From NCBI GenBank assembly GCA_024230295.1, contig JAAERN010000147.1, forward strand, positions 1 through 64,000: a DNA stretch of 64,000 bases, written 5' to 3'. The stretch comes from Planctomycetota bacterium. Its GTDB lineage: Bacteria > Planctomycetota > Phycisphaerae > Phycisphaerales > SM1A02. The notes below the pieces were generated by a model. It saw nothing but the letters and a program-made list of their open reading frames with translations. It ran no database searches and was not told where the DNA came from. A program made the translations under genes and the position numbers. Of the stretch, positions 1-64,000 are shown piece after piece (position 1 is the stretch's first letter; every line of letters begins with the position of its first letter).

Positions 1-851
1 CTCGCCTTCAGGGAACTGCTCCGACCGCGATCGCATTTGCGGCCTCGTTGCTTGTGCTTCATGTTGCAGGTGTGTTCGATGACCGGCGAGAACTCGGCCC
101 GTGGACCAAACTTGGCATACAGGTCGTTGTTACAGGTGTTCTTGCTGCTGTTTTCGATATTCGCCTACTACAGCAACTCGATGGTGTAGCTGGAATCGGC
201 ATCACATTCAGTGTGATCGCGAGCGTCATATGGATGGTGGCGATCATCAACGCGATGAACTTTCTGGACAACATGGATGGCTTGACTGCGGGCGTCACCG
301 TGGTCGCTGGTGGACTCCTTCTCGTGACGGCGGTTTTGTCAGAACAGTGGTTTGTTGCCGGCACGCTGGCCGTTCTCGTTGGGTCAACGGCGGGGTTCCT
401 GGTGTTCAATCTTCCGCCGGCCAAGATTTTCATGGGCGATGGCGGTTCGATGGTGATTGGACTGGCACTCGCGGTGCTGACAATTCGAACAACCTATGTC
501 GAATCGACGGCGAGTTCGGGAGGAGTCATCGGTACGGCGTGGTATGGCGTACTTATGCCGCTCGCTGTTCTGGCGATCCCACTCTATGACCTTGTGAGCG
601 TGACTTGGATCAGGCTTCGGCAGGGACGGAGTCCGTTTGCGGGAGACCACCAGCACTTCTCTCATCGACTTGTGGAGTTGGGGCTCTCGCCGCGGCGGGC
701 AGTCTTTGTGATCTGGTGCCTCTCGGCTGTCACGGGAATCGTCGGAATGCTCTTGCCGAGCCTCGTGCCGTGGCAGGCTGCGATGGCTGGATCGCTCGTC
801 GTACTGGTCATGGTTGTGCTTGCAGTGCTGGAATCAGGAGTGCATCGGTGA
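1..851 (+). CDS. WecA/TagO-type undecaprenyl-phosphate sugar-1-phosphate transferase (5' truncated)
   Basis: Integral membrane enzyme that loads a sugar-1-phosphate on undecaprenyl phosphate to start a surface glycan. The frame is open from base 3, so the gene begins before the window; a TTG at 48 is inside the protein, not a start. Visible family motifs in order are GVFDDRRELGPW (the Asp-Asp motif), NAMNFLDNMDGLTAG (the Asn-x-x-Asp-x-Asp-Gly cytoplasmic loop), KIFMGDGGSM and the C-terminal His-rich loop GDHQHFSHRL. The last is characteristic of WecA/TagO-like enzymes that use UDP-HexNAc and differs from MraY. At least seven hydrophobic segments remain. It overlaps the next gene by four bases (GTGA), so the two are probably co-transcribed, fitting initiation and polymerisation/ligation of one glycan. 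The sugar specificity cannot be read from sequence. Confidence 0.93.
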   Translation, partial: RLQGTAPTAIAFAASLLVLHVAGVFDDRRELGPWTKLGIQVVVTGVLAAVFDIRLLQQLDGVAGIGITFSVIASVIWMVAIINAMNFLDNMDGLTAGVTVVAGGLLLVTAVLSEQWFVAGTLAVLVGSTAGFLVFNLPPAKIFMGDGGSMVIGLALAVLTIRTTYVESTASSGGVIGTAWYGVLMPLAVLAIPLYDLVSVTWIRLRQGRSPFAGDHQHFSHRLVELGLSPRRAVFVIWCLSAVTGIVGMLLPSLVPWQAAMAGSLVVLVMVVLAVLESGVHR

Positions 852-3034
852 ATTTGGCAGCAGTGTCGCGATCGGCTGCCGTCCTGATTGCGGCCATTGC
901 TTCGGCCCGCTGCCTGGTCGTGCTGCTTCCTGAAACGTGGTTCGCGTTTGATCCCGTACTCGACCCGAAACCCTCTGTTGGCCTTGCCCCACATTGGCTC
1001 ATGGCTCTGGATGCGCTTCTCTTGGTTGCTGCATCGGTTGGCCTTGTATGCGAGGGCGTACTGCGCCGCGGTGGATCAAGGTTGAGCATGATCTTGTGGG
1101 TTATTCCGGTGCCACTCTGTTTGCAGTGGGCCTTTGTCGGTGGTCATCATGGACAGGTCGTACTTCCTTGGATGGCGGGAGTGACAGCGGCGATGGCACT
1201 GGCGCACCTGTGTCGCGATCCGCATACGCGCCGACTTGTCGTAGCAATTTTGATCGCGGTGGCCGCTCCGATCGCACTTCAGGCATTGACGCAGTGGGGA
1301 TGGGACAACCCCGACACTGCAGCGTGGTTCATTGGCCACCGCGACGAGGCGCTGGCCTTGATGGGGTTGGAGCCGGGCTCATCCGCAGCGATGGTGTACG
1401 AGCGGAGGCTTCTCGAGGGCACACCAAGCGGCTGGTTCACGAGCGCCAATCTTCTCGCGACTGTCATGGCGGCCTGCGCCATTGTCTTTGCGGGGCTGAC
1501 ATTTGCCGCTCAGCGGCAGAGCCGCACGGCTTGGGTGGGCGGCCCACTCTTTGTGGCGTGTCTTGTCTCAGCGGGCGTTGTCGGCTTGAGTGGGTCGCTG
1601 GCAGGTCTGGTGCTGCTGATTGCTGGCGTTGTGATAGCGGCGTGTGGGTTTCGATATAAGGCAATCCGCGTGTGGGGAGGTTGGATCGCAATCATGATGA
1701 TCGCCATGGCGGCGATTGCTCCAGTCGCCGCAGCTGGTTTGGAGGCCATGGGTGGTGATCAGGCGGCGGGAATTCCTGGCGCGCGGTCGATGTTGATCAG
1801 ATGGCAGTACGACATTGGCGCTGCGAGATTGGTTGCAGAGGCTCCACTCGAAGGCGTTGGGCCAGCTGGATTCCAAGACGCTTATGCATCGGTGCGAGTT
1901 CCTGGAGCCCCCGAGGAGATCACATCACCACACTCGATGATGCTTGGGTGGATGTCAACGATTGGGGTCGCAGGGCTCAGTTGGGTCTTGCTGGTGTTGG
2001 TATTGATGTGGCGAGCAGGCACATCACGCTTCGAAGAAGACGATCCGCCGTCGGTAGCGTTGGGCTTTGTGGCGCCGATCGGGGCGGTGTTGGCGATTCT
2101 TCCTTCCGCCATGGTGACATGCCAAGAGTGGGGCGATCTAGACGAAGCCTCCCAACTCGTTCGAGTGTTTGGGTGGGCCTTGATGCTTCCGCTGGCGTGG
2201 CTGGCGTGGCGTGCAATGCAGGGCATGGCCGTGAAGTGGGCGGTGTTCGTTGCCGCAGCCGTACTCATCACACAGGCGCAAGTTGAAATGAGCCTCGAGT
2301 CCTCCGCCACGGTCGTGTGGGTGCTTGCAATGCTTGGCGCAGCTGCGGCACCCATTGCAGGTCGAGGCCGCGCCATTCCCTTGGGTGGTGGCATGTTGTC
2401 GGGCGTTCTTGCAATCATTGTGGTTGCATACATCGTGCTGCCGTGGTGGAAGCAGGATCAGTTGATTGAGCGAGCGGCTCAAGCACTCGTGTACGCGCCC
2501 GGGGATGCCAGCGGACTCGAAGGCGCTGTGGTTCGCGGCAAAGCTTCCGCGTTGCTCAATGACGCATGGATCGTGCAGCATGATCCACGTGTGTTGGTGT
2601 ACGCGGCAGAGCAGCAACTCGCGGCGGCCGCAGACGCGGCATCGCGGCCGGAGATCTCAGTGTTGCATCTCGGAGCCGCAGCGAAGGCGGGCGGAGTAGC
2701 AATGGATTCTGGATCGATTGCCGGTGGTCGCCTCGCGATCGTCGCGCTCGCTGCCAAGAGCGACGTCGGGAATGACCGGGAGGCCCTGCTTGCTGCCATG
2801 ACTTTGGCGGAGCGAGTGGCTGCGGCGGATCCCAACGCGGCGATGTCCTGGGTCACCATTGCGAGGCTGGCAGATCGTTTGGGCGATCAGGCGGGAGCTT
2901 CGGCGGCATGGAAGCGAGCGATTGAATCGGACAACGCCAACACGCTCGATCCAGCGCAGCGATTACCGAAGTCCATTCGAGACGAGGCGATCGTTGTTAT
3001 CGAAGGGCGCGGGCAGCCGCCACAGCGTCAATGA
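848..3034 (+). CDS. O-antigen ligase/polymerase-like membrane protein with C-terminal repeat region
   Basis: About 728 residues. Start chosen at GTG 848 because AGGAG lies at 836-840, seven bases upstream, and the GTG overlaps the stop of the preceding transferase; a longer reading from 605 would lie entirely inside that gene. Residues 1-560 hold about a dozen hydrophobic segments. The periplasmic loop with the SPHSMMLGWMSTIG stretch followed by a long membrane helix resembles the Wzy_C/WaaL superfamily, where a conserved His-containing loop sits before a helix. The last 150 residues are soluble, alanine-rich and look like TPR-type helices, an arrangement common in planctomycete ligase-like proteins. 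By context it would polymerise or transfer the glycan started by the upstream transferase. Whether it is a polymerase or a ligase is not decidable. Its 3' end overlaps the convergent dsbD by 38 bases. Confidence 0.78.
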   Translation: MNLAAVSRSAAVLIAAIASARCLVVLLPETWFAFDPVLDPKPSVGLAPHWLMALDALLLVAASVGLVCEGVLRRGGSRLSMILWVIPVPLCLQWAFVGGHHGQVVLPWMAGVTAAMALAHLCRDPHTRRLVVAILIAVAAPIALQALTQWGWDNPDTAAWFIGHRDEALALMGLEPGSSAAMVYERRLLEGTPSGWFTSANLLATVMAACAIVFAGLTFAAQRQSRTAWVGGPLFVACLVSAGVVGLSGSLAGLVLLIAGVVIAACGFRYKAIRVWGGWIAIMMIAMAAIAPVAAAGLEAMGGDQAAGIPGARSMLIRWQYDIGAARLVAEAPLEGVGPAGFQDAYASVRVPGAPEEITSPHSMMLGWMSTIGVAGLSWVLLVLVLMWRAGTSRFEEDDPPSVALGFVAPIGAVLAILPSAMVTCQEWGDLDEASQLVRVFGWALMLPLAWLAWRAMQGMAVKWAVFVAAAVLITQAQVEMSLESSATVVWVLAMLGAAAAPIAGRGRAIPLGGGMLSGVLAIIVVAYIVLPWWKQDQLIERAAQALVYAPGDASGLEGAVVRGKASALLNDAWIVQHDPRVLVYAAEQQLAAAADAASRPEISVLHLGAAAKAGGVAMDSGSIAGGRLAIVALAAKSDVGNDREALLAAMTLAERVAAADPNAAMSWVTIARLADRLGDQAGASAAWKRAIESDNANTLDPAQRLPKSIRDEAIVVIEGRGQPPQRQ

Positions 3035-5093
3035 CCTGCTCGACGGTGTAGAAGTCGCCCTTGAAGACTTCGTCGCCGTTTGGAGCGAATACAACGAGCA
3101 GTGGGATTTGATGCCGACCAACAGCGTGCAGCATCGCATTGCCTACCGTGTTGTTGCCAGTGAGATCGATCTTGATCGGCTCGATGTCGGGCTGCGAGAG
3201 CAGGTTCGCTACTTCGTCTGTTCCCAGAACAGCTTCCTCCAGCGCCTTGCAGTTCAGGCACCACTCTGCCGTGAATTCCATGACGACGACCTTGTCGTCT
3301 TTGAGCGCGGCTTCGAACGTCGTCGGGGTGTACCAGACCCATTTGATCGGTCCATGGTCGGTCAGGGTGACGGCCAGCGCAATTCCACCTGCTGCGAGCA
3401 CTGTGCCAAGCACGCTCATCGATGTACGCCATCCAATCGCATGTCGTGGGAGAGAGATGTCCGTAGGCTCATGGCGTTCCATTTCGTGGGCTGGCGCCGA
3501 GCGAGCGGTCAGACGCCAGGTTCGAACGACCAACCAGACTCCGGCGAGCACAACGATGCCCGCGACGCCCCAGAAGTACATCCGACTCGGGGGCTGCGGC
3601 GGATCCACCATGAGCCCGCTGAATCCGACACCAATGAAGTACGCCGCGGCCGCCAACATGAGCAGTCCCATGACTTGCTTGATGAGCTCGCTTGCAGGGC
3701 CGGCCTTTGGCATCTTGTTGGTCATGCCTGGGAAAGCTGCCAGAATCAGGTATGGCACAGACATTCCGATGCCGATCGAGGCAAACGTCACCATGGTGAC
3801 CGTCGGTGGCTCGGTTGCGGCCCACGCCATGGCTGCGCCCATGAATGGCGCAGTACACGGTGTTGCCAAGACGGCCGTCATGATGCCGAAGAGGAACGAC
3901 CCGATGAGCGTGTCGTGCTTTGGGCTGACCATATAGACAGAATTTGGAAGTCGCACCGAGAATAGACCGCACATGCCAACCGCCATCGCCGCGATGATGA
4001 CGCCGATTCCGATTGTGAATGATGGGTACTGGAACAACTGGTTGCTGGCAGTGAATCCCGTCAGAAGCGCGATGGCAAGGCCGATGCCAATCCAGAATCC
4101 GATGACGCCGAGGCTCATGGCGGCACCGAGCAACAATGTTCGGGCGCGGTTCCCCGCTGAACTTGAGATCGCCATGATCTTGAGTGGAATGACCGGGAGT
4201 ACACATGGCGTCAGATTCAAGAGGAATCCGCCGAGCGCTGCCACGATGAGCAGGAGCACGACTCCGAGTGCGCCGTCGGTGTCCAGCCCGAACTCAAAGC
4301 CGAACGCGTTGAAGGTTACATCATCAGCGGCAAGATCCGGAGCGGCGTCGCCTCCTCGAATGCGTCCGAATACGCTGGCGTCAAAGCCTGCAAAGTCAGC
4401 TTGATTCTCTGCTGTCGTGGCGATTTCGCCGAGCGGCGCGATGTTGATAGTGATGGTCTCGCCATACTCAACCCATCGTGATGATGGCTCTTCACCATCC
4501 TCGGGTGGCATGGGTGTAGGCGCCAGGCAGCTGGTGTCGTCGCACGCCTGAAAGAACGGCCGCACAGTGATGGAGGCGGGGCCAGACGCTGCACCATCAG
4601 GAATCGTGACCGGAATCCACGCGATGGCTCGGCCAGCGAAAACCTTGTATGGCACGGGCGTCCCGCCAAAGCTCACACTGATTTCATGTGACTCCGGCCA
4701 TTGGGTCCAATCAGGGTGTGGGATCAGCCGGTCGTCGGATGTGGAAACGTAGATTGCAGTTGCGTAGAAATCCTCGGGCGAGCCCAATGCTGGCGGAACC
4801 TCGGGATGGTTGGTGTGGATGTGCCAGTCTGTCTGTTGGTCGAACACGACTGTGATCACAAAGTCGCCGCCCGGTGGAACGCTTGTTCGACTGGGAATTA
4901 CTTCGACGCTGACACGATCTCGAGAGTCGTAGAACTCGGGTGCTTGCTTTGGCTTAGGGGAAAATCCACCAAACCCACCAGATCCGTCGGGACCAGCCTC
5001 GCACGGGGCGGCAACATGGGCCGCGGCGGCCATACAGGCGGTCAATATCAGGGTTGTGAGTCGTGAGGGCGTGGTCCGCAGCATGTACGGCAT
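2997..5093 (-). CDS. dsbD: Thiol:disulfide interchange protein DsbD
   Basis: Passes electrons from cytoplasmic thioredoxin to periplasmic thiol proteins. The 698-residue protein has all three DsbD parts: a signal peptide (about 1-32), a periplasmic alpha domain with the CDDTSC pair (Cys184/Cys189), a membrane beta domain with LTPCVLP (Cys297) and ATPCTAPF (Cys413), and a C-terminal thioredoxin fold with the active-site WCLNC (about 611-615). The beta domain shows about eight hydrophobic helices, as in the family. Start is ATG 5093; a second ATG three codons later is equally possible. The gene stands alone on this strand, with its 3' end overlapping the convergent polymerase gene by 38 bases. 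All cysteines required for electron relay are present, so it should be functional. Confidence 0.93.
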   Translation of the reverse strand: MPYMLRTTPSRLTTLILTACMAAAAHVAAPCEAGPDGSGGFGGFSPKPKQAPEFYDSRDRVSVEVIPSRTSVPPGGDFVITVVFDQQTDWHIHTNHPEVPPALGSPEDFYATAIYVSTSDDRLIPHPDWTQWPESHEISVSFGGTPVPYKVFAGRAIAWIPVTIPDGAASGPASITVRPFFQACDDTSCLAPTPMPPEDGEEPSSRWVEYGETITINIAPLGEIATTAENQADFAGFDASVFGRIRGGDAAPDLAADDVTFNAFGFEFGLDTDGALGVVLLLIVAALGGFLLNLTPCVLPVIPLKIMAISSSAGNRARTLLLGAAMSLGVIGFWIGIGLAIALLTGFTASNQLFQYPSFTIGIGVIIAAMAVGMCGLFSVRLPNSVYMVSPKHDTLIGSFLFGIMTAVLATPCTAPFMGAAMAWAATEPPTVTMVTFASIGIGMSVPYLILAAFPGMTNKMPKAGPASELIKQVMGLLMLAAAAYFIGVGFSGLMVDPPQPPSRMYFWGVAGIVVLAGVWLVVRTWRLTARSAPAHEMERHEPTDISLPRHAIGWRTSMSVLGTVLAAGGIALAVTLTDHGPIKWVWYTPTTFEAALKDDKVVVMEFTAEWCLNCKALEEAVLGTDEVANLLSQPDIEPIKIDLTGNNTVGNAMLHAVGRHQIPLLVVFAPNGDEVFKGDFYTVEQVIDAVAAARALR

Positions 5094-5580
5094 CTCCAGA
5101 AGTCGGGATTGTGACTCGGGAGTCTAGTACACAGGACTCGGACCGCCACTGTCGGTGCCTCCAAAGGTCCCTTCAGAGGCTGCATTTGGTTGCGGCAGCA
5201 GCCGGGGGGGGATACAGTGCCGAGATCGGGCTGGCCCGCCGCGTGGTGGGTGCCATGGCTTTTTCTTGAGTGGAGTATCGCGGTGCGGAATATTTCCAAG
5301 CAGCACGCCTCCTGCCATGTGGAGTGATCGACTCCATCCCGTGTTCGTGGCCTCTCTGGCTATGAGCGATTGTAGACGGCCCGCCTCGGGTCGGTTTGGG
5401 GAGTTCCCCATGATCTGAGCATCGACCACATTCGGTCGTGCCGGATTACGGAGCCGCAGAATGCGGCTCCGAACCGGAGACGCGGGCCACGCCCCTGTGG
5501 GCGGTGGCCTTTTGTTTTTTGATTCGTGACTCGATCGCGATCTCATCCTTGATATCCCTGCCTAGAAGGCGACAACTTAG
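5094..5580. other. 487-base non-coding region between divergent dsbD and nusA
   Basis: No reading frame here looks coding. It must hold the dsbD promoter and the nusA promoter/leader. A run of eight G residues lies near 5205-5212. A perfect 9-bp stem with a GAA loop (5450-5458 with 5462-5470) is followed directly by the terminator-like hairpin at 5485-5520. The two hairpins, on the nusA-sense strand, suggest a transcribed leader. In many bacteria rimP occupies this place; no RimP-like protein is encoded here. I looked for RNase P, SRP and tmRNA signatures and found none. Confidence 0.6.
5485..5520 (+). terminator. Rho-independent terminator-like hairpin in the nusA leader
   Basis: GGCCAC at 5485-5490 pairs with GTGGCC at 5504-5509 and GCCC (5491-5494) with GGGC (5499-5502), leaving one bulged G, and is followed by CC and a T-rich tract to 5520. 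No gene lies upstream on this strand, so it would end a short leader or small RNA or act as an attenuator for nusA. Pairing is read directly; function is inferred. Confidence 0.6.
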
Positions 5581-6987
5581 ATGAACTCCGAAACAATCCG
5601 ATTCATAGATGCCATTGCTAGAGACCGCAATATTGACCGCGAGTTGTTGTTGCAGGATCTCGAGCAGGCGATGATCAGTGCGGCCCGAAAGCACTTCAAC
5701 TCACTCGATACCGAGGAGTTCGCGTGCAAGGTGGATCCCATCAACGGTCAGATCACCTTATGGCGGCTCAATGAAGATGGCACCGGCGATGTGATCCCAC
5801 TTGAGGAGCTCGGACGGATTCCCGCTCAGACTGCAAAGCAGGTCATGATCCAGCGGTTCCGTGACAACGAGCGAGCCAGCATTCTCGAGGAGTTCGGCAA
5901 GCGAATCGGAGAGATCGTCACAGGTACGGCGCATCGTTACGAAGGTGGCGCCTTGGTTGTGCAGATCGATCGAACCGAGGGTTTCATGCCCCGCTCCGAG
6001 CAGATTCCGGGAGAGCAATTCCACCAAGGCGACCGTGTGCGATGCGTCATCCGCGACGTTCGTGAGGACGGCAACCGAGTCAAGATTGTGCTCTCAAGAG
6101 GCCACGAGGACTATATTCGGCGGCTTTTCGAAGCCGAGGTCCCCGAGGTTGCAGAGCACGTCATCGAACTCAAGGCCATGGCCCGCGAGGCGGGATTCCG
6201 TACCAAGGTCGCCGTCGCATCGATTGACTCGAAGGTCGACGCCGTCGGCGCCTGCGTCGGTGTTCGTGGGAGCAGGATTCGAAATATCGTCGACGAACTT
6301 GGCGGAGAGAAGATCGACATCGTTCGGTGGAACGAATCCAGCCAGGTACTCATCGGCAATGCACTCAAGCCCGCCGAAGTCAATGAAGTCAGCCTTTGCT
6401 TTGAACTGGGCCGCGCAACAATCATCGTCCGCGAAGATCAACTGTCTTTGGCGATCGGAAGGCGGGGTCAAAATGTGCGACTGGCAGCGAGACTTACTGG
6501 ATGGGACATCGACATCCTGACACCCGAGGAATTTGCTCGCGGCCTTGAGACTCTCGAGTCGACCGTCAAGCCAATCGAAGGTGTCGAAGATTCGATGCTC
6601 GATCGGATGGGAGCGCTCGGCATGATTAGCGTCTTTGATGTCGAAGAAGTCGGCATGGACACCCTCGTCAACGATGTCGGGATTCCACAGGAACTCGCCG
6701 GCACCGTGCTTGAGTGTTGCGCTACCACCGCTCGCGAGGTGCAGGTACAGCAAGAGCGTGAGAAGGAAGAAGAAGAGCGTCGAAAAACCGAGGAAGACGC
6801 TGCTGCCGTCGCAGTAGCTGGCGAAGAAGGCGAGTCTGCTGCTGCATCCATTCTGGGTGATGGGCCACCGCCGCCAGCGGGGGATGTTTCCGAGACCAAT
6901 CAGGACGGCGAAGCCGAAGCGGCCGCCGCATCGATTCTCGATGGCGGGTCCGAAGAACCAACGAACGGGGAGAGTGCAGGCGTCTGA
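5581..6987 (+). CDS. nusA: Transcription termination/antitermination factor NusA
   Basis: RNA polymerase-associated elongation factor that modulates pausing, termination and antitermination. The 468-residue protein shows the NusA N-terminal domain (about 1-110), an S1 RNA-binding domain (about 110-180), and paired KH domains (about 195-330) with the KH signatures GVRGSRIRNIV and IGRRGQNVRLA. It ends in a helix-hairpin-helix-like segment and a charged tail of KEEEERRK type and acidic stretches. In the tail a short motif, AAASIL, occurs twice about 28 residues apart (near 420 and 448), an apparent duplication not found in standard NusA. Start ATG 5581 has a weak AGAAGG at 5564-5569. It heads the nusA-infB-rbfA series. 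Length is near the usual for non-gamma bacteria. Confidence 0.96.
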   Translation: MNSETIRFIDAIARDRNIDRELLLQDLEQAMISAARKHFNSLDTEEFACKVDPINGQITLWRLNEDGTGDVIPLEELGRIPAQTAKQVMIQRFRDNERASILEEFGKRIGEIVTGTAHRYEGGALVVQIDRTEGFMPRSEQIPGEQFHQGDRVRCVIRDVREDGNRVKIVLSRGHEDYIRRLFEAEVPEVAEHVIELKAMAREAGFRTKVAVASIDSKVDAVGACVGVRGSRIRNIVDELGGEKIDIVRWNESSQVLIGNALKPAEVNEVSLCFELGRATIIVREDQLSLAIGRRGQNVRLAARLTGWDIDILTPEEFARGLETLESTVKPIEGVEDSMLDRMGALGMISVFDVEEVGMDTLVNDVGIPQELAGTVLECCATTAREVQVQQEREKEEEERRKTEEDAAAVAVAGEEGESAAASILGDGPPPPAGDVSETNQDGEAEAAAASILDGGSEEPTNGESAGV

Positions 6988-7025
6988 TCTCTGGAGAGAG
7001 ACCAAGCCTGACACGGGAGCAACCT

Positions 7026-9740
7026 GTGGCCAAAAAAACCACCACAATCCGTGTTCACCAGATCGCCAAGGAACTCGGCGTCACATCGAAAGATGTGGTG
7101 GCGAAGTGTTCCGAAGAAGGCGTGCCGAACATTACAAATCACATGTCCGCCATCTCAATTGGATTGGCGGCCACGATTCGGGAGTGGTTCGGCGGCGAGG
7201 CCGGAGGTGGAACTGCGGTGCAGACTGCGGCTCCGGTTGACGTCAAGCAAGCACGTGCCAAGGCGAAGAAGAAGGCGACGAGGCGGACTGGAACAGCCGA
7301 GGCTCCGCCCACTACTTCGGAAGCACCGAAAGCTCCTCCTGAGGTCGAGTCGGTGGCTGTCAAAGAGCCGCCACCTCCGAAAAAGCCAACCGGACCACCC
7401 CCATCGGCGTCGAGGGGTACTGGTGTCATAGAGCCCCCGAGTCGGCGAACGCTCGATCCAGCAGCACCGGATGGGCCGGTTCCCAATGAGCCCTCTCGCC
7501 CCGAGGTTATTGCACCACTGGGTCGCAAGCTTGACGAACCTAAGAAGACGACACTCGCTGGCCCGAAGGTCATTCGGGTCGAACAGCCTGAGAACATTCG
7601 TGCGCCGCGACCTAAGGGGCCGCCACGTGGAGGCCCTGGAGGCCCAGGCGGACCGGGCGGACCGGGCGGAGGGCAAGGCTTTGCTGGTGGTGGCCCGCCG
7701 CCGATGGATGGGACCGATCGAGGACGCACAAGCCGCCGGAACCGAAGAAGAAGTGGCGCAGCGGACAGCAAGACCGACAGCAAGTCGGGCCGTCAGCAGC
7801 AGACCCCTGGTAGCGGCCAGCGAAACTGGCGAGAGCAGGACCTTCGTGAGCGAGAGCAGCGACTCTCCCGAAGTGGAGGGTATTTCCGCTCAGTTCGTCG
7901 TGACAGTGCGAAGAAGGCATCGGGACCGACAGGTTCCAAGGCGAAGTCGATTGTGGATCTTGGAGGATCAATCACACTTCCCGAGCCCATCACGATCAAA
8001 GCGCTCAGTGCGGCGAGTGGCGTCAAGACGCGGAATATCCTTCGATGGCTGATGAACGAGGAACACGACGCAACAATTAACTCGACGCTCGACCGCGATA
8101 TCGCGATGGAGTGCATGCTCTCGTTCGGGGTCGAACTTGAAGTTATCGAGGCGAAGACAGAGGAAGATAAGATTGCCGAGTCGTTCTCAGATCGTGACAT
8201 GAAGGATGAGCGGCCACGCTCACCGGTCGTGACGATTCTTGGGCACGTCGATCACGGCAAGACGACGCTCCTTGACGGCATCCGTAACGCAAACGTGGCG
8301 GACGGCGAGGCTGGCGGAATCACGCAGGCCACAAGCGCGTTCCGTGTCCCTGTGACGGTCGGCGACGATGATCACATTGTGACCTTCATCGATACGCCTG
8401 GTCACGAGGCATTCACCGAAATGCGGGCGCGTGGTGCAAAAGTAACGGACATCGTGGTTCTCGTGGTTGCGGCCGATGATGGTGTGATGCCGCAGACAAT
8501 CGAGTCGATCAACCACGCCAAGGCCGCCGATGTACCGATCGTCGTGGCGCTCAACAAGATCGACAAGCCCGAGGCGACCGACGGCAATATTCAGCGCATT
8601 CTTGGTCAGCTCGCGGAGCACGAACTCAATCCGGTGGAGTGGGGCGGCGATACTGAGGTTGTTCGAATGGCGGCCGTCAAGGGTGAGGGTATTCAGGACT
8701 TGCTGGAGATTCTCGACCTGCAGTCGCAGTTGCTTGAATTGACTGGCGACTTCGATGGTCCTGCCGAGGGCACTGTGCTTGAGGCGCAATTGGAAGAGGG
8801 TCGTGGCGCCGTTGCAAGCATTCTTGTGCAGCAGGGCAAACTCAAGAAGGGCGACTATCTGGTGGCAGGCCGTGGCTACGGTCGGGCGCGAGATATTGTT
8901 GGCGATCGTGGCGACCGGATCACCGAGGCATTCCCCTCCTTCCCGGTGACGATCTCGGGACTTGGAGAAGTTCCGGATGCGGGTGATCGCGTGTTTGTCG
9001 TCAAGAACCAGCGCGCCGCCGAGTCCGCCGCGAAAGAACGCGTTGCGGCCGAGCGGGAGCGATCGTTAGCCCGTGAGCGTGTAACGCTCGACAATATTCT
9101 GGAGCACATGACCGAGGCCGGGAAGAAAGAACTCCCGATCATCCTGAAGGCCGATGTTCAAGGATCGGTCGAGACTATTACAGCATCGCTCGCAAAGATG
9201 ACCAACGAAGAAGTTCGGGTGATGGTCAAGCATGCTGCGGTAGGTGGCGTATCCGAATCAGATATTGCACTCGCCGAGGCATGCGGAGCCATCGTGGTCG
9301 GTTTCAATGTGACGGCGACGGGCAAGGTTCGGCGCATGGCCGAAGACAACGGCGTCGACATTCGATACTACGACGTGATCTACGACATTACCGACGATAT
9401 CGAGAAGGCCATTCTGGGCATGCTCGAGCCGGAGCACCGTATCGAGATTCTCGGCCAGGCCGAGGTTCGAGAAGTCTTCCGCATTACGAAGGTCGGCATG
9501 GTCGCCGGTTGTTATGTCACGAGCGGGAACATCAAGAGAAACGGCCTGATTCGTGTCACGAGAGATGAAATCGTCGTGGAGAACGACAGGAAGCTGTCCC
9601 AACTCAAGCGATTCAAGGACGATGCCAAAGAAGTGAAGTCCGGTCAGGAATGCGGCATGCTTATTGATGGTTACGACGACATCAAGGAAGGCGATGTGCT
9701 GGAGTGCTATGTCACGCATGAAGTCACTCCCGGAACCTGA
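7026..9740 (+). CDS. infB: Translation initiation factor IF-2
   Basis: GTPase that places initiator tRNA on the 30S subunit. GTG start 7026 has GGGAG at 7015-7019, six bases away. The 904-residue protein has an IF2_N domain (about 7-58), a long low-complexity region rich in Pro, Gly and Lys with a GGPGGPGG run near residue 205, a second IF2_N-like helix set (about 320-380), then the G domain with [13 protein letters not shown] (G1, near 405), DTPGHEAF (G3) and NKIDKPEA (G4), and the C-terminal EF-Tu-like domain II and IF2-specific domains. All nucleotide-binding motifs are intact. The linker composition is typical of planctomycete and myxobacterial IF-2. Follows nusA by 38 bases and precedes rbfA. 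Confidence 0.97.
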
Positions 9741-9761
9741 CCGTTGGTCGGGAGCATTGCT

Positions 9762-10145
9762 ATGACACGGCACCAGGAACAGATTGACGCCGTCGTGCAA
9801 CGAGGCTTGCAGAAGATTCTGAGCAAGGGTCTGAACGACCCTCGCGTGCGTGGTCTGGTAACAGTGACACAGGTCAGCGTCAGCCCTGACTCAAGCATGG
9901 CGAAGGTAGGGTGTTCGGTGATTCCGGCGGAACACACGAAGGGCTCGCTTCACGGGCTGAATGCCGCGGCCGGTTGGATTGGTAGGCGGCTTGGCGAGGA
10001 AGTTCGTATGCGTCGCATTCCTCGACTTCGGTTCGTAGAAGACGCGTCCATCAAGCGAGAGTCCCGAGTTCTCGGGGCCATTCAAGAAGCGGTACGGCGT
10101 GAAGATGCCGAGGCGGACCGCGGGCAGAGGGAATCCGATTCATGA
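9762..10145 (+). CDS. rbfA: Ribosome-binding factor A
   Basis: Small KH-fold protein needed for late 30S maturation and 16S 5' end processing. Start taken at ATG 9762, with GGGAG at 9750-9754, seven bases upstream; a TTG at 9744 would overlap the Shine-Dalgarno sequence. The 127-residue product starts with TRHQEQIDAVVQRGL, contains NDPRVRGLVTVTQVSVSPD (the family's conserved DPR and VSxD strand) and IPRLRFVEDASIKRESR, which corresponds to the PxLxFxxDxSxxxxxxI motif of RbfA. It lies 21 bases after infB, the usual order, and overlaps the next gene by four bases (ATGA). Confidence 0.93.
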   Translation: MTRHQEQIDAVVQRGLQKILSKGLNDPRVRGLVTVTQVSVSPDSSMAKVGCSVIPAEHTKGSLHGLNAAAGWIGRRLGEEVRMRRIPRLRFVEDASIKRESRVLGAIQEAVRREDAEADRGQRESDS

Positions 10146-11212
10146 AGAACTCGAAGGAATACGCAGCGAAGTTTGCTTCTCAGATCAAGAAGCTCAAGAA
10201 GCGATCAGACCCGCTCGACATGTCGGGTCCGCTTGAAGTGCTGATCTATTCGCAACTCCTATGGGAGTCGAATGCCTCTCAGGCTGATGAGGCGTGGGAC
10301 AGTTTGCTGGCGGCACGACTGGACTGGCACGAGATCAGGGTCTCGACACCTGGTGAGATCGCCGAGATGTGTGGTGACACATCGGCGGAGGCTCTCGATC
10401 GCGGCGCTCGGCTCAAGGCGATGTTGAACCATCTCTATCAGCGGCATCATGAGGTGACAATTGATCCCGAACTTGAACTCGGCAAGCGGGATCTCCGTGC
10501 CTCGATCGAGGCGCTTGATGGTATGACGCCCTATGTCGCAACACGTTGGTTGCTGCTGTGTGGGGAGATCGGCGGTGTTCCCGTTGACGAACAGTTGTGT
10601 TGGATGCTCGGGAATGCGGGCTGTATCGACGATTCTGCGTCAGTGGATGAGGTATCCGCGTGGGTTAGCCGGCAGGTCAAGTCGGATGACGCGTATCGCG
10701 TGCATGCAACCTTGCAGGCGTGGGTGAACGGGCAATCGGATCGTGTTTCCAAGCGTCGAGCAAAGGACCTTCAGGCTGCAGAGCGGGCTGCCAAAAAGAA
10801 GCGTGGGGACATCATCGCAAGCCGCAATAAGGCTCAAAAAGTGGCTGCAGAGAAGCGAAAAGAGGCTGCCGAACGCGCGGCTGCCAGGAAGGCGGCAGCG
10901 GCCCTTGCAGAGCAAGAGGCTTTGGAGCAGGCCGCCAAGAAGACTACGAAGAAGACCGCTAAGAAGACCACCAAGAAGACCACTAAAAAGGCTACTACAA
11001 AGACCACGAAGAAGACCTCGAAGAAGGTTGCCAAGAAGCCCGCCAAGAAGGCCGCCAAGAAGACCACCAAGAAGACCACCAAGAAGCCTGCCAAGAAGAC
11101 CGCCAAGAAGCCTGCCAAGAAGGCAGCAAAGAAGACCGCCAAGAAGACCGCCAAGAAGGCAGCCAAGAAGAAGACTTCTAAGAAACGCAGCACATCGCGA
11201 AGCCGAAAGTGA
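10142..11212 (+). CDS. Endonuclease III-like helix-hairpin-helix protein with histone H1-like Lys-rich tail
   Basis: 356 residues in two halves. Residues about 28-160 follow the endonuclease III fold: a helical start (GPLEVLIYSQLL, similar to the opening helix of Nth), then a hairpin LDGMTPYVATRWLLLCG and VPVDEQLCWML, equivalent to LPGVGRK...AVDTH of E. coli Nth. Spacing is identical (18 residues) but the catalytic Lys is Tyr131, whereas the Asp (Asp149) is kept. No C-terminal iron-sulfur cysteines follow. Residues about 265-356 are almost only Lys, Thr and Ala in KKTTKK/KKPAKK repeats, as in bacterial histone H1-like tails. This suggests a DNA-binding protein without AP-lyase activity; it could be structural or a glycosylase. 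Translationally coupled to rbfA (ATGA) and to the next gene (GTGA). The fold assignment is by eye. Confidence 0.7.
   Translation: MKNSKEYAAKFASQIKKLKKRSDPLDMSGPLEVLIYSQLLWESNASQADEAWDSLLAARLDWHEIRVSTPGEIAEMCGDTSAEALDRGARLKAMLNHLYQRHHEVTIDPELELGKRDLRASIEALDGMTPYVATRWLLLCGEIGGVPVDEQLCWMLGNAGCIDDSASVDEVSAWVSRQVKSDDAYRVHATLQAWVNGQSDRVSKRRAKDLQAAERAAKKKRGDIIASRNKAQKVAAEKRKEAAERAAARKAAAALAEQEALEQAAKKTTKKTAKKTTKKTTKKATTKTTKKTSKKVAKKPAKKAAKKTTKKTTKKPAKKTAKKPAKKAAKKTAKKTAKKAAKKKTSKKRSTSRSRK
10930..11190 (+). repeat. Low-complexity tandem AAGAAGACC-type repeat coding a Lys/Thr/Ala tail
   Basis: About 260 bases built from imperfect repeats of AAGAAGACC, ACCAAGAAG and GCCAAGAAG. They encode the basic tail of the preceding protein. 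Such DNA can expand or contract by slippage, so tail length likely differs between strains. The opposite strand is open across it (LLGGLLGG-type) only because of the repeat composition. Confidence 0.85.
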
Positions 11213-12645
11213 TTCTTGGTGTACTGACCTTGGTCGTGTGCGGATCAGCCACTCCTGGAAGCGGTGAGTGGGCCGTCTCAGAGTTGGAGAGACTCGAGAT
11301 CGACCGGCCCGAAGAAGGGCCACCATTGTGCTGGAGCCACGCCGCCTTTCGAAGCAGCGCGCTTGAGTTGATTCGCGGTCGTGAGGCTGAGCATGACGGG
11401 AATCAACGCGAGGCGGCTGTGGCCTACGGCGAAGCCATTTTATTCGATCCGACCAACGAGACCGCATGGCTCGGCCTGGCCAAGATCGCATCTCAGAATC
11501 GAAACCGAAAACTCGCAGACAAGGCATGGGCCAAGCGTCTTGAATTGTGCCCAAGGGACGTCAATGCACTTCGAGCAACTGCCGAGCTTGCATTTTTTCA
11601 GGCGCGGTATAGCGATGCCGTGGGACTGCTGTTGCGGCATCGCGCAGAATCGCCAGACTTGGACGAAATAGAACGTGCCCGATTGGATGCAGTGATCGGA
11701 ACCTCGCTTGCCGAGATTGGCGAAGTTGAATCTGCGACGGCAATTCATGGGCAGGCTGAGGAGCAGCTTCGATTGCTTGCCAACACGATTGCGGTTGACC
11801 ACTCAACTCGGCGAGAATGGGAATGGCTAATCCGGCAGCTCGCCGCCGTGAAGTCGACGGATCTTGCTTTGGTTGCTGCGCGTGCGAGATTGGAGAGCGG
11901 GAAACTCGCCATGTCAGCAGATCGTGGTCGGATGACGTCCATGTGCATCGTACTGAATGCACTGGCCCGCGATGCTGCGGCGACCACGGAACTGATCGAG
12001 TCACTTCCGAGTGACGATCTTCGGCTCCGATTGGAGTTTCGTGCTCCGTTGTCTCCGGCGATGATGCGATACCGCGCCTCGACGATTCATGCCACCCTTG
12101 GCGACCGTTCTGGCGCAATCGACCTGTTGAATGATGCAGTGCACTTGGATCCTGATGTGCCGGGTGTGCTCAACAATCTCGGGTACATGTTGCTTGAGCA
12201 GGATCCGAACTCGGTGGACGCCGCGAGGTATCTAGAGCGGGCGTTGGAACTTGATTCGGAGGATGCCGGTACGCTCGACAGCGTGGGGTACCTTCGGCTA
12301 TTGCAAAGCCGTATTCAGGATGGGCCTCAGGGGCGTGGTGCTTTGAGCCTTCTGCGAGACGCCACTCGCCGCACCGACCATATGGATCCAATCATCCTGC
12401 TGCACCTCGGAGATGCAGAGCAGGCGGCTGGCCTCGATCAGGCAGCTCGATCGACGTGGAGGCATGCGTTGGCACTCATGGAGCATCCGGAGTTTCAGGC
12501 GGAGCGCACGCGTTCATACGACGGTGTGCAGGGCGAGGACTGGGGGATTCACGTTGTCCCTTCGGCGGATCTGTATCATCTTGAGTTTGGTGATGTCGCG
12601 ACTGCACTTCGCCAGCGACTTGCCGAACAGACTTTAGAAGACTGA
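11209..12645 (+). CDS. Secreted or lipid-anchored TPR-repeat protein
   Basis: 478 residues. GTG start 11209 overlaps the stop of the preceding gene (GTGA). A short hydrophobic N-terminus (about residues 1-16, with VVCGS) could be a signal peptide, possibly a weak lipobox. From about residue 55 the protein consists of helix pairs of TPR type, for example AAVAYGEAILFDPTNETAWL, ALDSVGYLRLL-like helices and the segment GVLNNLGYMLLEQDPNS, which is the classic TPR consensus. A late segment GTLDSVGYLRLLQS matches the pattern of TPR proteins that process membrane peptides. No enzyme motif is present. Role: protein-protein scaffold, partner unknown. It closes a run of overlapping genes begun at rbfA and precedes yebC by 24 bases. 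Confidence 0.75.
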   Translation: MILGVLTLVVCGSATPGSGEWAVSELERLEIDRPEEGPPLCWSHAAFRSSALELIRGREAEHDGNQREAAVAYGEAILFDPTNETAWLGLAKIASQNRNRKLADKAWAKRLELCPRDVNALRATAELAFFQARYSDAVGLLLRHRAESPDLDEIERARLDAVIGTSLAEIGEVESATAIHGQAEEQLRLLANTIAVDHSTRREWEWLIRQLAAVKSTDLALVAARARLESGKLAMSADRGRMTSMCIVLNALARDAAATTELIESLPSDDLRLRLEFRAPLSPAMMRYRASTIHATLGDRSGAIDLLNDAVHLDPDVPGVLNNLGYMLLEQDPNSVDAARYLERALELDSEDAGTLDSVGYLRLLQSRIQDGPQGRGALSLLRDATRRTDHMDPIILLHLGDAEQAAGLDQAARSTWRHALALMEHPEFQAERTRSYDGVQGEDWGIHVVPSADLYHLEFGDVATALRQRLAEQTLED

Positions 12646-12669
12646 CTTTTTTTCAGGAGGGTTCCACCG

Positions 12670-13419
12670 ATGGCCGGTCACAGCAAGTGGGCGAACATCA
12701 AGCATCGCAAGGCACGCCAGGACGCCGTCAAGGGCAAGGCCTGGTCCAAGGCTAGCCGTGCCATCATGGCGGCGGTCAAGCAGGGCGATCCTGATCCCGA
12801 TACGAATCTTAAGTTGCGGTATGCCATCGAAGACGCCAAGAGCGTCAACATGCCCAAAGACACCATCAAGAAGGCCATTGAGAAGGCAAGTGGTGAAGGT
12901 AATGATGGGGCGACGTATCAGGATGTCAGATACGAGGGCTATGGCGCTGGTGGTATTGCCATCATCGTCGACTGCCTGACAGAAAATGTGCAGCGGACTG
13001 CGCCCATCGTTCGCCATGCGTTCGAGAAGCACGGCGGGAATCTCGCCAAGACGGGCGCGGTGTCGTTCGGATTCCACACCAAGGGTGTCATCCTTATTGA
13101 AGATGGAAAGACGACGGAAGAGCAGTTGATGGAAGTTGCGCTCGAAGCCGGAGCCGAAGACATCGTCGAGCATGGAGGCGGGTTCGAAGTGACGACCGAT
13201 GTGCCCTCCTTTATCGCGGTCAAAGATGCGATTGATGCAGCAGGAATCGAAACCGTCAGTGGCGAGATCACGATGGTTCCGGATACGACCGTGGCGTGCG
13301 ATGCAGATCTAGCCGCGAAGGTTCTGAAGCTTATCGACATCATCGAAGAGTGCGATGATGTTCAGAAGGTCCACAGCAACGCCGATATCTCGGAAGAGGT
13401 CATGGCTTCACTCGAATGA
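12670..13419 (+). CDS. yebC: YebC/PmpR-family DNA-binding and translation-associated protein
   Basis: 249 residues, the usual length for this family. ATG 12670 follows a strong AGGAGG at about 12656-12661. The N-terminus MAGHSKWANIKHRKA is the family hallmark, followed by NMPKDTIKKAIEKASG and YEGYGAGGIAIIVDCLTEN, also diagnostic. The fold is three domains around an acidic cavity. Family members act as transcription regulators; some (for example in Bacillus and mitochondria) relieve ribosome stalling. In many bacteria yebC lies next to ruvC; here it is between a TPR gene and acylphosphatase, with which it overlaps by four bases (ATGA). Confidence 0.96.
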   Translation: MAGHSKWANIKHRKARQDAVKGKAWSKASRAIMAAVKQGDPDPDTNLKLRYAIEDAKSVNMPKDTIKKAIEKASGEGNDGATYQDVRYEGYGAGGIAIIVDCLTENVQRTAPIVRHAFEKHGGNLAKTGAVSFGFHTKGVILIEDGKTTEEQLMEVALEAGAEDIVEHGGGFEVTTDVPSFIAVKDAIDAAGIETVSGEITMVPDTTVACDADLAAKVLKLIDIIEECDDVQKVHSNADISEEVMASLE

Positions 13420-13694
13420 GCGAAGCTCGCCGCGCCATCGTGTTTCGGGGGCGAGTACAGGGCGTTGGATTCCGGTGGACCACGGCGAAGGTGGCCGAGC
13501 GGTTCGCTGTTTGCGGGTGGGTACGCAATGAATCTGATGGGTCCGTGCGTTGCGAGATCGAAGGCGATGAGCGTGAGATCGAAGCATTTCTCGCCGCCAT
13601 CGAGGAGGCGATGCCGGGGCATGTCTCGGATCGCGAAGACGTGCCGATGAGCACATCAAATCTCCCAAGGCGTGGATTCGAGATCAGGCACTGA
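13416..13694 (+). CDS. acyP: Acylphosphatase
   Basis: Hydrolyses acyl phosphates such as acetyl phosphate or 1,3-bisphosphoglycerate. At 92 residues it has the normal size. The active-site loop GRVQGVGFRW contains the catalytic Arg (residue about 20), and GWVRNESDGSV contains the catalytic Asn (about 38). C-terminal strand GFEIRH completes the fold. The ATG overlaps the yebC stop, so both are translated from one message. The gene is complete and no change at catalytic positions is seen. Confidence 0.95.
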   Translation: MSEARRAIVFRGRVQGVGFRWTTAKVAERFAVCGWVRNESDGSVRCEIEGDEREIEAFLAAIEEAMPGHVSDREDVPMSTSNLPRRGFEIRH

Positions 13695-14093
13695 TCGATT
13701 GTGGCACGCGGCGCGGTCGCAATGCAGCCTGGCAGTTCAGCAAAGTGCGTCGAAAGCTCCGTCGATGTTTGAACTGACGATGGCTTCCCCTTGGCGAACT
13801 TGACGCCACCTATGCGACTCAAGCAATCGGTGGTGGGGCAGATTGACTTATGCAGGCCTGCCTCATCGTTGAGTCGAGGGCATGTGCCGCACGCGTCGCG
13901 ATGACTTTGAAGTTGAGGATTCCCCAAGAGGAGTAACCGGGCGGCCAATATGCCTGTTGACCGCCACGGTCACTTCCAGAGAGGAGTCATTGAATTGATC
14001 ATTGGTCACGTCGCTTGCCCTGCCGCCGTCGTTCATGGCGAGCATCTAACCATGGATTGCCGGTACTTCCCGCAATCCTGCCGAAAGTCACCG
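13695..14093. other. About 400 bases without a recognisable gene
   Basis: Short open frames exist on both strands, the longest being on the minus strand from 13948 down through the acyP gene. Its codon content and lack of family resemblance do not convince me. The segment is downstream of the minus-strand DUF1080 gene terminator and after acyP. It may hold a decayed gene; I could not recognise one. Confidence 0.4.
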
Positions 14094-14135
14094 AAAAAAA
14101 CCATGAGGTCTTTGGCGTTCGCCCAAGGCGGACCT
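14094..14135 (-). terminator. Rho-independent terminator for the DUF1080 gene
   Basis: Read on the minus strand, AGGTCCGCCTTGGGCG pairs with CGCCAAAGACCT around a two-base loop with small mismatches, and is followed by ATGG and seven T residues (the A run at 14094-14100). It lies about 90 bases past the stop of the minus-strand gene ending at 14224. Confidence 0.65.
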
Positions 14136-14223
14136 GTGAAGAGTGGATACCCATCAACGCGCTTCAATACGGCGATCTTGGCCCTGATTGGTGGGTGTCC
14201 AGCATTGCGCTTCGCCGCTCGCC

Positions 14224-14868
14224 CTATGGCCGAGCAGGTCCATCTTCACGGAGCGGTGTCAGCCGGATGTTCCGCCAGCGAATCTGCCCAGGATCGGCCG
14301 CACTGTGCACCTGTAGCGCAACGAAGCCTTCAGCGTCCTGGTTGTCAGTGAGATCTGCGCACGGCACGCCGTTGATCCAGGTGCGAAGCCGATCGCCATC
14401 GGCTTCGATGCGCAGCGTATTCCACTCGTAGATGCTCGGCACAGCCGCCATGGCAGCGGCGTCATCCTTGAGTGGGGCGAGCCATCCGCGGCCAGCTTCG
14501 TCGTAGATGCCGCCGGTCCATCGCCGGTCTGAGTGATCGAGTTCACATTGATAGCCCGTGACGCGCTCGTCGCCTTCGCGCTGCCGCGAGCGGAACTGCA
14601 CGCCCGAGTTGATCGCCGCGTCCCACTTGAACTCGAGTTCGAGAATGAAGTCGCCGTACACTTCATTTGTGCGAAGAAAGGTATTTGGTCCCGGCCCGCG
14701 CGTGCCGACGATCTGACCCCGCTCGACCGTGTATGTCGCATCGCCACCGACTTTGGTCCAGCCTACGAGGTCAGTGCCATTGAAAAGCGGCTTGGAGGCT
14801 GGGGCGCATGCTGTGAGTAGTCCGAGCCCAAGAAGCGCAAGCAGGCTAGGAGCATGTCGTCTGTTCAT
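14224..14868 (-). CDS. DUF1080 (3-keto-disaccharide hydrolase-like) lipoprotein
   Basis: Start taken at ATG 14868 because it begins a lipoprotein signal: MNRRHAPSLLALLG then LLTAC, so Cys21 would be lipid-modified. An upstream reading to 14949 adds 27 residues with no signal character. The mature part begins with KPLFNGTDLVGWTKVGG, the usual opening of the DUF1080/LamG-like fold, and continues through GDFILELEFKW, NSGVQFRSR, YEWNTLRIEADGDRLRTWINGV and GFVALQVHSA, all expected strands of this family. Planctomycetes carry many of these proteins, which bind or cleave oligosaccharides outside the cytoplasm. At about 214 residues it is a single-domain member. Followed by a terminator at 14094-14135. 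Confidence 0.9.
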   Translation of the reverse strand: MNRRHAPSLLALLGLGLLTACAPASKPLFNGTDLVGWTKVGGDATYTVERGQIVGTRGPGPNTFLRTNEVYGDFILELEFKWDAAINSGVQFRSRQREGDERVTGYQCELDHSDRRWTGGIYDEAGRGWLAPLKDDAAAMAAVPSIYEWNTLRIEADGDRLRTWINGVPCADLTDNQDAEGFVALQVHSAADPGQIRWRNIRLTPLREDGPARP

Positions 14869-14984
14869 GCGGCCAAGGATACTGGGATCGCCACTGCCAC
14901 TGCGAAGCCTTTGCGTCCTCACCGCATGCCACGCCGAAAGGCGCGGCATTGAGGATTGGATTTCGGAGATCTTTGGCCGTCTGG

Positions 14985-15452
14985 CTACATGGCTGCAGAA
15001 CCGATGTTGCCCAGATCAATGCACGCGTGCGTCGGCTCGCAGACGGCTTCTGCATTCCACTGTTCGATGAGACTTAGCAGGTCATTGACACCGATTTCTT
15101 GATCGCCATCAATGTCGGCGCGGCAGGCGTGTGCGTTGCCGCTTGGTCCGGTGGGGACCTCGGTCCAATCACAGCTAGCTGTATCAATCTGGCATCCGTT
15201 GACGGATCCGGCATGTCGCATTTCGAGCCGACCATCTGACCAGAGTCGGTGGTACACAACATATCGGTCAGGATTACTCACTCCGCCGCCTTGTTCGCTC
15301 GTCACACCAAACCAGACGACAGTTGCCTCGCCAGTCGTGGCGGGTGCGGTCAAGCCCGCATGAGCAAGCCCTGCGTTACTACCGTTCAATCCAATGGCCA
15401 AGAGGCCGAGGCCGACCAAGCCGATTGCGCCCGCCATGAAGTGCTGTGACAT
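14985..15452 (-). CDS. Small secreted protein with dockerin-like calcium loop
   Basis: 155 residues from ATG 15452; GGGAGAA at 15462-15468 supports this start. An N-terminal hydrophobic segment (about 8-32) serves as a signal peptide. The middle (about 45-100) has no family resemblance but contains a VVWFGVTSEQ strand and several cysteines. Near the C-terminus, CRADIDGDQEIGVNDLLSLI has the calcium-loop pattern DxDGDxxIxxxDLL of dockerin-like repeats that end many Phycisphaerae secreted proteins. Only one loop is present, and about 25 further residues with two cysteines follow, unlike the usual terminal position. Function unknown. Monocistronic, next to the DUF1080 lipoprotein on the same strand. 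Confidence 0.72.
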   Translation of the reverse strand: MSQHFMAGAIGLVGLGLLAIGLNGSNAGLAHAGLTAPATTGEATVVWFGVTSEQGGGVSNPDRYVVYHRLWSDGRLEMRHAGSVNGCQIDTASCDWTEVPTGPSGNAHACRADIDGDQEIGVNDLLSLIEQWNAEAVCEPTHACIDLGNIGSAAM

Positions 15453-15633
15453 TCTCTGTTCTCCCAATGTATTCGTTTTTGTTCGTACAAGATTGCAATG
15501 AACCGAGACTATCGAGCGTCACGTTCGTTGTCGATAGAATTCATCTCGATCTGGGGTCGGCCCATTACGAATCCTTTCGCTTCCTGGCGCAGGCGGCAAC
15601 CCGATGCCGAGCCATCCTCCGTATCCTCTTGGC

Positions 15634-16338
15634 ATGTCAACGTCACCCGTCGCCATCATCACCGCCGCTTCGAAGGGAATTGGAGCGGCCTGCGCTCGGA
15701 AACTTGCAGAGGACGGCTACCGCGTGGCCCTTATGTCTCGCAGCGAGGCGGGACGCGCTGTTGCCGAAGAGATCGATGGCGCGTGGCTTCAGGGCGACTT
15801 GACCAACGACTCTGACATTGCCGCGCTTGTGGATACGGCGCGTGAGCGGTGGAACCGCCTTGACGCTGCCATTATCAACACGGGCCATCTGGCGACCGGC
15901 CCGCTGCTCGAACTGGATGACGATGCGTGGCGGGCCGGGCTCGACATGGTGCTGCTCAGCGTCATGCGTGTTGCCAAGCGCGCCGTGCCACTCATGCGAG
16001 AGTCCGGCGGTGGAGCGATTGTCTGTACCAGTGGCGCGGCGGCGCGGGATGTCATGGATGACTATCCAATCTCGACAGTGCTGCGAAGTGGACTGACTGC
16101 GATGGTGCGCCTTGCATCACGGCAATGGGCACCGGACATTCGCGTCAACGCCGTCATGCCTGGATTCGTCGAGACGTTTGATGTTCCGGTGGAGATCATT
16201 GAGCAGATTCCTGCCGGACGCGCGGCCGAGCCGGCCGAGTTGGCTGGCCTTATGGCCTGGCTCTGTTCGGACGCAGCCCGGTACGTCACGGGCGAGTCGA
16301 TCTGCATGGACGGCGGACTGACCCGCGCGGTCCGATGA
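15634..16338 (+). CDS. Short-chain dehydrogenase/reductase family protein lacking the catalytic lysine
   Basis: 234 residues from ATG 15634 (an ATG at 15604 would add ten residues of no value). The Rossmann opening IITAASKGIGAAC is the nucleotide-binding TGxxxGIG motif, and GDLTN, INTGHLATGP, and the C-terminal RVNAVMPGFVET and SDAARYVTGESICMDGG are typical of FabG-like SDRs. The active-site Ser (CTSGAAA, about 133) is present. The YxxxK motif is not: DDYPISTVLRSGL has Thr where Lys is needed. A known SDR subgroup has the same P-I-x-x-x-L-R-x-G-L pattern, so this is likely an inherited variant, not damage. It overlaps the next glycosyltransferase by four bases (ATGA), suggesting a common pathway. 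Confidence 0.88.
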   Translation: MSTSPVAIITAASKGIGAACARKLAEDGYRVALMSRSEAGRAVAEEIDGAWLQGDLTNDSDIAALVDTARERWNRLDAAIINTGHLATGPLLELDDDAWRAGLDMVLLSVMRVAKRAVPLMRESGGGAIVCTSGAAARDVMDDYPISTVLRSGLTAMVRLASRQWAPDIRVNAVMPGFVETFDVPVEIIEQIPAGRAAEPAELAGLMAWLCSDAARYVTGESICMDGGLTRAVR

Positions 16339-17510
16339 CGGCGATCTGGATTATTGCGGTGTGCGCCGCGATCTGGTGGCTCGTGCAGGGTGTGTGCATC
16401 GCAAGAACACTTCGCTCAGTTTGCCCGCTTCCGGAAGGCCAATTCACACCCGAGATTTCGGATGCACCGTTCGTGTCCATTATTTGCCCGGCACGGGACG
16501 AAGCCGATGCGATCGAGGCGGCCACCCGCTCGCGGTTGATGGATTCAGCCCCATGGATGGAGTTCATCTTCATCGACGATCGTTCGACGGATGGAACAGG
16601 CGCGATGCTCGAGCAGGTTGTGGAGGGCGACGACCGTGCTTCGGTGCATCACATTGAATCGCTTCCGAGCGGATGGCTCGGGAAGGTGCATGCGCAGCAG
16701 GTAGGCGTGGAAGCCGCGCGCGTTGCCAAAGATGGTTGGTTCCTGTTCAGCGACGGTGACACGCATGTGCATCCGGGGGCGGTCGAATCGGCACTTAGCT
16801 GGGCTGAGTGTGAGAGGGCCGACCATGTGGCGCTTACGCCCCGAATTGTGAGAGGAAGTCTGCTGCTCCGCCTCTGCATCGCGCCGCTCATGCGTGTGTT
16901 GGTGTGCTCACTCCGGCTGTGGGTCGCCAACGATGACCGGCAGCCACGCGCGATGGGCGTGGGCGCTTTCAATCTTGTTCGCCGCACTGCATTGGAACGC
17001 GCTGGTGGACTCAAGCAGCTCCGCTTGGAGGTGGCCGATGACGTCGGAATTGCCCGAATTGTCAAAGATTCCGGAGGTCGTAGTCGCGTTGCAATTGGCG
17101 CAGCGTGGCTTGAAATCGAGTGGTACCGAACGGCCGGCCAGTTCCTTCGGGGAAGCGAGAAGGGGGTTGCGAAGGCGCGGAGTCGAACGGGCATTCTCAT
17201 TGCAGGGCTGTTGGCATCGATCATTGCTGCGCTTGATGTGTCGCCCTTTGTGTTGATGGTATGGCTGCCGTCCCCCCCGGCCCTGCTTGCCGCATCCACA
17301 AGCGCCGCTGCGCTACTGCTGGGTCTCCTGCTCGCAGCACGCTTCGGTTTGCCAAGATACTGGTCGCTGCTGGCACCGTTTGGCCTGATCGCCGGACTCC
17401 TCATTACGTTTCGCGCGATGGGACTGGCACTTCTTCACGGAGGCGTGCGCTGGCGAGGCGACTCGCACACTCTTGAGTCGACCGCTGCTGGAGAGCGTGT
17501 TCGGTTGTGA
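16335..17510 (+). CDS. Family 2 glycosyltransferase, HpnB/CrtQ-like membrane enzyme
   Basis: 391 residues. Residues 1-24 form a membrane helix; the GT-A domain follows with FVSIICPARDEADAIE, the nucleotide-binding FIFIDDRSTDGTG, a DxD-like SDGDTHV, and LPSGWLGKVHAQQ, which corresponds to the PxGWxGKxxA motif of hopanoid- and carotenoid-associated transferases. The catalytic-base region LEVADDVGIARIVK is present. Three or four C-terminal hydrophobic segments (about 285-370) end with GVRWRGDSHTL, the usual tail of this subgroup. It is translationally coupled to the upstream SDR. A lipid-linked acceptor such as a terpenoid or carotenoid is likely by family resemblance; the substrate cannot be named. 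Two hairpins follow at 17542-17564 and 17580-17611. Confidence 0.85.
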   Translation: MTAIWIIAVCAAIWWLVQGVCIARTLRSVCPLPEGQFTPEISDAPFVSIICPARDEADAIEAATRSRLMDSAPWMEFIFIDDRSTDGTGAMLEQVVEGDDRASVHHIESLPSGWLGKVHAQQVGVEAARVAKDGWFLFSDGDTHVHPGAVESALSWAECERADHVALTPRIVRGSLLLRLCIAPLMRVLVCSLRLWVANDDRQPRAMGVGAFNLVRRTALERAGGLKQLRLEVADDVGIARIVKDSGGRSRVAIGAAWLEIEWYRTAGQFLRGSEKGVAKARSRTGILIAGLLASIIAALDVSPFVLMVWLPSPPALLAASTSAAALLLGLLLAARFGLPRYWSLLAPFGLIAGLLITFRAMGLALLHGGVRWRGDSHTLESTAAGERVRL

Positions 17511-17541
17511 GCAACCCACTTTCTCCCGTCCGCAGCCCGCG

Positions 17542-17564
17542 GGTGTCGGCCCCTGGCCGACACC
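17542..17564 (+). terminator. Perfect 10-bp hairpin after the glycosyltransferase gene
   Basis: GGTGTCGGCC (17542-17551) pairs with GGCCGACACC (17555-17564) around a CCT loop. No T tract follows, so termination is uncertain; it may stabilise the mRNA end. Confidence 0.4.
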
Positions 17565-17579
17565 ATTGCCCATGAGGAA

Positions 17580-17611
17580 ATGGCGGAGGAGCCGAAGGCT
17601 CCGTCCGCCAT
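17580..17611 (-). terminator. Hairpin between tRNA-Val and the convergent glycosyltransferase gene
   Basis: ATGGCGGA and GGAGCC pair with GGCTCC and TCCGCCAT around a GAA loop (17580-17611). On the minus strand it lies eight bases past the tRNA-Val 3' end and is followed by TTTCC, so it probably ends the tRNA transcript. It may serve both strands. Confidence 0.5.
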
Positions 17612-17618
17612 TGACGAA

Positions 17619-17692
17619 TGGGCGATACAGGACTCGAACCTGTGACTTCTTCGGTGTAAACGAAGCGCTCTAGCCAACTGAGCTAATCGCCC
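17619..17692 (-). tRNA. tRNA-Val (anticodon TAC)
   Basis: 74 bases form a full cloverleaf on the minus strand: acceptor GGGCGAT pairs with ATCGCCC, D arm AGCTCAGTTGGCTAGAGC, anticodon stem CTTCG/CGAAG around TTTACAC giving UAC, and the T arm with GGTTCGAGTCC. The discriminator base is A, and CCA is not encoded. The 5' base lies directly beside the last base of the upstream gene's stop codon (17693-17695), so the tRNA has to be cut from a message shared with that gene unless a promoter lies inside it. Confidence 0.97.
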
Positions 17693-19042
17693 TCAAGCCG
17701 CCATAGTATCGGATGAAGCGGCGTCTTCGTGCTGGCATTCTGACTTTGGAGGCGGCCCAATTGACATGGCTATGAGGATCGCTACGAGTGTGGCGGTGTA
17801 TGGCTCGAGCAGAAGCGCGTGGACGGTCCCGAAGAGCAGAAGAACGACGATGGTGGGGCCAAGGCTGCTCATCGCTATCACGCCGATGCCGCGCCGCCAT
17901 GCCCCCCCAGCAGCAGCGATGCCGGTGAGAAGGAGCAATGCCATTCCGGGAACGCCTTGTTCGACAGCGGCTGTGATAAGCGAACAGTGCGGATTCGATG
18001 TGATGAATCCGCGGACTGCGGCACCACGATTCGACGGTCGCTCGGATTCCAGTCGGGCCAGCGATTCGGCAACCGAACCAGCACCGTGGCCGATGATTGG
18101 TCGCTTCCACATCAAGTCCCAGCCAGCATCCCACCACAGCACCCGCATGCCAAACGAGTTGGCTCGGAGATTTGAGGTTGAATCGGAACTGGGTTGCCAC
18201 ACGGCAACGACTTCCTTGGCTGCGCTGTGGACGCGGTATCGGACAGTCTTGCTCCCGAGATATGCGCTTGCGCCAACAACGATCGGAAGCAGCACGAGAA
18301 CGGCTGCGGCCGTCAAGGCGCGAGGGGATCGGCAGGCGATCCACATCCAGCGTCCCAGCAGCAACGAAAGCCCAATGCCGCCAGCGAGCCACGCAGCCCG
18401 GTTGAGGGTGAGCGCGAGGCCGACCGCTGCAAGCAAACAGAGTGTCGTGGCGGCAAGGATGGTTCGCGGCGATCGGCTCGCTCGCGCCAGTGCAAGAGAA
18501 ATCAGGAGGCCGCTGACTGACCAGATTCCTACAGAAGCCGGATACCAATACAGTCCAGGGGACGATCGCCAAGGGCGTTCGCTCGGGCTCTCAATCAGTC
18601 CGATGGCGCCGCCGATCTGGATGAGCGCTTGCGCAGCGACACCAATAGCAATCGGCCAGAGCACCAGCCCGGGTCGATGGAGCGCGGGAAGTACTGCGGG
18701 GATCACAAGCAGGGTCCATGCAGAAGTCAGGTCGGGAGTTGCCGTGGCAGGAGCCCACGCGAGCGATGCCACCGCGAACAACCAAAAGGAACCATAGAAA
18801 AGCAGGGTGGGTCTGGTGGCAAGGAAAGAACCACTGCACATGAGCCGCGGAATGGCTGCGAATGCTGCAATTCCAAAGAGCCACAGACTGATGAGATCGC
18901 CCACTCCGCCGATTGGGGCCAGCCCGCAGGCCAGTACGAGGGCCGGAGCGTGAATGGACCCGCATGCGCGGTTCCAGCGACCCGAAGCGATTTTGAGCAG
19001 TTGTTGTTGCATTCCGGGTACGGGAGTTGTATCACATTGCAT
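17693..19042 (-). CDS. O-antigen ligase family membrane protein
   Basis: 449 residues from ATG 19042 (ATG 19012 is also possible and would remove ten residues). About eleven hydrophobic segments cover nearly the full length. The long periplasmic loop (about 275-345) contains WWDAGWDLMWKRPIIGHGAG and then ITSNPHCSLITAAVEQGVPG, matching the WaaL/Wzy_C signature GxGxG...NxHxxxLxxxxExGxxG. The family transfers or polymerises undecaprenyl-linked glycans. The gene is divergent from the beta-helix gene at 19081 with only 38 bases between start codons, so promoters must overlap. Its stop codon is immediately followed by tRNA-Val without any spacer. Confidence 0.85.
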   Translation of the reverse strand: MQCDTTPVPGMQQQLLKIASGRWNRACGSIHAPALVLACGLAPIGGVGDLISLWLFGIAAFAAIPRLMCSGSFLATRPTLLFYGSFWLFAVASLAWAPATATPDLTSAWTLLVIPAVLPALHRPGLVLWPIAIGVAAQALIQIGGAIGLIESPSERPWRSSPGLYWYPASVGIWSVSGLLISLALARASRSPRTILAATTLCLLAAVGLALTLNRAAWLAGGIGLSLLLGRWMWIACRSPRALTAAAVLVLLPIVVGASAYLGSKTVRYRVHSAAKEVVAVWQPSSDSTSNLRANSFGMRVLWWDAGWDLMWKRPIIGHGAGSVAESLARLESERPSNRGAAVRGFITSNPHCSLITAAVEQGVPGMALLLLTGIAAAGGAWRRGIGVIAMSSLGPTIVVLLLFGTVHALLLEPYTATLVAILIAMSIGPPPKSECQHEDAASSDTMAA

Positions 19043-19080
19043 AGTTGCCGCGTGGCGACGACAAACGAGGGGAATCCATA

Positions 19081-20352
19081 ATGCGATTCAAGATATCTGG
19101 GCTTTTGTGTCTTGCGAGTGTGATCGCTGGCTCTGCTGGGGCAGATGTCATCACTGTGGGGCCTGGCGGAAAGTTTGATTACTCGACCATATCGGCTGCG
19201 ATCGATGCGGCGGGAAACTATGACGAGATCGTCGTGGCGCCAGGCACGTACCACGAATTGGTAAATCCTCACGGGAAGCGCATCGAGATTCGCAGTTCCA
19301 GCGGACCTGCTGTGACTGCAATTGATGGCGGTGACTTTCGCCGCTGTATAGAGTTCACAAAGGGTGAGACCAAAGATACTGTTGTTGAAGGGTTTACTAT
19401 TCGGGATGGCCGCTCCGGAGCCTACCAGCCGGGTGGTGGAATCTATATCAGGGGCGCGTCGCCTCGGATCGTCAACTGCCAGATAGTTCAGTGCTCGGCG
19501 ATGTCGCATCCCTACTATCCCGGGGATGGTGGTGCCGTCTATGTGGACATCGGATTCCCCGCCTTTGAGAATTGCTACTTCGGTCAGTGCGAAGGGAACA
19601 ACGGCGGTGGCCTTTGCCTGGTGAACTTCAGCCAAGTAATCGTACAAGATTGCATATTCGAGGGAAACGCTGCTCAGAAGGGTGGAGGTGTGTACTTGGA
19701 AGACAACTCCAGTGCAACGATGACATCGTGTGAGTTCATCAGCAATAGTGCTTCGTGGTATGGCGGCGGCATCTACATGCTTGACGGATGCGCAGCGACC
19801 CTGATCGATTGTGATATCTCCTCGTGTCAATCACTGATTGGCGGCGGTGGCGTCTTCTGCCAGTGTGGCATTTTGGCGATGGATGGTGGAACCGTCGAAC
19901 TGTGCGAATCTGAAATCGGTGGAGGCGTGAATATCAATTGCGGCTTTGGAACGATCAATAACATGAGCTTTGGGAACAACCTTGCGTCGACGGGCGCAGA
20001 CATCAGGATCGATGGATCGCCACCACCACCCCGTGCACCTATTCAAACCCAAGTGGGAATCGGCGGGACATTCTTCTGCGGCTCGCCCGACCCAATCGAC
20101 GGTCCATACAACGATCTTGGCGGGAATAGTTTCTTCCTCTCATGTACCGACGGCGCGTGCTGCTCTAACGGCATCTGTGCGATTGCAGACGGGGCGATCT
20201 GCGTATCGCTTGGCGGCGAGTTCAAGGGCGTCGGCGTCTTCTGCGAAGACGCCAACTGTCCAGGGGATTGTCCTGGTGACACCAACGGCGACGGCATCGT
20301 TGGTACGGACGACATTCTCACCGTCATTTCGGGATGGGGTCCGTGTCCCTGA
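19081..20352 (+). CDS. Secreted right-handed beta-helix protein with Cys module and dockerin-like terminus
   Basis: 423 residues from ATG 19081; AGGGG at 19068-19072 fixes the start. Residues 1-21 are a signal peptide. The body (about 22-340) opens with DVITVGPGGKFDYSTISAAI and IVVAPGTYHELV, typical of pectate-lyase-like beta-helix proteins, and then repeats GGGIYI/GGGVYLE/GGGLCLV coils of about 22-25 residues. No catalytic residues can be assigned. A Cys-rich stretch follows (ACCSNGICAIADGAICVSLG), then FCEDANCPGDC, and the protein ends with a single calcium loop DTNGDGIVGTDDILTVIS followed by GWGPCP. This last part fits the dockerin-like surface-sorting tails of Phycisphaerae. Probable role: exported polysaccharide-binding or -cleaving protein. 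Confidence 0.85.
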   Translation: MRFKISGLLCLASVIAGSAGADVITVGPGGKFDYSTISAAIDAAGNYDEIVVAPGTYHELVNPHGKRIEIRSSSGPAVTAIDGGDFRRCIEFTKGETKDTVVEGFTIRDGRSGAYQPGGGIYIRGASPRIVNCQIVQCSAMSHPYYPGDGGAVYVDIGFPAFENCYFGQCEGNNGGGLCLVNFSQVIVQDCIFEGNAAQKGGGVYLEDNSSATMTSCEFISNSASWYGGGIYMLDGCAATLIDCDISSCQSLIGGGGVFCQCGILAMDGGTVELCESEIGGGVNINCGFGTINNMSFGNNLASTGADIRIDGSPPPPRAPIQTQVGIGGTFFCGSPDPIDGPYNDLGGNSFFLSCTDGACCSNGICAIADGAICVSLGGEFKGVGVFCEDANCPGDCPGDTNGDGIVGTDDILTVISGWGPCP

Positions 20353-20448
20353 CGCAGCGACACTGAATTGCCAGGCAACTTATCTATTGCAATGGCAACA
20401 ACTTAATAGAACTCTGGCTTCATGGTTTGTTGTGAGCCGGGGCCCATG

Positions 20449-20491
20449 CGACAGGCCCGAGACCGCTTCCCTCGCGGCCTCGGGCCTGTCG
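20449..20491. terminator. Strong hairpin between convergent beta-helix and xerC genes
   Basis: CGACAGGCCCGAG (20449-20461) pairs perfectly with CTCGGGCCTGTCG (20479-20491); inside it CCGC pairs with GCGG. There is no T run on either side, so it is terminator-like rather than a classical terminator. It lies in the 195-base gap between two converging genes. Confidence 0.5.
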
Positions 20492-20547
20492 TTGCATGCT
20501 GGCTGCCGGGCGAACCTGCCAAGGCGGCGAGCGCGATTCTCTCTGGG

Positions 20548-21570
20548 TCAGCCTGCCTCTGCCCTCGGGTGCGATGCGTCGTAGGCCTCCCGCATTCGCT
20601 GGGTCGTCAGATGGGTGTAGACCTGAGTGGTCGAGAGTGATCGGTGCCCCAGCAGTTCCTGGACGGCTCGCAGGTCAGCGCCGTTGTCAAGCAGATGCGT
20701 TGCGAACGAGTGCCGCAGCGTGTGCGGGCTGATGTCCGAGTCAAGTCCGGCGTGGTCGAGATACTTGCTGACCTTGCGCCGAACGGAGCGCGTTGAAATG
20801 CGAGTGCCGTGGCGGTTGATGAAGAGCGGTTCGCCGTTAACCAACTCGTGTCCATGACGCCTCCGCATCGCGATCCAATCCGATATCGCTCGCAGCGCAT
20901 GGGTTCCGAGGGGAACGATCCGTTCGCGGCGCCCCTTGCCGAACACAATGAGCGCCTGTCCGGCCTCATCGACGCTCTCGATATCAATGCCGACGAGTTC
21001 GCTCACGCGAATGCCTGTGGAATAGAGCGTTTCAAGCATGGCTCGGTCGCGGCAACCCAGCAGCGTGTCAGCCTCTGGCGCGGCGAGTAGTCGTTCGACA
21101 TCTTGCACGGAGATGGCTTTCGGAAGCCGGCGGCTTTGCCGCGGCGTTCGAATGACAGTCATTGGATTTCGAGTGATCACGCCAGTGCGGTCGAGCCATT
21201 TATGGAAGGAACGGAGCGTGGCGATCTTCCGAGCCATCGTGGCGGCGCTGTAGTTGCAGTCGGCAAGATTGGCGAGAAAGTTCCGGATCGGTTCGATATC
21301 GCAGGCAAGGATCGTTGCAGTGAGCGTGTGCGGTCCGACTGCGCCAACAACATCGACCTTGTTGATCTGAGCACGTTGCCATGCGGTGGTCTCGGCCTCA
21401 GCGTTGAACTCGATGTTGAGATCGTCGCATGTGTACGCGATGAACTGTCTCAGATCAACGCCGTAGCACTTCGATGTGTACTGGCTGAAATGCCGCTCAT
21501 CGATGAGGTAGTCGAGGAAGGCCTTGATGATGGGGTAGGTGAGTTCGGGGCGTGGTGACTTGGCTGGCAT
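20548..21570 (-). CDS. xerC: Tyrosine recombinase XerC/XerD type
   Basis: 340 residues from ATG 21570; a longer frame to 21861 adds nearly 100 residues without family match. The N-terminal SAM-like core-binding domain (about 10-150) includes YSAATMARKIATLRSFHKWL. The catalytic domain (about 165-335) has STGIRVSELVGI (catalytic Arg), FGKGRRERIVPL (Lys), SPHTLRHSFATHL (His-x-x-Arg), LGHRSLSTTQVYTH (second His and nucleophile Tyr). All six active residues are present. The length fits XerC/D, which resolve chromosome dimers at dif; an integron or phage integrase is less likely since there are no mobile genes near it. The N-terminus carries an extra stretch near residues 70-95 not usual for XerC. 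Confidence 0.92.
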   Translation of the reverse strand: MPAKSPRPELTYPIIKAFLDYLIDERHFSQYTSKCYGVDLRQFIAYTCDDLNIEFNAEAETTAWQRAQINKVDVVGAVGPHTLTATILACDIEPIRNFLANLADCNYSAATMARKIATLRSFHKWLDRTGVITRNPMTVIRTPRQSRRLPKAISVQDVERLLAAPEADTLLGCRDRAMLETLYSTGIRVSELVGIDIESVDEAGQALIVFGKGRRERIVPLGTHALRAISDWIAMRRRHGHELVNGEPLFINRHGTRISTRSVRRKVSKYLDHAGLDSDISPHTLRHSFATHLLDNGADLRAVQELLGHRSLSTTQVYTHLTTQRMREAYDASHPRAEAG

Positions 21571-21712
21571 TGATGAGACTTTCTGGGGGCCGATGAGTAA
21601 GTTCCGGAGCGGATCCGGGAGAGGTTCCGGGGATTCCAGAGAAGCTCGGGAATGGTCCGGGAACAATGACGAGATAATCAGGGATAGATCGGGTTCATTT
21701 CGAAGAACGGCC

Positions 21713-22018
21713 TCATTGGGGGGTCGTGTCCAGATGATGTTGGACGAGGGCCTGATCAAAGGCATCAAGGGGGCAATTCGGGTCGGTTGCAAGCGAGGCC
21801 ACGGTTTCGACGAGGAGGGCCTCATCCCCGCTCTGCCACTGCAACCGCCACGAATGGCCATTCCGCAGGAAGGAAATCTCGTGTCGGTGGGGCTTTGTGG
21901 TCTTTGTGGGGTCCAAGGTCAACTCCTGTGGCGGGGCTTGGTCCAGAACTGACGGGTCGAAGAAAGGCGTTTCCGCTCCAATGCTGGCCGTCAGCGTGGG
22001 GGGCAGGAAGGGGTCCAA
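21713..22018 (-). CDS. Small hypothetical protein
   Basis: Possible 101-residue protein from TTG 22018, between xerC and tRNA-Lys. The N-terminal half is rich in Pro and Thr; the C-terminal half (about 48-98) looks folded, with FLRNGHSWRLQWQSGDEALL followed by a helix and DAFDQALVQHHL. No clear Shine-Dalgarno sequence precedes the TTG, so the start is uncertain. I do not recognise the family. Located 142 bases before the xerC start on the same strand. Confidence 0.5.
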   Translation of the reverse strand: MDPFLPPTLTASIGAETPFFDPSVLDQAPPQELTLDPTKTTKPHRHEISFLRNGHSWRLQWQSGDEALLVETVASLATDPNCPLDAFDQALVQHHLDTTPQ

Positions 22019-22213
22019 GTACGTGGCCGGGGAGCGGACTGTTGAGGCTGCTCCTCGGCGACACCCCCCAAATCGACAGTGATCGGGGTCCTAGGACAAA
22101 GATTCTCGGGCCTTGCTCAACGCGCAGAATCCGCGCGGTCATTCCGGAAATCGGTCCTCATGCCATCCACAGGGCTGATTCAAGACGAGGTCGTGGTAGA
22201 CTGCGGGGCTTCT

Positions 22214-22286
22214 GATCGCGTAGCTCAGTCGGTAGAGCAACCGCCTTTTAAGCGGTAGGTCCTGGGTTCGAGTCCCAGCGCGATCA
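22214..22286 (+). tRNA. tRNA-Lys (anticodon TTT)
   Basis: 73-base cloverleaf: acceptor GATCGCG pairs with CGCGATC, D arm AGCTCAGTCGGTAGAGC, anticodon stem ACCGC/GCGGT with loop CTTTTAA giving UUU, and T arm TGGGTTCGAGTCCCA. Discriminator A; CCA not encoded. The opposite-strand frame over this region is a by-product of the tRNA. Confidence 0.97.
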
Positions 22287-22310
22287 TCCCCGCACGTTGC
22301 AGGGGGCTGT

Positions 22311-22334
22311 GGAAGCGAGGAAGCGAGGAAGCGT
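22311..22334 (+). repeat. Three tandem copies of GGAAGCGA over the SNF2 ribosome binding site
   Basis: GGAAGCGA at 22311-22318 and 22319-22326, then GGAAGCGT at 22327-22334. Each copy carries a Shine-Dalgarno-like GGA(A)G. The TTG start overlaps the end of the third copy. A copy number change would move the spacing between sites but keep at least one site near the start. Confidence 0.7.
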
Positions 22335-25300
22335 TGGCCCATATTCTTCACGCAACCTTTACCGCCAGACGCCTTCATGTCTGGGCTGAATCTATTGATC
22401 GGTGGCGATTGATGGCGAGCGGTGGCGATCCTCGATCGACCGTCGAGGCGCCTGATGAACCGCTGCCTTGGCATCCCTATGGCGCGCGGCGCAGTGAGTT
22501 CATAGAGAGCCTCGGCCGCGCCGCTGTGATTGGTGTCGATGGTGAGTGCGCGGTCCGCATGCCCCGTGATCTTCTGGGTCCGTACCCGAGCGATCGATTA
22601 GCGGCATCGGTCGGCGGCGTTGATCGCACCGGCGAACCGTGGCTCGCCCGCTTTCGGGTTGCCACGCGTAGTTTTGCCCCTGTCGATGGTTTGAGATTCC
22701 TTCTTGCGGTCAAGTCCCGCGATCTTCGGTTGGAGGAAGAGCCCGGGCATGATCTCTTGTTCTGGGCGGACGTCGCCGCGCTCGTGGCCGAGCGGTGCGA
22801 GTGCCAACGGTTCGTACCTTCACTCAGGCAGGATGGCGACGGTAGCCTTCGCGCGTTCTGGCGACCATGGTTGCAGGATGAAGAGGCCACCGAACAACTC
22901 ACAATGCTGCTGAGCGCCATGCCTCCGGTTGCGAGGGGCGTGGATGATGACCTCGGTGACATGGCATGGCCACGCCTTGAAGCTGCGCTGGAAGCCATGA
23001 CCGACGATCTTGTTCGGACCATGCTTCGTCGCGAAGATTTCATCGATGCCATCGATGGTCGAGACGCCGCAGATCCGCATGTACTTTGGCTGGCAGGGCT
23101 GCTGGACGGCACACAACTCCTCACCTTGGAAGGCGACTCGACCGTCAAGATCATTCGCTCTGCTCGCGCATGGATCTCGCGCCTCGACGACTTTGCGCTC
23201 GGCCAGAGCCTGCGTCTGCGACTCGATCTCGTACCGCCAGCGATAGAGGGTGAGCCGTGGTCGCTGAGCATCGGCCTTGCTGCGACCGACGACACCACCC
23301 TGTACGTCACGGCTGAAGATGTCTGGAAGGCCACGCCGCAAGCCGCGCAACTTGCTGGCGAGAGCGATCCGCAGGATGTGCTCCTGACCGAACTCGGTCG
23401 GGCGGCTCAGTTGTGGCCTGCGCTTGAACCGCTTCTCAGCGAGGCGATGCCGGGCCAGATCAATCTTTCAACGATCGAGGCATGGTCACTGCTCGGCGAG
23501 TTCCGTCCGTTGCTGGAAGAGTCGGGCTGCATCGTCGCCGTTCCATCGTGGTGGGGTGGTCAGCAGAACACGATTGGTTTGCGAATGATCATCGAGAGTG
23601 GTGGCTTCGATGAATTGGACGGACCGCCTCGTGGCATGGCCTCATCCATCCGATACCGATGGCAGGTTGCCGTCGGTGATCAACCGTTGTCGTTGGAGTC
23701 GCTTCGGCGACTTCGAGACCAGCGCTCACCGCTGGTGCAGGTGGATGGACGATGGATCGAAGTCGATCAGACCCAACTCGCCAAGGCCATTGACCTGCTG
23801 GAGCGGCAGGACGAAACCGAAACGACACTTCTCGACGCGATGCGCGTAGCATCAGAAGGAGTGGAAGAAGAGACCGGTCTCACAGTTTTGGGTGTGGAGG
23901 CCGAAGGGTGGGTCGAGTCGCTCCTCAATGGTCCGGATGAGGGAGCAGTCCAGGACCTTCCACAGCCGGACCGATTCGAGGGGATGCTGCGACCCTATCA
24001 ACGTGTCGGTTTGAATTGGCTCGGTTTTCTCGACCGGTGTGGACTCGGCGGCTGTCTGGCGGACGACATGGGCCTCGGCAAGACCGTGCAACTCATCGCG
24101 CTGCTACAGCACGAGCGTGCGAACGATGGTGTTGTTGGACCAACGCTGCTTGTTGTACCGACTTCCGTCGTGGGCAACTGGACCCGCGAACTCGATCGCT
24201 TTGCGCCGGAACTCACGTGGCACGTGCAGCACGGCCCCGATCGACCCGTGGGAGAGGCGTTCCGCTCCAAGGCCGCCAACGTCGATGTCACGATTACGAC
24301 CTACGCTCTCGTGGCCCGAGACACCGAAACGCTCGGTGGTGTGCCGTGGCACCGCGTCGTCCTTGACGAAGCGCAGTACATCAAGAATCCGCCGACCAAG
24401 CAGGCGCAGGCCATCAGGGGGATCAATGCGGACCGCCGCATTGCGCTGACAGGCACGCCTGTCGAGAATCGGTTGAGTGAGTTGTGGTCAATCATGGAGT
24501 TCTGCAACCCGGGCTTCCTCGGAACGGCTCCGGACTTCCGCCGCCGATTTGCTCGACCCATCGAGCGCCATCGCGATGCAGATGCTGCTTCGTCGCTGCG
24601 AGGACTCGTACAGCCATTCGTACTTCGCAGGCTGAAGACCGACCGCAATGTCATTGACGATCTTCCGGAGTGTGTCGAAACTCGAGAGTTTGCGACGTTG
24701 ACCACTGAGCAGGCGACGCTCTATCAGAGCGTTGTTGATTCAATGATCGGCCAAGTCGATCGCACCGAAGGCATTCAGCGTCGCGGTCTTATTCTGGCGA
24801 TGCTCGCGAAACTCAAGCAAATCTGCGATCACCCCGAACTCTCCGTGTCTGGAGACGATGTTGTGGTTGCGGCAGGAAAGGGCGAGTCGCTCAGGCGCCT
24901 CTCGGAGCGATCCGGTAAGTCGCGACGACTCATGACCCTGCTTGAAGAAGTGCTCGCGACCGGCGAGCGGGCATTGGTGTTCACGCAGTACCGCAGAATG
25001 GGCAAGCTTCTGTCGGCCATGATCGAACACGATCTCGGCTGCCGATCACTGTTCTTGCATGGCGGCACGCCGATGAAGAAACGCCAGGAAATGATTGACG
25101 AGTTTCAATCGCCCGAGGGCGAAACGCCAATCTTCGTTCTCTCCTTGAAGGCTGGTGGTCTCGGTCTCAACCTTACAGCGGCCAATCATGTATTCCACTT
25201 CGATCGGTGGTGGAATCCAGCCGTGGAGCGTCAGGCGACGGATCGGGCCTTCCGAATCGGCCAAACGCGAACGGTTCATGTACACAAGTTTGTGTGTATG

Positions 25301-25459
25301 GGTACGCTTGAGGAACGGATCGACCGGATGATTGAAGAGAAGACACAACTTGCTGAGCAGATCATTGGTACTGGCGACTCGTGGCTCACCGAAATGGATA
25401 CCCGAGAGTTGCGAGATCTGCTTCTGCTTCGAGGCAACGCCATGGAGGTAGAGGTATGA
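22334..25459 (+). CDS. SNF2-family helicase with SNF2-associated N-terminal domain
   Basis: 1041 residues; the TTG 22334 start follows tandem GGAAGCGA sites. The N-terminal half (about 1-500) is the SNF2-associated (DUF3670-like) region found in bacterial HepA/RapA-like proteins. The helicase core starts with LRPYQRVGLNWL near residue 555, then Walker A DDMGLGKTVQLIALL (about 577), the DEAQ box (LDEAQYIKNP), LTGTPVENRLSELWSI, and C-terminal motifs RALVFTQYRRMGK, LSLKAGGLGLNLTAAN and RAFRIGQTRTVHVHKF. The last is the classic SNF2 motif VI region. It should translocate on double-stranded DNA with ATP. It overlaps the next gene by four bases, an arrangement seen in bacteria pairing this helicase with a SWIM-finger protein. 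Confidence 0.94.
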   Translation: MAHILHATFTARRLHVWAESIDRWRLMASGGDPRSTVEAPDEPLPWHPYGARRSEFIESLGRAAVIGVDGECAVRMPRDLLGPYPSDRLAASVGGVDRTGEPWLARFRVATRSFAPVDGLRFLLAVKSRDLRLEEEPGHDLLFWADVAALVAERCECQRFVPSLRQDGDGSLRAFWRPWLQDEEATEQLTMLLSAMPPVARGVDDDLGDMAWPRLEAALEAMTDDLVRTMLRREDFIDAIDGRDAADPHVLWLAGLLDGTQLLTLEGDSTVKIIRSARAWISRLDDFALGQSLRLRLDLVPPAIEGEPWSLSIGLAATDDTTLYVTAEDVWKATPQAAQLAGESDPQDVLLTELGRAAQLWPALEPLLSEAMPGQINLSTIEAWSLLGEFRPLLEESGCIVAVPSWWGGQQNTIGLRMIIESGGFDELDGPPRGMASSIRYRWQVAVGDQPLSLESLRRLRDQRSPLVQVDGRWIEVDQTQLAKAIDLLERQDETETTLLDAMRVASEGVEEETGLTVLGVEAEGWVESLLNGPDEGAVQDLPQPDRFEGMLRPYQRVGLNWLGFLDRCGLGGCLADDMGLGKTVQLIALLQHERANDGVVGPTLLVVPTSVVGNWTRELDRFAPELTWHVQHGPDRPVGEAFRSKAANVDVTITTYALVARDTETLGGVPWHRVVLDEAQYIKNPPTKQAQAIRGINADRRIALTGTPVENRLSELWSIMEFCNPGFLGTAPDFRRRFARPIERHRDADAASSLRGLVQPFVLRRLKTDRNVIDDLPECVETREFATLTTEQATLYQSVVDSMIGQVDRTEGIQRRGLILAMLAKLKQICDHPELSVSGDDVVVAAGKGESLRRLSERSGKSRRLMTLLEEVLATGERALVFTQYRRMGKLLSAMIEHDLGCRSLFLHGGTPMKKRQEMIDEFQSPEGETPIFVLSLKAGGLGLNLTAANHVFHFDRWWNPAVERQATDRAFRIGQTRTVHVHKFVCMGTLEERIDRMIEEKTQLAEQIIGTGDSWLTEMDTRELRDLLLLRGNAMEVEV

Positions 25460-26340
25460 GCCGTGCAGACCTCTCAAGCAAGGCGCCCAGGCCCTCTCGT
25501 AGGCGCGGCGGCCGTATTCGCCTGAAGATTGAGGAGCAGCAACTCCGCGAGGCGCCTGTAAGTCAAATGTGGTTGACGACGATTGAGTCAATCGTCGGCA
25601 CCAAATCGATGCACGATGGATTACTTGCTGCGCAGGACGGCGCCGTTCGTTCCCTCAGAGTCGAGTGCGGCGTTATTTCCGGGCCAGTTCAGGCGGATGC
25701 CGAGACGTCCCTTCCAGTGCGCATCGAGCTCTCGACAATTGATGAGGCTGGATGGCAGCGTCTTGTCGAAGCAATGGCCTGCGAAGCGATCTGGGCGGCC
25801 AAACTTCTGGAGGGTGAGATTCCGACAGGTCTGGGTGATCTCTTCCGGGGCTGCGGCACGCCGCTGCTGCCGGAGCCCGAACTTATTCGGACCGAAATTG
25901 AGCGGGGCGGCCGTCGAGACGCATGGCGAATCGCAGCGCTTGGCTGGATTGCGTCCGAGCGTTTCTTCCGTGATCCGCTTGCCATACTTGCCGTTCGCGG
26001 ATTGCCGTGCGGTGATCTTGTGGAACGAATCAGCCACCATCGTGCGCTGCGGACACAGGGAGAGACCGTAGCGCATCCACCGGTTGTTCTGGATCCGGCT
26101 GTGGCGGCGGGTCCGCCTCTTGCCGACTGTCTGGAGACGTGGTGGCGTCCGCACAGCCATGTCCATGACTTGGAACGCGCTGCGCACGCGTCCCACGCGC
26201 TGCTTCGCAGGCTTGGGGCATCGACGCTTGAAGGGAAGTTCCCGATGAGCGGCTTGCTTGCGACCATTTACGATGAGGCGGCGGCGGAGGCAGCTCGGCT
26301 GCTCGACGCCCCGCTGGGCGAAGAAGACGCATCCGACTGA
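25456..26340 (+). CDS. SWIM zinc-finger-family protein without the zinc ligands (SNF2 partner)
   Basis: 294 residues from ATG 25456, overlapping the helicase stop (ATGA). The family, usually named SWIM zinc finger protein and placed beside SNF2 helicases, has this layout: basic N-terminus, WW/MW-LxTIE opening, a strand-rich middle and then CxCx(n)CxH. Here MWLTTIESIVG, LRVECGVISGPVQ, RIELSTIDEAGWQRLVEAM and AAKLLEGEIP follow the family closely. In the segment where the ligands should be (about 146-160) the protein reads IRTEIERGGRRDAWRIAALG, without a single Cys or His. Downstream FRDPLAILAVRGL again matches the family (xRDPFxxxxLRG). So the finger has been replaced, while flanks are kept. 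Role: probable partner of the helicase, perhaps no longer DNA-binding by zinc. Confidence 0.75.
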   Translation: MSRADLSSKAPRPSRRRGGRIRLKIEEQQLREAPVSQMWLTTIESIVGTKSMHDGLLAAQDGAVRSLRVECGVISGPVQADAETSLPVRIELSTIDEAGWQRLVEAMACEAIWAAKLLEGEIPTGLGDLFRGCGTPLLPEPELIRTEIERGGRRDAWRIAALGWIASERFFRDPLAILAVRGLPCGDLVERISHHRALRTQGETVAHPPVVLDPAVAAGPPLADCLETWWRPHSHVHDLERAAHASHALLRRLGASTLEGKFPMSGLLATIYDEAAAEAARLLDAPLGEEDASD

Positions 26341-26420
26341 ATTTGCAGGTGTGCTCAAGCGGTCGCTCGATCGTGCCGACATCGCTGCTGGTGGCTCTGA
26401 GAGGCCCCGAGGAGTGTGTC

Positions 26421-26597
26421 ATGAATCACCCAATACCCAAGGGCGTGGATGCCGTTGCTCAGGCCAGAATGGCCTTGCGGCAGATGGAACTCGCGATTCG
26501 TCGGGCGAGGTTTGACCGCAAGGACGTGCCGACTCCGCCGGGAGAAGGCAAGGCTAGGCCATTATCGTCCCCGCCGAAACTTCGCCGGACCGGATGA
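26421..26597 (+). CDS. Small basic hypothetical protein
   Basis: 58 residues, starting at ATG 26421 with AGGAG at 26410-26414. The product has a helix rich in Ala, Arg and Met (AQARMALRQMELAIRRARF) and a Pro/Lys-rich tail. It lies between the SNF2 partner gene and thpR on the same strand, with 80 and 26 bases either side. I do not recognise it. The good ribosome binding site and strand conformity support it being real. Confidence 0.5.
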   Translation: MNHPIPKGVDAVAQARMALRQMELAIRRARFDRKDVPTPPGEGKARPLSSPPKLRRTG

Positions 26598-26623
26598 GTG
26601 CCGCGCTCGCGTAGGCTGCCTGT

Positions 26624-27160
26624 ATGCGTGGCTCGCTTCATCGCTGTTTTGCGTCGCTTGACCTGCCTGCTGATTTGCAGATGGCAATCCTTGCAGCGCA
26701 GCGGACGATTGGTCAGCGGGTGAAGGGACTGCGGTTGACCAAGCCCGAGAACCTGCACCTCACGCTCAAGTTTCTGGGCGAGATTGATGTGAATCAACTG
26801 GATGCAGTTGCCGCGAGATTGAACGCCGTTGACTGGCCGGCAGCCACGCTTTCGGTCGGATTGACAGGTGCCTTTGCTCCTAGCATTGCATGGGTGTCAA
26901 TTGATGGGGCCGATGTCATACAGAAGTGTGTCGATAAGGCTTTGGCGGGAATGTTCGATCCCGAAGATCGCTTCATGGGTCATGTCACCATCGGTCGTGC
27001 GCGGCGATTGACGAAGGTGTCGATTCGTGACATTGAGGATGTGCTGCCGCTTCCACTCAGTGCGAGTGCATCGTTCATTTCGTTGCAGGAGTCAACGCTG
27101 ACGCGGGCGGGGCCGCAGTACCGAGTGATCAAGAAATACGGCATTGCTGAGGCGTGTTAA
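26624..27160 (+). CDS. thpR: RNA 2',3'-cyclic phosphodiesterase (ThpR/LigT)
   Basis: 178 residues, normal for the family. Two HxTx motifs characteristic of the 2H phosphoesterase superfamily are present: HLTLKFLGEI near residue 45 and GHVTIGRARR near 124. RCFASLDLP at the start is the family's usual first strand. The enzyme opens 2',3'-cyclic phosphate ends of RNA to 2'-phosphate ends; in vitro it also ligates tRNA halves. The gene ends 77 bases before the convergent rplS stop, with a shared terminator hairpin between. Confidence 0.93.
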   Translation: MRGSLHRCFASLDLPADLQMAILAAQRTIGQRVKGLRLTKPENLHLTLKFLGEIDVNQLDAVAARLNAVDWPAATLSVGLTGAFAPSIAWVSIDGADVIQKCVDKALAGMFDPEDRFMGHVTIGRARRLTKVSIRDIEDVLPLPLSASASFISLQESTLTRAGPQYRVIKKYGIAEAC

Positions 27161-27180
27161 GCGGCTTGCGCATGAAACAA

Positions 27181-27211
27181 CAGCGCCGCAGGGGAATTTC
27201 CTGCGGCGCTG
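27181..27211 (-). terminator. Terminator between convergent thpR and rplS
   Basis: CAGCGCCGCAGG (27181-27192) pairs perfectly with CCTGCGGCGCTG (27200-27211), seven-base loop. On the minus strand TTGTTTC follows directly, so it ends the rpsP-trmD-rplS message and may also stop thpR. Confidence 0.75.
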
Positions 27212-27237
27212 GTTCAGAATCAAAGTTATTACTGCGA

Positions 27238-27606
27238 CTAGACGTGCTTGAGTCCACGTCGCTGATCGCGGAGGCGTCGCGACTTGCCGACGCGGTCGCG
27301 TAGGAAGTAGAGCTTCGCGCGGCGGGCGTCGCCTCGGCGTACGACATCAATCTTCGCAATGCGTGGAGAGTGCAGCGGGAAGATTCGTTCGACGCCTTCA
27401 TTGGCAACGATTCGGCGAACAGTAATAGTTCGGTTGACGCCACGGCCCTTCTCGGCGATGAGAACGCCTTGGTAGACCTGAACGCGCTCTTTGTCGCCTT
27501 CGATGATGCGGACGTGCACATCGAGCGTGTCGCCCACGCTGAATTCTGGGAAGTCGCTCTTGAGTTGACTTTCAGTAACGCTTTCGATGATGTGTTGCTT
27601 GTTCAT
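27238..27606 (-). CDS. rplS: 50S ribosomal protein L19
   Basis: 122 residues from ATG 27606, preceded by GAGAAGAA. A longer frame reaching 27669 adds a low-value stretch. Family sequences are clear: FSVGDTLDVHVRIIEGDKER (the KOW-like strand), QVYQGVLIAEKGRG, ERIFPLHSPRI and DARRAKLYFLRDRVGK. L19 lies at the 30S-50S interface. Third gene in the rpsP-trmD-rplS series, with its stop 26 bases before the terminator hairpin. Confidence 0.97.
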   Translation of the reverse strand: MNKQHIIESVTESQLKSDFPEFSVGDTLDVHVRIIEGDKERVQVYQGVLIAEKGRGVNRTITVRRIVANEGVERIFPLHSPRIAKIDVVRRGDARRAKLYFLRDRVGKSRRLRDQRRGLKHV

Positions 27607-27686
27607 GGTTCTTCTCGATTTCGACTTCATTGAGTCGCCGCGACTTGGATCGTTCTGCCCAGGGGTCACGTCTTGGGGTGGTTCGG

Positions 27687-28403
27687 TTATCCGTCCTTGC
27701 CAGACGGTGGTTCACGCAGGTCAGGTCGTCGTTCGATCGTTCGGGCAAGTCGCTGCTCGTGTCGCCAGCGGGCGACGGCGCCGTGGTCGCCGGAGAGCAG
27801 TATCTCCGGCACTTCCTTGCCATCCCACTCTCGTGGGCGGGTGAAGTGTGGCGTGTCGAGTAGGGGCTTGCCGGTCTCGTCGGTGACGCTGAAGGAGTCT
27901 TCTGAGGCGGATTCCTCGTGTCCGAGGGCTCCAGGAAGAAGCCGGGTGATCGCATCGACGAGGACGAGGGCGGGAAGTTCGCCGCCACTCAGGACGTAGT
28001 CGCCGATGCTGAGTTCCAGCGGGGCGAGGGTCTCGATGACCCGTTCGTCGATGCCTTCATAGTGTCCGGCGATGAGGAGCAGTCGCTCCTGAGTTGCCAG
28101 CGTCTCGACCGTTGTCTGCGTGGTTCTCCTTCCTTGTGGCGTGAGCAGCACACGCTGCGCACGTCTGGGGTCCAATTTTTCGACGGCCAGCACCGCGTCG
28201 TAGAGGGGCTGGCACATCATCACCATGCCGGGGCCTCCGCCGAAGGGTCGGTCATCGACCTTGTTGTGCTTGTTGTCGGCCCAGTCACGAATGTCGTGAA
28301 CGTGGGTCTCCAGCACACCCGCCTCGTGGGCTCGTCCAAGGATGCTCGTTTTGAGCGGTTCCTTGAACATGGGGGGAAACAAAGTCAGGATGTCGATCCG
28401 CAT
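27687..28403 (-). CDS. trmD: tRNA (guanine-37-N1) methyltransferase TrmD
   Basis: 238 residues from ATG 28403. The protein makes m1G37 in tRNA, preventing frameshifts. SPOUT-fold trefoil-knot motifs are present: FGGGPGMVMMCQP, LLTPQGRR, IAGHYEGIDERV and SIGDYVLSGGELPALV, the latter two binding S-adenosylmethionine. DTPHFTRPREWDG is also typical. Start chosen because the family begins MRIDILTLFP; fourteen upstream residues have no counterpart. Normally rimM lies before trmD; it is absent here, and rpsP is 55 bases upstream. Confidence 0.97.
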   Translation of the reverse strand: MRIDILTLFPPMFKEPLKTSILGRAHEAGVLETHVHDIRDWADNKHNKVDDRPFGGGPGMVMMCQPLYDAVLAVEKLDPRRAQRVLLTPQGRRTTQTTVETLATQERLLLIAGHYEGIDERVIETLAPLELSIGDYVLSGGELPALVLVDAITRLLPGALGHEESASEDSFSVTDETGKPLLDTPHFTRPREWDGKEVPEILLSGDHGAVARWRHEQRLARTIERRPDLREPPSGKDG

Positions 28404-28457
28404 CGCGGGAGTTCCGACTGGAAGTGTTCGCACTGTTGCAAACACTTCCGAGGGCGG

Positions 28458-28721
28458 TCAGGCCTTCTTGCCTGGGGTCGGATCAACGTCGATCCGCTTG
28501 AGCAAAGTCTTGACCGTGTCGCTTGGCTGAGCGCCGACGCTCAACCAGTATTTGATGCGATCCGCCTTGAGGCTAAGCTGCTTGTCATCCTCGACGAGGG
28601 GATCAAACCAGCCAAGTTCCTCGATGACGCGCCCGTTGCGCGGTGCCCGTCGATCCATCGCATTGAGTCGGTAGAAGGGACGGTGCCGGCGTCCCAAACG
28701 CTTCAGTCGCAAAACGACCAT
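28458..28721 (-). CDS. rpsP: 30S ribosomal protein S16
   Basis: 87 residues from ATG 28721. The sequence begins MVVLRLKRLGRRHRPFYRL, the standard opening of S16, and continues with VIEELGWFDPL and DRIKYWLSVGAQPSDTV, both highly conserved. S16 is a primary assembly protein of the 30S body. It heads the operon with trmD and rplS; a likely promoter lies at 28860-28885. Frame extension to 28793 is not supported by family length. Confidence 0.96.
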   Translation of the reverse strand: MVVLRLKRLGRRHRPFYRLNAMDRRAPRNGRVIEELGWFDPLVEDDKQLSLKADRIKYWLSVGAQPSDTVKTLLKRIDVDPTPGKKA

Positions 28722-29044
28722 GGTGGCTGCTCCTGTGCACTGTCTGCCGCTCGGGTCGCCAAGGTTCTCATGAACCATCGGGACGCCCGGCACCGCCGGG
28801 AGCTGACCGGAGCCTCGGTCAGCCGTGGGGCAGTACTTCGCCGCAGAGACGAATCGCGGAGTATATCAGAGACCGGTGGAGTCGCGAAATGTCCCTGAAG
28901 GATTCTGAGGGGACTTTCTTGGGAGCCACTCGCGGCCCTGCAAGGTGATGCCGGATGCCGCATTGACGGGGAATCGCCATCCCCAAGTTCAAGATCACTG
29001 CATGTGGTCACGCTTGGATGACACTCCTCAAATGAGGGGCATGA
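28722..29044 (-). other. Leader and promoter region of the rpsP operon
   Basis: 323 bases without a gene. GCTGACCG (28803-28810) pairs with TCGGTCAGC further on (28815-28823), a leader hairpin on the transcribed strand. The minus-strand extended -10 at 28860-28868 would give a leader of about 130 bases, a size in which ribosomal protein autoregulation often occurs. I see no known riboswitch. Confidence 0.4.
28860..28868 (-). promoter_or_regulatory. Extended -10 promoter candidate for rpsP
   Basis: On the minus strand the sequence reads TGATATACT, that is TGn followed by TATACT, a sigma-70 extended -10. No good -35 is seen at the correct distance, as is usual for extended -10 promoters. Location about 140 bases before the rpsP start fits. 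Confidence 0.4.
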
Positions 29045-29218
29045 TCACTTACGCCGCTTCTTGAATCCCTTACTGGGAGACTTGGTCTTAGTCGATCCCT
29101 TGCGAGATTCGTTGGGCTCGTTGCCCCGGGCGTTTCCGTGGCCGGAGTCCTTTGCCTTTGGTCCCTTGGTGAACCTCTGGGTGACGCCCCTGCTTCCGGG
29201 CTTTCGTTCGGTGGTCAT
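29045..29218 (-). CDS. Small very basic hypothetical protein
   Basis: 57 residues from ATG 29218, nearly a third Lys, Arg or His, without hydrophobic core. The composition (KGPKAKDSGHGNARG, KGFKKRRK at the end) resembles RNA-binding tails of ribosomal or ribosome-associated proteins. It is upstream of rpsP on the same strand with a 323-base gap, so it has its own transcription or reads through. No clear Shine-Dalgarno. I do not know the family. Could be a non-coding region of chance openness, but the charge bias argues for translation. Confidence 0.4.
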   Translation of the reverse strand: MTTERKPGSRGVTQRFTKGPKAKDSGHGNARGNEPNESRKGSTKTKSPSKGFKKRRK

Positions 29219-29236
29219 AAGTACAGGTCCGTTCGT

Positions 29237-29379
29237 GGGTGGGGGATTGGTGGGATACATCCGACAAAGGCCGGTCCCCGATGGTATTCAATGTGGGGCT
29301 CTTAATGGGGGGAAATGAGACTCGCGAAATGGGGTTTTGATGTGGTTGGGGCTCATTTGGGGTAATAGGGCGTTGGGGG
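29237..29379 (+). other. G-rich tract with potential G-quadruplex upstream of the secreted protease
   Basis: Runs of three to six G occur at 29237-29245, 29295-29298, 29307-29312, 29331-29334, 29348-29351, 29359-29362, 29368-29370 and 29375-29379. The last four have loops of 7, 5 and 4 bases, which fits the canonical G-quadruplex pattern. The strand is the sense strand of the protease gene at 29477, so the structure could form in the 5' leader of its mRNA or in the non-template DNA. Confidence 0.6.
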
Positions 29380-29476
29380 CGAGTGGTCATACCCGCTCCG
29401 AATCCGGAGAACCGAAACTGTGATTGAAACGTATTCTTTAGGCTGGAGCCCCGAGCCAGTGGCCGCCACTCCGATC

Positions 29477-30970
29477 ATGAACGCACCATTCATCACACGC
29501 TCAATGCTCGCATCCAGTTGTCTGTTGACGGCTAGCGCGAGTGCCGCGCTTGCAAAGGGACGACTTCCGCTCGAAGCCGTGCAGGTGATCGAACTGGCTG
29601 GACCGGATTACGACCAACTGGAACGTGAAGACGCTATTCTCGCGGCCGCGGGGGCGCCAGCGCGCATCGCGGTTCCGAATACCGTCAGCCTGTTTCCAGA
29701 AACAACCGGAACCTGGGAGCATTTGGATGATGGCCGCATGATGTGGCGGCTTCGCGTGCTTTCCCCAGGAGCAGCGCACCTCAACATCGGTTTCGATCGG
29801 CTCGCGCTGCCCTCCTCGGCCGAGATGCGAATTGCATCATTCGATGGTTTCGATGTTACTGAAACGATCACCGCGGAAACACCGCTGGCAGAGGGCCAGT
29901 ATTGGAGTCCGATCATCTGGGGAGATGAAGTGATTGTCGAGTTCGAGGTGGATGCTACGCAGCGGCGCGAGCTCGAACGCGGCGTTTCGATTGTCTCTAT
30001 CAACGAGGGGTATCGTGGTCTTCGTGATTATCGAGACGGTCCGTTCCACACGTCGGGTTCTTGCAATGTCGATGTGGCGTGTTCCTCGGGCGATGCATGG
30101 TCGTGCGAAATTCCATCGGTCGGCGTCTATACCATCAATGGCACATGGACCTGCACTGGAGCGATGGTCAACAACACCAGCGAAGACGAAACGCCGTACT
30201 TTCTGACGGCCGAGCATTGTGGTGTGACACCGAACAATGATCAGACGGTCGTCGTCTATTGGAACTATGAAAATTCGTCCTGCCGAACCCCCGGAAGTGC
30301 AGAGAGTGCAATGGTCGGCGACGGTCCGCTGACCGATACCAGTACAGGTGCAGTACTCCGAGCATTCGATAGTAATACCGATTTTGCACTCTTGGAGTTG
30401 GTGTCGAGCCCCTCAGAGTCATATGGAGTGTCATACGCCGGATGGTCACGCAGCGCATCGCTGCCAACGGTCGGAGCGGGCATTCACCATCCCAACACCG
30501 CCGAGAAGCGTATTTCCACACCCGCATCTGTACAACACGACTCAGATTCGTTCTACACCGACATATTCTGGGAGGTCGTGTGGGCCGAAGGCGTGACACA
30601 GCCCGGCTCTTCTGGCTCCCCGCTGTTCAACGGCGAGCATCAGATCATTGGGCAGTTGTGCTGCGGTAATTCGTACTGCAACAATCCGAATGAAGTTGAT
30701 TGGTACGGTAAGTCGTTTACGAGTACTTGGGCGAAGTTGTCGCCCTATCTCGATCCGACGAATACTGGGCAAGTGATGATCGACACATTGTGCGGCAGCG
30801 AACCGTGCCCATGGGATCTGGGTGGAACCGGGTCCGTCGATCAAACGGCGCTCATGGCACTGCTCGCGTTGTGGGGGGAGCCTAGTGCCAGTGGAGACTT
30901 CGATGGCAGCGGCGTCGTCGACGTCATAGATCTTCTGGAACTGTTGGAATACTGGGGGGCGTGCCCTTGA
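29477..30970 (+). CDS. Secreted trypsin-like serine protease with dockerin-like terminus
   Basis: 497 residues from ATG 29477 (GTG 29420 is possible but puts a non-hydrophobic stretch first). Residues 1-27 form a signal peptide. A prodomain of about 150 residues precedes a chymotrypsin-fold domain with AMVNNT, the His box LTAEHCGV (about 250), the Asp box NTDFALLEL and the Ser box QPGSSGSPLFN. This pattern, with many Cys, resembles lysyl endopeptidase (Achromobacter protease I). The C-terminus carries two calcium-loop repeats: a degenerate DLGGTGSVDQTALMALL and DFDGSGVVDVIDLLELLE, ending YWGACP. Extracellular proteolysis is therefore likely, with surface retention through the terminal repeats. 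Solo gene. Confidence 0.9.
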   Translation: MNAPFITRSMLASSCLLTASASAALAKGRLPLEAVQVIELAGPDYDQLEREDAILAAAGAPARIAVPNTVSLFPETTGTWEHLDDGRMMWRLRVLSPGAAHLNIGFDRLALPSSAEMRIASFDGFDVTETITAETPLAEGQYWSPIIWGDEVIVEFEVDATQRRELERGVSIVSINEGYRGLRDYRDGPFHTSGSCNVDVACSSGDAWSCEIPSVGVYTINGTWTCTGAMVNNTSEDETPYFLTAEHCGVTPNNDQTVVVYWNYENSSCRTPGSAESAMVGDGPLTDTSTGAVLRAFDSNTDFALLELVSSPSESYGVSYAGWSRSASLPTVGAGIHHPNTAEKRISTPASVQHDSDSFYTDIFWEVVWAEGVTQPGSSGSPLFNGEHQIIGQLCCGNSYCNNPNEVDWYGKSFTSTWAKLSPYLDPTNTGQVMIDTLCGSEPCPWDLGGTGSVDQTALMALLALWGEPSASGDFDGSGVVDVIDLLELLEYWGACP

Positions 30971-30991
30971 GTGGCACGGCGTATCGGACTG

Positions 30992-31792
30992 CTACGGAGA
31001 ATCGCTCTCGGGCGGCGCGGCTGGTGGTGGGATCGAGTCGCCTTGTCCGATCGCGCGGCGGATGGCAGTTCGAATCGTCCGGCGCGTAGCCCGAGTGAGC
31101 GACTTGGTGGCTCGCGGAATGTCGTTGCCGGGGACTTTGTCGAGATACATCAACGGGTGCACCAGATCAAGCGCGCCGCGATCTTCGACGAGCGATACAG
31201 CGTCAATGGCTGGATGATCGCGCCGCATGTACAGCAACGTGTTCTGCCGATACCAGGTGGCGATGTCGTTGTCACTCCAGATCATTGGGCGGATGCAATC
31301 CACAGCGGCGAAGTTGTGCGCGGCGAACAGTTTCGCCCACCAACTCGGCCATCGCTCGTTGAGATGCCCGACCCCGCCCTGAAGCGGGATGGCCGCACTA
31401 AACATGACAGCAGGGGCTCGCTTGCATAAGTCTTCGACGAAGGTAGCCGCCCGCGTAGGGGGGAGGTGTTCTGCAACTTCTAGGCTGATGGCGAGGTCAA
31501 ACTGTCCGAGTTCGGGGAGTGGTTCTCGCAGATCGTGCGGTGTCAGACTCGCGCGATCAATGACGAGGTCCTCCGGGTCGAGCCAGTCGCCTTCCAAACC
31601 CCGGACCGTGGCGACGCCGCTTGCGTGGCACACATCAAGAAAGGTCCCGACGCCACAACCAACGTCCAGTACTCTGCCAGGTGTTCCTCCGATTGCTTCG
31701 AAGGTGGCTGACGTCATACGGCACGCGGCATGGTGCGTTCGGCGGTGGCGTTCACTGAAGAACCCGGTCCGGCGGCGATAGATGGATTTCAT
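30992..31792 (-). CDS. Class I SAM-dependent methyltransferase
   Basis: 266 residues. Motif I is VLDVGCGVGTFLDVC (about 41-55), followed by an acidic residue in GLEGDWLDPEDL and motif IV AISLEVAEHLPP. The family is the broad Methyltransf_11/23 group, members of which methylate sugars, lipids or small molecules, often in polysaccharide loci. The C-terminal 60 residues are basic (ATKSLTRATRRTIRTAIRR) and end with a Pro-rich tail, perhaps binding membrane lipid. Converges with the protease, 22 bases between. Substrate unknown; a role with the scattered surface glycan genes is a guess. Confidence 0.85.
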   Translation of the reverse strand: MKSIYRRRTGFFSERHRRTHHAACRMTSATFEAIGGTPGRVLDVGCGVGTFLDVCHASGVATVRGLEGDWLDPEDLVIDRASLTPHDLREPLPELGQFDLAISLEVAEHLPPTRAATFVEDLCKRAPAVMFSAAIPLQGGVGHLNERWPSWWAKLFAAHNFAAVDCIRPMIWSDNDIATWYRQNTLLYMRRDHPAIDAVSLVEDRGALDLVHPLMYLDKVPGNDIPRATKSLTRATRRTIRTAIRRAIGQGDSIPPPAAPPESDSP

Positions 31793-31916
31793 GAGCGACG
31801 ATCCTGCAACGAGAGGTGCTGAGGTCGCATCCTATCAAGCCATCATCGTGGTCTGTCTTTCTGGTCAGTAATCGGCTGTGAATCAGTGTATTGAGCCGCT
31901 GCTTCGATGCGCGTGT

Positions 31917-32609
31917 CTATTGTGCTGAGGTCAGCCATCGGGCCCGTCGACGGAAAGTGACCATCGCGCAGGCGAACAACGCCATGGCTCCGGGAGCCGG
32001 AATGACTCCGAATCCGCCGTTGAACATCACTGTGGTTCCCGCGCCGAGTTCGAACTGCCAATGTGCTTGCAGCGAATCGGCGAACGTGAGTATCACGGCA
32101 CCGCTGGAGGAGTCAGAGGCGGCAGCGGTGCCCCCGCCGGTGGATGAGAGTTCAAATGGTGCTGCAAACATCGCCCCAAGCGACTCTGCGCCAGCAATTG
32201 CTTCAAAGACTGAGAGATTCAAGACCGACGCCAGAAGAGCATTCTCGCCTGAGATTGAGGCAGCCATCGACCCATGCCAACTATTGGGACCAGTGAGTGA
32301 CGCGGCGAGTGGCATCGTGAACGTAATGTCAAGGTCCAGATTGTCAGCAGTCTGGTTCGATGCTTGCAAGACCGTTCCAAGCGAGGCATCCTCAGGTGAA
32401 CCATACATCGAGGCGGATATCGAAACTCCACTATCGATGATCTGCGCAGACCAGAACTCCCCGCCATCCAGAGTCTCCTGGCTCTCGAGGCTCGTTGTCC
32501 ACGCAAATCCATCAGACGTGGTGACATTGAACACGCCTGAATAGTCTGCGACGGCAAGGCTGCTGCAGTGCAAGGCAAAGGCAGCGATGATGGCTGTCTT
32601 GATATTCAT
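31917..32609 (-). CDS. PEP-CTERM-like sorted secreted protein A
   Basis: 230 residues from ATG 32609. Signal peptide about 1-21 (MNIKTAIIAAFALHCSSLAVA). The mature part is rich in Ser, Thr and Gly and predicted beta-strand. The C-terminus reads IPAPGAMALFACAMVTF then RRRARW, that is a short Pro-containing motif, a hydrophobic helix and a basic end: the PEP-CTERM architecture in the Phycisphaerae PAPGA version, recognised by an exosortase. The start overlaps the stop of the upstream paralogue (ATGA), so both come from one message. Function unknown; families of this type are usually exopolysaccharide- or surface-related. Confidence 0.85.
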   Translation of the reverse strand: MNIKTAIIAAFALHCSSLAVADYSGVFNVTTSDGFAWTTSLESQETLDGGEFWSAQIIDSGVSISASMYGSPEDASLGTVLQASNQTADNLDLDITFTMPLAASLTGPNSWHGSMAASISGENALLASVLNLSVFEAIAGAESLGAMFAAPFELSSTGGGTAAASDSSSGAVILTFADSLQAHWQFELGAGTTVMFNGGFGVIPAPGAMALFACAMVTFRRRARWLTSAQ

Positions 32610-33373
32610 GTGGATCGACTCCATGCGAGGGCACCGCTCCGTCGCCGCCGGGGAAGGCCTGCGAGCGTTATGAGAAGGGGCAACGCCGAAGGCCCCGGGA
32701 TCGCACTGAGGGTGGATGAGAGATGGATCGTCGCCGTGTCACCAGCGGAGAGATCAAATTCCGCTTGCGCTGACCACAAGGAGCCACCGCTGGTTAGCAC
32801 GGTCGTTATTGCAGAGTCGGTTGCCGTTGAGAACGGACCAAATGCAGTGAGCCCGTAGATAGGCGCAAATAGGGCCGCACGCTCGGTGCCATCGAGCGAC
32901 ACCGACACGAGAGGCGTGTCCTCGATCGTTTCCATCGAGGCGGATCCGGTGAACTGCAGGTTCATCACCGTCAGTGTGGCTGCTGCGGTCAACATGGATT
33001 GGTCTGGCAAGTCAAACCACGGATTCAGAGATATATCTGAATTGAAAGCCTGCGATCCAGATGATGTATTTGTCACCGAGAGCAGAAGATCTAGAGAGGA
33101 ATCTGGTCCGGGATCTACCGTTGCAGTCCAACCGATCTGCCACTGTGGGTGGAAGAGGCTTCCGGTGTATATCTCGCCGCCGTCCTCTAACTCTGCCCAC
33201 GATCCGACATCAGCAAGATCGAAGGTAATGGGCGTTGATGGATCCGCCGAGGCAGTCCAGCTCATGGTCATACTGTGAGGATCCGCAGCGGCTGCAGTCG
33301 CCAGCAGGGTTGTGCTGGCAGCGATCCACTGCGCTGTGGGGGGAAGGCAGAGTCTTTGCAGCATGGCGGTCAT
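32606..33373 (-). CDS. PEP-CTERM-like sorted secreted protein B, paralogue of the downstream gene
   Basis: 255 residues from ATG 33373 (ATG 33364 is also possible). Signal peptide about 5-29. It shares with the following gene an opening of TxxDGxxW/SWAELEDGGEIY type, strand-rich body and a DSAITTVLTSGGSLWSAQAEF stretch corresponding to SSSGAVILTFADSLQAHWQFE, then the terminus AIPGPSALPLLITLAGLP with RRRR. The two therefore arose by tandem duplication and diverged. Translationally coupled with ATGA. No enzyme motif recognised. Confidence 0.82.
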   Translation of the reverse strand: MTAMLQRLCLPPTAQWIAASTTLLATAAAADPHSMTMSWTASADPSTPITFDLADVGSWAELEDGGEIYTGSLFHPQWQIGWTATVDPGPDSSLDLLLSVTNTSSGSQAFNSDISLNPWFDLPDQSMLTAAATLTVMNLQFTGSASMETIEDTPLVSVSLDGTERAALFAPIYGLTAFGPFSTATDSAITTVLTSGGSLWSAQAEFDLSAGDTATIHLSSTLSAIPGPSALPLLITLAGLPRRRRSGALAWSRST

Positions 33374-33400
33374 TTGGGGGTCGCGTATTCCTCTGGTCAA

Positions 33401-33689
33401 TCACCGCAATGAATCGATATTGACGCGTACAACGAGTCATCGGTTCGGCGGAAGTGGCACTTGAGGTGGTCCTTTTTGAGTCTTCGAGGTTTTTTTCAGA
33501 GGGAGGTGGAGCTAACCCCTCCAATCCGAATTGGTGGCGTGAGCGGAACCGAGGGCATGGGTTGGCTGTTGATGTCACCGGGATTGCGATTTCATCCGAG
33601 CGAACAGACTGTTTGTGTGGATTGCAGATACGAGTCGCTCATAGGCAGCGGCCGCCCTGAATAGCCCAAACGCAAAATGGAGCAAGGCC
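33401..33689. other. Upstream region between divergent genes, no convincing coding sequence
   Basis: About 290 bases before the PEP-CTERM pair. T runs at 33472-33477 (five T) and near 33491-33496 (seven T) on the plus strand follow no good stem. A 67-codon open frame from TTG 33461 exists, with no ribosome binding site. Promoters for both directions are expected here but not identifiable with confidence. Confidence 0.35.
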
Positions 33690-33938
33690 ATGATTGTCAT
33701 GTGCGTGATTGCTGTACTCACACTTTCGAATATGCCCAGCACGCCATCTTCGCACGGTGCTCGTTCCAGCCTGGCAGTTGGTGATGCGCTAGGAATGCAG
33801 ATGATCAATGTGCAAGGCTCACCGGCACCGCCCGCAATACAGGCGCGAGCGGCGCGATTGGCCCAGGCCAGTCAGCCCGGTTACTGGTGGCAGATGCCTG
33901 ATGAAAGCACTGTTGTCGTGTGTGAGATCGCTCGATGA
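33690..33938 (+). CDS. Small secreted or membrane hypothetical protein
   Basis: 82 residues. ATG 33690 follows GGAG at 33676-33679 and AAGG. The first 15 residues are hydrophobic (MIVMCVIAVLTLSN), a probable signal sequence. The rest contains IQARAARLAQASQPGYWWQM, an Ala-rich helix and a Trp pair. I do not recognise it; the good start signals and the signal sequence support it as real. Located 102 bases before the dockerin protein gene. Confidence 0.45.
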   Translation: MIVMCVIAVLTLSNMPSTPSSHGARSSLAVGDALGMQMINVQGSPAPPAIQARAARLAQASQPGYWWQMPDESTVVVCEIAR

Positions 33939-34040
33939 ACCACTGACTGGTGGCCGGACTTCTGTCAGGCGCGGCCAGATCAGCTGAAGACAGGCAGTGA
34001 GCTCCAACAAATGCTCAACTTCTTCGGCAGGATCCGACCC

Positions 34041-35651
34041 ATGAAAAACGCCTTGACGCGTACCGTAACAGTGATCAGTGTGATAACTCCGATCCTTTTG
34101 GCCATCGAAACGGCTCAGGCAGAAATGGTCTGGGGTGGTTGGCACCACGGCGACAATCAGTTGGAATTCTGGGTTGGGGACACCGAAGTAGGCCCTATCG
34201 AATCACTGTGGATCGCGCCGGCGGAACGTATGTCGGGCCGCAACATCCAGGTGTCTCTGGCAGCCGATGCCTCGAGCGGCACGCAGCACATGGCCGTGGT
34301 GTGGAGCGATGCCTCTGGTACGCCGCAGTCGGCGACACTTACGCTTGACGGAGTGGTGCCTGGAGATTGGAACCCGCGAATGGTGTCGATGTCCTACCAA
34401 GGAATAGTGACCGAGGCCGAAACTGGAGTGATTGACCTTCCAGGCTTCATCGCCAGAATGCTGATCAATCCGAGCGAAACGAATTATGCCAGGCGCACGC
34501 TCTTCGAAGTACAAGAGGAATTGACGGAACAGGCTGATCCCACCGAGTTTCTGCCTGGGGATACGGATAACACGTTTACAGTTGATGCGAACGACATTCT
34601 TGAGGTGCTGACACACTACGGAACCAATTGCGAAGGAATGATTCCCTGCCCTGGAGATGGCGATGCAAGTGGAATGGTCAATGTTGAAGATCTCCTCGCG
34701 GTCGTTCGAAATTTCGGCAGGGCGTTGGTGGCCGAGGACACAGCGGCGCGGCGACTCTTGTTCTGGCAGCCCGTTGGCGGCTCGTGGCACGAAGAGGGGT
34801 TTCCTAATCACATTCATCCGCAGGTCTACACGGATGAGGCCGGTTGGCAGGTGAACATCGACAAACGAATTGGGCCGGTCGTAGACGAAATCGGCGCTGG
34901 ATCATTTGACATGTGGTTTCACAACATCGCCGGGTACTGGTACGACCATGATCAGGTATGGCCTTCAGGCGATACACAGTCCATGCTGTTTGAACAACTT
35001 GAGAAGGCACGACAGCAGCGTCCCGGTCTGGTGCAGGATCTACCTAGGCTTGTCGAGTATCTGCGGAGGAACAAGATCAACTACTACGCGTATCTCGGGC
35101 TTCCTCGGTGCTGGGTATCCCCCTGGGGAGCCGCCGGATGGACGCCGCAGGACGAGCACGGAGACCCCAACACCATCAACAGGTTCTACGGCGAACTGCT
35201 GCAACTCGGATTCAGCGGGATTGGGCACGATGCCGGCAAGCATGTCCCCGAGGATTCACCGTGGGTGCAAGATGTTGCACCAGAGCTTCATCGACGTGGA
35301 GCAGAACTCTTCGTAGAAGCGATTCCGACCCGTTCACAGGCGCACTTTCTGGGCTTCAGCGTTGTGGCAGAGCACCGCATGTGGGATCGCATGCCGGGCA
35401 ACAATCCCGAAACGTATTTCACGGAAGAAGAAATCGTTGCTGCCGGTGGCCGCGCCATTCACATCATGACATGGCCGCTTGGCATGGCACCTGGCGACGA
35501 TGGATACGATCCTGAGTTCGACTATGCACAGTGGCGTTGGGATATCAGCATGCAGTTGCTCTCGGAAGGTAAGACGGTTGCTATTGGACTTCGTGGCATG
35601 CAGAACGCTGGTTATCCGATCGGCGATCTTGTCGCTGCCGCGCAGAATTGA
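34041..35651 (+). CDS. Secreted protein with internal dockerin-like pair and TIM-barrel-like C-terminal domain
   Basis: 536 residues from ATG 34041. Signal peptide about 1-27. Residues 30-165 are a strand-rich domain with WGGWHHGDNQLEFWVGDTEV; residues 172-227 contain two calcium loops, PGDTDNTFTVDANDILEVL and PGDGDASGMVNVEDLLAVV, the same type as C-terminal dockerin-like repeats but placed in the middle. Residues 240-536 look like an alpha/beta barrel with RRLLFWQPVGGSWHEEG, FDMWFHNIAGYWYDHDQVW, YYAYLGLPR and AGGRAIHIMTW, reminiscent of glycosidase-like proteins, though no family is certain. Candidate catalytic acids are Asp/Glu in GIGHDAGKH and LFVEAIPTR. An internal location means the repeat cannot act as a simple C-terminal sorting tail here. 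Confidence 0.7.
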   Translation: MKNALTRTVTVISVITPILLAIETAQAEMVWGGWHHGDNQLEFWVGDTEVGPIESLWIAPAERMSGRNIQVSLAADASSGTQHMAVVWSDASGTPQSATLTLDGVVPGDWNPRMVSMSYQGIVTEAETGVIDLPGFIARMLINPSETNYARRTLFEVQEELTEQADPTEFLPGDTDNTFTVDANDILEVLTHYGTNCEGMIPCPGDGDASGMVNVEDLLAVVRNFGRALVAEDTAARRLLFWQPVGGSWHEEGFPNHIHPQVYTDEAGWQVNIDKRIGPVVDEIGAGSFDMWFHNIAGYWYDHDQVWPSGDTQSMLFEQLEKARQQRPGLVQDLPRLVEYLRRNKINYYAYLGLPRCWVSPWGAAGWTPQDEHGDPNTINRFYGELLQLGFSGIGHDAGKHVPEDSPWVQDVAPELHRRGAELFVEAIPTRSQAHFLGFSVVAEHRMWDRMPGNNPETYFTEEEIVAAGGRAIHIMTWPLGMAPGDDGYDPEFDYAQWRWDISMQLLSEGKTVAIGLRGMQNAGYPIGDLVAAAQN

Positions 35652-35667
35652 TCAGCGGTCATAGAAC

Positions 35668-37083
35668 TCAGGCGAGTTGTTCAGATCCCGCAGCCGTCGG
35701 CACATCATCATCGTCCCAGTCGTCATCCGGGAAGAGTGGATCCCACGCTTCTTCGGGATCGGTCTGGTACATCGCACCAAAGAACATCGCGATAAACCCA
35801 GAAATACGCATGCCATACAAGGCACCGACAAAGGCCATCAAGCCGTTCCAGAGGAAGAGCGCAGCCTCGCCTCGCGAGAAGGCGATGGTTTGTCCAAGCG
35901 CGCATCCGCATGGAATCACAATGAAGGGGCGATGCAGGGCTGTCATGGTTCTCTCATCAAGGGCGCGGACGATCAAACCCATGACGATTGCGTAGAACGG
36001 GAGCGCAAGCCATGGGAAGTCATGGGCAACATGTCCGATGATTCCAGGACCGACGTTGAAGACATCGCCTGATCCCTTCCGCCGGATTGCTCCGTCGTGC
36101 ACCATGTCTTTCGCTAGGGGGTAGGGCTTGTTTGCCCACAATGCGCGAGGGATCGGCATCGCAAACAGAAACTTCACCTGATGCATGAACACGTATGGAT
36201 AAGCGCTGCCGTAGGTTTCGATGGCCCACATGCTGAGCGGTCCTGCATTCTGCCCAGTCAGTACTGACGTCATGCCCCCTGTGATGTCCTCCAGATTGAG
36301 TTCGGTAATCCTTGTGAGTCGGTCGCCAAGGCTCTGATTTTCATAGGCGCCACCACCGCGGCGTGTTGCCGTGTAGACGGTCAGGAAAAACAAGCCGATG
36401 AAGCCGAAGATCGTGACCTTGCGGATAAGTGTGTGCAGCGGGAAACGGCGCCAATAGGCGTAGTAAATTGCCCAACCGAATCCGAGGGGAACACCAATGG
36501 TGCCGCGGCGACCGAATGATTGGTAGGACACAGCGGTGAGGGCAAGCAAGAGAATGGCGAATGCGAGTCCGATGTAGATCGGGTTTCTGAAGTCCCGCGA
36601 CCATGCCCAGGCCGCCGTCGCAGCAGATGCCGTCAATACGCCTGCCCCCGCTTGGGATGAGAGGATGCCGAACAGCGGTATCCACATCAGCACCATCTTC
36701 ATCAACGCCCCGAGGCCCAGCAGAACCAGCGATAACGCAAACCATCCTCCAGCCGCGCCATCCCAGTCTCCCTTGCCGATTCCGCGGACATAGCGAAGGA
36801 CGCCCCAGTCACGGGCGTAGGACCACTCGAACAGGATCAGGAACAGTGTTGCCATGAAGGCAAAGATCATCGGAGTGACGGTCTTGTCATCCGGCTCCAG
36901 GTTGCCGTAGATGTTGAATGCCAGTCCGAGAATGCTGCTGGTCAGCTGGAAGATTATGAACCCACCGAGAAATACCGTATGAACGCTCAGTAATTCGGCG
37001 CGGCGTTTAACTGCCAGTTGGATGACTCTGACGCCGATCCAGATGATGAGGCAGGCGAGATAGATGGAGACGATAAACCGCAT
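35668..37083 (-). CDS. Oligosaccharide repeat-unit polymerase-like membrane protein
   Basis: 471 residues with about eleven hydrophobic segments. ATG 37083 has AGGATCC upstream. The layout, with a long extracytoplasmic loop containing TRRGGGAYENQSLGDRLTRI and the loop GSAYPYVFMHQVKFLFAMPIP before a hydrophobic pair, resembles Wzy-type polymerases of the O-antigen polymerase/PST groups, which are weakly conserved. The C-terminal tail is acidic (DPLFPDDDWDDDDVP) and cytoplasmic. Family assignment rests on topology and the PRALWANKPYPLAKD stretch, which recalls the Pro-rich loop of these polymerases. It lies downstream of the phosphatase gene on the same strand and could be unrelated in function. 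Confidence 0.6.
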   Translation of the reverse strand: MRFIVSIYLACLIIWIGVRVIQLAVKRRAELLSVHTVFLGGFIIFQLTSSILGLAFNIYGNLEPDDKTVTPMIFAFMATLFLILFEWSYARDWGVLRYVRGIGKGDWDGAAGGWFALSLVLLGLGALMKMVLMWIPLFGILSSQAGAGVLTASAATAAWAWSRDFRNPIYIGLAFAILLLALTAVSYQSFGRRGTIGVPLGFGWAIYYAYWRRFPLHTLIRKVTIFGFIGLFFLTVYTATRRGGGAYENQSLGDRLTRITELNLEDITGGMTSVLTGQNAGPLSMWAIETYGSAYPYVFMHQVKFLFAMPIPRALWANKPYPLAKDMVHDGAIRRKGSGDVFNVGPGIIGHVAHDFPWLALPFYAIVMGLIVRALDERTMTALHRPFIVIPCGCALGQTIAFSRGEAALFLWNGLMAFVGALYGMRISGFIAMFFGAMYQTDPEEAWDPLFPDDDWDDDDVPTAAGSEQLA

Positions 37084-37142
37084 GACAATGGATCCTGATG
37101 GGGGAGGATCATATGCGGATCGGCCAACCGGGTCCGATGGGA

Positions 37143-38411
37143 TCAGGGATTGCGGCGGACTGCGAGAATTGTGCGATCGTCCTGCGGTGGCCGATCGTCA
37201 CGAAAGGCTTCCATATCGTGGCGGAGGTGCTCCAACGTCTCAGCGAGGGATCGGTCTGGTTCGGCTGAAAGGAGCCCAGCCAATCGATCGATTCCGTAGA
37301 ACGCCCCCTCGGTATCCATTGCCTCGAAGATGCCGTCGCTCGGGATTGCGAGAATGTCGCCGGGGCTCATGTCGATGCGGGTTGTGGTGTCGGCGTCAAG
37401 CGTCTCCAATACCCCCAGCGGAGGAACGTCTGCGTCGAAGGTGACGAGTTCGCCATCCGCACGGATCAGCAGCATTGGCCCGTGTCCGGCTGCCAGCGAT
37501 TTAACAACGCCGGACTCGGCATCCAGTTGTCCAAACCAAGCTGTGACAAACTGCATCGGAGATGTGTCCTGCCAGAGTTGTGTGTTGAGTTCTTTGGCGA
37601 GTTCCAGCAGTGGGGCGTCAAGCCGAACTGCCATACGAAGCATGGATCTGACCTGTGTGACCGAAATGGCCGGCCCGATACCGTGCCCTGTTGCATCGCC
37701 GACCATGAGTAGCGCTCCACCCTCCACATCGATGGCGTCGTAGGCGTCACCGCCGGTTGCGTCGGCTGGCATGCTCCACCCGTGAATTTCCCAGCCGTCC
37801 AGTTCCGGAAACGTGTTTGGAAAGGTTGCGGCTTGAATCTTCTGAGCGATCTCCAGATCATGCTGTAACTTCACGAGTTCCAGCCGATCGGCGAGCAGAC
37901 GCGAACGACGCATAGCAACAGCGGACTGGGCAGCAAGCGCGGAGGCGATGTTCTCGCACTCCTCGCCAAAGGGTCCTGCTCGGCGGTTGAGAACCTGCGC
38001 GACGCCCACGAGTTCGCCAACATCAGTTGCGACGAGCGGAATCGTCAACAGATTGTGCGTTCGGTAGCCCGTCTTCTCATCGACTCCTCTGTAGAAGCGG
38101 TCATCCGCGTAGGCATCCGCGATGTTGATGATCTCTCGCGTCTCACCGGCGGTTCCGGCGATTCCTTTTCCAAGAGGAACACGAATGTCTTCCAGCGACT
38201 CCATCAACACACCATCGGGACCATGCCCCGCGACAGCGATGAGTTCGTTGTTCTTGGGGCAATACTCAAAAACGGTGGCCCTCTCTGCTTCAAGAATGTC
38301 GCGAAGGCAATCGGCGACACGGCAGATGACGGCCTGTGGATCATCTGTGCTGCCAAGCACACGGCTGACTTCGAGAATGCAGTCGATCTGTTCGCGTGTG
38401 ATATCGGGCAT
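37143..38411 (-). CDS. GAF domain plus PP2C-type (SpoIIE/RsbU) phosphatase
   Basis: 422 residues, ATG 38411 with AGGA seven bases upstream. Residues about 12-170 form a GAF sensory domain (VLGSTDDPQAVICRVADCL, IRVPLGKGIAGTAGE, YRTHNLLTIPL). A helical linker HDLEIAQKIQAATFPN is the usual RsbU/SpoIIE entry, then the PP2C domain with ADATGGDAYDAIDVEGG, LMVGDATGHGIGPAISV (metal-binding Asp), GHGPMLLI, SDGIFEAMD and DDRTILAVRR, all metal or catalytic acidic positions intact. Such enzymes dephosphorylate anti-anti-sigma factors in partner-switching pathways or respond to small ligands. It lies 21 bases after the CHASE2 cyclase gene and is probably co-transcribed with it. No anti-sigma partner is in the window. 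Confidence 0.92.
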   Translation of the reverse strand: MPDITREQIDCILEVSRVLGSTDDPQAVICRVADCLRDILEAERATVFEYCPKNNELIAVAGHGPDGVLMESLEDIRVPLGKGIAGTAGETREIINIADAYADDRFYRGVDEKTGYRTHNLLTIPLVATDVGELVGVAQVLNRRAGPFGEECENIASALAAQSAVAMRRSRLLADRLELVKLQHDLEIAQKIQAATFPNTFPELDGWEIHGWSMPADATGGDAYDAIDVEGGALLMVGDATGHGIGPAISVTQVRSMLRMAVRLDAPLLELAKELNTQLWQDTSPMQFVTAWFGQLDAESGVVKSLAAGHGPMLLIRADGELVTFDADVPPLGVLETLDADTTTRIDMSPGDILAIPSDGIFEAMDTEGAFYGIDRLAGLLSAEPDRSLAETLEHLRHDMEAFRDDRPPQDDRTILAVRRNP

Positions 38412-38432
38412 GAGTATGTCCTGCTGAAGAAG

Positions 38433-41102
38433 CTACTTTTCTTGCAATCGAAGTGCGCGGGGCATTGGATCTGGAGTGTCCCTGATGACTTCAGCGAACC
38501 TACGGGATATGGATGTAGTGCCGTCGGTCGCTTCGACGGCCTCTAGGGCGGCTTGCGCTGCAGATCGATCTCCATCTCGAATTGCCATGGCGAGGGCAGC
38601 GTGCTGGTCAACCGTACCAACCGATGGTGGTGTGCTTGAGAGGGTCCATGAATCGATAATGGCGTTTCGACCCACCACCTGTATCGGGCCAACCTCAATA
38701 AATGGCAGATCGGTATCGTCGACCAACTCGTGTGTACGGCCGTCCAGCAGAATAGATGTCCCCAATTGTTTGTTGGCTGACTCCAGCCGTGCAGCGAGGT
38801 TCGCTACGTCGCCAATGACCGTGTAGTCATTCAGTCGTGGCGGTGCACCACAGTCACCGACGAGGGCCTCGCCCGTCGCAATGCCGATTCGGAGCCCGAG
38901 TTGTGGCTGATTGAGTTCCGGATCTGCATTGATCAGAGCCATGAACTCCTGACATTCCATGGCTGCGTGGCAAGCAAGCGTAGCTTGATCCGATTGAGGC
39001 CCAAAGGCCGACCAGAAGGCGAGGAAGCCGTCTCCGAGGAACTTGTTGAGGTAGGCATCCCGCGAGGTGACACGGTCGGTCAGCCCGGCCATGCAGCGAT
39101 TGAGAAGAGCGACCGTTTGCTCAGTTCCCAACCGTTCACTGATCTGTGTGAAGCCGGCGAGATCGCCAAACATGACGCACACTTCACGACGGACACCGAG
39201 CATGCTGAGAGCATTCGGATCTCGCGCCAGTTCGTCCACGAGTGCTTCGGGGACGCGTGCTCGGAACTGTCTTGTGATTCGCCGTTTCTCTTGTTGTACG
39301 AGTATCGCCCGCGATCCGGTGCCAGTTGCCCAGGAGAGCGTCATGGCTACCAGTGGAGTTGCAGCCGGAAGCACAACGGACTCATACGAGAACATCGCGA
39401 TCAGCGTGATGATCCACAGCACCAATAAGCCAAGCGATGCCGCCGTGGCAGGCCACGGTCCGAGCGAGGCGACAATGATGGCAATGCACAGGCCAAGCAC
39501 AGCCGAAGCGACCGGTGACCACCATCGCGAGCCTTCGTGCAAAGAACGCTCTTGGAGCACCATGTCAGCGAGGGCGGCGTGCACCATGACACCCGGAGTC
39601 CGCGGGCCGGCTGCTGTTGGGATGAAGTCAGCGACCGTGCCGGTTGCCGTCCATCCGACAAACACAAGTCGATCCTGAACGGCGTTCTGGAGTGACTGCT
39701 CAACCTGTGCAATGCGTTCGCTTGCGGCAGTGGCGGCCTCAGCCGCAAGGCGCCAGTCCAGCATTCGCGTCAGAAGATTGTGTTCCGCCTCATCCAACTG
39801 CACCAGTTCGGTCGCAAGCGCATCGCGGCTGCGAATGTTGCCGAGCGTAAAGTCGACCTCATCCGCGATTTCCAGTTGCAGATCGTTTGAGAGCCAGTTC
39901 TCATTTTCAAGGGCAGAGTCCATGCGAATGCCGCGGATCAGATCACGAGAGGCTTCAGCCTTGAGCGTGGTGGCCCGCTCCAGCGTTTGGCGGGCTCTCG
40001 CAAGAAGAACCACCTCGCCAATCGAGATATGACCTGTGAATCTGTCATCATCCTCGAGTGATCGATGAAGATTCGGCCAGTCCATACCGTGAATGCTTCG
40101 GGGCCAGCACAGGGTGATTGCATCGCCCGTAAGTGGAAGCCTGACATTCCCAACGATGACGGCATCGTCTTCAATGACATACGGCGTCTCTGCCCCGAGG
40201 AAGCGTTGGACTGCAGCGATGCCCAGTGGCGGCACCAACGCTCCACGCCCAATGGGTTGAGATGGAAGCAAGTGGCGAACTCCGCCGTCGGAACTTCTTC
40301 GGACGATGTTGACGTAGCCCGATCCTCCCGCCGAGTTGCCAAACTCAGGCAGTGGGAATCGGTCGCTTGGCGACGGCTGTTGGCTCGGGCCGCCTTGGAT
40401 TCCTCCCGGAAGTGATATGCGGCCTTGGCGCTGTCGGAGTGCAGTGTCAATGAGCGGTTCCATCGCACCCTGTTCATCACCAGCAAGTTCGAACAGGCTC
40501 TGTTGGTCACTTACCGTCGCGGCCAGATCAAAGATGGCGCGGCGCCGCAGGAGATGCAACGTATCCGTGGTCGCATCGGGACCGTCGGCCCGAGGATCGA
40601 GTGATAGGTCTTCTCGCATACGCTCAAGCGTCTTTGCAAGAACCCCCGGCGACCCACCAGCGGCGGCCCATCTGGCCTCAAGTTCATCTGGCATGAGCAG
40701 CACGCCGAGAATAGTGTCCTTGTCGATGGCATCGGCCAGAAGCTGGTCGTGATTGGTTTGGGACTGTGGCGGTCCGGGATGCCATGTTGGATGCTGGGGA
40801 TCTGCCAAATCGAGGTCAACAGCAATCGTGCGGGCGCCGGCTCGTCGAAGTTCATTGATCGCTCCGGCAAGATCGGCTCGCGGCCACGGCCATCGCCCCA
40901 ATCGTTCCAACGCGCGATCGTCAATGTCGGCCATGACGATCTCAGACGACATTGGCTGAGCGTCTCGGGGAAGATGCTGCTGTTCGAGATCCAGAAGCCG
41001 CTCATTCCAGCCGTGGAATCCACCGACGACATCGATCAATACGACAAAAAGGGTCCCTGCCGCTGATGAGAGAAGAACGCTGCTACTGGTATTGCCTATC
41101 AC
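38433..41102 (-). CDS. CHASE2-domain membrane adenylate/guanylate cyclase (class III)
   Basis: 889 residues from GTG 41102. Residues 8-28 are a membrane anchor, then a large extracytoplasmic CHASE2 domain (about 40-520) with MADIDDRALERLGRWPWPRADL, IAVDLDLAD and RLVFVGWTATGTVADF, the characteristic end of CHASE2. Three membrane helices (about 530-610) precede the class III cyclase domain (about 640-810). VCVMFGDLAGFTQISERLG has the first metal Asp; KFLGDGFLAFW has the second; GIATGEALVGDCG and NDYTVIGDVANLAARLE carry the transition-state Asn and Arg. So the enzyme should make cAMP or cGMP in the cytosol in response to an external cue. Placed between the FecR protein gene and the GAF-phosphatase gene. 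Confidence 0.93.
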   Translation of the reverse strand: MIGNTSSSVLLSSAAGTLFVVLIDVVGGFHGWNERLLDLEQQHLPRDAQPMSSEIVMADIDDRALERLGRWPWPRADLAGAINELRRAGARTIAVDLDLADPQHPTWHPGPPQSQTNHDQLLADAIDKDTILGVLLMPDELEARWAAAGGSPGVLAKTLERMREDLSLDPRADGPDATTDTLHLLRRRAIFDLAATVSDQQSLFELAGDEQGAMEPLIDTALRQRQGRISLPGGIQGGPSQQPSPSDRFPLPEFGNSAGGSGYVNIVRRSSDGGVRHLLPSQPIGRGALVPPLGIAAVQRFLGAETPYVIEDDAVIVGNVRLPLTGDAITLCWPRSIHGMDWPNLHRSLEDDDRFTGHISIGEVVLLARARQTLERATTLKAEASRDLIRGIRMDSALENENWLSNDLQLEIADEVDFTLGNIRSRDALATELVQLDEAEHNLLTRMLDWRLAAEAATAASERIAQVEQSLQNAVQDRLVFVGWTATGTVADFIPTAAGPRTPGVMVHAALADMVLQERSLHEGSRWWSPVASAVLGLCIAIIVASLGPWPATAASLGLLVLWIITLIAMFSYESVVLPAATPLVAMTLSWATGTGSRAILVQQEKRRITRQFRARVPEALVDELARDPNALSMLGVRREVCVMFGDLAGFTQISERLGTEQTVALLNRCMAGLTDRVTSRDAYLNKFLGDGFLAFWSAFGPQSDQATLACHAAMECQEFMALINADPELNQPQLGLRIGIATGEALVGDCGAPPRLNDYTVIGDVANLAARLESANKQLGTSILLDGRTHELVDDTDLPFIEVGPIQVVGRNAIIDSWTLSSTPPSVGTVDQHAALAMAIRDGDRSAAQAALEAVEATDGTTSISRRFAEVIRDTPDPMPRALRLQEK

Positions 41103-41147
41103 GCTGCTGGCAGCGTATCAAGGATGGGGCGTGCCTGACCTATTCGG

Positions 41148-42668
41148 TCATGGGCACCATGCGCAATCGCCGCCTTCGGGCAACTCATAAGTATCCGCCG
41201 GGCCGTGCTGCAGGCTCTGTCCGTACGGCGTCAATCTTGGATGTTGGCCGGGCGATTGGTACTCATTGTAGAGCACCTCATTCATCGCGTTGGCGAAGGC
41301 TTCCCGGCAGACTTCGATCCGCTCGCCGTCACCGTTGAATGTTGTGACGCAGAATTCGTTGACGAAGGTCATCATCGTCCGAAGTTCGGTGTCGCCGGTG
41401 AACGGCTGCCCTGTCCATTCGGCATCGCCGTAATTGAGGATTGCGGCGTAAGTCCCTGGAATCGGACTATCTCCATTAGGCAGATCAACCCCGAATGGAA
41501 TGAACATGTACTCGTGCCCGTCTTGTCCTTCGTGGATGTATTCAATACGCGACGAATCGTGGAACCCAGTGGTATTGAAGAGCCCCGACTCGAAGATCGC
41601 CGCGACGCGGTGGCCGGCAGGATTGTATGGATCGAGCGGTCCGACATCCTTGAGACTCATGTCCCAGTAGAGCGCTGTTGCCACAGAACCCATGTCCTCG
41701 GACAGCACCACGCCATTTGGTGGGAAGTACCAGGCAAAGCCGTCCTGGATGAAGGGATCGCCGAATTCCTCTTCGTAGATTTCGTCGGCGATGGCTTCCT
41801 GCTGGTCGGCCAGCAAGATGCGGACCGATTGGTTGATGGGGTTGGCATTGGACACGGCCTGCGTCGTTTGGTCAGGCGCATCCTGCTGGTCCTGCGATTC
41901 GGTTGCCTGCAGTGGGGCCGGCCCGGAGGATTCCATGGCCCCGGCGACGGCAGGATCGGGTGTTTTCTGGGTGGATACGGCGCCGCCCGACATCATGTGC
42001 GCAACTTTGCTGCCGTAATACCGCATGGCGATCGCGTTCATGGCGTTGGTGCGAGCACCGAATACCTGTGTGCCCTGGAGTGCACTGTGCCCGACAGCCA
42101 TGCCGGTTCCTCGTACCGCAAGCGCGCCTGATGGCGTGAGCACCGAGAAGTCATTTGTCAAACCAACTTGACCAACCTCGATATCGGCGCGGCCGCGATT
42201 GACTTGCACCATCGTCTTGAGTGTGTCCCCGGCGTGAGTGATCTGGGGGAGCGTGACACGTGAGCCGCTGTCAACGAACACATGCGAGTTGATTCCGACT
42301 CGAAGCATCATCCACGAGTGCAGCCCGGTACGAACCATCGCGCCCGGCGTAAGGATGTCGTCTTTGGCAGCCTTCTTCCACTTGGCCTTTTCGTCCGTTC
42401 GCCACTGGACCTTGCCGGTGAATTCCATGATGACTGCGCGAAGGATGCGGGTCTCATTCTCTGGCAACACTTCGGCAGCCTTGAGTGCGATCTTCTTGAG
42501 CGCAGCAAGCCGAGCCTGGATAGCGTCCTTGTTTGTTACGGCGACTGGCCGGAGACTCTCGCCGACAGTCGTTGTCTCAACGGGTGGTTCCTGCGCGCCA
42601 GCCCACAATCCGAGTGTCAGAGAGGCGGTCATTCCCGCGGTCCAGATGATTGAGCGTGTGATCGTCAT
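41148..42668 (-). CDS. FecR-domain periplasmic protein with Cys-Pro terminus
   Basis: 506 residues. Signal peptide about 1-25. A FecR domain (about 78-190) is clear: LTPGAMVRTGLHSWMMLRVG, VFVDSGSRVTLPQ, RGRADIEVG and SVLTPSGALAVRGTG. The rest is a Gln-rich linker followed by a strand-rich domain ending in GGDCAWCP. FecR domains in planctomycetes are often in stand-alone secreted proteins that bind cell wall or CHASE2 proteins. The ATG overlaps the stop of the lipoprotein gene (ATGA). CHASE2 and FecR genes are repeatedly adjacent in bacterial genomes, and here the two are 45 bases apart. Likely a sensor/adaptor in the periplasm. Confidence 0.88.
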   Translation of the reverse strand: MTITRSIIWTAGMTASLTLGLWAGAQEPPVETTTVGESLRPVAVTNKDAIQARLAALKKIALKAAEVLPENETRILRAVIMEFTGKVQWRTDEKAKWKKAAKDDILTPGAMVRTGLHSWMMLRVGINSHVFVDSGSRVTLPQITHAGDTLKTMVQVNRGRADIEVGQVGLTNDFSVLTPSGALAVRGTGMAVGHSALQGTQVFGARTNAMNAIAMRYYGSKVAHMMSGGAVSTQKTPDPAVAGAMESSGPAPLQATESQDQQDAPDQTTQAVSNANPINQSVRILLADQQEAIADEIYEEEFGDPFIQDGFAWYFPPNGVVLSEDMGSVATALYWDMSLKDVGPLDPYNPAGHRVAAIFESGLFNTTGFHDSSRIEYIHEGQDGHEYMFIPFGVDLPNGDSPIPGTYAAILNYGDAEWTGQPFTGDTELRTMMTFVNEFCVTTFNGDGERIEVCREAFANAMNEVLYNEYQSPGQHPRLTPYGQSLQHGPADTYELPEGGDCAWCP

Positions 42669-43324
42669 GATGTTGGCCCACCTTCCTCGGCTGGAGCAGT
42701 CGTTTCAGAGCCTTGGCCCGAAACTGGCGTCTCCGCCGGTTGGGTGGCCGCAGGGGCGGGGCCCTCGGCCGGTAGGGATGGCGCCTCGGCGGTTCGAGCC
42801 GCCCAAGCGCGATCGATCAGAAGCCGCTGCTCGGTAGCACCGAGCAGCGCGATGAATTCGGCCCCACTTAGGGCCTCGTGCTCAGTTATGCCGGGTATGA
42901 GCCCCATGTGAACCACTTCTCGGGTGCAATATCTCGGAGTGGTGCCAAAGAGCCGCATGGATAGACCACCCTGTACATCCAGAACCTGGCAGATGCACAC
43001 CGCGATAAAGCCCATTTCAGCCGATTCATTGGGGTTTAGGGGCCCAGAATCGGCCCGAATCCATCCCTGCTGGCTGGCAGCCTCCCGTCTGAGTTCCCAA
43101 GAATCGCCCACCGAAATTTCTGCGAGTAAGAGGAGCCCGTGGAGGGCATCGTCGTTCGTCGTGACGGCCTGATTCTCCAGCGTATCCCAGAAATCCAGTG
43201 ATTCGTCGGCTGTGGGGAATTGAGCGGCGGCGGGGGACTCGATGGTCGTTCGGTCCATGAGTCCGCAGCCCGCGAGGCCCAAAGAGGCCACAAGGATGGC
43301 TCCGGTGATGCATTCAGAACGCAT
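42665..43324 (-). CDS. Lipoprotein of unknown function in the FecR-CHASE2 cluster
   Basis: 219 residues from ATG 43324 (five upstream residues of a longer frame lie inside the barrel gene). The signal peptide ends with the lipobox LGLAGC (Cys20), so it is lipid-anchored. The body is mostly helical with a Cys pair in FIAVCICQVLDVQ and a later cysteine RYCTREV. The final 40 residues are rich in Pro, Ala and Thr, a flexible tether. I recognise no domain. Overlaps the barrel gene stop by eleven bases and the FecR gene start by four, so it is strictly within the operon. Confidence 0.75.
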   Translation of the reverse strand: MRSECITGAILVASLGLAGCGLMDRTTIESPAAAQFPTADESLDFWDTLENQAVTTNDDALHGLLLLAEISVGDSWELRREAASQQGWIRADSGPLNPNESAEMGFIAVCICQVLDVQGGLSMRLFGTTPRYCTREVVHMGLIPGITEHEALSGAEFIALLGATEQRLLIDRAWAARTAEAPSLPAEGPAPAATQPAETPVSGQGSETTAPAEEGGPTS

Positions 43325-44780
43325 AAGTGACACCTCCATAGAGGAACTGCCGCACCTGATCTATTGGCTCGGGGTTACCGCCGTTGGGGATGAACAGGCC
43401 GTATCGAACGTTGAAACTCACGTCGCTCGTGATGCTCCAGTCCATGCGAAGGTCACACTCCCAGCCGACGAAGCGACTTGGAGTTGATGGGGCGGATATC
43501 GGCCCGCCCGCGCTCGTCTTCCCGAACGCGAAGAAGTCGACGCCGATGCGAAGATCGTCTGGCCGTCTTGGATCAATTGGAATCGCGGTGCTGGCTCCAA
43601 CCCTTGCCATGAGCAGGTTCGTCATGCTCGGGGCGAGAGCCAAGCCTGTGTTGATGTAGCCAAGGCTATTGAAAGCGTTGTCGGGTGAACCCGGCCAGTT
43701 CCCGCCGATAGTCGCGGAACTTGAGAGTCTGTCACCATCACCCGTACCGAAGGCAAGCGTGGACTCGAATCGTGTGTTCTGATGATCGTTCAGCAGATAC
43801 ATCATGTTCAGGACGCCCGCCCACGCATCGATGTTCTCATCCGTCTGCGATGGTCCACCAGGAGTGATAATTGGCGTGGACTTGCCTGTTCCTGACTCGT
43901 GGCACAATTCCAATGTGTAGAGGAAGCGGTTGCCGATCGAACCATCTGTGCCGAATGACAGGTATTGCGAGTCGTACTGAAACTCCGTAGCCCCGAAGAA
44001 TGGAAGAACTACGCTGTCGTCGTTGTGATCGGTCTGTGCAAAGTACGACACATAGGGAGCGAACTCGGGAGAGATCTCGTATTGGCCCCGAATGCCCCAG
44101 ACATGTCGATTTGTATCGGTGTCGTAGTTGGGGCGGCTGACGTCGAAGTCATACAGCCCACTTCGGGCCGATACGCCGGCGACACCCTCGAATGAAATCG
44201 CTTCCCAGTCGGCCTGAACCTTGGCCCCGTAAATATCGTTGCTCCAGACCAGTCCGGAGTTCCAACTAACGAACTGCCTGCCGGCACGCACCGTGAGTCC
44301 GACAGGGCCGGCGGCACCGTCGTTGGCTCGCTGCCAGTCGGCCAGATCGAACTGATACCAGTATCGATTGCCAATTGGATCAAGCAATCCGTCATTGTTG
44401 TTGTTGCTGTTGTAGTAGTCGCTGTAGAGAAAGCGGAGGTTGCCGAAGAATCGATGCCCGCCGCCGATGACCGCCTGCAGATACACGTTGGCCTCATACT
44501 GCCGAAGCCCATATGGCTCGAAATTGGCGTCATCCAATTTTGCCCAGCCGAAGCGGAGTGAGGCACCGTAATCGAGCGTCAGCTGTTCACCGAGCGTCTG
44601 GCCTCGGTGGTCGGCAAGTCTCCGCTCGATTTCCTGATCGAGCATTTGCTGTTCGATTCGGTTGAGCAGGGCCGATTCACGGTCCTGCGCGGCTGCTGGC
44701 ACTGCCCATGATGCAATGAGCATCACCACGATGGCTGTGCGGGTTGCCGAACCTGAGATTGTGGCTGGACGTGCTGGCAC
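43314..44780 (-). CDS. Outer-membrane beta-barrel protein, alginate-export-like
   Basis: 488 residues from GTG 44780, with GAGAGGAG directly upstream; a TTG at 44816 gives a longer but weaker start. Signal peptide about 1-33 (IVVMLIASWAVPAAAQ). The rest is a set of amphipathic strands with aromatic girdles, for example LTVRAGRQFVSWNSGLVWSN and WDLRYGLFI-like end strands, finishing in Phe (YGGVTYAF), as required for barrel assembly. The segment RAGRQFVSWNSG matches the alginate export (AlgE-like) family where a GRQ strand is typical. First gene of the minus-strand cluster with lipoprotein, FecR and cyclase. Confidence 0.8.
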   Translation of the reverse strand: MPARPATISGSATRTAIVVMLIASWAVPAAAQDRESALLNRIEQQMLDQEIERRLADHRGQTLGEQLTLDYGASLRFGWAKLDDANFEPYGLRQYEANVYLQAVIGGGHRFFGNLRFLYSDYYNSNNNNDGLLDPIGNRYWYQFDLADWQRANDGAAGPVGLTVRAGRQFVSWNSGLVWSNDIYGAKVQADWEAISFEGVAGVSARSGLYDFDVSRPNYDTDTNRHVWGIRGQYEISPEFAPYVSYFAQTDHNDDSVVLPFFGATEFQYDSQYLSFGTDGSIGNRFLYTLELCHESGTGKSTPIITPGGPSQTDENIDAWAGVLNMMYLLNDHQNTRFESTLAFGTGDGDRLSSSATIGGNWPGSPDNAFNSLGYINTGLALAPSMTNLLMARVGASTAIPIDPRRPDDLRIGVDFFAFGKTSAGGPISAPSTPSRFVGWECDLRMDWSITSDVSFNVRYGLFIPNGGNPEPIDQVRQFLYGGVTYAF

Positions 44781-44927
44781 GTGGTCTCCTCTCGCGGTGA
44801 GGGGGGAGATCCCCAATGGGATGGCAGACCCTGGGCAGACCGCTCCACCTTGCAGGGTTGCTAGGGAGTCTAACTAGTCTCTGGAATGACGTGGCACGGG
44901 ATCGGTTTCCATGCGACCATGTACACG

Positions 44928-45668
44928 ATGAAACTGATCGTGACCGGAATCGGAGATGCTTTCAGTGCCCTGCACTACGGCTCCAGCGGCATCATTGACG
45001 CTGGGAGCGGGTTGGTAGCCATCGACTGCCCCGGGGCGGTGCTGGCGATGTATCGGGCGGCTGCATCCTGTAGTGGCGTTGAGTTGGGATTCAATCAACT
45101 CCATGACATCATCCTCACGCACCTGCATGGTGACCACAGCAACGGGCTGGAGACCATCGGCTTCGCGAGGCGCTACTGCGAAGAAGAGGGCACCCGGCCT
45201 AGGCTGCACGCGCTACCAGAGGTCCTGGATCGTGTGTGGGAGAAACTCGCACCGGCGATGGACGGGGCATCTCAGGGAGGTACGCTGAGCACACTTGAGG
45301 ATTATTTCGAACCCCGACCGCTCGATCCGGAGGGTGTGGTGCGTATCGCAGGCATGGATGTGCGATGCCGGCGAACCCGGCACTCCATCCCAACTGCGGG
45401 CCTTCTCTTCTGCGGTGCAGGCGGCACGCTGGGGTGGAGCGGGGACACCGAGTTTGAGCGAGCCCATATCGAGTGGCTGGCCGAAGCGGACTGCATCGTG
45501 CACGAGTGCGGGGGGCACAGTATGCACACCAAGTGGGAGGAGCTTGACGGCCTCCCTGCCCAGATCAAGTCCCGAATCCGCCTCATTCATCGCCCCGACG
45601 ACGACGTGGATCATGGCGGCGTCATGAAGCCCCTCATTGAGGGCGAGGTGATCGATATCGGCGGGTGA
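44928..45668 (+). CDS. Metallo-beta-lactamase-fold hydrolase
   Basis: 246 residues from ATG 44928 (ATG 44919 is also possible). The metal motif THLHGDHSNG (about 64) gives three ligands, with later GWSGDTEF (Asp) and HECGGHS plus the last His in LIHRPDDD. Opening LIVTGIGDAFSALHYGSSGIID resembles RNase Z-like/AtsA enzymes. The absence of an RNase Z exosite arm argues against tRNA processing. Divergent from the barrel gene; 72 bases before gcvP. Substrate unknown. Confidence 0.85.
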   Translation: MKLIVTGIGDAFSALHYGSSGIIDAGSGLVAIDCPGAVLAMYRAAASCSGVELGFNQLHDIILTHLHGDHSNGLETIGFARRYCEEEGTRPRLHALPEVLDRVWEKLAPAMDGASQGGTLSTLEDYFEPRPLDPEGVVRIAGMDVRCRRTRHSIPTAGLLFCGAGGTLGWSGDTEFERAHIEWLAEADCIVHECGGHSMHTKWEELDGLPAQIKSRIRLIHRPDDDVDHGGVMKPLIEGEVIDIGG

Positions 45669-45740
45669 GTTCCGAGGCAGGGAGACTGCATACAATGGGC
45701 CGCTTTCAGAACGAACCAGCGACTCGTCGGGAGACCCCAG

Positions 45741-48641
45741 ATGGAGCAGTGCATGGCCGAGCAATCGAATCAACATCGAAGCGAAGCCACGGGCCATTGT
45801 GATGGCCCGTTGTTTCTTGATCGCCATGTAGGCCCTGATGCATGCGATCTGGAGACGATGCTCAAAGTGGTTGGGTGGAGCTCTCTTGATGATGTGATGC
45901 GTGGCGCGATGCCCGATGACATTCGCACCGCGCCAGGGGCATCCGTCCCTCCCCATTCTGAAACCGATGCGTTGAGCATGCTTCGCGCGTGCGCCGATCG
46001 GAATCAGGTGGTCCGCTCGGCGATCGGGATGGGTTATCACGACACGGTTGTTCCGCCAGTGATTCAACGATCCATTCTTGAGAACCCGAACTGGTACACG
46101 CAGTACACGCCGTACCAAAGCGAGATATCTCAGGGCCGCCTAGAAGCTCTGCTGAACTACCAGACGGTGGTGGCAGATCTCACGGGCTTGCCTGTTGCGA
46201 ATGCGTCGCTCCTTGATGAGTCGACCGCAGCAGCCGAAGCGATGCTGATGTGTCGTCAGATTGCCGGCGGCACTCGATCGAAGTTCATTGCCTCGGACAC
46301 ATGTCACCCGCAAACTCTGGCGGTATTGCGAGGACGCGCCGCGCCACTTGGGATCGAATTGGTAGAGGCCGATCTCTCGTTGGGTGTGCCGAGTTTCGAC
46401 GACGCCTTCGGTGTCCTTGTTCAGTCGCCTGACACATTTGGCATCGTCCACGATTGGAAACAACTTGCCGCCGCAGCAACCGAAGCGGGGGCTGTACCGG
46501 TGATGTCCGCGGATCCGCTTTCATTAACCCTGATGCGGCCTCCAGGTGAGATGGGTTTCGATATTGCGATTGGCTCGATGCAGCGATTCGGCGTTCCGAT
46601 GGGGTTTGGTGGTCCGCACGCGGCTTACATGGCTGTCCGCCAACAGCATGTTCGAAAGATGCCTGGCCGACTTATCGGTGTGTCACGCGACGCGGTCGGT
46701 ACCACCGCACTCCGTATGGCGATCCAGACGCGTGAACAACACATTCGCCGTGATCGGGCTACCAGCAATATCTGTACTGCGCAGGTGCTGCTCGCCATCA
46801 TGGCTGGTATGTATGCGGTGTGGCATGGCCCCTCAGGGCTTCGACGAATTGCAGAACGAATTCGTATGCACACGGGTCGCTTGGCGTCCGGTCTCGAAGC
46901 CGCTGATGTCTCGATTGAATCGGGAACTCGGTTTGACACTGTCGTCGTTCATGCGAGCAGCGACGAAGAGGCCGATGCCATCGTGACGCGGGCACTTGCA
47001 GCCGGCTTTAATCTTCGCCGGTATCCAGATCAGCCCGCCGTTGGCATCACGCTCGATGAGACAATGGTGGATCAGGATGTCGAGACACTCTTGGCGGCCG
47101 TGAACGCGAACGCACTTCCGGGAGTGTGCGAACCTGTTCATGAAGCAGTATCCCGATCCAGCGGATACCTGATTGATGAGGTCTTCAACTCACATCACAG
47201 TGAGACGGAAATGCTCCGGTACATCACGAGGCTGCAGGCCCGTGATCTCTCGCTGGCCCACTCGATGATTCCACTCGGCTCCTGCACAATGAAACTCAAT
47301 GCGACATCAGAGTTGATTCCGGTCAGTTGGCCCGAGTTCGCCCGTATGCATCCATTTGCGCCTCGTTCGCAGTGGTCGGGTTACGAAGAATTGATCAAAG
47401 GACTCGAGGAGCGACTGCTGGATCTCACCGGTTTTGATGGTGTTTCCCTTCAGCCCAATGCGGGCTCGCAGGGCGAGTATGCGGGGCTTCTGACAATCAA
47501 TGCGTGGCACCGCTCCCGTGGAGACGATGATCGGCGAATCTGTCTGATACCCATGTCGGCGCACGGAACCAATCCTGCAAGCGCCGTCATGGTTGGATTC
47601 GAGGTTGTTCCAGTGTCATGTGATGAGGGCGATATCTCGATTTCGGATCTCGAAGCGAAGATCGAAAAACATCGTGATCGACTTGGCGCAATCATGATTA
47701 CCTATCCATCGACGCATGGAGTCTTCGAGGGGACCATCCGTCGAATCTGTGAACTTGTTCATGAGGCGGGCGGACAGGTTTACTTGGACGGCGCCAATCT
47801 GAACGCCATGCTCGGGCATTCTCGCCCCGGTGATATTGGCGCGGATGTATGCCACTTGAATCTCCACAAGACATTCGCGATTCCGCACGGTGGGGGCGGA
47901 CCAGGTGTGGGGCCGATCGTTGCAGCAGAACATCTGTGCCCATTCCTACCGGGTCACCCGGTGGTGTCACCCGTGGGTTCGGCGGACCAGGCGATTGAAC
48001 CAGTTTCCGGTGCGCCGTGGGGAAGCGCCAGCATTCTCCCCGTGTCCTGGATGTACATCATGATGATGGGAGACAGTGGACTGGCTCATGCTTCCTCGGT
48101 GGCTGTACTTGCAGCAAACTACATGGCAAAGCGGCTGGAGTCGCACTTTGATGTGTTGTTCCGCAATGAGGTTGGGTTCTGCGCTCACGAGTTCATCATT
48201 GACCTTCGTCCGTTTGATCGAAGTGCCGGTATCAAGCCCGACGATGTCGCGAAGCGGCTCATGGATTATGGATTCCATGCGCCGACCATGTCGTGGCCCG
48301 TTGCGGGCACGCTCATGATCGAACCCACAGAGAGTGAGTCGCTGGCGGAACTCGATCGATATTGCGATGCCCTCATTGCGATTCGCAGTGAGATCGCGGC
48401 AATCGAATCTGGCGAGGCCGATCGTGAGGACAATGTCCTTCGGAATGCACCGCACTCGCTGCAGGTGATGACCGCCGACACATGGTCGCATCCGTACTCC
48501 AGATCACAAGCAGCATGGCCCTTGCCGTGGCTGAGGCAGCGTAAGTTCTGGCCACCAGTGGCGAGAGTGGACAACCCGTGGGGCGATCGAAACTTGGCTT
48601 GTACCTGCGCCGGAATGACGGACTACGACTCAGACGAGTGA
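45741..48641 (+). CDS. gcvP: Glycine dehydrogenase (decarboxylating), single-chain P protein
   Basis: 966 residues, a full fused P protein rather than the split GcvPA/GcvPB. GGGAGACCCCAG precedes ATG 45741. The first half has FLDRHVGPD, the second the PLP-binding lysine within HLNLHKTFAIPHGGGGPG (about residue 710) and the region MIPLGSCTMKLNATSE. It decarboxylates glycine and passes the aminomethyl group to lipoyl H protein. Neither gcvT nor gcvH is in the window. It converges with serA, 21 bases apart, bringing glycine and serine metabolism together. I saw no glycine riboswitch upstream. Confidence 0.96.
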   Translation: MEQCMAEQSNQHRSEATGHCDGPLFLDRHVGPDACDLETMLKVVGWSSLDDVMRGAMPDDIRTAPGASVPPHSETDALSMLRACADRNQVVRSAIGMGYHDTVVPPVIQRSILENPNWYTQYTPYQSEISQGRLEALLNYQTVVADLTGLPVANASLLDESTAAAEAMLMCRQIAGGTRSKFIASDTCHPQTLAVLRGRAAPLGIELVEADLSLGVPSFDDAFGVLVQSPDTFGIVHDWKQLAAAATEAGAVPVMSADPLSLTLMRPPGEMGFDIAIGSMQRFGVPMGFGGPHAAYMAVRQQHVRKMPGRLIGVSRDAVGTTALRMAIQTREQHIRRDRATSNICTAQVLLAIMAGMYAVWHGPSGLRRIAERIRMHTGRLASGLEAADVSIESGTRFDTVVVHASSDEEADAIVTRALAAGFNLRRYPDQPAVGITLDETMVDQDVETLLAAVNANALPGVCEPVHEAVSRSSGYLIDEVFNSHHSETEMLRYITRLQARDLSLAHSMIPLGSCTMKLNATSELIPVSWPEFARMHPFAPRSQWSGYEELIKGLEERLLDLTGFDGVSLQPNAGSQGEYAGLLTINAWHRSRGDDDRRICLIPMSAHGTNPASAVMVGFEVVPVSCDEGDISISDLEAKIEKHRDRLGAIMITYPSTHGVFEGTIRRICELVHEAGGQVYLDGANLNAMLGHSRPGDIGADVCHLNLHKTFAIPHGGGGPGVGPIVAAEHLCPFLPGHPVVSPVGSADQAIEPVSGAPWGSASILPVSWMYIMMMGDSGLAHASSVAVLAANYMAKRLESHFDVLFRNEVGFCAHEFIIDLRPFDRSAGIKPDDVAKRLMDYGFHAPTMSWPVAGTLMIEPTESESLAELDRYCDALIAIRSEIAAIESGEADREDNVLRNAPHSLQVMTADTWSHPYSRSQAAWPLPWLRQRKFWPPVARVDNPWGDRNLACTCAGMTDYDSDE

Positions 48642-48662
48642 TACGCCCGGTGTTCTGCCGCC

Positions 48663-49868
48663 CTATTCCAAGATCCGCAGCCGAATGGTTTCGGGCATCG
48701 CAGCGATTCGCTTTTTCATTACATCGCGGTCGATGGTATCGACGTCGAGAATGACGTACGAAAGATCACCCTGACTCTGGAGATACTCGGCGTGGATGTT
48801 CGCGCCGGACTCGGCGATGATTGAGTGCAGGCTACTGAGAACGCCTGGAACGTTCTTATGGAAGTGCAGAATCCGGCAGTGATCTGGATGATGGTCCGGG
48901 AGATCAACTTCCGGAATATTCACTGCCGCAGTCGTAGTTCCCGTCTCCTTGAACCGCTGCAACTTGCGTGCAACATCCTCGGCAATTTGGGCCTGCGCTT
49001 CTTCTGTACTACCACCGACGTGCGGCGTGAGGATCACATTTGGTATCCCGGCGAGGGGGCAGGCAAAGGCCTCGTCGTTGGATCGGGGTTCTTCTGGGAA
49101 CACGTCCAGTGCAGCGCCACCGACGTGGCCTGCTGTGATTGACTCGGCGAGCGCGTCCAGATCAACCACGCTTCCCCTCGCATTGTTGATGATGGAGGCG
49201 CCGGGCTTCATTTGTCTTAATTGATCTGGTCCGATGAGGTGGTGCGTGACCGGTGTGGCGGGTACATGCAGGGTGACGACATCGGACGATGCGAGCAGAT
49301 CCTCAAGTGAGGTGCATGCTTGCGCGTTGCCAAGTGCCATGCGGGGGAGGATGTCGTAGTACACCACCCGCATTCCGAATGCCTCGGCGAGAACCGAAAC
49401 CTGTGAACCAATGTGCCCATATCCGACAATGCCAACAGTTCGCCCACGAACTTCATGTGCGCCGGATGCCGATTTGCGCCAGTGCCCGCCATGCAGTTCC
49501 ATTGATCGGTCAATCAATTTGCGATGGAGCGCGATGATCTCGGCGATTGTGATCTCGGCCACGCTTCTTGTGTTGGAGAACGGCGAGTTGAATACGGCTA
49601 CGCCCGAGGCTGCCGCAGCATCGAGATCTACTTGGTTGGTTCCGATGCAGAAACACCCGATGGCTTCGAGAGACGGTGCAGCTGCCAGTACCTCAGCGGG
49701 TACTCGGCTCTTCGAGCGTATTCCCAGAAACCGGACGCCCTTTAGCGCATCGATCAAGGCGTCGCCCGTTAACGCGGTGTCGATCCGATTAACGGTCATT
49801 CCTGCTACAGACAGGCCGTCCTCAGCGTGTGAGTGAATTCGTTCTAGAAGCAGGGCGTCTGTATTCAT
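48663..49868 (-). CDS. serA: D-3-phosphoglycerate dehydrogenase with ACT domain
   Basis: 401 residues. First step of serine synthesis from 3-phosphoglycerate. NAD-binding GIVGYGHIGSQVSVLAE, catalytic Arg in NNARGSVVD, and the Glu-His pair (LDVFPEEP and LTPHVGGSTEEAQ) are all present. The C-terminal ACT domain (about 330-401; HKNVPGVLSSLHSII, ANIHAEYLQSQGDLSYVILDV) gives serine feedback inhibition. Layout is that of the E. coli type. It follows the M3-like peptidase gene with one base between stop and start, so it is co-transcribed with it. Confidence 0.95.
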   Translation of the reverse strand: MNTDALLLERIHSHAEDGLSVAGMTVNRIDTALTGDALIDALKGVRFLGIRSKSRVPAEVLAAAPSLEAIGCFCIGTNQVDLDAAAASGVAVFNSPFSNTRSVAEITIAEIIALHRKLIDRSMELHGGHWRKSASGAHEVRGRTVGIVGYGHIGSQVSVLAEAFGMRVVYYDILPRMALGNAQACTSLEDLLASSDVVTLHVPATPVTHHLIGPDQLRQMKPGASIINNARGSVVDLDALAESITAGHVGGAALDVFPEEPRSNDEAFACPLAGIPNVILTPHVGGSTEEAQAQIAEDVARKLQRFKETGTTTAAVNIPEVDLPDHHPDHCRILHFHKNVPGVLSSLHSIIAESGANIHAEYLQSQGDLSYVILDVDTIDRDVMKKRIAAMPETIRLRILE

Positions 49869-49869
49869 G

Positions 49870-51825
49870 TCAGGATCGCTCCCTCAGTCGTTCGCACGCG
49901 GCGAAGGAATCCTCGCCGAGCACCTTGGCGTTGATTGCGGATCCAACAGCTTTGCGCATCCATGCATCCGGGGTGACCTGACCAATGGCGCAGATGCGCT
50001 GGGTTTCTGCCGACAAGTCACGCCCCTGCACATGCGTGCGAATTTGGTGACTGATGATGTGTCCGAGTGCGTAGTCTGCCAGATAGAGCGGATATCCGAT
50101 CATGTGCTGATACGCGGCGAGTGTTGCGTAGGGGTCTTCGCCAAAGTACTCGGCGTAATGCTTTGTCCACAAATCGTCGGCGATGCGGAGCACTTCGTCA
50201 CGCAGCGACTCCGCAGTCGCATCTGGGTTGGCGTAGAGCCAACGCCAAGCATGAATCTCCAGCAGTGCCGGCCCTGCGATCTGGCAAGCATTCAACATAG
50301 TCTCAGCGGCGGCGTAGTCGGCCGTCTGCTGCGCGTCCACTTCGATACCCAGCGCCTGCGGGGCAAGTGCCTGATACAGGAATGCAAATGCCTCTGTGCA
50401 CGCAGTGTTTGGTACGCCGCGGAGCGCGGGCCTCGGAACGAAGTGTGTGGAGCAGAGCTGCTCAAGGTTGTGGCCGAGTTCATGCATGGCTGTGTCGAAA
50501 CCGTCCCACCCGAGTTGATCGTCGAGGCTGTTGGTTCGCAGCCACGCGTCGTACTCAGGAAGTTGGGGTCTCATGGCGTGCCCTGCACCTCGGGCAATCT
50601 CCACCTTGACGCGGCTTCCCAGGAAATTGGCGGTGCCGAGGGGGAACCCGAGGCCGGTCAGGACATCGGGCAGCGCGAGTTGCAGGCCCCGGTGATCGCC
50701 GAACTTCTCCCTGACCAATGCATTCAAGTCGTCGACAGGCTGCGAGGGAGCGACCTGATCAAAGTAGATGTCATGCGCTTCGAGTGGACGGCCGAGTCGA
50801 TCGGCGACCAAGCGGGCCAATGGATCTCGGGCAGGCGATTCAAGGAGATCGAGCAGAAGCCGTTCGACCGTCGTCTCGGGAATCTCTCTGTTCAGATCGA
50901 ACTTTCGTGCGATTGCCGTCGGATGCTCGGTGTAGTGTTCGTCGTACGCCTTGGCGACAGTAAACATGTCGATCCATCGCTCGTATCGTTCTAATCCAAA
51001 CAGTTCGCCCGGATCATTGCCCGCGACCGTGTTGTTGGCGGCATTCCAGTCGCCGAGATCCTCGCCATTCATGACAGACTTCGGAATTGTTCCGTCGATA
51101 TGACGCCGCATCACCCACATGAGTGCGTGTTGTGTTTCCAGGCCATCCTCTTCGGCGTAACCACCGCGAAGCTCCTCGCGGATAAGCCAGTGGGCAAGCA
51201 GTTTGCGATCGGCCTCGAACGATCGTGTTCCACTTTGTGTCACAAGAGTGCCGACCGGAACATGAAATCCTGACACGAACATGCTGGCGCGGTGCCCAAG
51301 TTCACGGGCGAGGTCGGAAACTTCGGCGGGTATGCGGGGTCCAAAGGACCGGCAGATTCTCACTGCGGCCCACTGGTTGGAATCCCACGAGCCGCCGTGT
51401 TCAAGCATCGTGTTAAGGTCTGGACGATCGAGATTCAGAAGTGCTACAAATGCGAGTTTCTGACGATACAACTGATCACTCAGATCGGGCGCGGGATCAA
51501 AGGTCGCCAGAATGTCATCGACCTCATCCATCTGTTCGCCTCGCAGATCGGACCATCGCCGGAGTGTGCGGTGCATCTCGTAGAGATGACCACCGATCTG
51601 TTCCAAGGCGATCTCCAGCCGATTCACCAGCGAAGAAAGCCTGCACGCGTTGGCGACGAAGTGGTCAAGGCAGAATGTTCGCATGGCCGCCTCATCGCCA
51701 TCCTCGGTACTCCAGCGTTCACGAACGCGGTCGATTCCCGCCGATGCCCGTTCCCGAGCGGCCTCGCCGTGTTTGGAGACCATTTCATCGAGCAGCGTGG
51801 TCGTTGTTGCTGTGCCTGTCGTCAT
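49870..51825 (-). CDS. M3-like zinc metallopeptidase
   Basis: 651 residues from ATG 51825. Mostly helical. The zinc motif is AMHELGHNLEQL (HExGH, near residue 445); the third ligand Glu is in TEAFAFLYQAL about 28 residues further, as in the M3/gluzincin fold. The C-terminal GYPLYLADYALGHIISHQI stretch also follows M3 oligopeptidases (His/Tyr substrate residues). There is no signal peptide, so it is cytoplasmic and probably cuts short peptides. Coupled to serA with one base between. The nearby chagasin-like gene diverges from it and does not necessarily relate, since chagasin inhibits cysteine peptidases. Confidence 0.85.
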   Translation of the reverse strand: MTTGTATTTTLLDEMVSKHGEAARERASAGIDRVRERWSTEDGDEAAMRTFCLDHFVANACRLSSLVNRLEIALEQIGGHLYEMHRTLRRWSDLRGEQMDEVDDILATFDPAPDLSDQLYRQKLAFVALLNLDRPDLNTMLEHGGSWDSNQWAAVRICRSFGPRIPAEVSDLARELGHRASMFVSGFHVPVGTLVTQSGTRSFEADRKLLAHWLIREELRGGYAEEDGLETQHALMWVMRRHIDGTIPKSVMNGEDLGDWNAANNTVAGNDPGELFGLERYERWIDMFTVAKAYDEHYTEHPTAIARKFDLNREIPETTVERLLLDLLESPARDPLARLVADRLGRPLEAHDIYFDQVAPSQPVDDLNALVREKFGDHRGLQLALPDVLTGLGFPLGTANFLGSRVKVEIARGAGHAMRPQLPEYDAWLRTNSLDDQLGWDGFDTAMHELGHNLEQLCSTHFVPRPALRGVPNTACTEAFAFLYQALAPQALGIEVDAQQTADYAAAETMLNACQIAGPALLEIHAWRWLYANPDATAESLRDEVLRIADDLWTKHYAEYFGEDPYATLAAYQHMIGYPLYLADYALGHIISHQIRTHVQGRDLSAETQRICAIGQVTPDAWMRKAVGSAINAKVLGEDSFAACERLRERS

Positions 51826-51868
51826 GTGGCGGATTCTACGTTCCACGGCGAATCAGTACACTTGGGCG

Positions 51869-52324
51869 ATGAAGACTCCCCGCAACGTTTGTTTTCTGGT
51901 CGGCGTCCTGCTCCTTTCGATGATCGGAGGAAGTTGCCTTGTGGCATGCAGTTCAGGATCGGGCCGCTCTGGAACCTCTCGGTCTCGAAACGGGAATGAG
52001 ATCGTGGTTGGGCTTTCTGAGGCTGGCGGCGTGATCGAACTCTCGGTCGGGCAGCTGCTGCTCGTTGAGTTGCCTGAGTCACCGACATCGAGGCGACTCT
52101 GGCAGATGGTCCGCCCTCCCGATCAGGCCGTGCTGATGCCAGACGGAAACAGATACGATCAGACCGAAGCGGAGAAAGCCGCCGGGGACCTTGTGGGCAT
52201 GCAGCAACTTCGATTCAAGGCAGTCGGCCCCGGAGAAGCAATTCTCAGTCTCGCAATGGTTCGGCCAGGCACCGGACTTGCGCCAAGTGATGAGCGGTGG
52301 ATGGGGCAGATCATCGTCCGATGA
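51869..52324 (+). CDS. Chagasin-like (I42) peptidase-inhibitor lipoprotein
   Basis: 151 residues from ATG 51869. The signal peptide (about 1-28) ends with LVACSS, a lipobox, so the protein is lipid-anchored. The mature domain has GQLLLVELPESPTSRRLWQM, corresponding to the first inhibitory loop (NPTTGxxW) of chagasin with a substitution, and GMQQLRFKAVGPGEAILSLAMVRPG, which matches the GxQxFxFxAxxxGxxxLxxxYxRPW strand and third loop. Such proteins inhibit C1 cysteine proteases or act as protective lipoproteins. No cysteine protease is encoded nearby. Ends four bases from the convergent SPFH gene. Confidence 0.75.
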   Translation: MKTPRNVCFLVGVLLLSMIGGSCLVACSSGSGRSGTSRSRNGNEIVVGLSEAGGVIELSVGQLLLVELPESPTSRRLWQMVRPPDQAVLMPDGNRYDQTEAEKAAGDLVGMQQLRFKAVGPGEAILSLAMVRPGTGLAPSDERWMGQIIVR

Positions 52325-52327
52325 TGT

Positions 52328-53878
52328 TCACTCGTTCGTCGGACGGTGCACCATGGAGTCGAGCATTGTCCCGATGAGCGCTGTCGTCTCACTGTTCGAT
52401 CCCTGAGATTCCCCAATAACCATGACTCGCGGTGTGATCTCGATGTTTCCTTCGCCGATGACCTGAAGAAGTTCCAAGAGCGCGGCGTTCTGTTTGCCGA
52501 TCTCTAAAGCGAGTTTGCGGAACTGCTCGGCCTGAGCCTCCGCCTTGATGCGAATGGCCTCGGCCTCGGCGGCCGCTTCGATGAGCCGCCTTTCTTTGGA
52601 CTGCTCCGCGATCATTACGGCGTATGTGGCGGTCGCAAGATTGGCTTCTTCGGAGGCCTCCTGCTGCGTTCGGCTGAGCGCCTTCTGCTGCTCAGCTGCG
52701 CGTTGCTGCTCTTGGAATGTCATTTGCTCTTGGATAGCAATTTCTCGATCGGTCTGCGTTTTGAGCAGTTCTCCAAGAGACGCCTCATCGCCGATCTGGC
52801 CGATTCGGACGGCGTTGACCGAAACGCCGACCTTGCCCATGGCATCGCGGATCGTGCCGGTGCTGGCCGACTCCTGCTGTGACCGCTGCTGTACGTAGTC
52901 GAGTGCTTTGACGTTCTCAGCATTGTTTCGGAAGATGGCCCGGACGACCGATGCGAGGTACTGCTGCAGTTTGGTGTCGTCACCGCCGAATTCGGCGACT
53001 ACCTGGGCTGCGTCCAATGGCCTGATTTGAAACTCCACTCGCACATCGACGGGGAATGTGAAGCCATCCGAAGTGCGTACCTCGATTTCGCGGCCATCCG
53101 CCCCTTTGGCCGCCTGATCGGTAATGCCGTACCGGATGATCTGCTGCTCGGTCGAAATCATCGTGACTTCATAGGCCTTGCTGTTCAGATAGATTTTGTT
53201 CGGCAGGAGCGGATCTCGCCAGATTCCTCGTTGACCGCGGTCGACAATGGCTGCGCTGCCATCCTCGGCAGATGCGGCGGCGTCGCCGACATTGGACTTG
53301 ACGATGCCTACGGTCGCCTTCGGGATATTTGTGGCGTCTGTGAGTTCAATCTTGAAGAGCCGCGTGTTGAGCCGGTAGTTGCCTGGTTTCAGGACCGAAG
53401 CTTGAGGTCCGCGATTTCCTGTGCCTTCGCTCAAAAAGTGCTCTGCGAGAAGCATATTGGCGGGGTCGTCCCACTCTGCTGCAAAGGCCTGCCCGGTGGG
53501 GAGCGGTTGCCCATCGAGCGCTGTGATCAAGCCAACTTGATCACTTGCGACCTGCACGATCGGAACGACTTCGATGTCATAGAGCCCGGGCCACAGCCAG
53601 AAGTGCCACCCCGGCCCGAGGACACGTGCTTGTGGGCCCTTCTGGCCTTCGGTTGCGATGATAGTTCCGCTGGGAAGTTCTGATCCGAAGTGCTTGATGA
53701 CGACACCGACTTCGTCTTCCGAAACATGCCGCACTGAACTGAACAGCGTGAACAGAAATAGCACGATTAGCGCGCCAACCGACCCGGCGATCTTGACGCC
53801 GGGACTGGTCGATGACATGGCCCATACAAAGACTGTAATTGCGGCAACGATTCCGATGAGTAGCAGTAGCATGGCCAT
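52328..53878 (-). CDS. SPFH/Band-7 (prohibitin/flotillin-like) membrane protein
   Basis: 516 residues, AGGAG before ATG 53878. Two N-terminal helices (about 3-50), then SPFH domain (about 55-330) with VSEDEVGVVIKHFG, GPGWHFWLWPGLYD and VDVRVEFQIRPLDAAQVVAEFGG. A long heptad coiled coil (about 375-460) with TFQEQQRAAEQQKAL and AAAEAEAIRIKAEAQAEQFRKLA follows, ending with a short hydrophobic C-terminus. The Ala-Glu repeats are a flotillin sign, while the two membrane segments recall HflK/prohibitins. These proteins form rings that organise membrane domains and proteases. NfeD partner not found next to it. Monocistronic and convergent with the chagasin-like gene. Confidence 0.88.
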   Translation of the reverse strand: MAMLLLLIGIVAAITVFVWAMSSTSPGVKIAGSVGALIVLFLFTLFSSVRHVSEDEVGVVIKHFGSELPSGTIIATEGQKGPQARVLGPGWHFWLWPGLYDIEVVPIVQVASDQVGLITALDGQPLPTGQAFAAEWDDPANMLLAEHFLSEGTGNRGPQASVLKPGNYRLNTRLFKIELTDATNIPKATVGIVKSNVGDAAASAEDGSAAIVDRGQRGIWRDPLLPNKIYLNSKAYEVTMISTEQQIIRYGITDQAAKGADGREIEVRTSDGFTFPVDVRVEFQIRPLDAAQVVAEFGGDDTKLQQYLASVVRAIFRNNAENVKALDYVQQRSQQESASTGTIRDAMGKVGVSVNAVRIGQIGDEASLGELLKTQTDREIAIQEQMTFQEQQRAAEQQKALSRTQQEASEEANLATATYAVMIAEQSKERRLIEAAAEAEAIRIKAEAQAEQFRKLALEIGKQNAALLELLQVIGEGNIEITPRVMVIGESQGSNSETTALIGTMLDSMVHRPTNE

Positions 53879-53989
53879 GTGAAAATCTCCTCTTGGTGAT
53901 GTGCGCAGAGCCGCCCCATAGGATACTTGGGATCCGAGACACTGCGCTTTCAGACGAGGACATCCGAATCAGAGGAAACGAGGGGCTCT

Positions 53990-54934
53990 TCAGGGAAGCG
54001 AAGGCGCCCATTCAGAATTCGTGGCTGCGTCAGCCCATCGCTGCATATCACCCATCGCTCCAAAGGGATGCATCGCGACGTGCCCATCGGGTGCCGCAAC
54101 GAGGCAGCGTTCATTATGTCTTGTTGAGAGGAATCCACCAGTATTCTCGGGCGATGTGCCGGGATCCGGATTCTGGAATGTGCCGTTAGATGAAACAGCC
54201 CATCGCGGAGCGCTGCCACCTGAAGCCGGTTTCCATGGTGGCGAAAGTCGCCAGTATCCCTCGATTGTCGGCTCGTTCTCGTCGTCGTTGCCCTGGTGGG
54301 GATCGGGGCCTCGGCTTGATGCGAAGGCGATGAGCCGGGCGGGTTGTCGCAATTGGGAGAGTGACTCGGCATAGAACGGACGCGCACCGTCGTCCTGTGA
54401 TTGGACGTACTCGCTGAGCGCCCACGTATCACACGAGGCGGACTGGCGTCCGCCGAGATAATCAGTATTGAGTCCGAACGATGGGTGAAGCGTCGTGACA
54501 TACACCGCATTCGATTGATCGGCCGCGTTGGCGATCGTGTTCTCCCAGAACTGTTGCTGCGAGCCAGCCCACAACATGTGCCCCGGATCATCCAGGTATG
54601 GGGTGAGCCGCCAGATCCACCTTCGTCTCGCGATATCAGGAATGGGCGTGCCATTCCAGAAAAGCGGTGACTCGGAGCCTGGCAAAGGTGCGGAATTCTC
54701 CAACTGACCCGGAAGCAGGCGGCCAGAGTGGTCGGTACTCCAATTTCGCCACGCTGCAACGACGCTGCGGGCACCGCCACGTTCCTGAGTTGTATCAGCG
54801 GCCTGCGAGAGTAAATTGGCGGCGGGAAGAATGATGCCGGCCAGAACACCGAGTATCCCCACGACCACCATCATCTCGATGATGGTGAAGCCGCGGCTCG
54901 GCCGCATTCGAATTCGAAGATTAATCTGATACAT
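53990..54934 (-). CDS. Prepilin-type N-terminal methylation protein (pseudopilin-like)
   Basis: 314 residues from ATG 54934. The N-terminus MYQINLRIRMRPSRGFTIIEMM carries the prepilin peptidase site after Gly followed by Phe and Glu at +5, then a hydrophobic stretch MVVVGILGVLAGIILPA. The body is long and shows WxNWSTDHSGRLLPGQ and DTDYLGGRQSASCDTWALSE, typical of planctomycete type II pseudopilin-like proteins with the terminal GHVAMHPFG loop. It would be processed by PilD and assembled in a periplasmic pseudopilus. Divergent from the dockerin gene at 55060 across a region with a 12-bp inverted repeat. Confidence 0.85.
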   Translation of the reverse strand: MYQINLRIRMRPSRGFTIIEMMVVVGILGVLAGIILPAANLLSQAADTTQERGGARSVVAAWRNWSTDHSGRLLPGQLENSAPLPGSESPLFWNGTPIPDIARRRWIWRLTPYLDDPGHMLWAGSQQQFWENTIANAADQSNAVYVTTLHPSFGLNTDYLGGRQSASCDTWALSEYVQSQDDGARPFYAESLSQLRQPARLIAFASSRGPDPHQGNDDENEPTIEGYWRLSPPWKPASGGSAPRWAVSSNGTFQNPDPGTSPENTGGFLSTRHNERCLVAAPDGHVAMHPFGAMGDMQRWADAATNSEWAPSLP

Positions 54935-54951
54935 GGATCTACAACTCAACA

Positions 54952-54992
54952 AATGATATTGAAAACTGGCGAATCGCACGCGAATGATATTG
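54952..54992. repeat. Direct repeat AATGATATTG in the divergent promoter region
   Basis: Copies at 54952-54961 and 54983-54992, 31 bases (about three helical turns) apart. The spacing puts them on the same DNA face. Second copy abuts the inverted repeat at 54991-55017. Possible regulator sites. Confidence 0.5.
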
Positions 54993-55017
54993 CTATTGCG
55001 AAACGTTCGCAATAGCA
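54991..55017. promoter_or_regulatory. 12-bp inverted repeat between divergent pseudopilin and dockerin genes
   Basis: TGCTATTGCGAA (54991-55002) and TTCGCAATAGCA (55006-55017) are perfect inverted copies with three bases ACG between. The position 43 bases before the dockerin gene start and 57 bases before the pseudopilin start fits a shared operator or a transcript hairpin. No known factor can be named. Confidence 0.6.
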
Positions 55018-55059
55018 TCCGGCTCTTCGGGCGGGAAAAACTGAGGACGCTCACCCATC

Positions 55060-56055
55060 ATGATTACCCCGATTCTTCTTCCGATGCTGCTCGGCAACCC
55101 CGCCGAGGTTGTCTTCCCAGCCCCCGATTTTGATCGATGGAACTACGGATTCAATACCGCCGACGGAACCCGAGGCGTTGGGTCGACCTTCAGTGCCTTC
55201 CAGAGCGGCTATCCGTTCGATGACCGCGATGGCCAGGTCTTGCTGGGGTTCGTGACCGGTGCTCAGATTGAGCAAGGGCTTCCACCCAGGGCATATCACA
55301 TCACGTCGTGCCGACTCGAAGTGTCTCTTGCATCCGATGATATTCCCTACGACTCGACGCCCGATTCGTGGCAGACGCACCATGCCAGCGGTGAGGCAGA
55401 CGCCGACGACGGACGCCCCACACATCTCTCAGGTGTTGCATTCCGAAACGGATGGGATGGATGGTCGTTCGGAGAAGACGGTGATTTCGGCGAAGTTATG
55501 GCGAGCGGTGTGCGGAATTGTTATCCGATCGACTTTGATGACAGTGGCGCACCTCGCGATATCTCAAACAGCGTGACGCAGGAATTCGATTCGAACGTCT
55601 GGGCCATTGGAGTGACGGACGAAGTGGCGGCAGGAGAGATCATTCCGGCGTATGCGGAACTTACGTTTGCAGTCGATGTGAACGATCCGGACATTCGTTG
55701 TTATGTAAGGAACGCACTTGCTGAGGGCCTGCTTGAATTCATGGTGACTTCACTTCACCCCGCATCGGAACCCGGGTCAGGTGGCGAAGCCAATTATCCG
55801 GACTGGGTACTGAAGGAAAACCCGCTTGTGGAACTCGGGGTGACTTCGGCCGCATCACTCATGTTGACCGTTGAGATAGTGCCTCCGAGCGGTGTGGTGG
55901 GTGATGTCACAGGTGATGGCCTTGTGAATGTGGAGGATCTTCTCGCCACCCTCAAAGCCTTTGGTCGCTGCCCATGCTGCGATGCTGATCTCGATGAATC
56001 TGGTGTTGTTGATGTCAATGATCTGCTTGCAGTGATCGCGGGGTGGGGGGTCTGA
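55060..56055 (+). CDS. Secreted protein with two C-terminal dockerin-like repeats
   Basis: 331 residues. ATG 55060 has GAGGA about 12 bases upstream. The N-terminus is hydrophobic but short (MITPILLPMLLGNPAEV), so a signal peptide is likely yet atypical. The main domain (about 20-270) has FDRWNYGFNTADGTRG and DVNDPDIRCYVRNALAEG, features seen in planctomycete PEP-CTERM/dockerin proteins of unknown role. The end carries DVTGDGLVNVEDLLATLK and DLDESGVVDVNDLLAVI, two calcium loops separated by CPCCDADL, then GWGV. Placed just before a PEP-CTERM gene (56150). Confidence 0.82.
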   Translation: MITPILLPMLLGNPAEVVFPAPDFDRWNYGFNTADGTRGVGSTFSAFQSGYPFDDRDGQVLLGFVTGAQIEQGLPPRAYHITSCRLEVSLASDDIPYDSTPDSWQTHHASGEADADDGRPTHLSGVAFRNGWDGWSFGEDGDFGEVMASGVRNCYPIDFDDSGAPRDISNSVTQEFDSNVWAIGVTDEVAAGEIIPAYAELTFAVDVNDPDIRCYVRNALAEGLLEFMVTSLHPASEPGSGGEANYPDWVLKENPLVELGVTSAASLMLTVEIVPPSGVVGDVTGDGLVNVEDLLATLKAFGRCPCCDADLDESGVVDVNDLLAVIAGWGV

Positions 56056-56149
56056 TTTGGTTGCATGAGTCGAGTGTTGTCCACTCTTGCAGTCTCTGGA
56101 ACTTGACAACGGTAGCCCGAAAGACGGGCCAATTATGGAGATGAGAGAA

Positions 56150-56830
56150 ATGTTGCGATTGAACCTAACGGCCTCTGCAGTCATAGCGATATCAACATCA
56201 GCGATGGCCGGATACGTTGTAGAGGAAGCGCCCGCATGGCGAGGTGACTCGGGAACACACCTGTACCAGTGGGAGAATTTTACATCCGCCTCACACGAAA
56301 CGGGACCGAACTTTCCCGAGAACGAACCGTTCCCGAGTGGGAATGCCATTCTGTTTAACTTCGGATCCGGTGCTGTCATCAGTGGTGAACAGAACATCTA
56401 CGGGTACGGTGGACCGCTCAATATCCACGCCTATGCCTACACAGATATCGATACTCAAGATGTCGTCGCCAATATTTCGATGCACGGTACCGAGATACTC
56501 TATGACCAGGTCATGTTGGTGTGGCGTGATGGCATCGAGGGCGGTGAAGAGGGAGCGATCTTCGGTGCTGCTTCGATCAACCACTGGGAAGAAGTTGACT
56601 ATGGCGGCGGGAACATCGGCGCTATCGCCAATGTGAGCTACACCTTCGACCTCAGTGGCATTTCCGCTGATGTCCTTGAGATCGGCATCATGTTGGGAAC
56701 CGAGGGGCCACACTCCAGTCTGGATGCACTGACCCTTGACATTCGACTGGGGAGCGTTCCGGCACCAGGAGCGATGGCTGTGCTGGCACTTGCTGGTGTG
56801 GTTTCAGGAAGAAGGCGTCGGCGGCGGTGA
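56150..56830 (+). CDS. PEP-CTERM-like sorted secreted protein C
   Basis: 226 residues from ATG 56150 with GGAG at 56135-56140 upstream; earlier ATGs lie in the leader. Signal peptide about 1-21. The mature domain has GYVVEEAPAWRGDSG, QWENFTSASHE and VSYTFDLSGISADVLEIGI, strand-rich. It ends VPAPGAMAVLALAGVVSG followed by RRRRRR, a clear PEP-CTERM-like tail. This is the third such protein in the window; the sorting enzyme (exosortase) is not encoded here. Follows the dockerin protein by 94 bases in the same direction. Confidence 0.85.
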   Translation: MLRLNLTASAVIAISTSAMAGYVVEEAPAWRGDSGTHLYQWENFTSASHETGPNFPENEPFPSGNAILFNFGSGAVISGEQNIYGYGGPLNIHAYAYTDIDTQDVVANISMHGTEILYDQVMLVWRDGIEGGEEGAIFGAASINHWEEVDYGGGNIGAIANVSYTFDLSGISADVLEIGIMLGTEGPHSSLDALTLDIRLGSVPAPGAMAVLALAGVVSGRRRRRR

Positions 56831-56839
56831 TCTCGTGGT

Positions 56840-57940
56840 TTAGACGAGCATCGCGCCGAGCGTGAAGCCCACTGCTGCGGCCACCGCCAGAAGCATGGCG
56901 GTGGCCAGTGGCGTGAGTTTGGCCGACGCTGCTGCGTCAGTCGCGGAGCCGCTTCCTTCTGGGTTCAGGAGTTGATCGAGAGAATCGCCCAGATCACCGG
57001 CTGATCGGAATCGGTCGCCTCGATCATGCGCTGTGGCACGAAGGGCGATTGCATGAGCCGACTCGGGCAACGGTCCGGACAACTCGCCGCACCACCTCAG
57101 CAGCAGAGCGCCGAGGTCGAAGACATCGATTCGCCCGTCGAGCGAAATGGGTGAGAGTATGGCCCGCTCGGGTGCGCCTGGAATATTTCGAAGTTGTTCG
57201 GCGGCAGCGCTGTCTGGAATCGCAGTTGCAATGGCTGGCAGCAGGCCGGGATCGGTGAGTCTGGCGTTTCCCGATTCGCAGATCACCACGCGAGCCGGAA
57301 TCAGGCGGCCGTGTACAAGGCCGTGAAAATGGAGTTCCTGAACGGCTTCGCAGACTTTTGTCATCTGGGTTATGCGGCGTCGAAGTTCAGCAAGGGACTG
57401 CGCTGGGCCATCGGCCAAGCTGCATCCCTCAACCTTTTCGATAAGGAAAAATCCCTCGGGGCCACGGCCGAGGTCGACGGTGCCCGCTTCAAGGACACGT
57501 GGGAGTCCTGGATGGTCGAGCCGGAGTAAGGTTTCGGCCCCAAGTGAAACACGCCGGGCGTCATCTGTCGAGAGCCGTTGCCGTGCCAGCGAGAGCACGG
57601 CAGCTGGACGATCATCGCTATGGCGTGTGGCCCACCGCTCGAACATGCCATCGTCCGGCAATTGACCGTCCAGTCGGCATGTGCCGACGGTGAGGCCTGA
57701 TTCTGTACGCAGGTCGACCTGCTCGACGTCTGATCGTCCGCTGATGCGATGCGTTGTCCGGGTGCGAGTCAGGGCATCCTCTGCCGAGGAGTAGTGATCG
57801 AGCAGATTCTCGACTTCGCCGCGAAGTTCTGCGTCTTCACCGCATGCCGACTCGATAAAAGCGAGTCTGCTTGAGGGTGGTCGGTCCAGTGCTTCGGTGA
57901 AGATCTGGTCCGCCCGGTGCTGATCCTTGGCTGCGTTCAA
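56840..57940 (-). CDS. Tail-anchored kinase-like protein lacking catalytic residues (pseudokinase)
   Basis: 366 residues from TTG 57940, with GGAG at about 57949; a longer frame to 58123 overlaps the divergent permease start. The N-terminus QIFTEALDRPPSSRLAFIE then GEDAELRGEVENLLDHY is the pre-kinase helix pair typical of planctomycete serine/threonine kinases. In the kinase-like core the usual VALKVL becomes AVLSLA (no Lys), HRDLKPxN becomes HGRLIPAR (no catalytic Asp, about 210-215) and DFG becomes DPG. The later subdomain DGRIDVFDLGALLLRW matches the conserved DxRSDVYALG. A single hydrophobic segment ends the protein (LATAMLLAVAAAVGFTLGAMLV region), so it is tail-anchored. No ECF sigma gene neighbour. 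Probably a non-catalytic membrane adaptor. Confidence 0.8.
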   Translation of the reverse strand: MNAAKDQHRADQIFTEALDRPPSSRLAFIESACGEDAELRGEVENLLDHYSSAEDALTRTRTTHRISGRSDVEQVDLRTESGLTVGTCRLDGQLPDDGMFERWATRHSDDRPAAVLSLARQRLSTDDARRVSLGAETLLRLDHPGLPRVLEAGTVDLGRGPEGFFLIEKVEGCSLADGPAQSLAELRRRITQMTKVCEAVQELHFHGLVHGRLIPARVVICESGNARLTDPGLLPAIATAIPDSAAAEQLRNIPGAPERAILSPISLDGRIDVFDLGALLLRWCGELSGPLPESAHAIALRATAHDRGDRFRSAGDLGDSLDQLLNPEGSGSATDAAASAKLTPLATAMLLAVAAAVGFTLGAMLV

Positions 57941-58061
57941 GTGGCGAACTCCGGTCGCCCAACACACATTCCTCGCTGTTGGAGGTTGAGGACTTGTGGG
58001 GCTTGCCCCTAGGGTAGCGATTGCGTCGCATTTGGGAAACAACCGCCTGTGGAGTCGCAGC

Positions 58062-59831
58062 ATGGCGATTGGCTTGGTTGGGGCTAGGAATCTTGGGAGA
58101 CTGTCGCGGCGATCCGGCGGCATTCTGACCGATGCGCTACTGCTGGCGCTGATATTGGCGGCGCTGGGGGTTCTGCTGTTGTATGGCAGGCAGGCTACGG
58201 GTGGATATCACCGAGCCGCCGACATCGATCTCTCGATCACATCGCTTCCCGGATACGCCGCGCTCAGTTTGGCACGATGTTTGGCGGCCTTTGTCCTCTC
58301 GCTTCTCTTCACGCTCGTCTGGGGATCGATCGCGGCGCACAACCGACGTGCGGAACGGATCATGATCCCGGCGCTGGATATTCTGCAGACGATTCCCGTT
58401 CTGTCGTTCCTGCCGCCGGTGACACTTGCTTTGATCATGCTCGTTCCAGGCAGTGAGATCGGTTTGGAACTTGCATGCATCATCATGATCTTTACGGGTC
58501 AAGCTTGGAACATGGCGTTCGGGTTCTATCAATCGATTCGAAGTATTCCTCCGAGTTTGTACGAGGTCGCCAAGATCAACCGGCTTGGGAGTGTCCGCAC
58601 GTTCCTTCACATCGAACTTCCCGGATCGATGATCGGGCTGGTGTACAACTCGATGATGTCCTTTGCCGGAGGTTGGTTCTTCCTTACAACCATCGAAATG
58701 TTCACGCTCGGCCAACGGGATTTTCGGCTTCCCGGAATCGGCTCGTGGTTGGCAACGGCGCAGCAGGAACACAAGTGGGGCCTCGTGGCCGTCGGAAGCC
58801 TTGCGCTGATCATTCTGATTGTCGGCACCGATCAACTTGTATTCAGACCGCTTCTTGTGTGGGCGCAACGATTCAAGATTGAGGAACAGGAATCGAGTCA
58901 GCCGCCTCGATCTTGGATCGTGTCCCTTTGGCGGCGGTCACCGATTGTTCGCATGCTGCGGCGCCGGCGTGATGCCCGCCTCGCAGTTCGTCATGGTTCG
59001 CAATCATCGAAACGCCCACGCCGCGCGGAAGGCCATCACACTGCGTTGTGGTGTGGTGTTCTCAAGCCAGTTCGCGGTCTCGCACTTCTTGCGGGAGCAG
59101 CGGCTATGGCGTGGGGTCTGTACGAACTTGTTCGTCTGCTGATCCCACTGGAGTGGTCGAGCAATCAGGGGAGTGGATGGGGAGATGTGCTGGCCGGACT
59201 CGGCCTGTCGTTCGCGCGAGTCGTGGCTGTACTCGTGATCGGTTCGATCTGGACGATCCCGATGGGACTGATCATCGGGCGAAGCAGTCGACTCCGAAGT
59301 TGGCTTGGTCCTGTGGTGCAGGTCGTGGCTTCGTATCCGGCACCTGCGTACTTTGTGCTGCTGACCGTGACTCTTGGCAGCCTCGGAACCCCATTCTGGT
59401 TCATTGCGCCGCTTCTCATGTTGATGGGCAGCCAGTGGTACATCCTGTTCAACGCGATGGGCGGAGCTACGGCGATTCCGGCGGATCTTCTGGAAATGTC
59501 GCGTATACAGCAGCTTGGCTGGTGGGCGAGATTCCGAAAGGTGGAGGCGCCTGCGATGTTTCCGTTTCTCATAACGGGCTGGGTGACTGCGGCGGGTGGC
59601 GCTTGGAATACGACGATTGTTGCCGAGTATGTTCAAACAAGCGTCGGCCCTGAAGGCGTGCACGAAACACTTGGTATTGGATCGCTCATTGCCTCGGCGA
59701 CGGATCAAGGGGATTACGCAGTTCTCGCCGCCGCCACTCTTTCGCTTGCGGTGTTCGTCATAGTCTTTAATCGACTTGTCTGGAGCCGACTCTATGGTCT
59801 CTGCGCAACTCGGTACAACCTTCAATCCTGA
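58062..59831 (+). CDS. ABC transporter permease with two fused permease domains (NitT/TauT type)
   Basis: 589 residues from ATG 58062, GGAG at 58051-58054. Two complete BPD_transp_1 domains are visible, about 60-285 and 370-580, each with the EAA-type loop: SLYEVAKINRLGSVRTFLHIELP in the first and ADLLEMSRIQQLGWWARFRKVEAP in the second. They are joined by a basic cytoplasmic linker (about 290-355) with RRSPIVRMLRRRRDAR. Such fused permeases partner with nitrate/taurine/bicarbonate-type ATPases. A substrate-binding protein is not seen. The ATPase follows with a 10-base gap. Confidence 0.9.
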   Translation: MAIGLVGARNLGRLSRRSGGILTDALLLALILAALGVLLLYGRQATGGYHRAADIDLSITSLPGYAALSLARCLAAFVLSLLFTLVWGSIAAHNRRAERIMIPALDILQTIPVLSFLPPVTLALIMLVPGSEIGLELACIIMIFTGQAWNMAFGFYQSIRSIPPSLYEVAKINRLGSVRTFLHIELPGSMIGLVYNSMMSFAGGWFFLTTIEMFTLGQRDFRLPGIGSWLATAQQEHKWGLVAVGSLALIILIVGTDQLVFRPLLVWAQRFKIEEQESSQPPRSWIVSLWRRSPIVRMLRRRRDARLAVRHGSQSSKRPRRAEGHHTALWCGVLKPVRGLALLAGAAAMAWGLYELVRLLIPLEWSSNQGSGWGDVLAGLGLSFARVVAVLVIGSIWTIPMGLIIGRSSRLRSWLGPVVQVVASYPAPAYFVLLTVTLGSLGTPFWFIAPLLMLMGSQWYILFNAMGGATAIPADLLEMSRIQQLGWWARFRKVEAPAMFPFLITGWVTAAGGAWNTTIVAEYVQTSVGPEGVHETLGIGSLIASATDQGDYAVLAAATLSLAVFVIVFNRLVWSRLYGLCATRYNLQS

Positions 59832-59841
59832 GTATCTATCC

Positions 59842-61155
59842 ATGAGTATTGATCATCCAATTTGTGAAGCGCGTGCTCTGGATGTCTCCTTCGGCAGTCC
59901 TGCAGTCGAGGTACTCCGGGGCGTAGACATCGAAGTACGTCCAGGAGAAACTCTCGCCATTCTGGGGCCGAGCGGCTGCGGTAAGAGCACGCTGCTGCGG
60001 GCGCTGTGCGGCCTTCTGCAGCCGTCTGGAGGTGAAATCTTGGCAAACGGGACTCGTTTGGAAGGTGTTCATCCGGGCGTATCAATCGTGTTTCAGTCGT
60101 TTGCGTTGCTGCCGTGGTTGAGTGTGCAGGACAATGTTGGTCTCGGAGTCAATGGACTCGATCTCACCGACGAAGTGGCGAGACGGAGGATCACCGAATG
60201 CATCGAACTTGTGGGTCTTGATGGATTCGAACACGCCTTTCCGAAAGAACTCTCTGGTGGCATGAAGCAGCGTGTTGGTATTGCACGAGCTCTGGCACGC
60301 TCACCGCAGCTTCTCTGCATGGATGAACCGTTCAGTGCGCTCGATGTGTTTACGGCAGAGACGCTTCGTAGCGAGGTGTACCGTCTCTGCCGCGAGGCCG
60401 ACGAAGACCTGGATGAGTCACGTGCGATTGAAGGACTGCGAAGCGTACTCATCATTACGCACATCATTGAAGAGGCAGTCTTTCTGGCCGACAGGATCGT
60501 GGTGATGTCCGCGCGGCCCGGAGAAGTGCAGTGCGTCATTGACAACACGGTGCCGCACCCACGCGAGTACCACGACCCTGCATTCGAGTCCATGGTGCGG
60601 CGCCTTCATACGCGGATCGTGGAAGGCGAGGACCTCGACGAATTCGATCAGGTCGTCGGAACTGCCGATGGACGGCTTGAAGTACTCCCCGAGGTCACCA
60701 TGTCGGAGATCATTGGAGTGGTTGAGGTGCTGCACGACCACGGCAACTCGATGGATCTGTTTGACCTTGATGAAGAGACCGAGGAGGAACTCGGTCGCCT
60801 GCTGAGTTTGGTCAAAGCGGGCGAGCTTCTGGATCTGGTCGATACCGATGGGAATCGAGTATCGGTGACTGCGGCTGGGACGTCGCTTCTTGGTGCGGAG
60901 TCATCGGATCGGAAAGATGTTCTGGCGAGCCAATTACAGCGACTGAATGTCATGCAGTGGGTGATCGAACAGGTCTCGCAGTCGGGTGAAGATGGGGCTG
61001 ATCGCGAGGATCTGGAAGTGGCGTTGGTTCGCCGGCAGCCTCACGGGGCGAGCACCCTCCACTCGCTCCTCGCCTGGGCCAGATTTGCAGAGGTGCTGTC
61101 CTGGACAGCCGAAGACGGCACGATCACGCTCGGCGGGGCAGTTTATAGGGGCTAA
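59842..61155 (+). CDS. ABC transporter ATPase with C-terminal AAA-associated domain
   Basis: 437 residues from ATG 59842 (a frame from 59794 is possible). The ATPase domain (about 10-255) has Walker A LGPSGCGKSTLL, Q-loop VFQSFALLPW, signature LSGGMKQRVGIA, Walker B LLCMDEPFSALD and the switch His in LIITHIIEE. The rest (about 260-437) is the AAA-associated C-terminal domain, with the helical VSVTAAGTSLLG and MQWVIEQVSQSGEDG segments. This extra domain is found in ATPases paired with fused permeases of the NitT/TauT group. The extra domain may regulate uptake by sensing a ligand. Stop TAA at 61153. Confidence 0.93.
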   Translation: MSIDHPICEARALDVSFGSPAVEVLRGVDIEVRPGETLAILGPSGCGKSTLLRALCGLLQPSGGEILANGTRLEGVHPGVSIVFQSFALLPWLSVQDNVGLGVNGLDLTDEVARRRITECIELVGLDGFEHAFPKELSGGMKQRVGIARALARSPQLLCMDEPFSALDVFTAETLRSEVYRLCREADEDLDESRAIEGLRSVLIITHIIEEAVFLADRIVVMSARPGEVQCVIDNTVPHPREYHDPAFESMVRRLHTRIVEGEDLDEFDQVVGTADGRLEVLPEVTMSEIIGVVEVLHDHGNSMDLFDLDEETEEELGRLLSLVKAGELLDLVDTDGNRVSVTAAGTSLLGAESSDRKDVLASQLQRLNVMQWVIEQVSQSGEDGADREDLEVALVRRQPHGASTLHSLLAWARFAEVLSWTAEDGTITLGGAVYRG

Positions 61156-61395
61156 ACACCGGCTTCACAGAGGTTTTTACGTTTTATGTCCTTGAATGGG
61201 GCGAAAGGTGGCGCGAACTGCGGCATGATGCCCCGCCCAAAGATCAGATCGGGCGACCGGTCCAGACCGCAGGACCTGTCGGCCAAAGTCTTTGGGATGC
61301 CAATCGTCGGGAATGGCAAGTGACCGCAACTTAATGCGGAGGCATTCTAGGGGGCACATTTGGTTGGAACCGGCCGACGGTGCGAAGCGGAGTAT
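61156..61395. other. 240-base region after the ABC operon with no convincing gene
   Basis: Contains a T-rich stretch (61172-61185) and several small stems. A 60-codon frame exists on the minus strand (61359-61177) with a protein-like composition (LRSLAIPDDWHPKDFGRQV) but no ribosome binding site. Promoter of the downstream beta-helix gene is expected. I would not annotate a gene. Confidence 0.35.
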
Positions 61396-62475
61396 ATGGA
61401 TGTGAAGCGATCTCTACGCACCATTTTGGGTCTACTTGCTGTGTTGGCAGGTGGATACGTCGATGCGGGTACGCTCCGGGTACCCGGGGACGCCACATCG
61501 ATTCAGCACGCCATCGATCTGGCTCAGATCGGTGATGTGGTTGAGGTCGGCCCGGGCGTGTGGCATGAGGCAATCGATCTTCGTGGGAAATCAATCCTGC
61601 TTCGCGGCTGCGATGGTGCTGAAACGACCATCATCGACGCAACCGATCATGGCGAAAGCGTGGTTCGGTGCATGAGTGGTGAGGGGCCTGGCACGGTTAT
61701 TGAGAGGCTGACCCTTACCGGCGGCACTGGGCATGAGGGCCTCTACGGGAGTGGCACATCAATTGGCGGTGGTCTACTGGCAATTGGAGCTTCGCCAACA
61801 GTCCGCGACTGCGTCTTCAAGTCCAACTCGGTCAGCCGCAATGGCGGCGGGGCCTACTGTGGCAAGGGCGGCAATGTTCGGTTTGAGCGGTGCCGCTTTG
61901 AGGCGAATACTGCTGAGAAGGGTGCCGGCATTCTGTGCGTCGGGAGTACGCCGGTCTTGGATCGATGTGTTTTCCAAGACAACACCGCTCGATACAGCGG
62001 TGGTGGACTGTATGCGGCCAAGGGCAGTTCACCGATCATGCGAGAGTGCCAGTTCATTCGAAACCAAGCGTCATTCCAAGGTGGCGGTGTGTGTTCGCTT
62101 GACTCCGCAGGAGAAGTTCTCGGCGGGATCTTCGAGCGGAACCGTGCTGGAAGCCACGGCGGCGCCGTGTACCTTGGATTCAGGACGACGCTACAGGCAG
62201 CCGCATGTCAGTTTGTATCTCCAACGGACACGATTGACGGCACAAGCACGATCGCTCGCAGCAACCTTCGTCGAGGGGCTTGCGATCTCAGTGAAGATGT
62301 CACCGTGTTGGCAGAAGAGTATGACTGCGTTTCAGCAGGCGGTGAGTATCGCGGGGATGGAACTCGATGCCCCTCGCCTTCGAAAGATCAACTCGCCCGG
62401 CGACGGGGTGATCTTAATCGAGATGGGCGCGTCAGCAGACGCGATCTCGCCATCATGATGTTGCTTTGGCGCTGA
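61396..62475 (+). CDS. Secreted beta-helix protein with dockerin-like terminus
   Basis: 359 residues from ATG 61396, GGAG at 61389-61392. Signal peptide about 1-24. TLRVPGDATSIQHAI and DVVEVGPGVWHEAIDL match the opening of beta-helix proteins, and coils with SNSVSRNGGGAYCG, NTAEKGAGILCVGS, NTARYSGGGLYAA and NQASFQGGGVCSLD repeat every 22-24 residues. It is a paralogue of the protein at 19081, sharing the same coil composition and a Cys module, GACDLSEDVTV to GGEYRGDGTRCPSP, but the Cys module is shorter and the terminus LNRDGRVSRRDLAIMMLLW has one calcium loop without the final Cys-Pro. Likely exported to the cell surface. Confidence 0.83.
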   Translation: MDVKRSLRTILGLLAVLAGGYVDAGTLRVPGDATSIQHAIDLAQIGDVVEVGPGVWHEAIDLRGKSILLRGCDGAETTIIDATDHGESVVRCMSGEGPGTVIERLTLTGGTGHEGLYGSGTSIGGGLLAIGASPTVRDCVFKSNSVSRNGGGAYCGKGGNVRFERCRFEANTAEKGAGILCVGSTPVLDRCVFQDNTARYSGGGLYAAKGSSPIMRECQFIRNQASFQGGGVCSLDSAGEVLGGIFERNRAGSHGGAVYLGFRTTLQAAACQFVSPTDTIDGTSTIARSNLRRGACDLSEDVTVLAEEYDCVSAGGEYRGDGTRCPSPSKDQLARRRGDLNRDGRVSRRDLAIMMLLWR

Positions 62476-62521
62476 ACGATCGGGGCGAACCCTTGCCCGG
62501 CACTGGTCGCGACAGCGTTCG

Positions 62522-63889
62522 TTAGCGGCCTGCTACTAACGATTCAATCAGGGACGACACCAGGCTCATTGGAGCCTGCTTTGGTAGATCCAGCGATTCG
62601 CTGCACCACAGCAGTGGGTCAAGATCCGGATCGTTTCGGCCATGGCTTCCACGTACCAAGGACGTATCAAGCGGGATGACATCCATAAGAGTGCGCATTC
62701 CCAGTTGGCGACGGAACAGCCGCCAGCCGATCGAGGTACGGGGGAACGTGATGGCTGGATCGACGAACAACTCTCGCGGGTCATAGCCAGGCTTCCGGTG
62801 AATGTCGACGGTGCGTTGGTAGTCGGGGGCGCGTTTTTCATCTGTCCACCAGTCGTGGCAGAACCAGCGGTCTCTCGCTGCAACAAGCACGAGATCGCCG
62901 CACCGCTTGTGCGAGAGCCCCTCGGACTCGATCGCTTCGCCATGGAGGACTCGATCGATTCCAGAATCAGTGTGAAAGAGATCTGCGACTCTGCTGGTCT
63001 GCGTAGGATCCGCGAGATACACGTGAGCAATCTGGTGATCGGGTACGGCGAAGGCGGCGCTTGCGCCAGCGTCGAGTAGTTCCCGGCCTTGCTCCATCCT
63101 CAACGCGAGGAAGCCAGCGGATCGGAGGATTCGATTTGGAGCAACGGCATCGGTGACCGCAGTAATGCCGTATTCGTTGACGAGAAGGATGCGGCGACCA
63201 TTCGCCATGAGCGATTCGATTAGATCAGCGGCGACGTCGTCGAGTTCACGGCACACCTTCGGGATGTCCGCATGATCCGGCCCGAACTTCTGAAGTCCGT
63301 AGTCAAGATGCGGCAGATAGGCGAGAAGCAGCGTGGGATCGAGCGTCTGGTCAACGTGCTTGGCGGTATCCGCGATCCATTGGCTGCTTGAGATGTCCGC
63401 AGCAGGCCCCCAGAACTTGAAGAGTGGAAAGCGGCCGAGCCGCTGCTGCAACTCATCGCGAAGTCCAGATGGCTGTGTCCAGACATCTGGAATCTTGCGA
63501 CCGTCGGCCGGATATTGAGGACGCGGTGTCACGGTGATGTTTGCCGCGCTGTACATCGCGAACCACCAGAAGCAATTGGCGGTTGTGATTGATGCGTCTT
63601 GGGCAGCAAGTCGGTCCCAAACCTTCTCGCCGTTCACGAGTCGATTGGACTGTTGCCAAAATCGTGTTTCGGCTCGCGCTCGATCATGCCATCCGTTTCC
63701 CACGATGCCGTGCTGGGCAGGTGTGGTTCCCGTGAGCATCGTGGACTGGCTGGTGCACGTGACTGCGGGAAGGGTGGGGTGTAGTACGCTTTGGCTTCCA
63801 GACGACATCAGAGCCGTGAGCCGCGGCATGTGTTTCGCTTCTCGCTCTGTCAGAGCCACAAGATTGATGACAGCGGTGCGGTGTGACAT
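62522..63889 (-). CDS. Alkaline-phosphatase-superfamily nucleotide pyrophosphatase/phosphodiesterase
   Basis: 455 residues from ATG 63889; GGGGGA nine bases upstream supports it. The PF01663-type fold shows HRTAVINLVALTER, HPTLPAVTCTSQSTMLTG with the nucleophile Thr, AQHGIVGNGWHD, LAYLPHLDYGLQKFGPDH (metal His/Asp), ILLVNEYGITAV (in place of SDHG) and VIPLDTSLVRGSHGR. The usual first metal Asp (DG near the start) is not seen, and the SDHG motif is changed to NEYG, so the metal site is atypical. Proteins of this type occur in clusters with a UbiA-like prenyltransferase (the ebo cluster). Here the gene follows by four bases a partial membrane protein gene, which would fit. Cytoplasmic, no signal peptide. 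Confidence 0.78.
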   Translation of the reverse strand: MSHRTAVINLVALTEREAKHMPRLTALMSSGSQSVLHPTLPAVTCTSQSTMLTGTTPAQHGIVGNGWHDRARAETRFWQQSNRLVNGEKVWDRLAAQDASITTANCFWWFAMYSAANITVTPRPQYPADGRKIPDVWTQPSGLRDELQQRLGRFPLFKFWGPAADISSSQWIADTAKHVDQTLDPTLLLAYLPHLDYGLQKFGPDHADIPKVCRELDDVAADLIESLMANGRRILLVNEYGITAVTDAVAPNRILRSAGFLALRMEQGRELLDAGASAAFAVPDHQIAHVYLADPTQTSRVADLFHTDSGIDRVLHGEAIESEGLSHKRCGDLVLVAARDRWFCHDWWTDEKRAPDYQRTVDIHRKPGYDPRELFVDPAITFPRTSIGWRLFRRQLGMRTLMDVIPLDTSLVRGSHGRNDPDLDPLLWCSESLDLPKQAPMSLVSSLIESLVAGR

Positions 63890-63893
63890 GTGA

Positions 63894-64000
63894 TCAGGAT
63901 CCCCCACCAAGCCGCTGCGCGCCAAGTGTGGCACCTGCGAGAACCATTGAGGCGGCCGACCAGCCCACATGGCCGCCCGCCAGAAGCATGCTGCTGTCCA
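63894..64000 (-). CDS. C-terminal end of a membrane protein (cut by window)
   Basis: Thirty-four codons remain before TGA at 63894-63896. The product end SSMLLAGGHVGWSAASMVL followed by AGATLGAQRLGGGS is hydrophobic with an Ala-rich membrane helix, so it is the C-terminus of a membrane protein. A UbiA-type prenyltransferase (as in ebo clusters) is possible from context but cannot be shown. Four bases separate it from the next gene. Confidence 0.45.
   Translation of the reverse strand, partial: DSSMLLAGGHVGWSAASMVLAGATLGAQRLGGGS

Follow-up and report, generated by a model that had tools for sequence, protein, structure and literature searches.

What becomes of a DNA repair fold once its catalytic lysine is gone and a basic tail is attached to it? 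This question is raised by a gene directly downstream of rbfA in a 64,000-nucleotide stretch of Planctomycetota DNA (order Phycisphaerales), which is referred to as the window. The open reading frame starts with ATG, encodes 356 amino acids and has the same limits as in an earlier note made from the letters of the window. That note had described the product as an endonuclease III-like fold without the catalytic Lys, fused to a histone H1-like tail. The gene and its family are called X for short, and the features of the locus are collected in Table 1.

Table 1. Coordinates of X, its parts and its neighbors in the window.
Feature	Position	Strand	Basis and remarks
nusA	5581..6987	+	Pfam
infB (translation initiation factor IF2)	7026..9740	+	Pfam
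rbfA	9762..10145	+	PF02033, 85.4 bits; directly upstream of X
ATGA overlap, rbfA stop and X start	10142..10145	+	Sequence; same offset in most Phycisphaerales loci
X (356-aa putative EndoIII-derived protein with basic tail)	10142..11212	+	ORF; all 61 genomes searched in the order have a homologue
Predicted HhH-GPD core, residues 1-200	10142..10741	+	AF2 model, Foldseek, VIA, profile; net charge -11
Family-specific motif D61-W-H/N-E/D-x-R66-V67	10322..10342	+	Column statistics
Hairpin, counterpart of the Nth active site, residues 125-149	10514..10588	+	Alignments, conservation
Linker rich in Ala/Lys/Arg/Glu, residues 201-264	10742..10933	+	Composition
Lys/Thr/Ala repeat tail, residues 265-356	10934..11209	+	Composition, codon pattern; net charge +46
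TPR protein	11209..12645	+	ORF, Pfam TPR; overlaps X stop (GTGA)
yebC/TACO1-family gene	12670..13419	+	PF01709, 182 bits; synteny

Fold of the core and its hairpin

Single-sequence searches of X against Pfam, NCBIfam and the PDB returned nothing useful, and only family profiles reached endonuclease III (EndoIII). The window protein is unmatched by PF00730 (HhH-GPD), TIGR01083 (Nth), TIGR01084 (MutY) and NF053634 (MonDNAglycDR2438). Two of 63 family members match PF00730, with E values up to 0.01, and 52 of the 63 match NF053634 weakly. Relatives scanned singly reach at most 40.4 bits with TIGR01083, which has a cut-off of 211.7 bits, and at most 71.5 bits with NF053634, which has a cut-off of 400 bits. 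A profile of 31 homologues compared with the PDB found Deinococcus EndoIII-1 (E 3e-8). The profile of 63 phylum-wide members found EndoIII at E 1e-34, followed by EndoIII-3, ROS1, bacterial Nth and MutY.

The AF2 model of residues 1-200 has a pLDDT of 77.4 and a pTM of 0.72, and is all-helical. Foldseek searches with this model list EndoIII structures first (EndoIII-1 of D. radiodurans, E 3.8e-7), and VIA gives a Z score of 18.1 to 4uob over 198 residues and of 17.0 to 1orn. By these two independent tests, family profiles and predicted structure, the core of X has the EndoIII (HhH-GPD) fold, the two-domain, all-helical glycosylase fold of that superfamily. The earlier note had named the fold by eye and had made its case depend on an HhH-GPD prediction, which is what was obtained. 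A single-sequence model of the full protein has a poor pLDDT of 55.8 and was used solely as a hint of a helical linker; residues 201-264 form one long helix in it.

The Nth hairpin has its counterpart in residues 125-149 (LDGMTPYVATRWLLLCGEIGGVPVD), and the spacing between the Lys and Asp sites is identical to that of E. coli-type Nth. Tyr131 falls on the Nth Lys and Asp149 on the Nth Asp, both in the profile alignment and in the multiple alignment. The profile alignment of the hairpin has an E value of 3.6e-6, and a column-shuffled control fails (E 0.46), in agreement with the by-eye alignment of the earlier note. In the L-x-G-h-G hairpin, the first Gly and the Asp are present, and the second Gly is replaced by Thr129. 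Across 104 aligned family members, Gly127 is found in 70 and Asp in 63. Neither the second hairpin Gly nor the Thr-His that follows the Asp in Nth ("VDTH") is left.

The missing Lys extends to the homologues. No family member (0/104) has Lys at the catalytic site, as opposed to 25/25 Nth proteins of the same phylum. The site is occupied by Phe in 40 members, Tyr in 25 and other residues in the rest, and is Tyr or Phe in all 64 members from Phycisphaerae and the groups f32, f73 and f82. To read the missing Lys as a loss of activity is too strong, because all six MutY proteins examined from Planctomycetota also have Tyr in this column and X has the catalytic Asp. The Asp site itself varies (D 63, T 21, S 6, N 5), and Asp is lost in 41 of the 104 members. 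All members from the order of the window retain Asp149 (42/42), versus 0/15 other Phycisphaerae, and those 15 hold the same operon place. From these residue counts, a site that takes D, T, S or N would fit a helix N-cap and not a strictly catalytic Asp.

Iron-sulfur motif, tail and a new conserved motif

The window protein has Cys only at positions 77, 140, 153 and 161, and thus lacks the C-X6-C-X2-C-X5-C iron-sulfur (Fe-S) motif, as the earlier note had said. When searched with slightly relaxed spacing, the motif is kept in 30/107 members, all outside Phycisphaerae and f32, f73 and f82. Because these deep members keep it, its absence in the lineage of the window is a loss. The motif is seen in L070 (1474-2367), L072 (1495-2265) and many of L075-L111, though the catalytic Lys is gone there; the cluster motif thus outlived the lyase residue.

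The tail contains 43 Lys, 21 Thr and 16 Ala among its 92 residues, in agreement with the Lys/Thr/Ala tail of about 90 residues first noticed. It is a Lys/Ala-rich, low-complexity sequence, as in histone H1-like and nucleoid proteins. Its codon pattern occurs in this gene only within the 2.7 Mb genome (8 overlapping matches), and such tails as a genome-wide habit were therefore rejected. Across the 107 members, tail length ranges from 0 to about 290 residues; a Lys-rich tail of at least 20 residues is present in 61 of them and the tail is absent from four members of family f2. The net charge over the aligned region is -15 for the window protein, with a median of -6.5 in its order, compared with +2 for Nth and +3.5 for MutY. 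Close to the end of its ORF (2917-4242, reversed strand), the L103 homologue has a Lys/Ala tail in which one part reads as the letter X. This run may stem from N runs in the assembly or from masking, as expected across repeats.

A motif, D-(W)-N/H-E/D-x-R-V, is nearly invariant in the 104 aligned members. By column statistics, Arg66 is found in 104/104, Asn or His63 in 104, Asp61 in 100, Leu95 in 100 and Val67 in 96, and these residues are without conservation in ordinary Nth. Such near-invariant residues outside the catalytic pocket indicate that constraint has shifted from the pocket to another site. In the order of secondary structure, the motif follows the helix after the first DNA-intercalating loop, and this helix order would put it at the barrel end opposite the DNA-intercalating loops. 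The protein is under purifying selection, with a pN/pS of 0.10-0.33 in the core and 0.32-0.50 in the linker and tail.

Distribution, ancestry and gene neighborhood

All 61 genomes searched, from the genus, family and order of the window, have a homologue, which is single-copy in all but one. In the wider phylum, roughly 215 of 294 Planctomycetota genomes, many of which are metagenome assemblies, have a match to the X profile at E 1e-28 or better. This number was counted by hand, with a cut set above the background of ordinary Nth; this cut is stronger than the best match (1e-25) in family f50, whose members were all without a match in a separate search. A count of 293 of 294 genomes with a profile match was discarded; it overstates presence, since ordinary Nth also matches the profile. 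Profile scores separate X (at least 137 bits) from 31 Nth/MutY proteins (at most 78 bits). Forty loci were retrieved from the phylum search, almost every one from a GTDB family of its own, and 39 of them are family members. The single odd fusion suggested by the window alone is thus replaced by a phylum-wide family, in which deep members have the Fe-S motif and the tail is variable or absent. Genomes of family f50 and genome G439 (family f32), of 92-100% completeness, seem to be without the gene and offer a natural comparison for its role.

The genome of the window has its own Nth and MutY, which makes X an extra paralogue. In a phylogenetic tree, X together with D. radiodurans EndoIII-1 is set apart from other Nth with a support of 0.99. 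The separation of X alone from EndoIII-1 has a support of 0.018, where EndoIII-1 is one truncated sequence and the only outside one. The family is spread over most of Planctomycetota, and we favor, with some reservation, that it was vertically inherited and came from the branch nearest to Deinococcus EndoIII-1. Neither Pfam nor NCBIfam has an entry for this uncurated family, no paper describing it was found in the open-licence literature, and its members are likely unnamed or misnamed as endonuclease III.

The gene order in the window is nusA, infB, rbfA, X, TPR, yebC and acylphosphatase (Pfam). X and rbfA, which the earlier note had as co-translated, overlap in an ATGA, and PF02033 confirms RbfA. 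Homologues beside rbfA in other Phycisphaerae, which the note had suggested looking for, were found: all Phycisphaerae loci with sufficient flanking sequence have rbfA immediately before X (57/57), and so do 7/7 loci of f32, f73 and f82. Over all loci, rbfA is directly upstream and on the same strand in 67/105. The usual neighbor in the remaining classes is yebC, downstream of X in 17 of the 39 loci that were sampled one per other family. Throughout the phylum, yebC and TPR genes are recurrent neighbors of X. Neither rbfA nor yebC occurs in the 1.5 kb flanks of 32 Nth/MutY control loci, and Pfam tallies of the other neighbors of X (SRP54, S16, HisG, TPR) did not single out any repair partner.

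Known relatives and possible functions of X

Both the profile search (E 1e-34) and Foldseek rank D. radiodurans EndoIII-1 (DR2438; NF053634; 4unf, 8a5f) first. It shares the DW at the start of the X motif region (GDWDAIT). It differs from X in that Lys, Asp and Fe-S cluster are all retained, and it is an active glycosylase (PMC9268735, PMC10523315). D. radiodurans EndoIII-3 (4uob) has the highest structural score. In EndoIII-3 the fold is kept, EndoIII activity is not detectable and damaged DNA is bound strongly; what sets it apart from X is that Lys, Asp and Fe-S cluster are present together (PMC9268735). Ordinary Nth (TIGR01083, PF00730) and MutY (TIGR01084) share the fold, the position of the hairpin and the Asp site with X, and MutY also has the Tyr. 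X differs from them in that single members are missed by the Pfam HhH-GPD model, the pocket residues are unconserved, the conserved motif is another one and the neighborhood is different. At Foldseek rank 19 is S. pombe Mag2 (4b21-4b23), a glycosylase homologue solved on abasic DNA. Mag2 binds DNA without catalysis, and a possible likeness of X to it in mode of action serves as a lead.

The absence of the Lys throughout the family, the loss of the Fe-S motif, the new near-invariant motif and the place in the operon together lead us to prefer, though with no great certainty, X as a non-lyase descendant of EndoIII that was recruited to a new function in Planctomycetota and is probably non-enzymatic. 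As such, X would no longer be an enzyme. The acidic core would act as a binding scaffold, with the new motif holding a partner, and the Lys-rich tail would hold nucleic acid irrespective of sequence. As some orthologues (family f2) have a short tail or none, the function shared by the family does not depend on it. The invariance of Asp149 in the order is a counterpoint, as it is not obviously needed by a dead enzyme. If this reading is true, X is a phylum-wide case of a repair-enzyme fold that lost its chemistry and gained another invariant site. The intermediate states would be visible, with the Lys absent everywhere, the Fe-S motif present in deep lineages and the Asp lost in some orders only.

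The earlier note had proposed a chromatin or repair protein. This is one of several readings, and it had left the acidic core (-15) and the conserved neighbors infB, rbfA and yebC, all translation genes, unweighed. Given the translation operon and the acidic core, a role with RNA or the ribosome appears about as likely as a role with DNA. A specific form of the preferred reading, not exclusive of it, is that X is an RNA-binding factor in translation or ribosome assembly that works with RbfA, IF2 or YebC and has its Lys-rich tail on rRNA; we consider this form less likely than not. It draws on the rbfA and yebC linkage and on the empty flanks of the Nth/MutY control loci, as well as on YebC, which a passage in PMC12234827 describes as an RNA-binding protein that aids the translation of proline stretches. 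Such a neighborhood is indirect evidence, however, as operons of this kind carry unrelated passengers. Moreover, we know of no precedent for an HhH-GPD fold in translation. That, early in the history of Planctomycetota, the repair fold became a core but non-enzymatic factor of the translation operon (RbfA, IF2, YebC), with the new D-W-N-E-x-R-V site kept invariant and a Lys-rich, RNA-binding tail often added, is a rather doubtful extension.

The invariance of Asp149 in the order of the window also leaves room for a monofunctional DNA glycosylase. Tyr131 would replace the lyase Lys, Asp149 would activate base removal and the tail would help scanning. The Tyr of MutY is in line with this, and Mig, a thymine glycosylase, also has a Tyr in place of the lyase Lys. 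The nearest structure, EndoIII-1 of D. radiodurans, mostly acts in this way (PMC10523315). However, the orthologues in the same place in other Phycisphaerae are without the Asp, the Thr-His and the second hairpin Gly are gone, the core is acidic and the genome already has Nth and MutY, and we regard an active glycosylase as unlikely. It is similarly improbable that X is a nucleoid (chromatin-like) protein, whose core would recognize structured or damaged DNA and whose tail would compact DNA as histone H1-like tails do: the HhH-GPD core and the tail composition favor it, and passages in PMC9239181 and PMC2848022 describe the bacterial histone H1-like proteins AlgP and Hc2 with Lys-rich repeats, but the f2 members have no tail and many orthologues a short one, the core is negatively charged, the context is one of translation genes, and such tails could equally bind RNA or other polyanions.

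The one fetched locus that was left out of the family, L092, encodes a different protein (1738-3588, minus strand, contig C5 of genome G192). This 617-aa protein is a fusion of an HhH-GPD domain (PF00730, 31 bits) and a C-5 cytosine DNA methylase (PF00145, 222 bits). It has Tyr at the Lys site and keeps the Asp and the Fe-S motif. From its domains, it may be a methylase that carries a mismatch glycosylase of its own.
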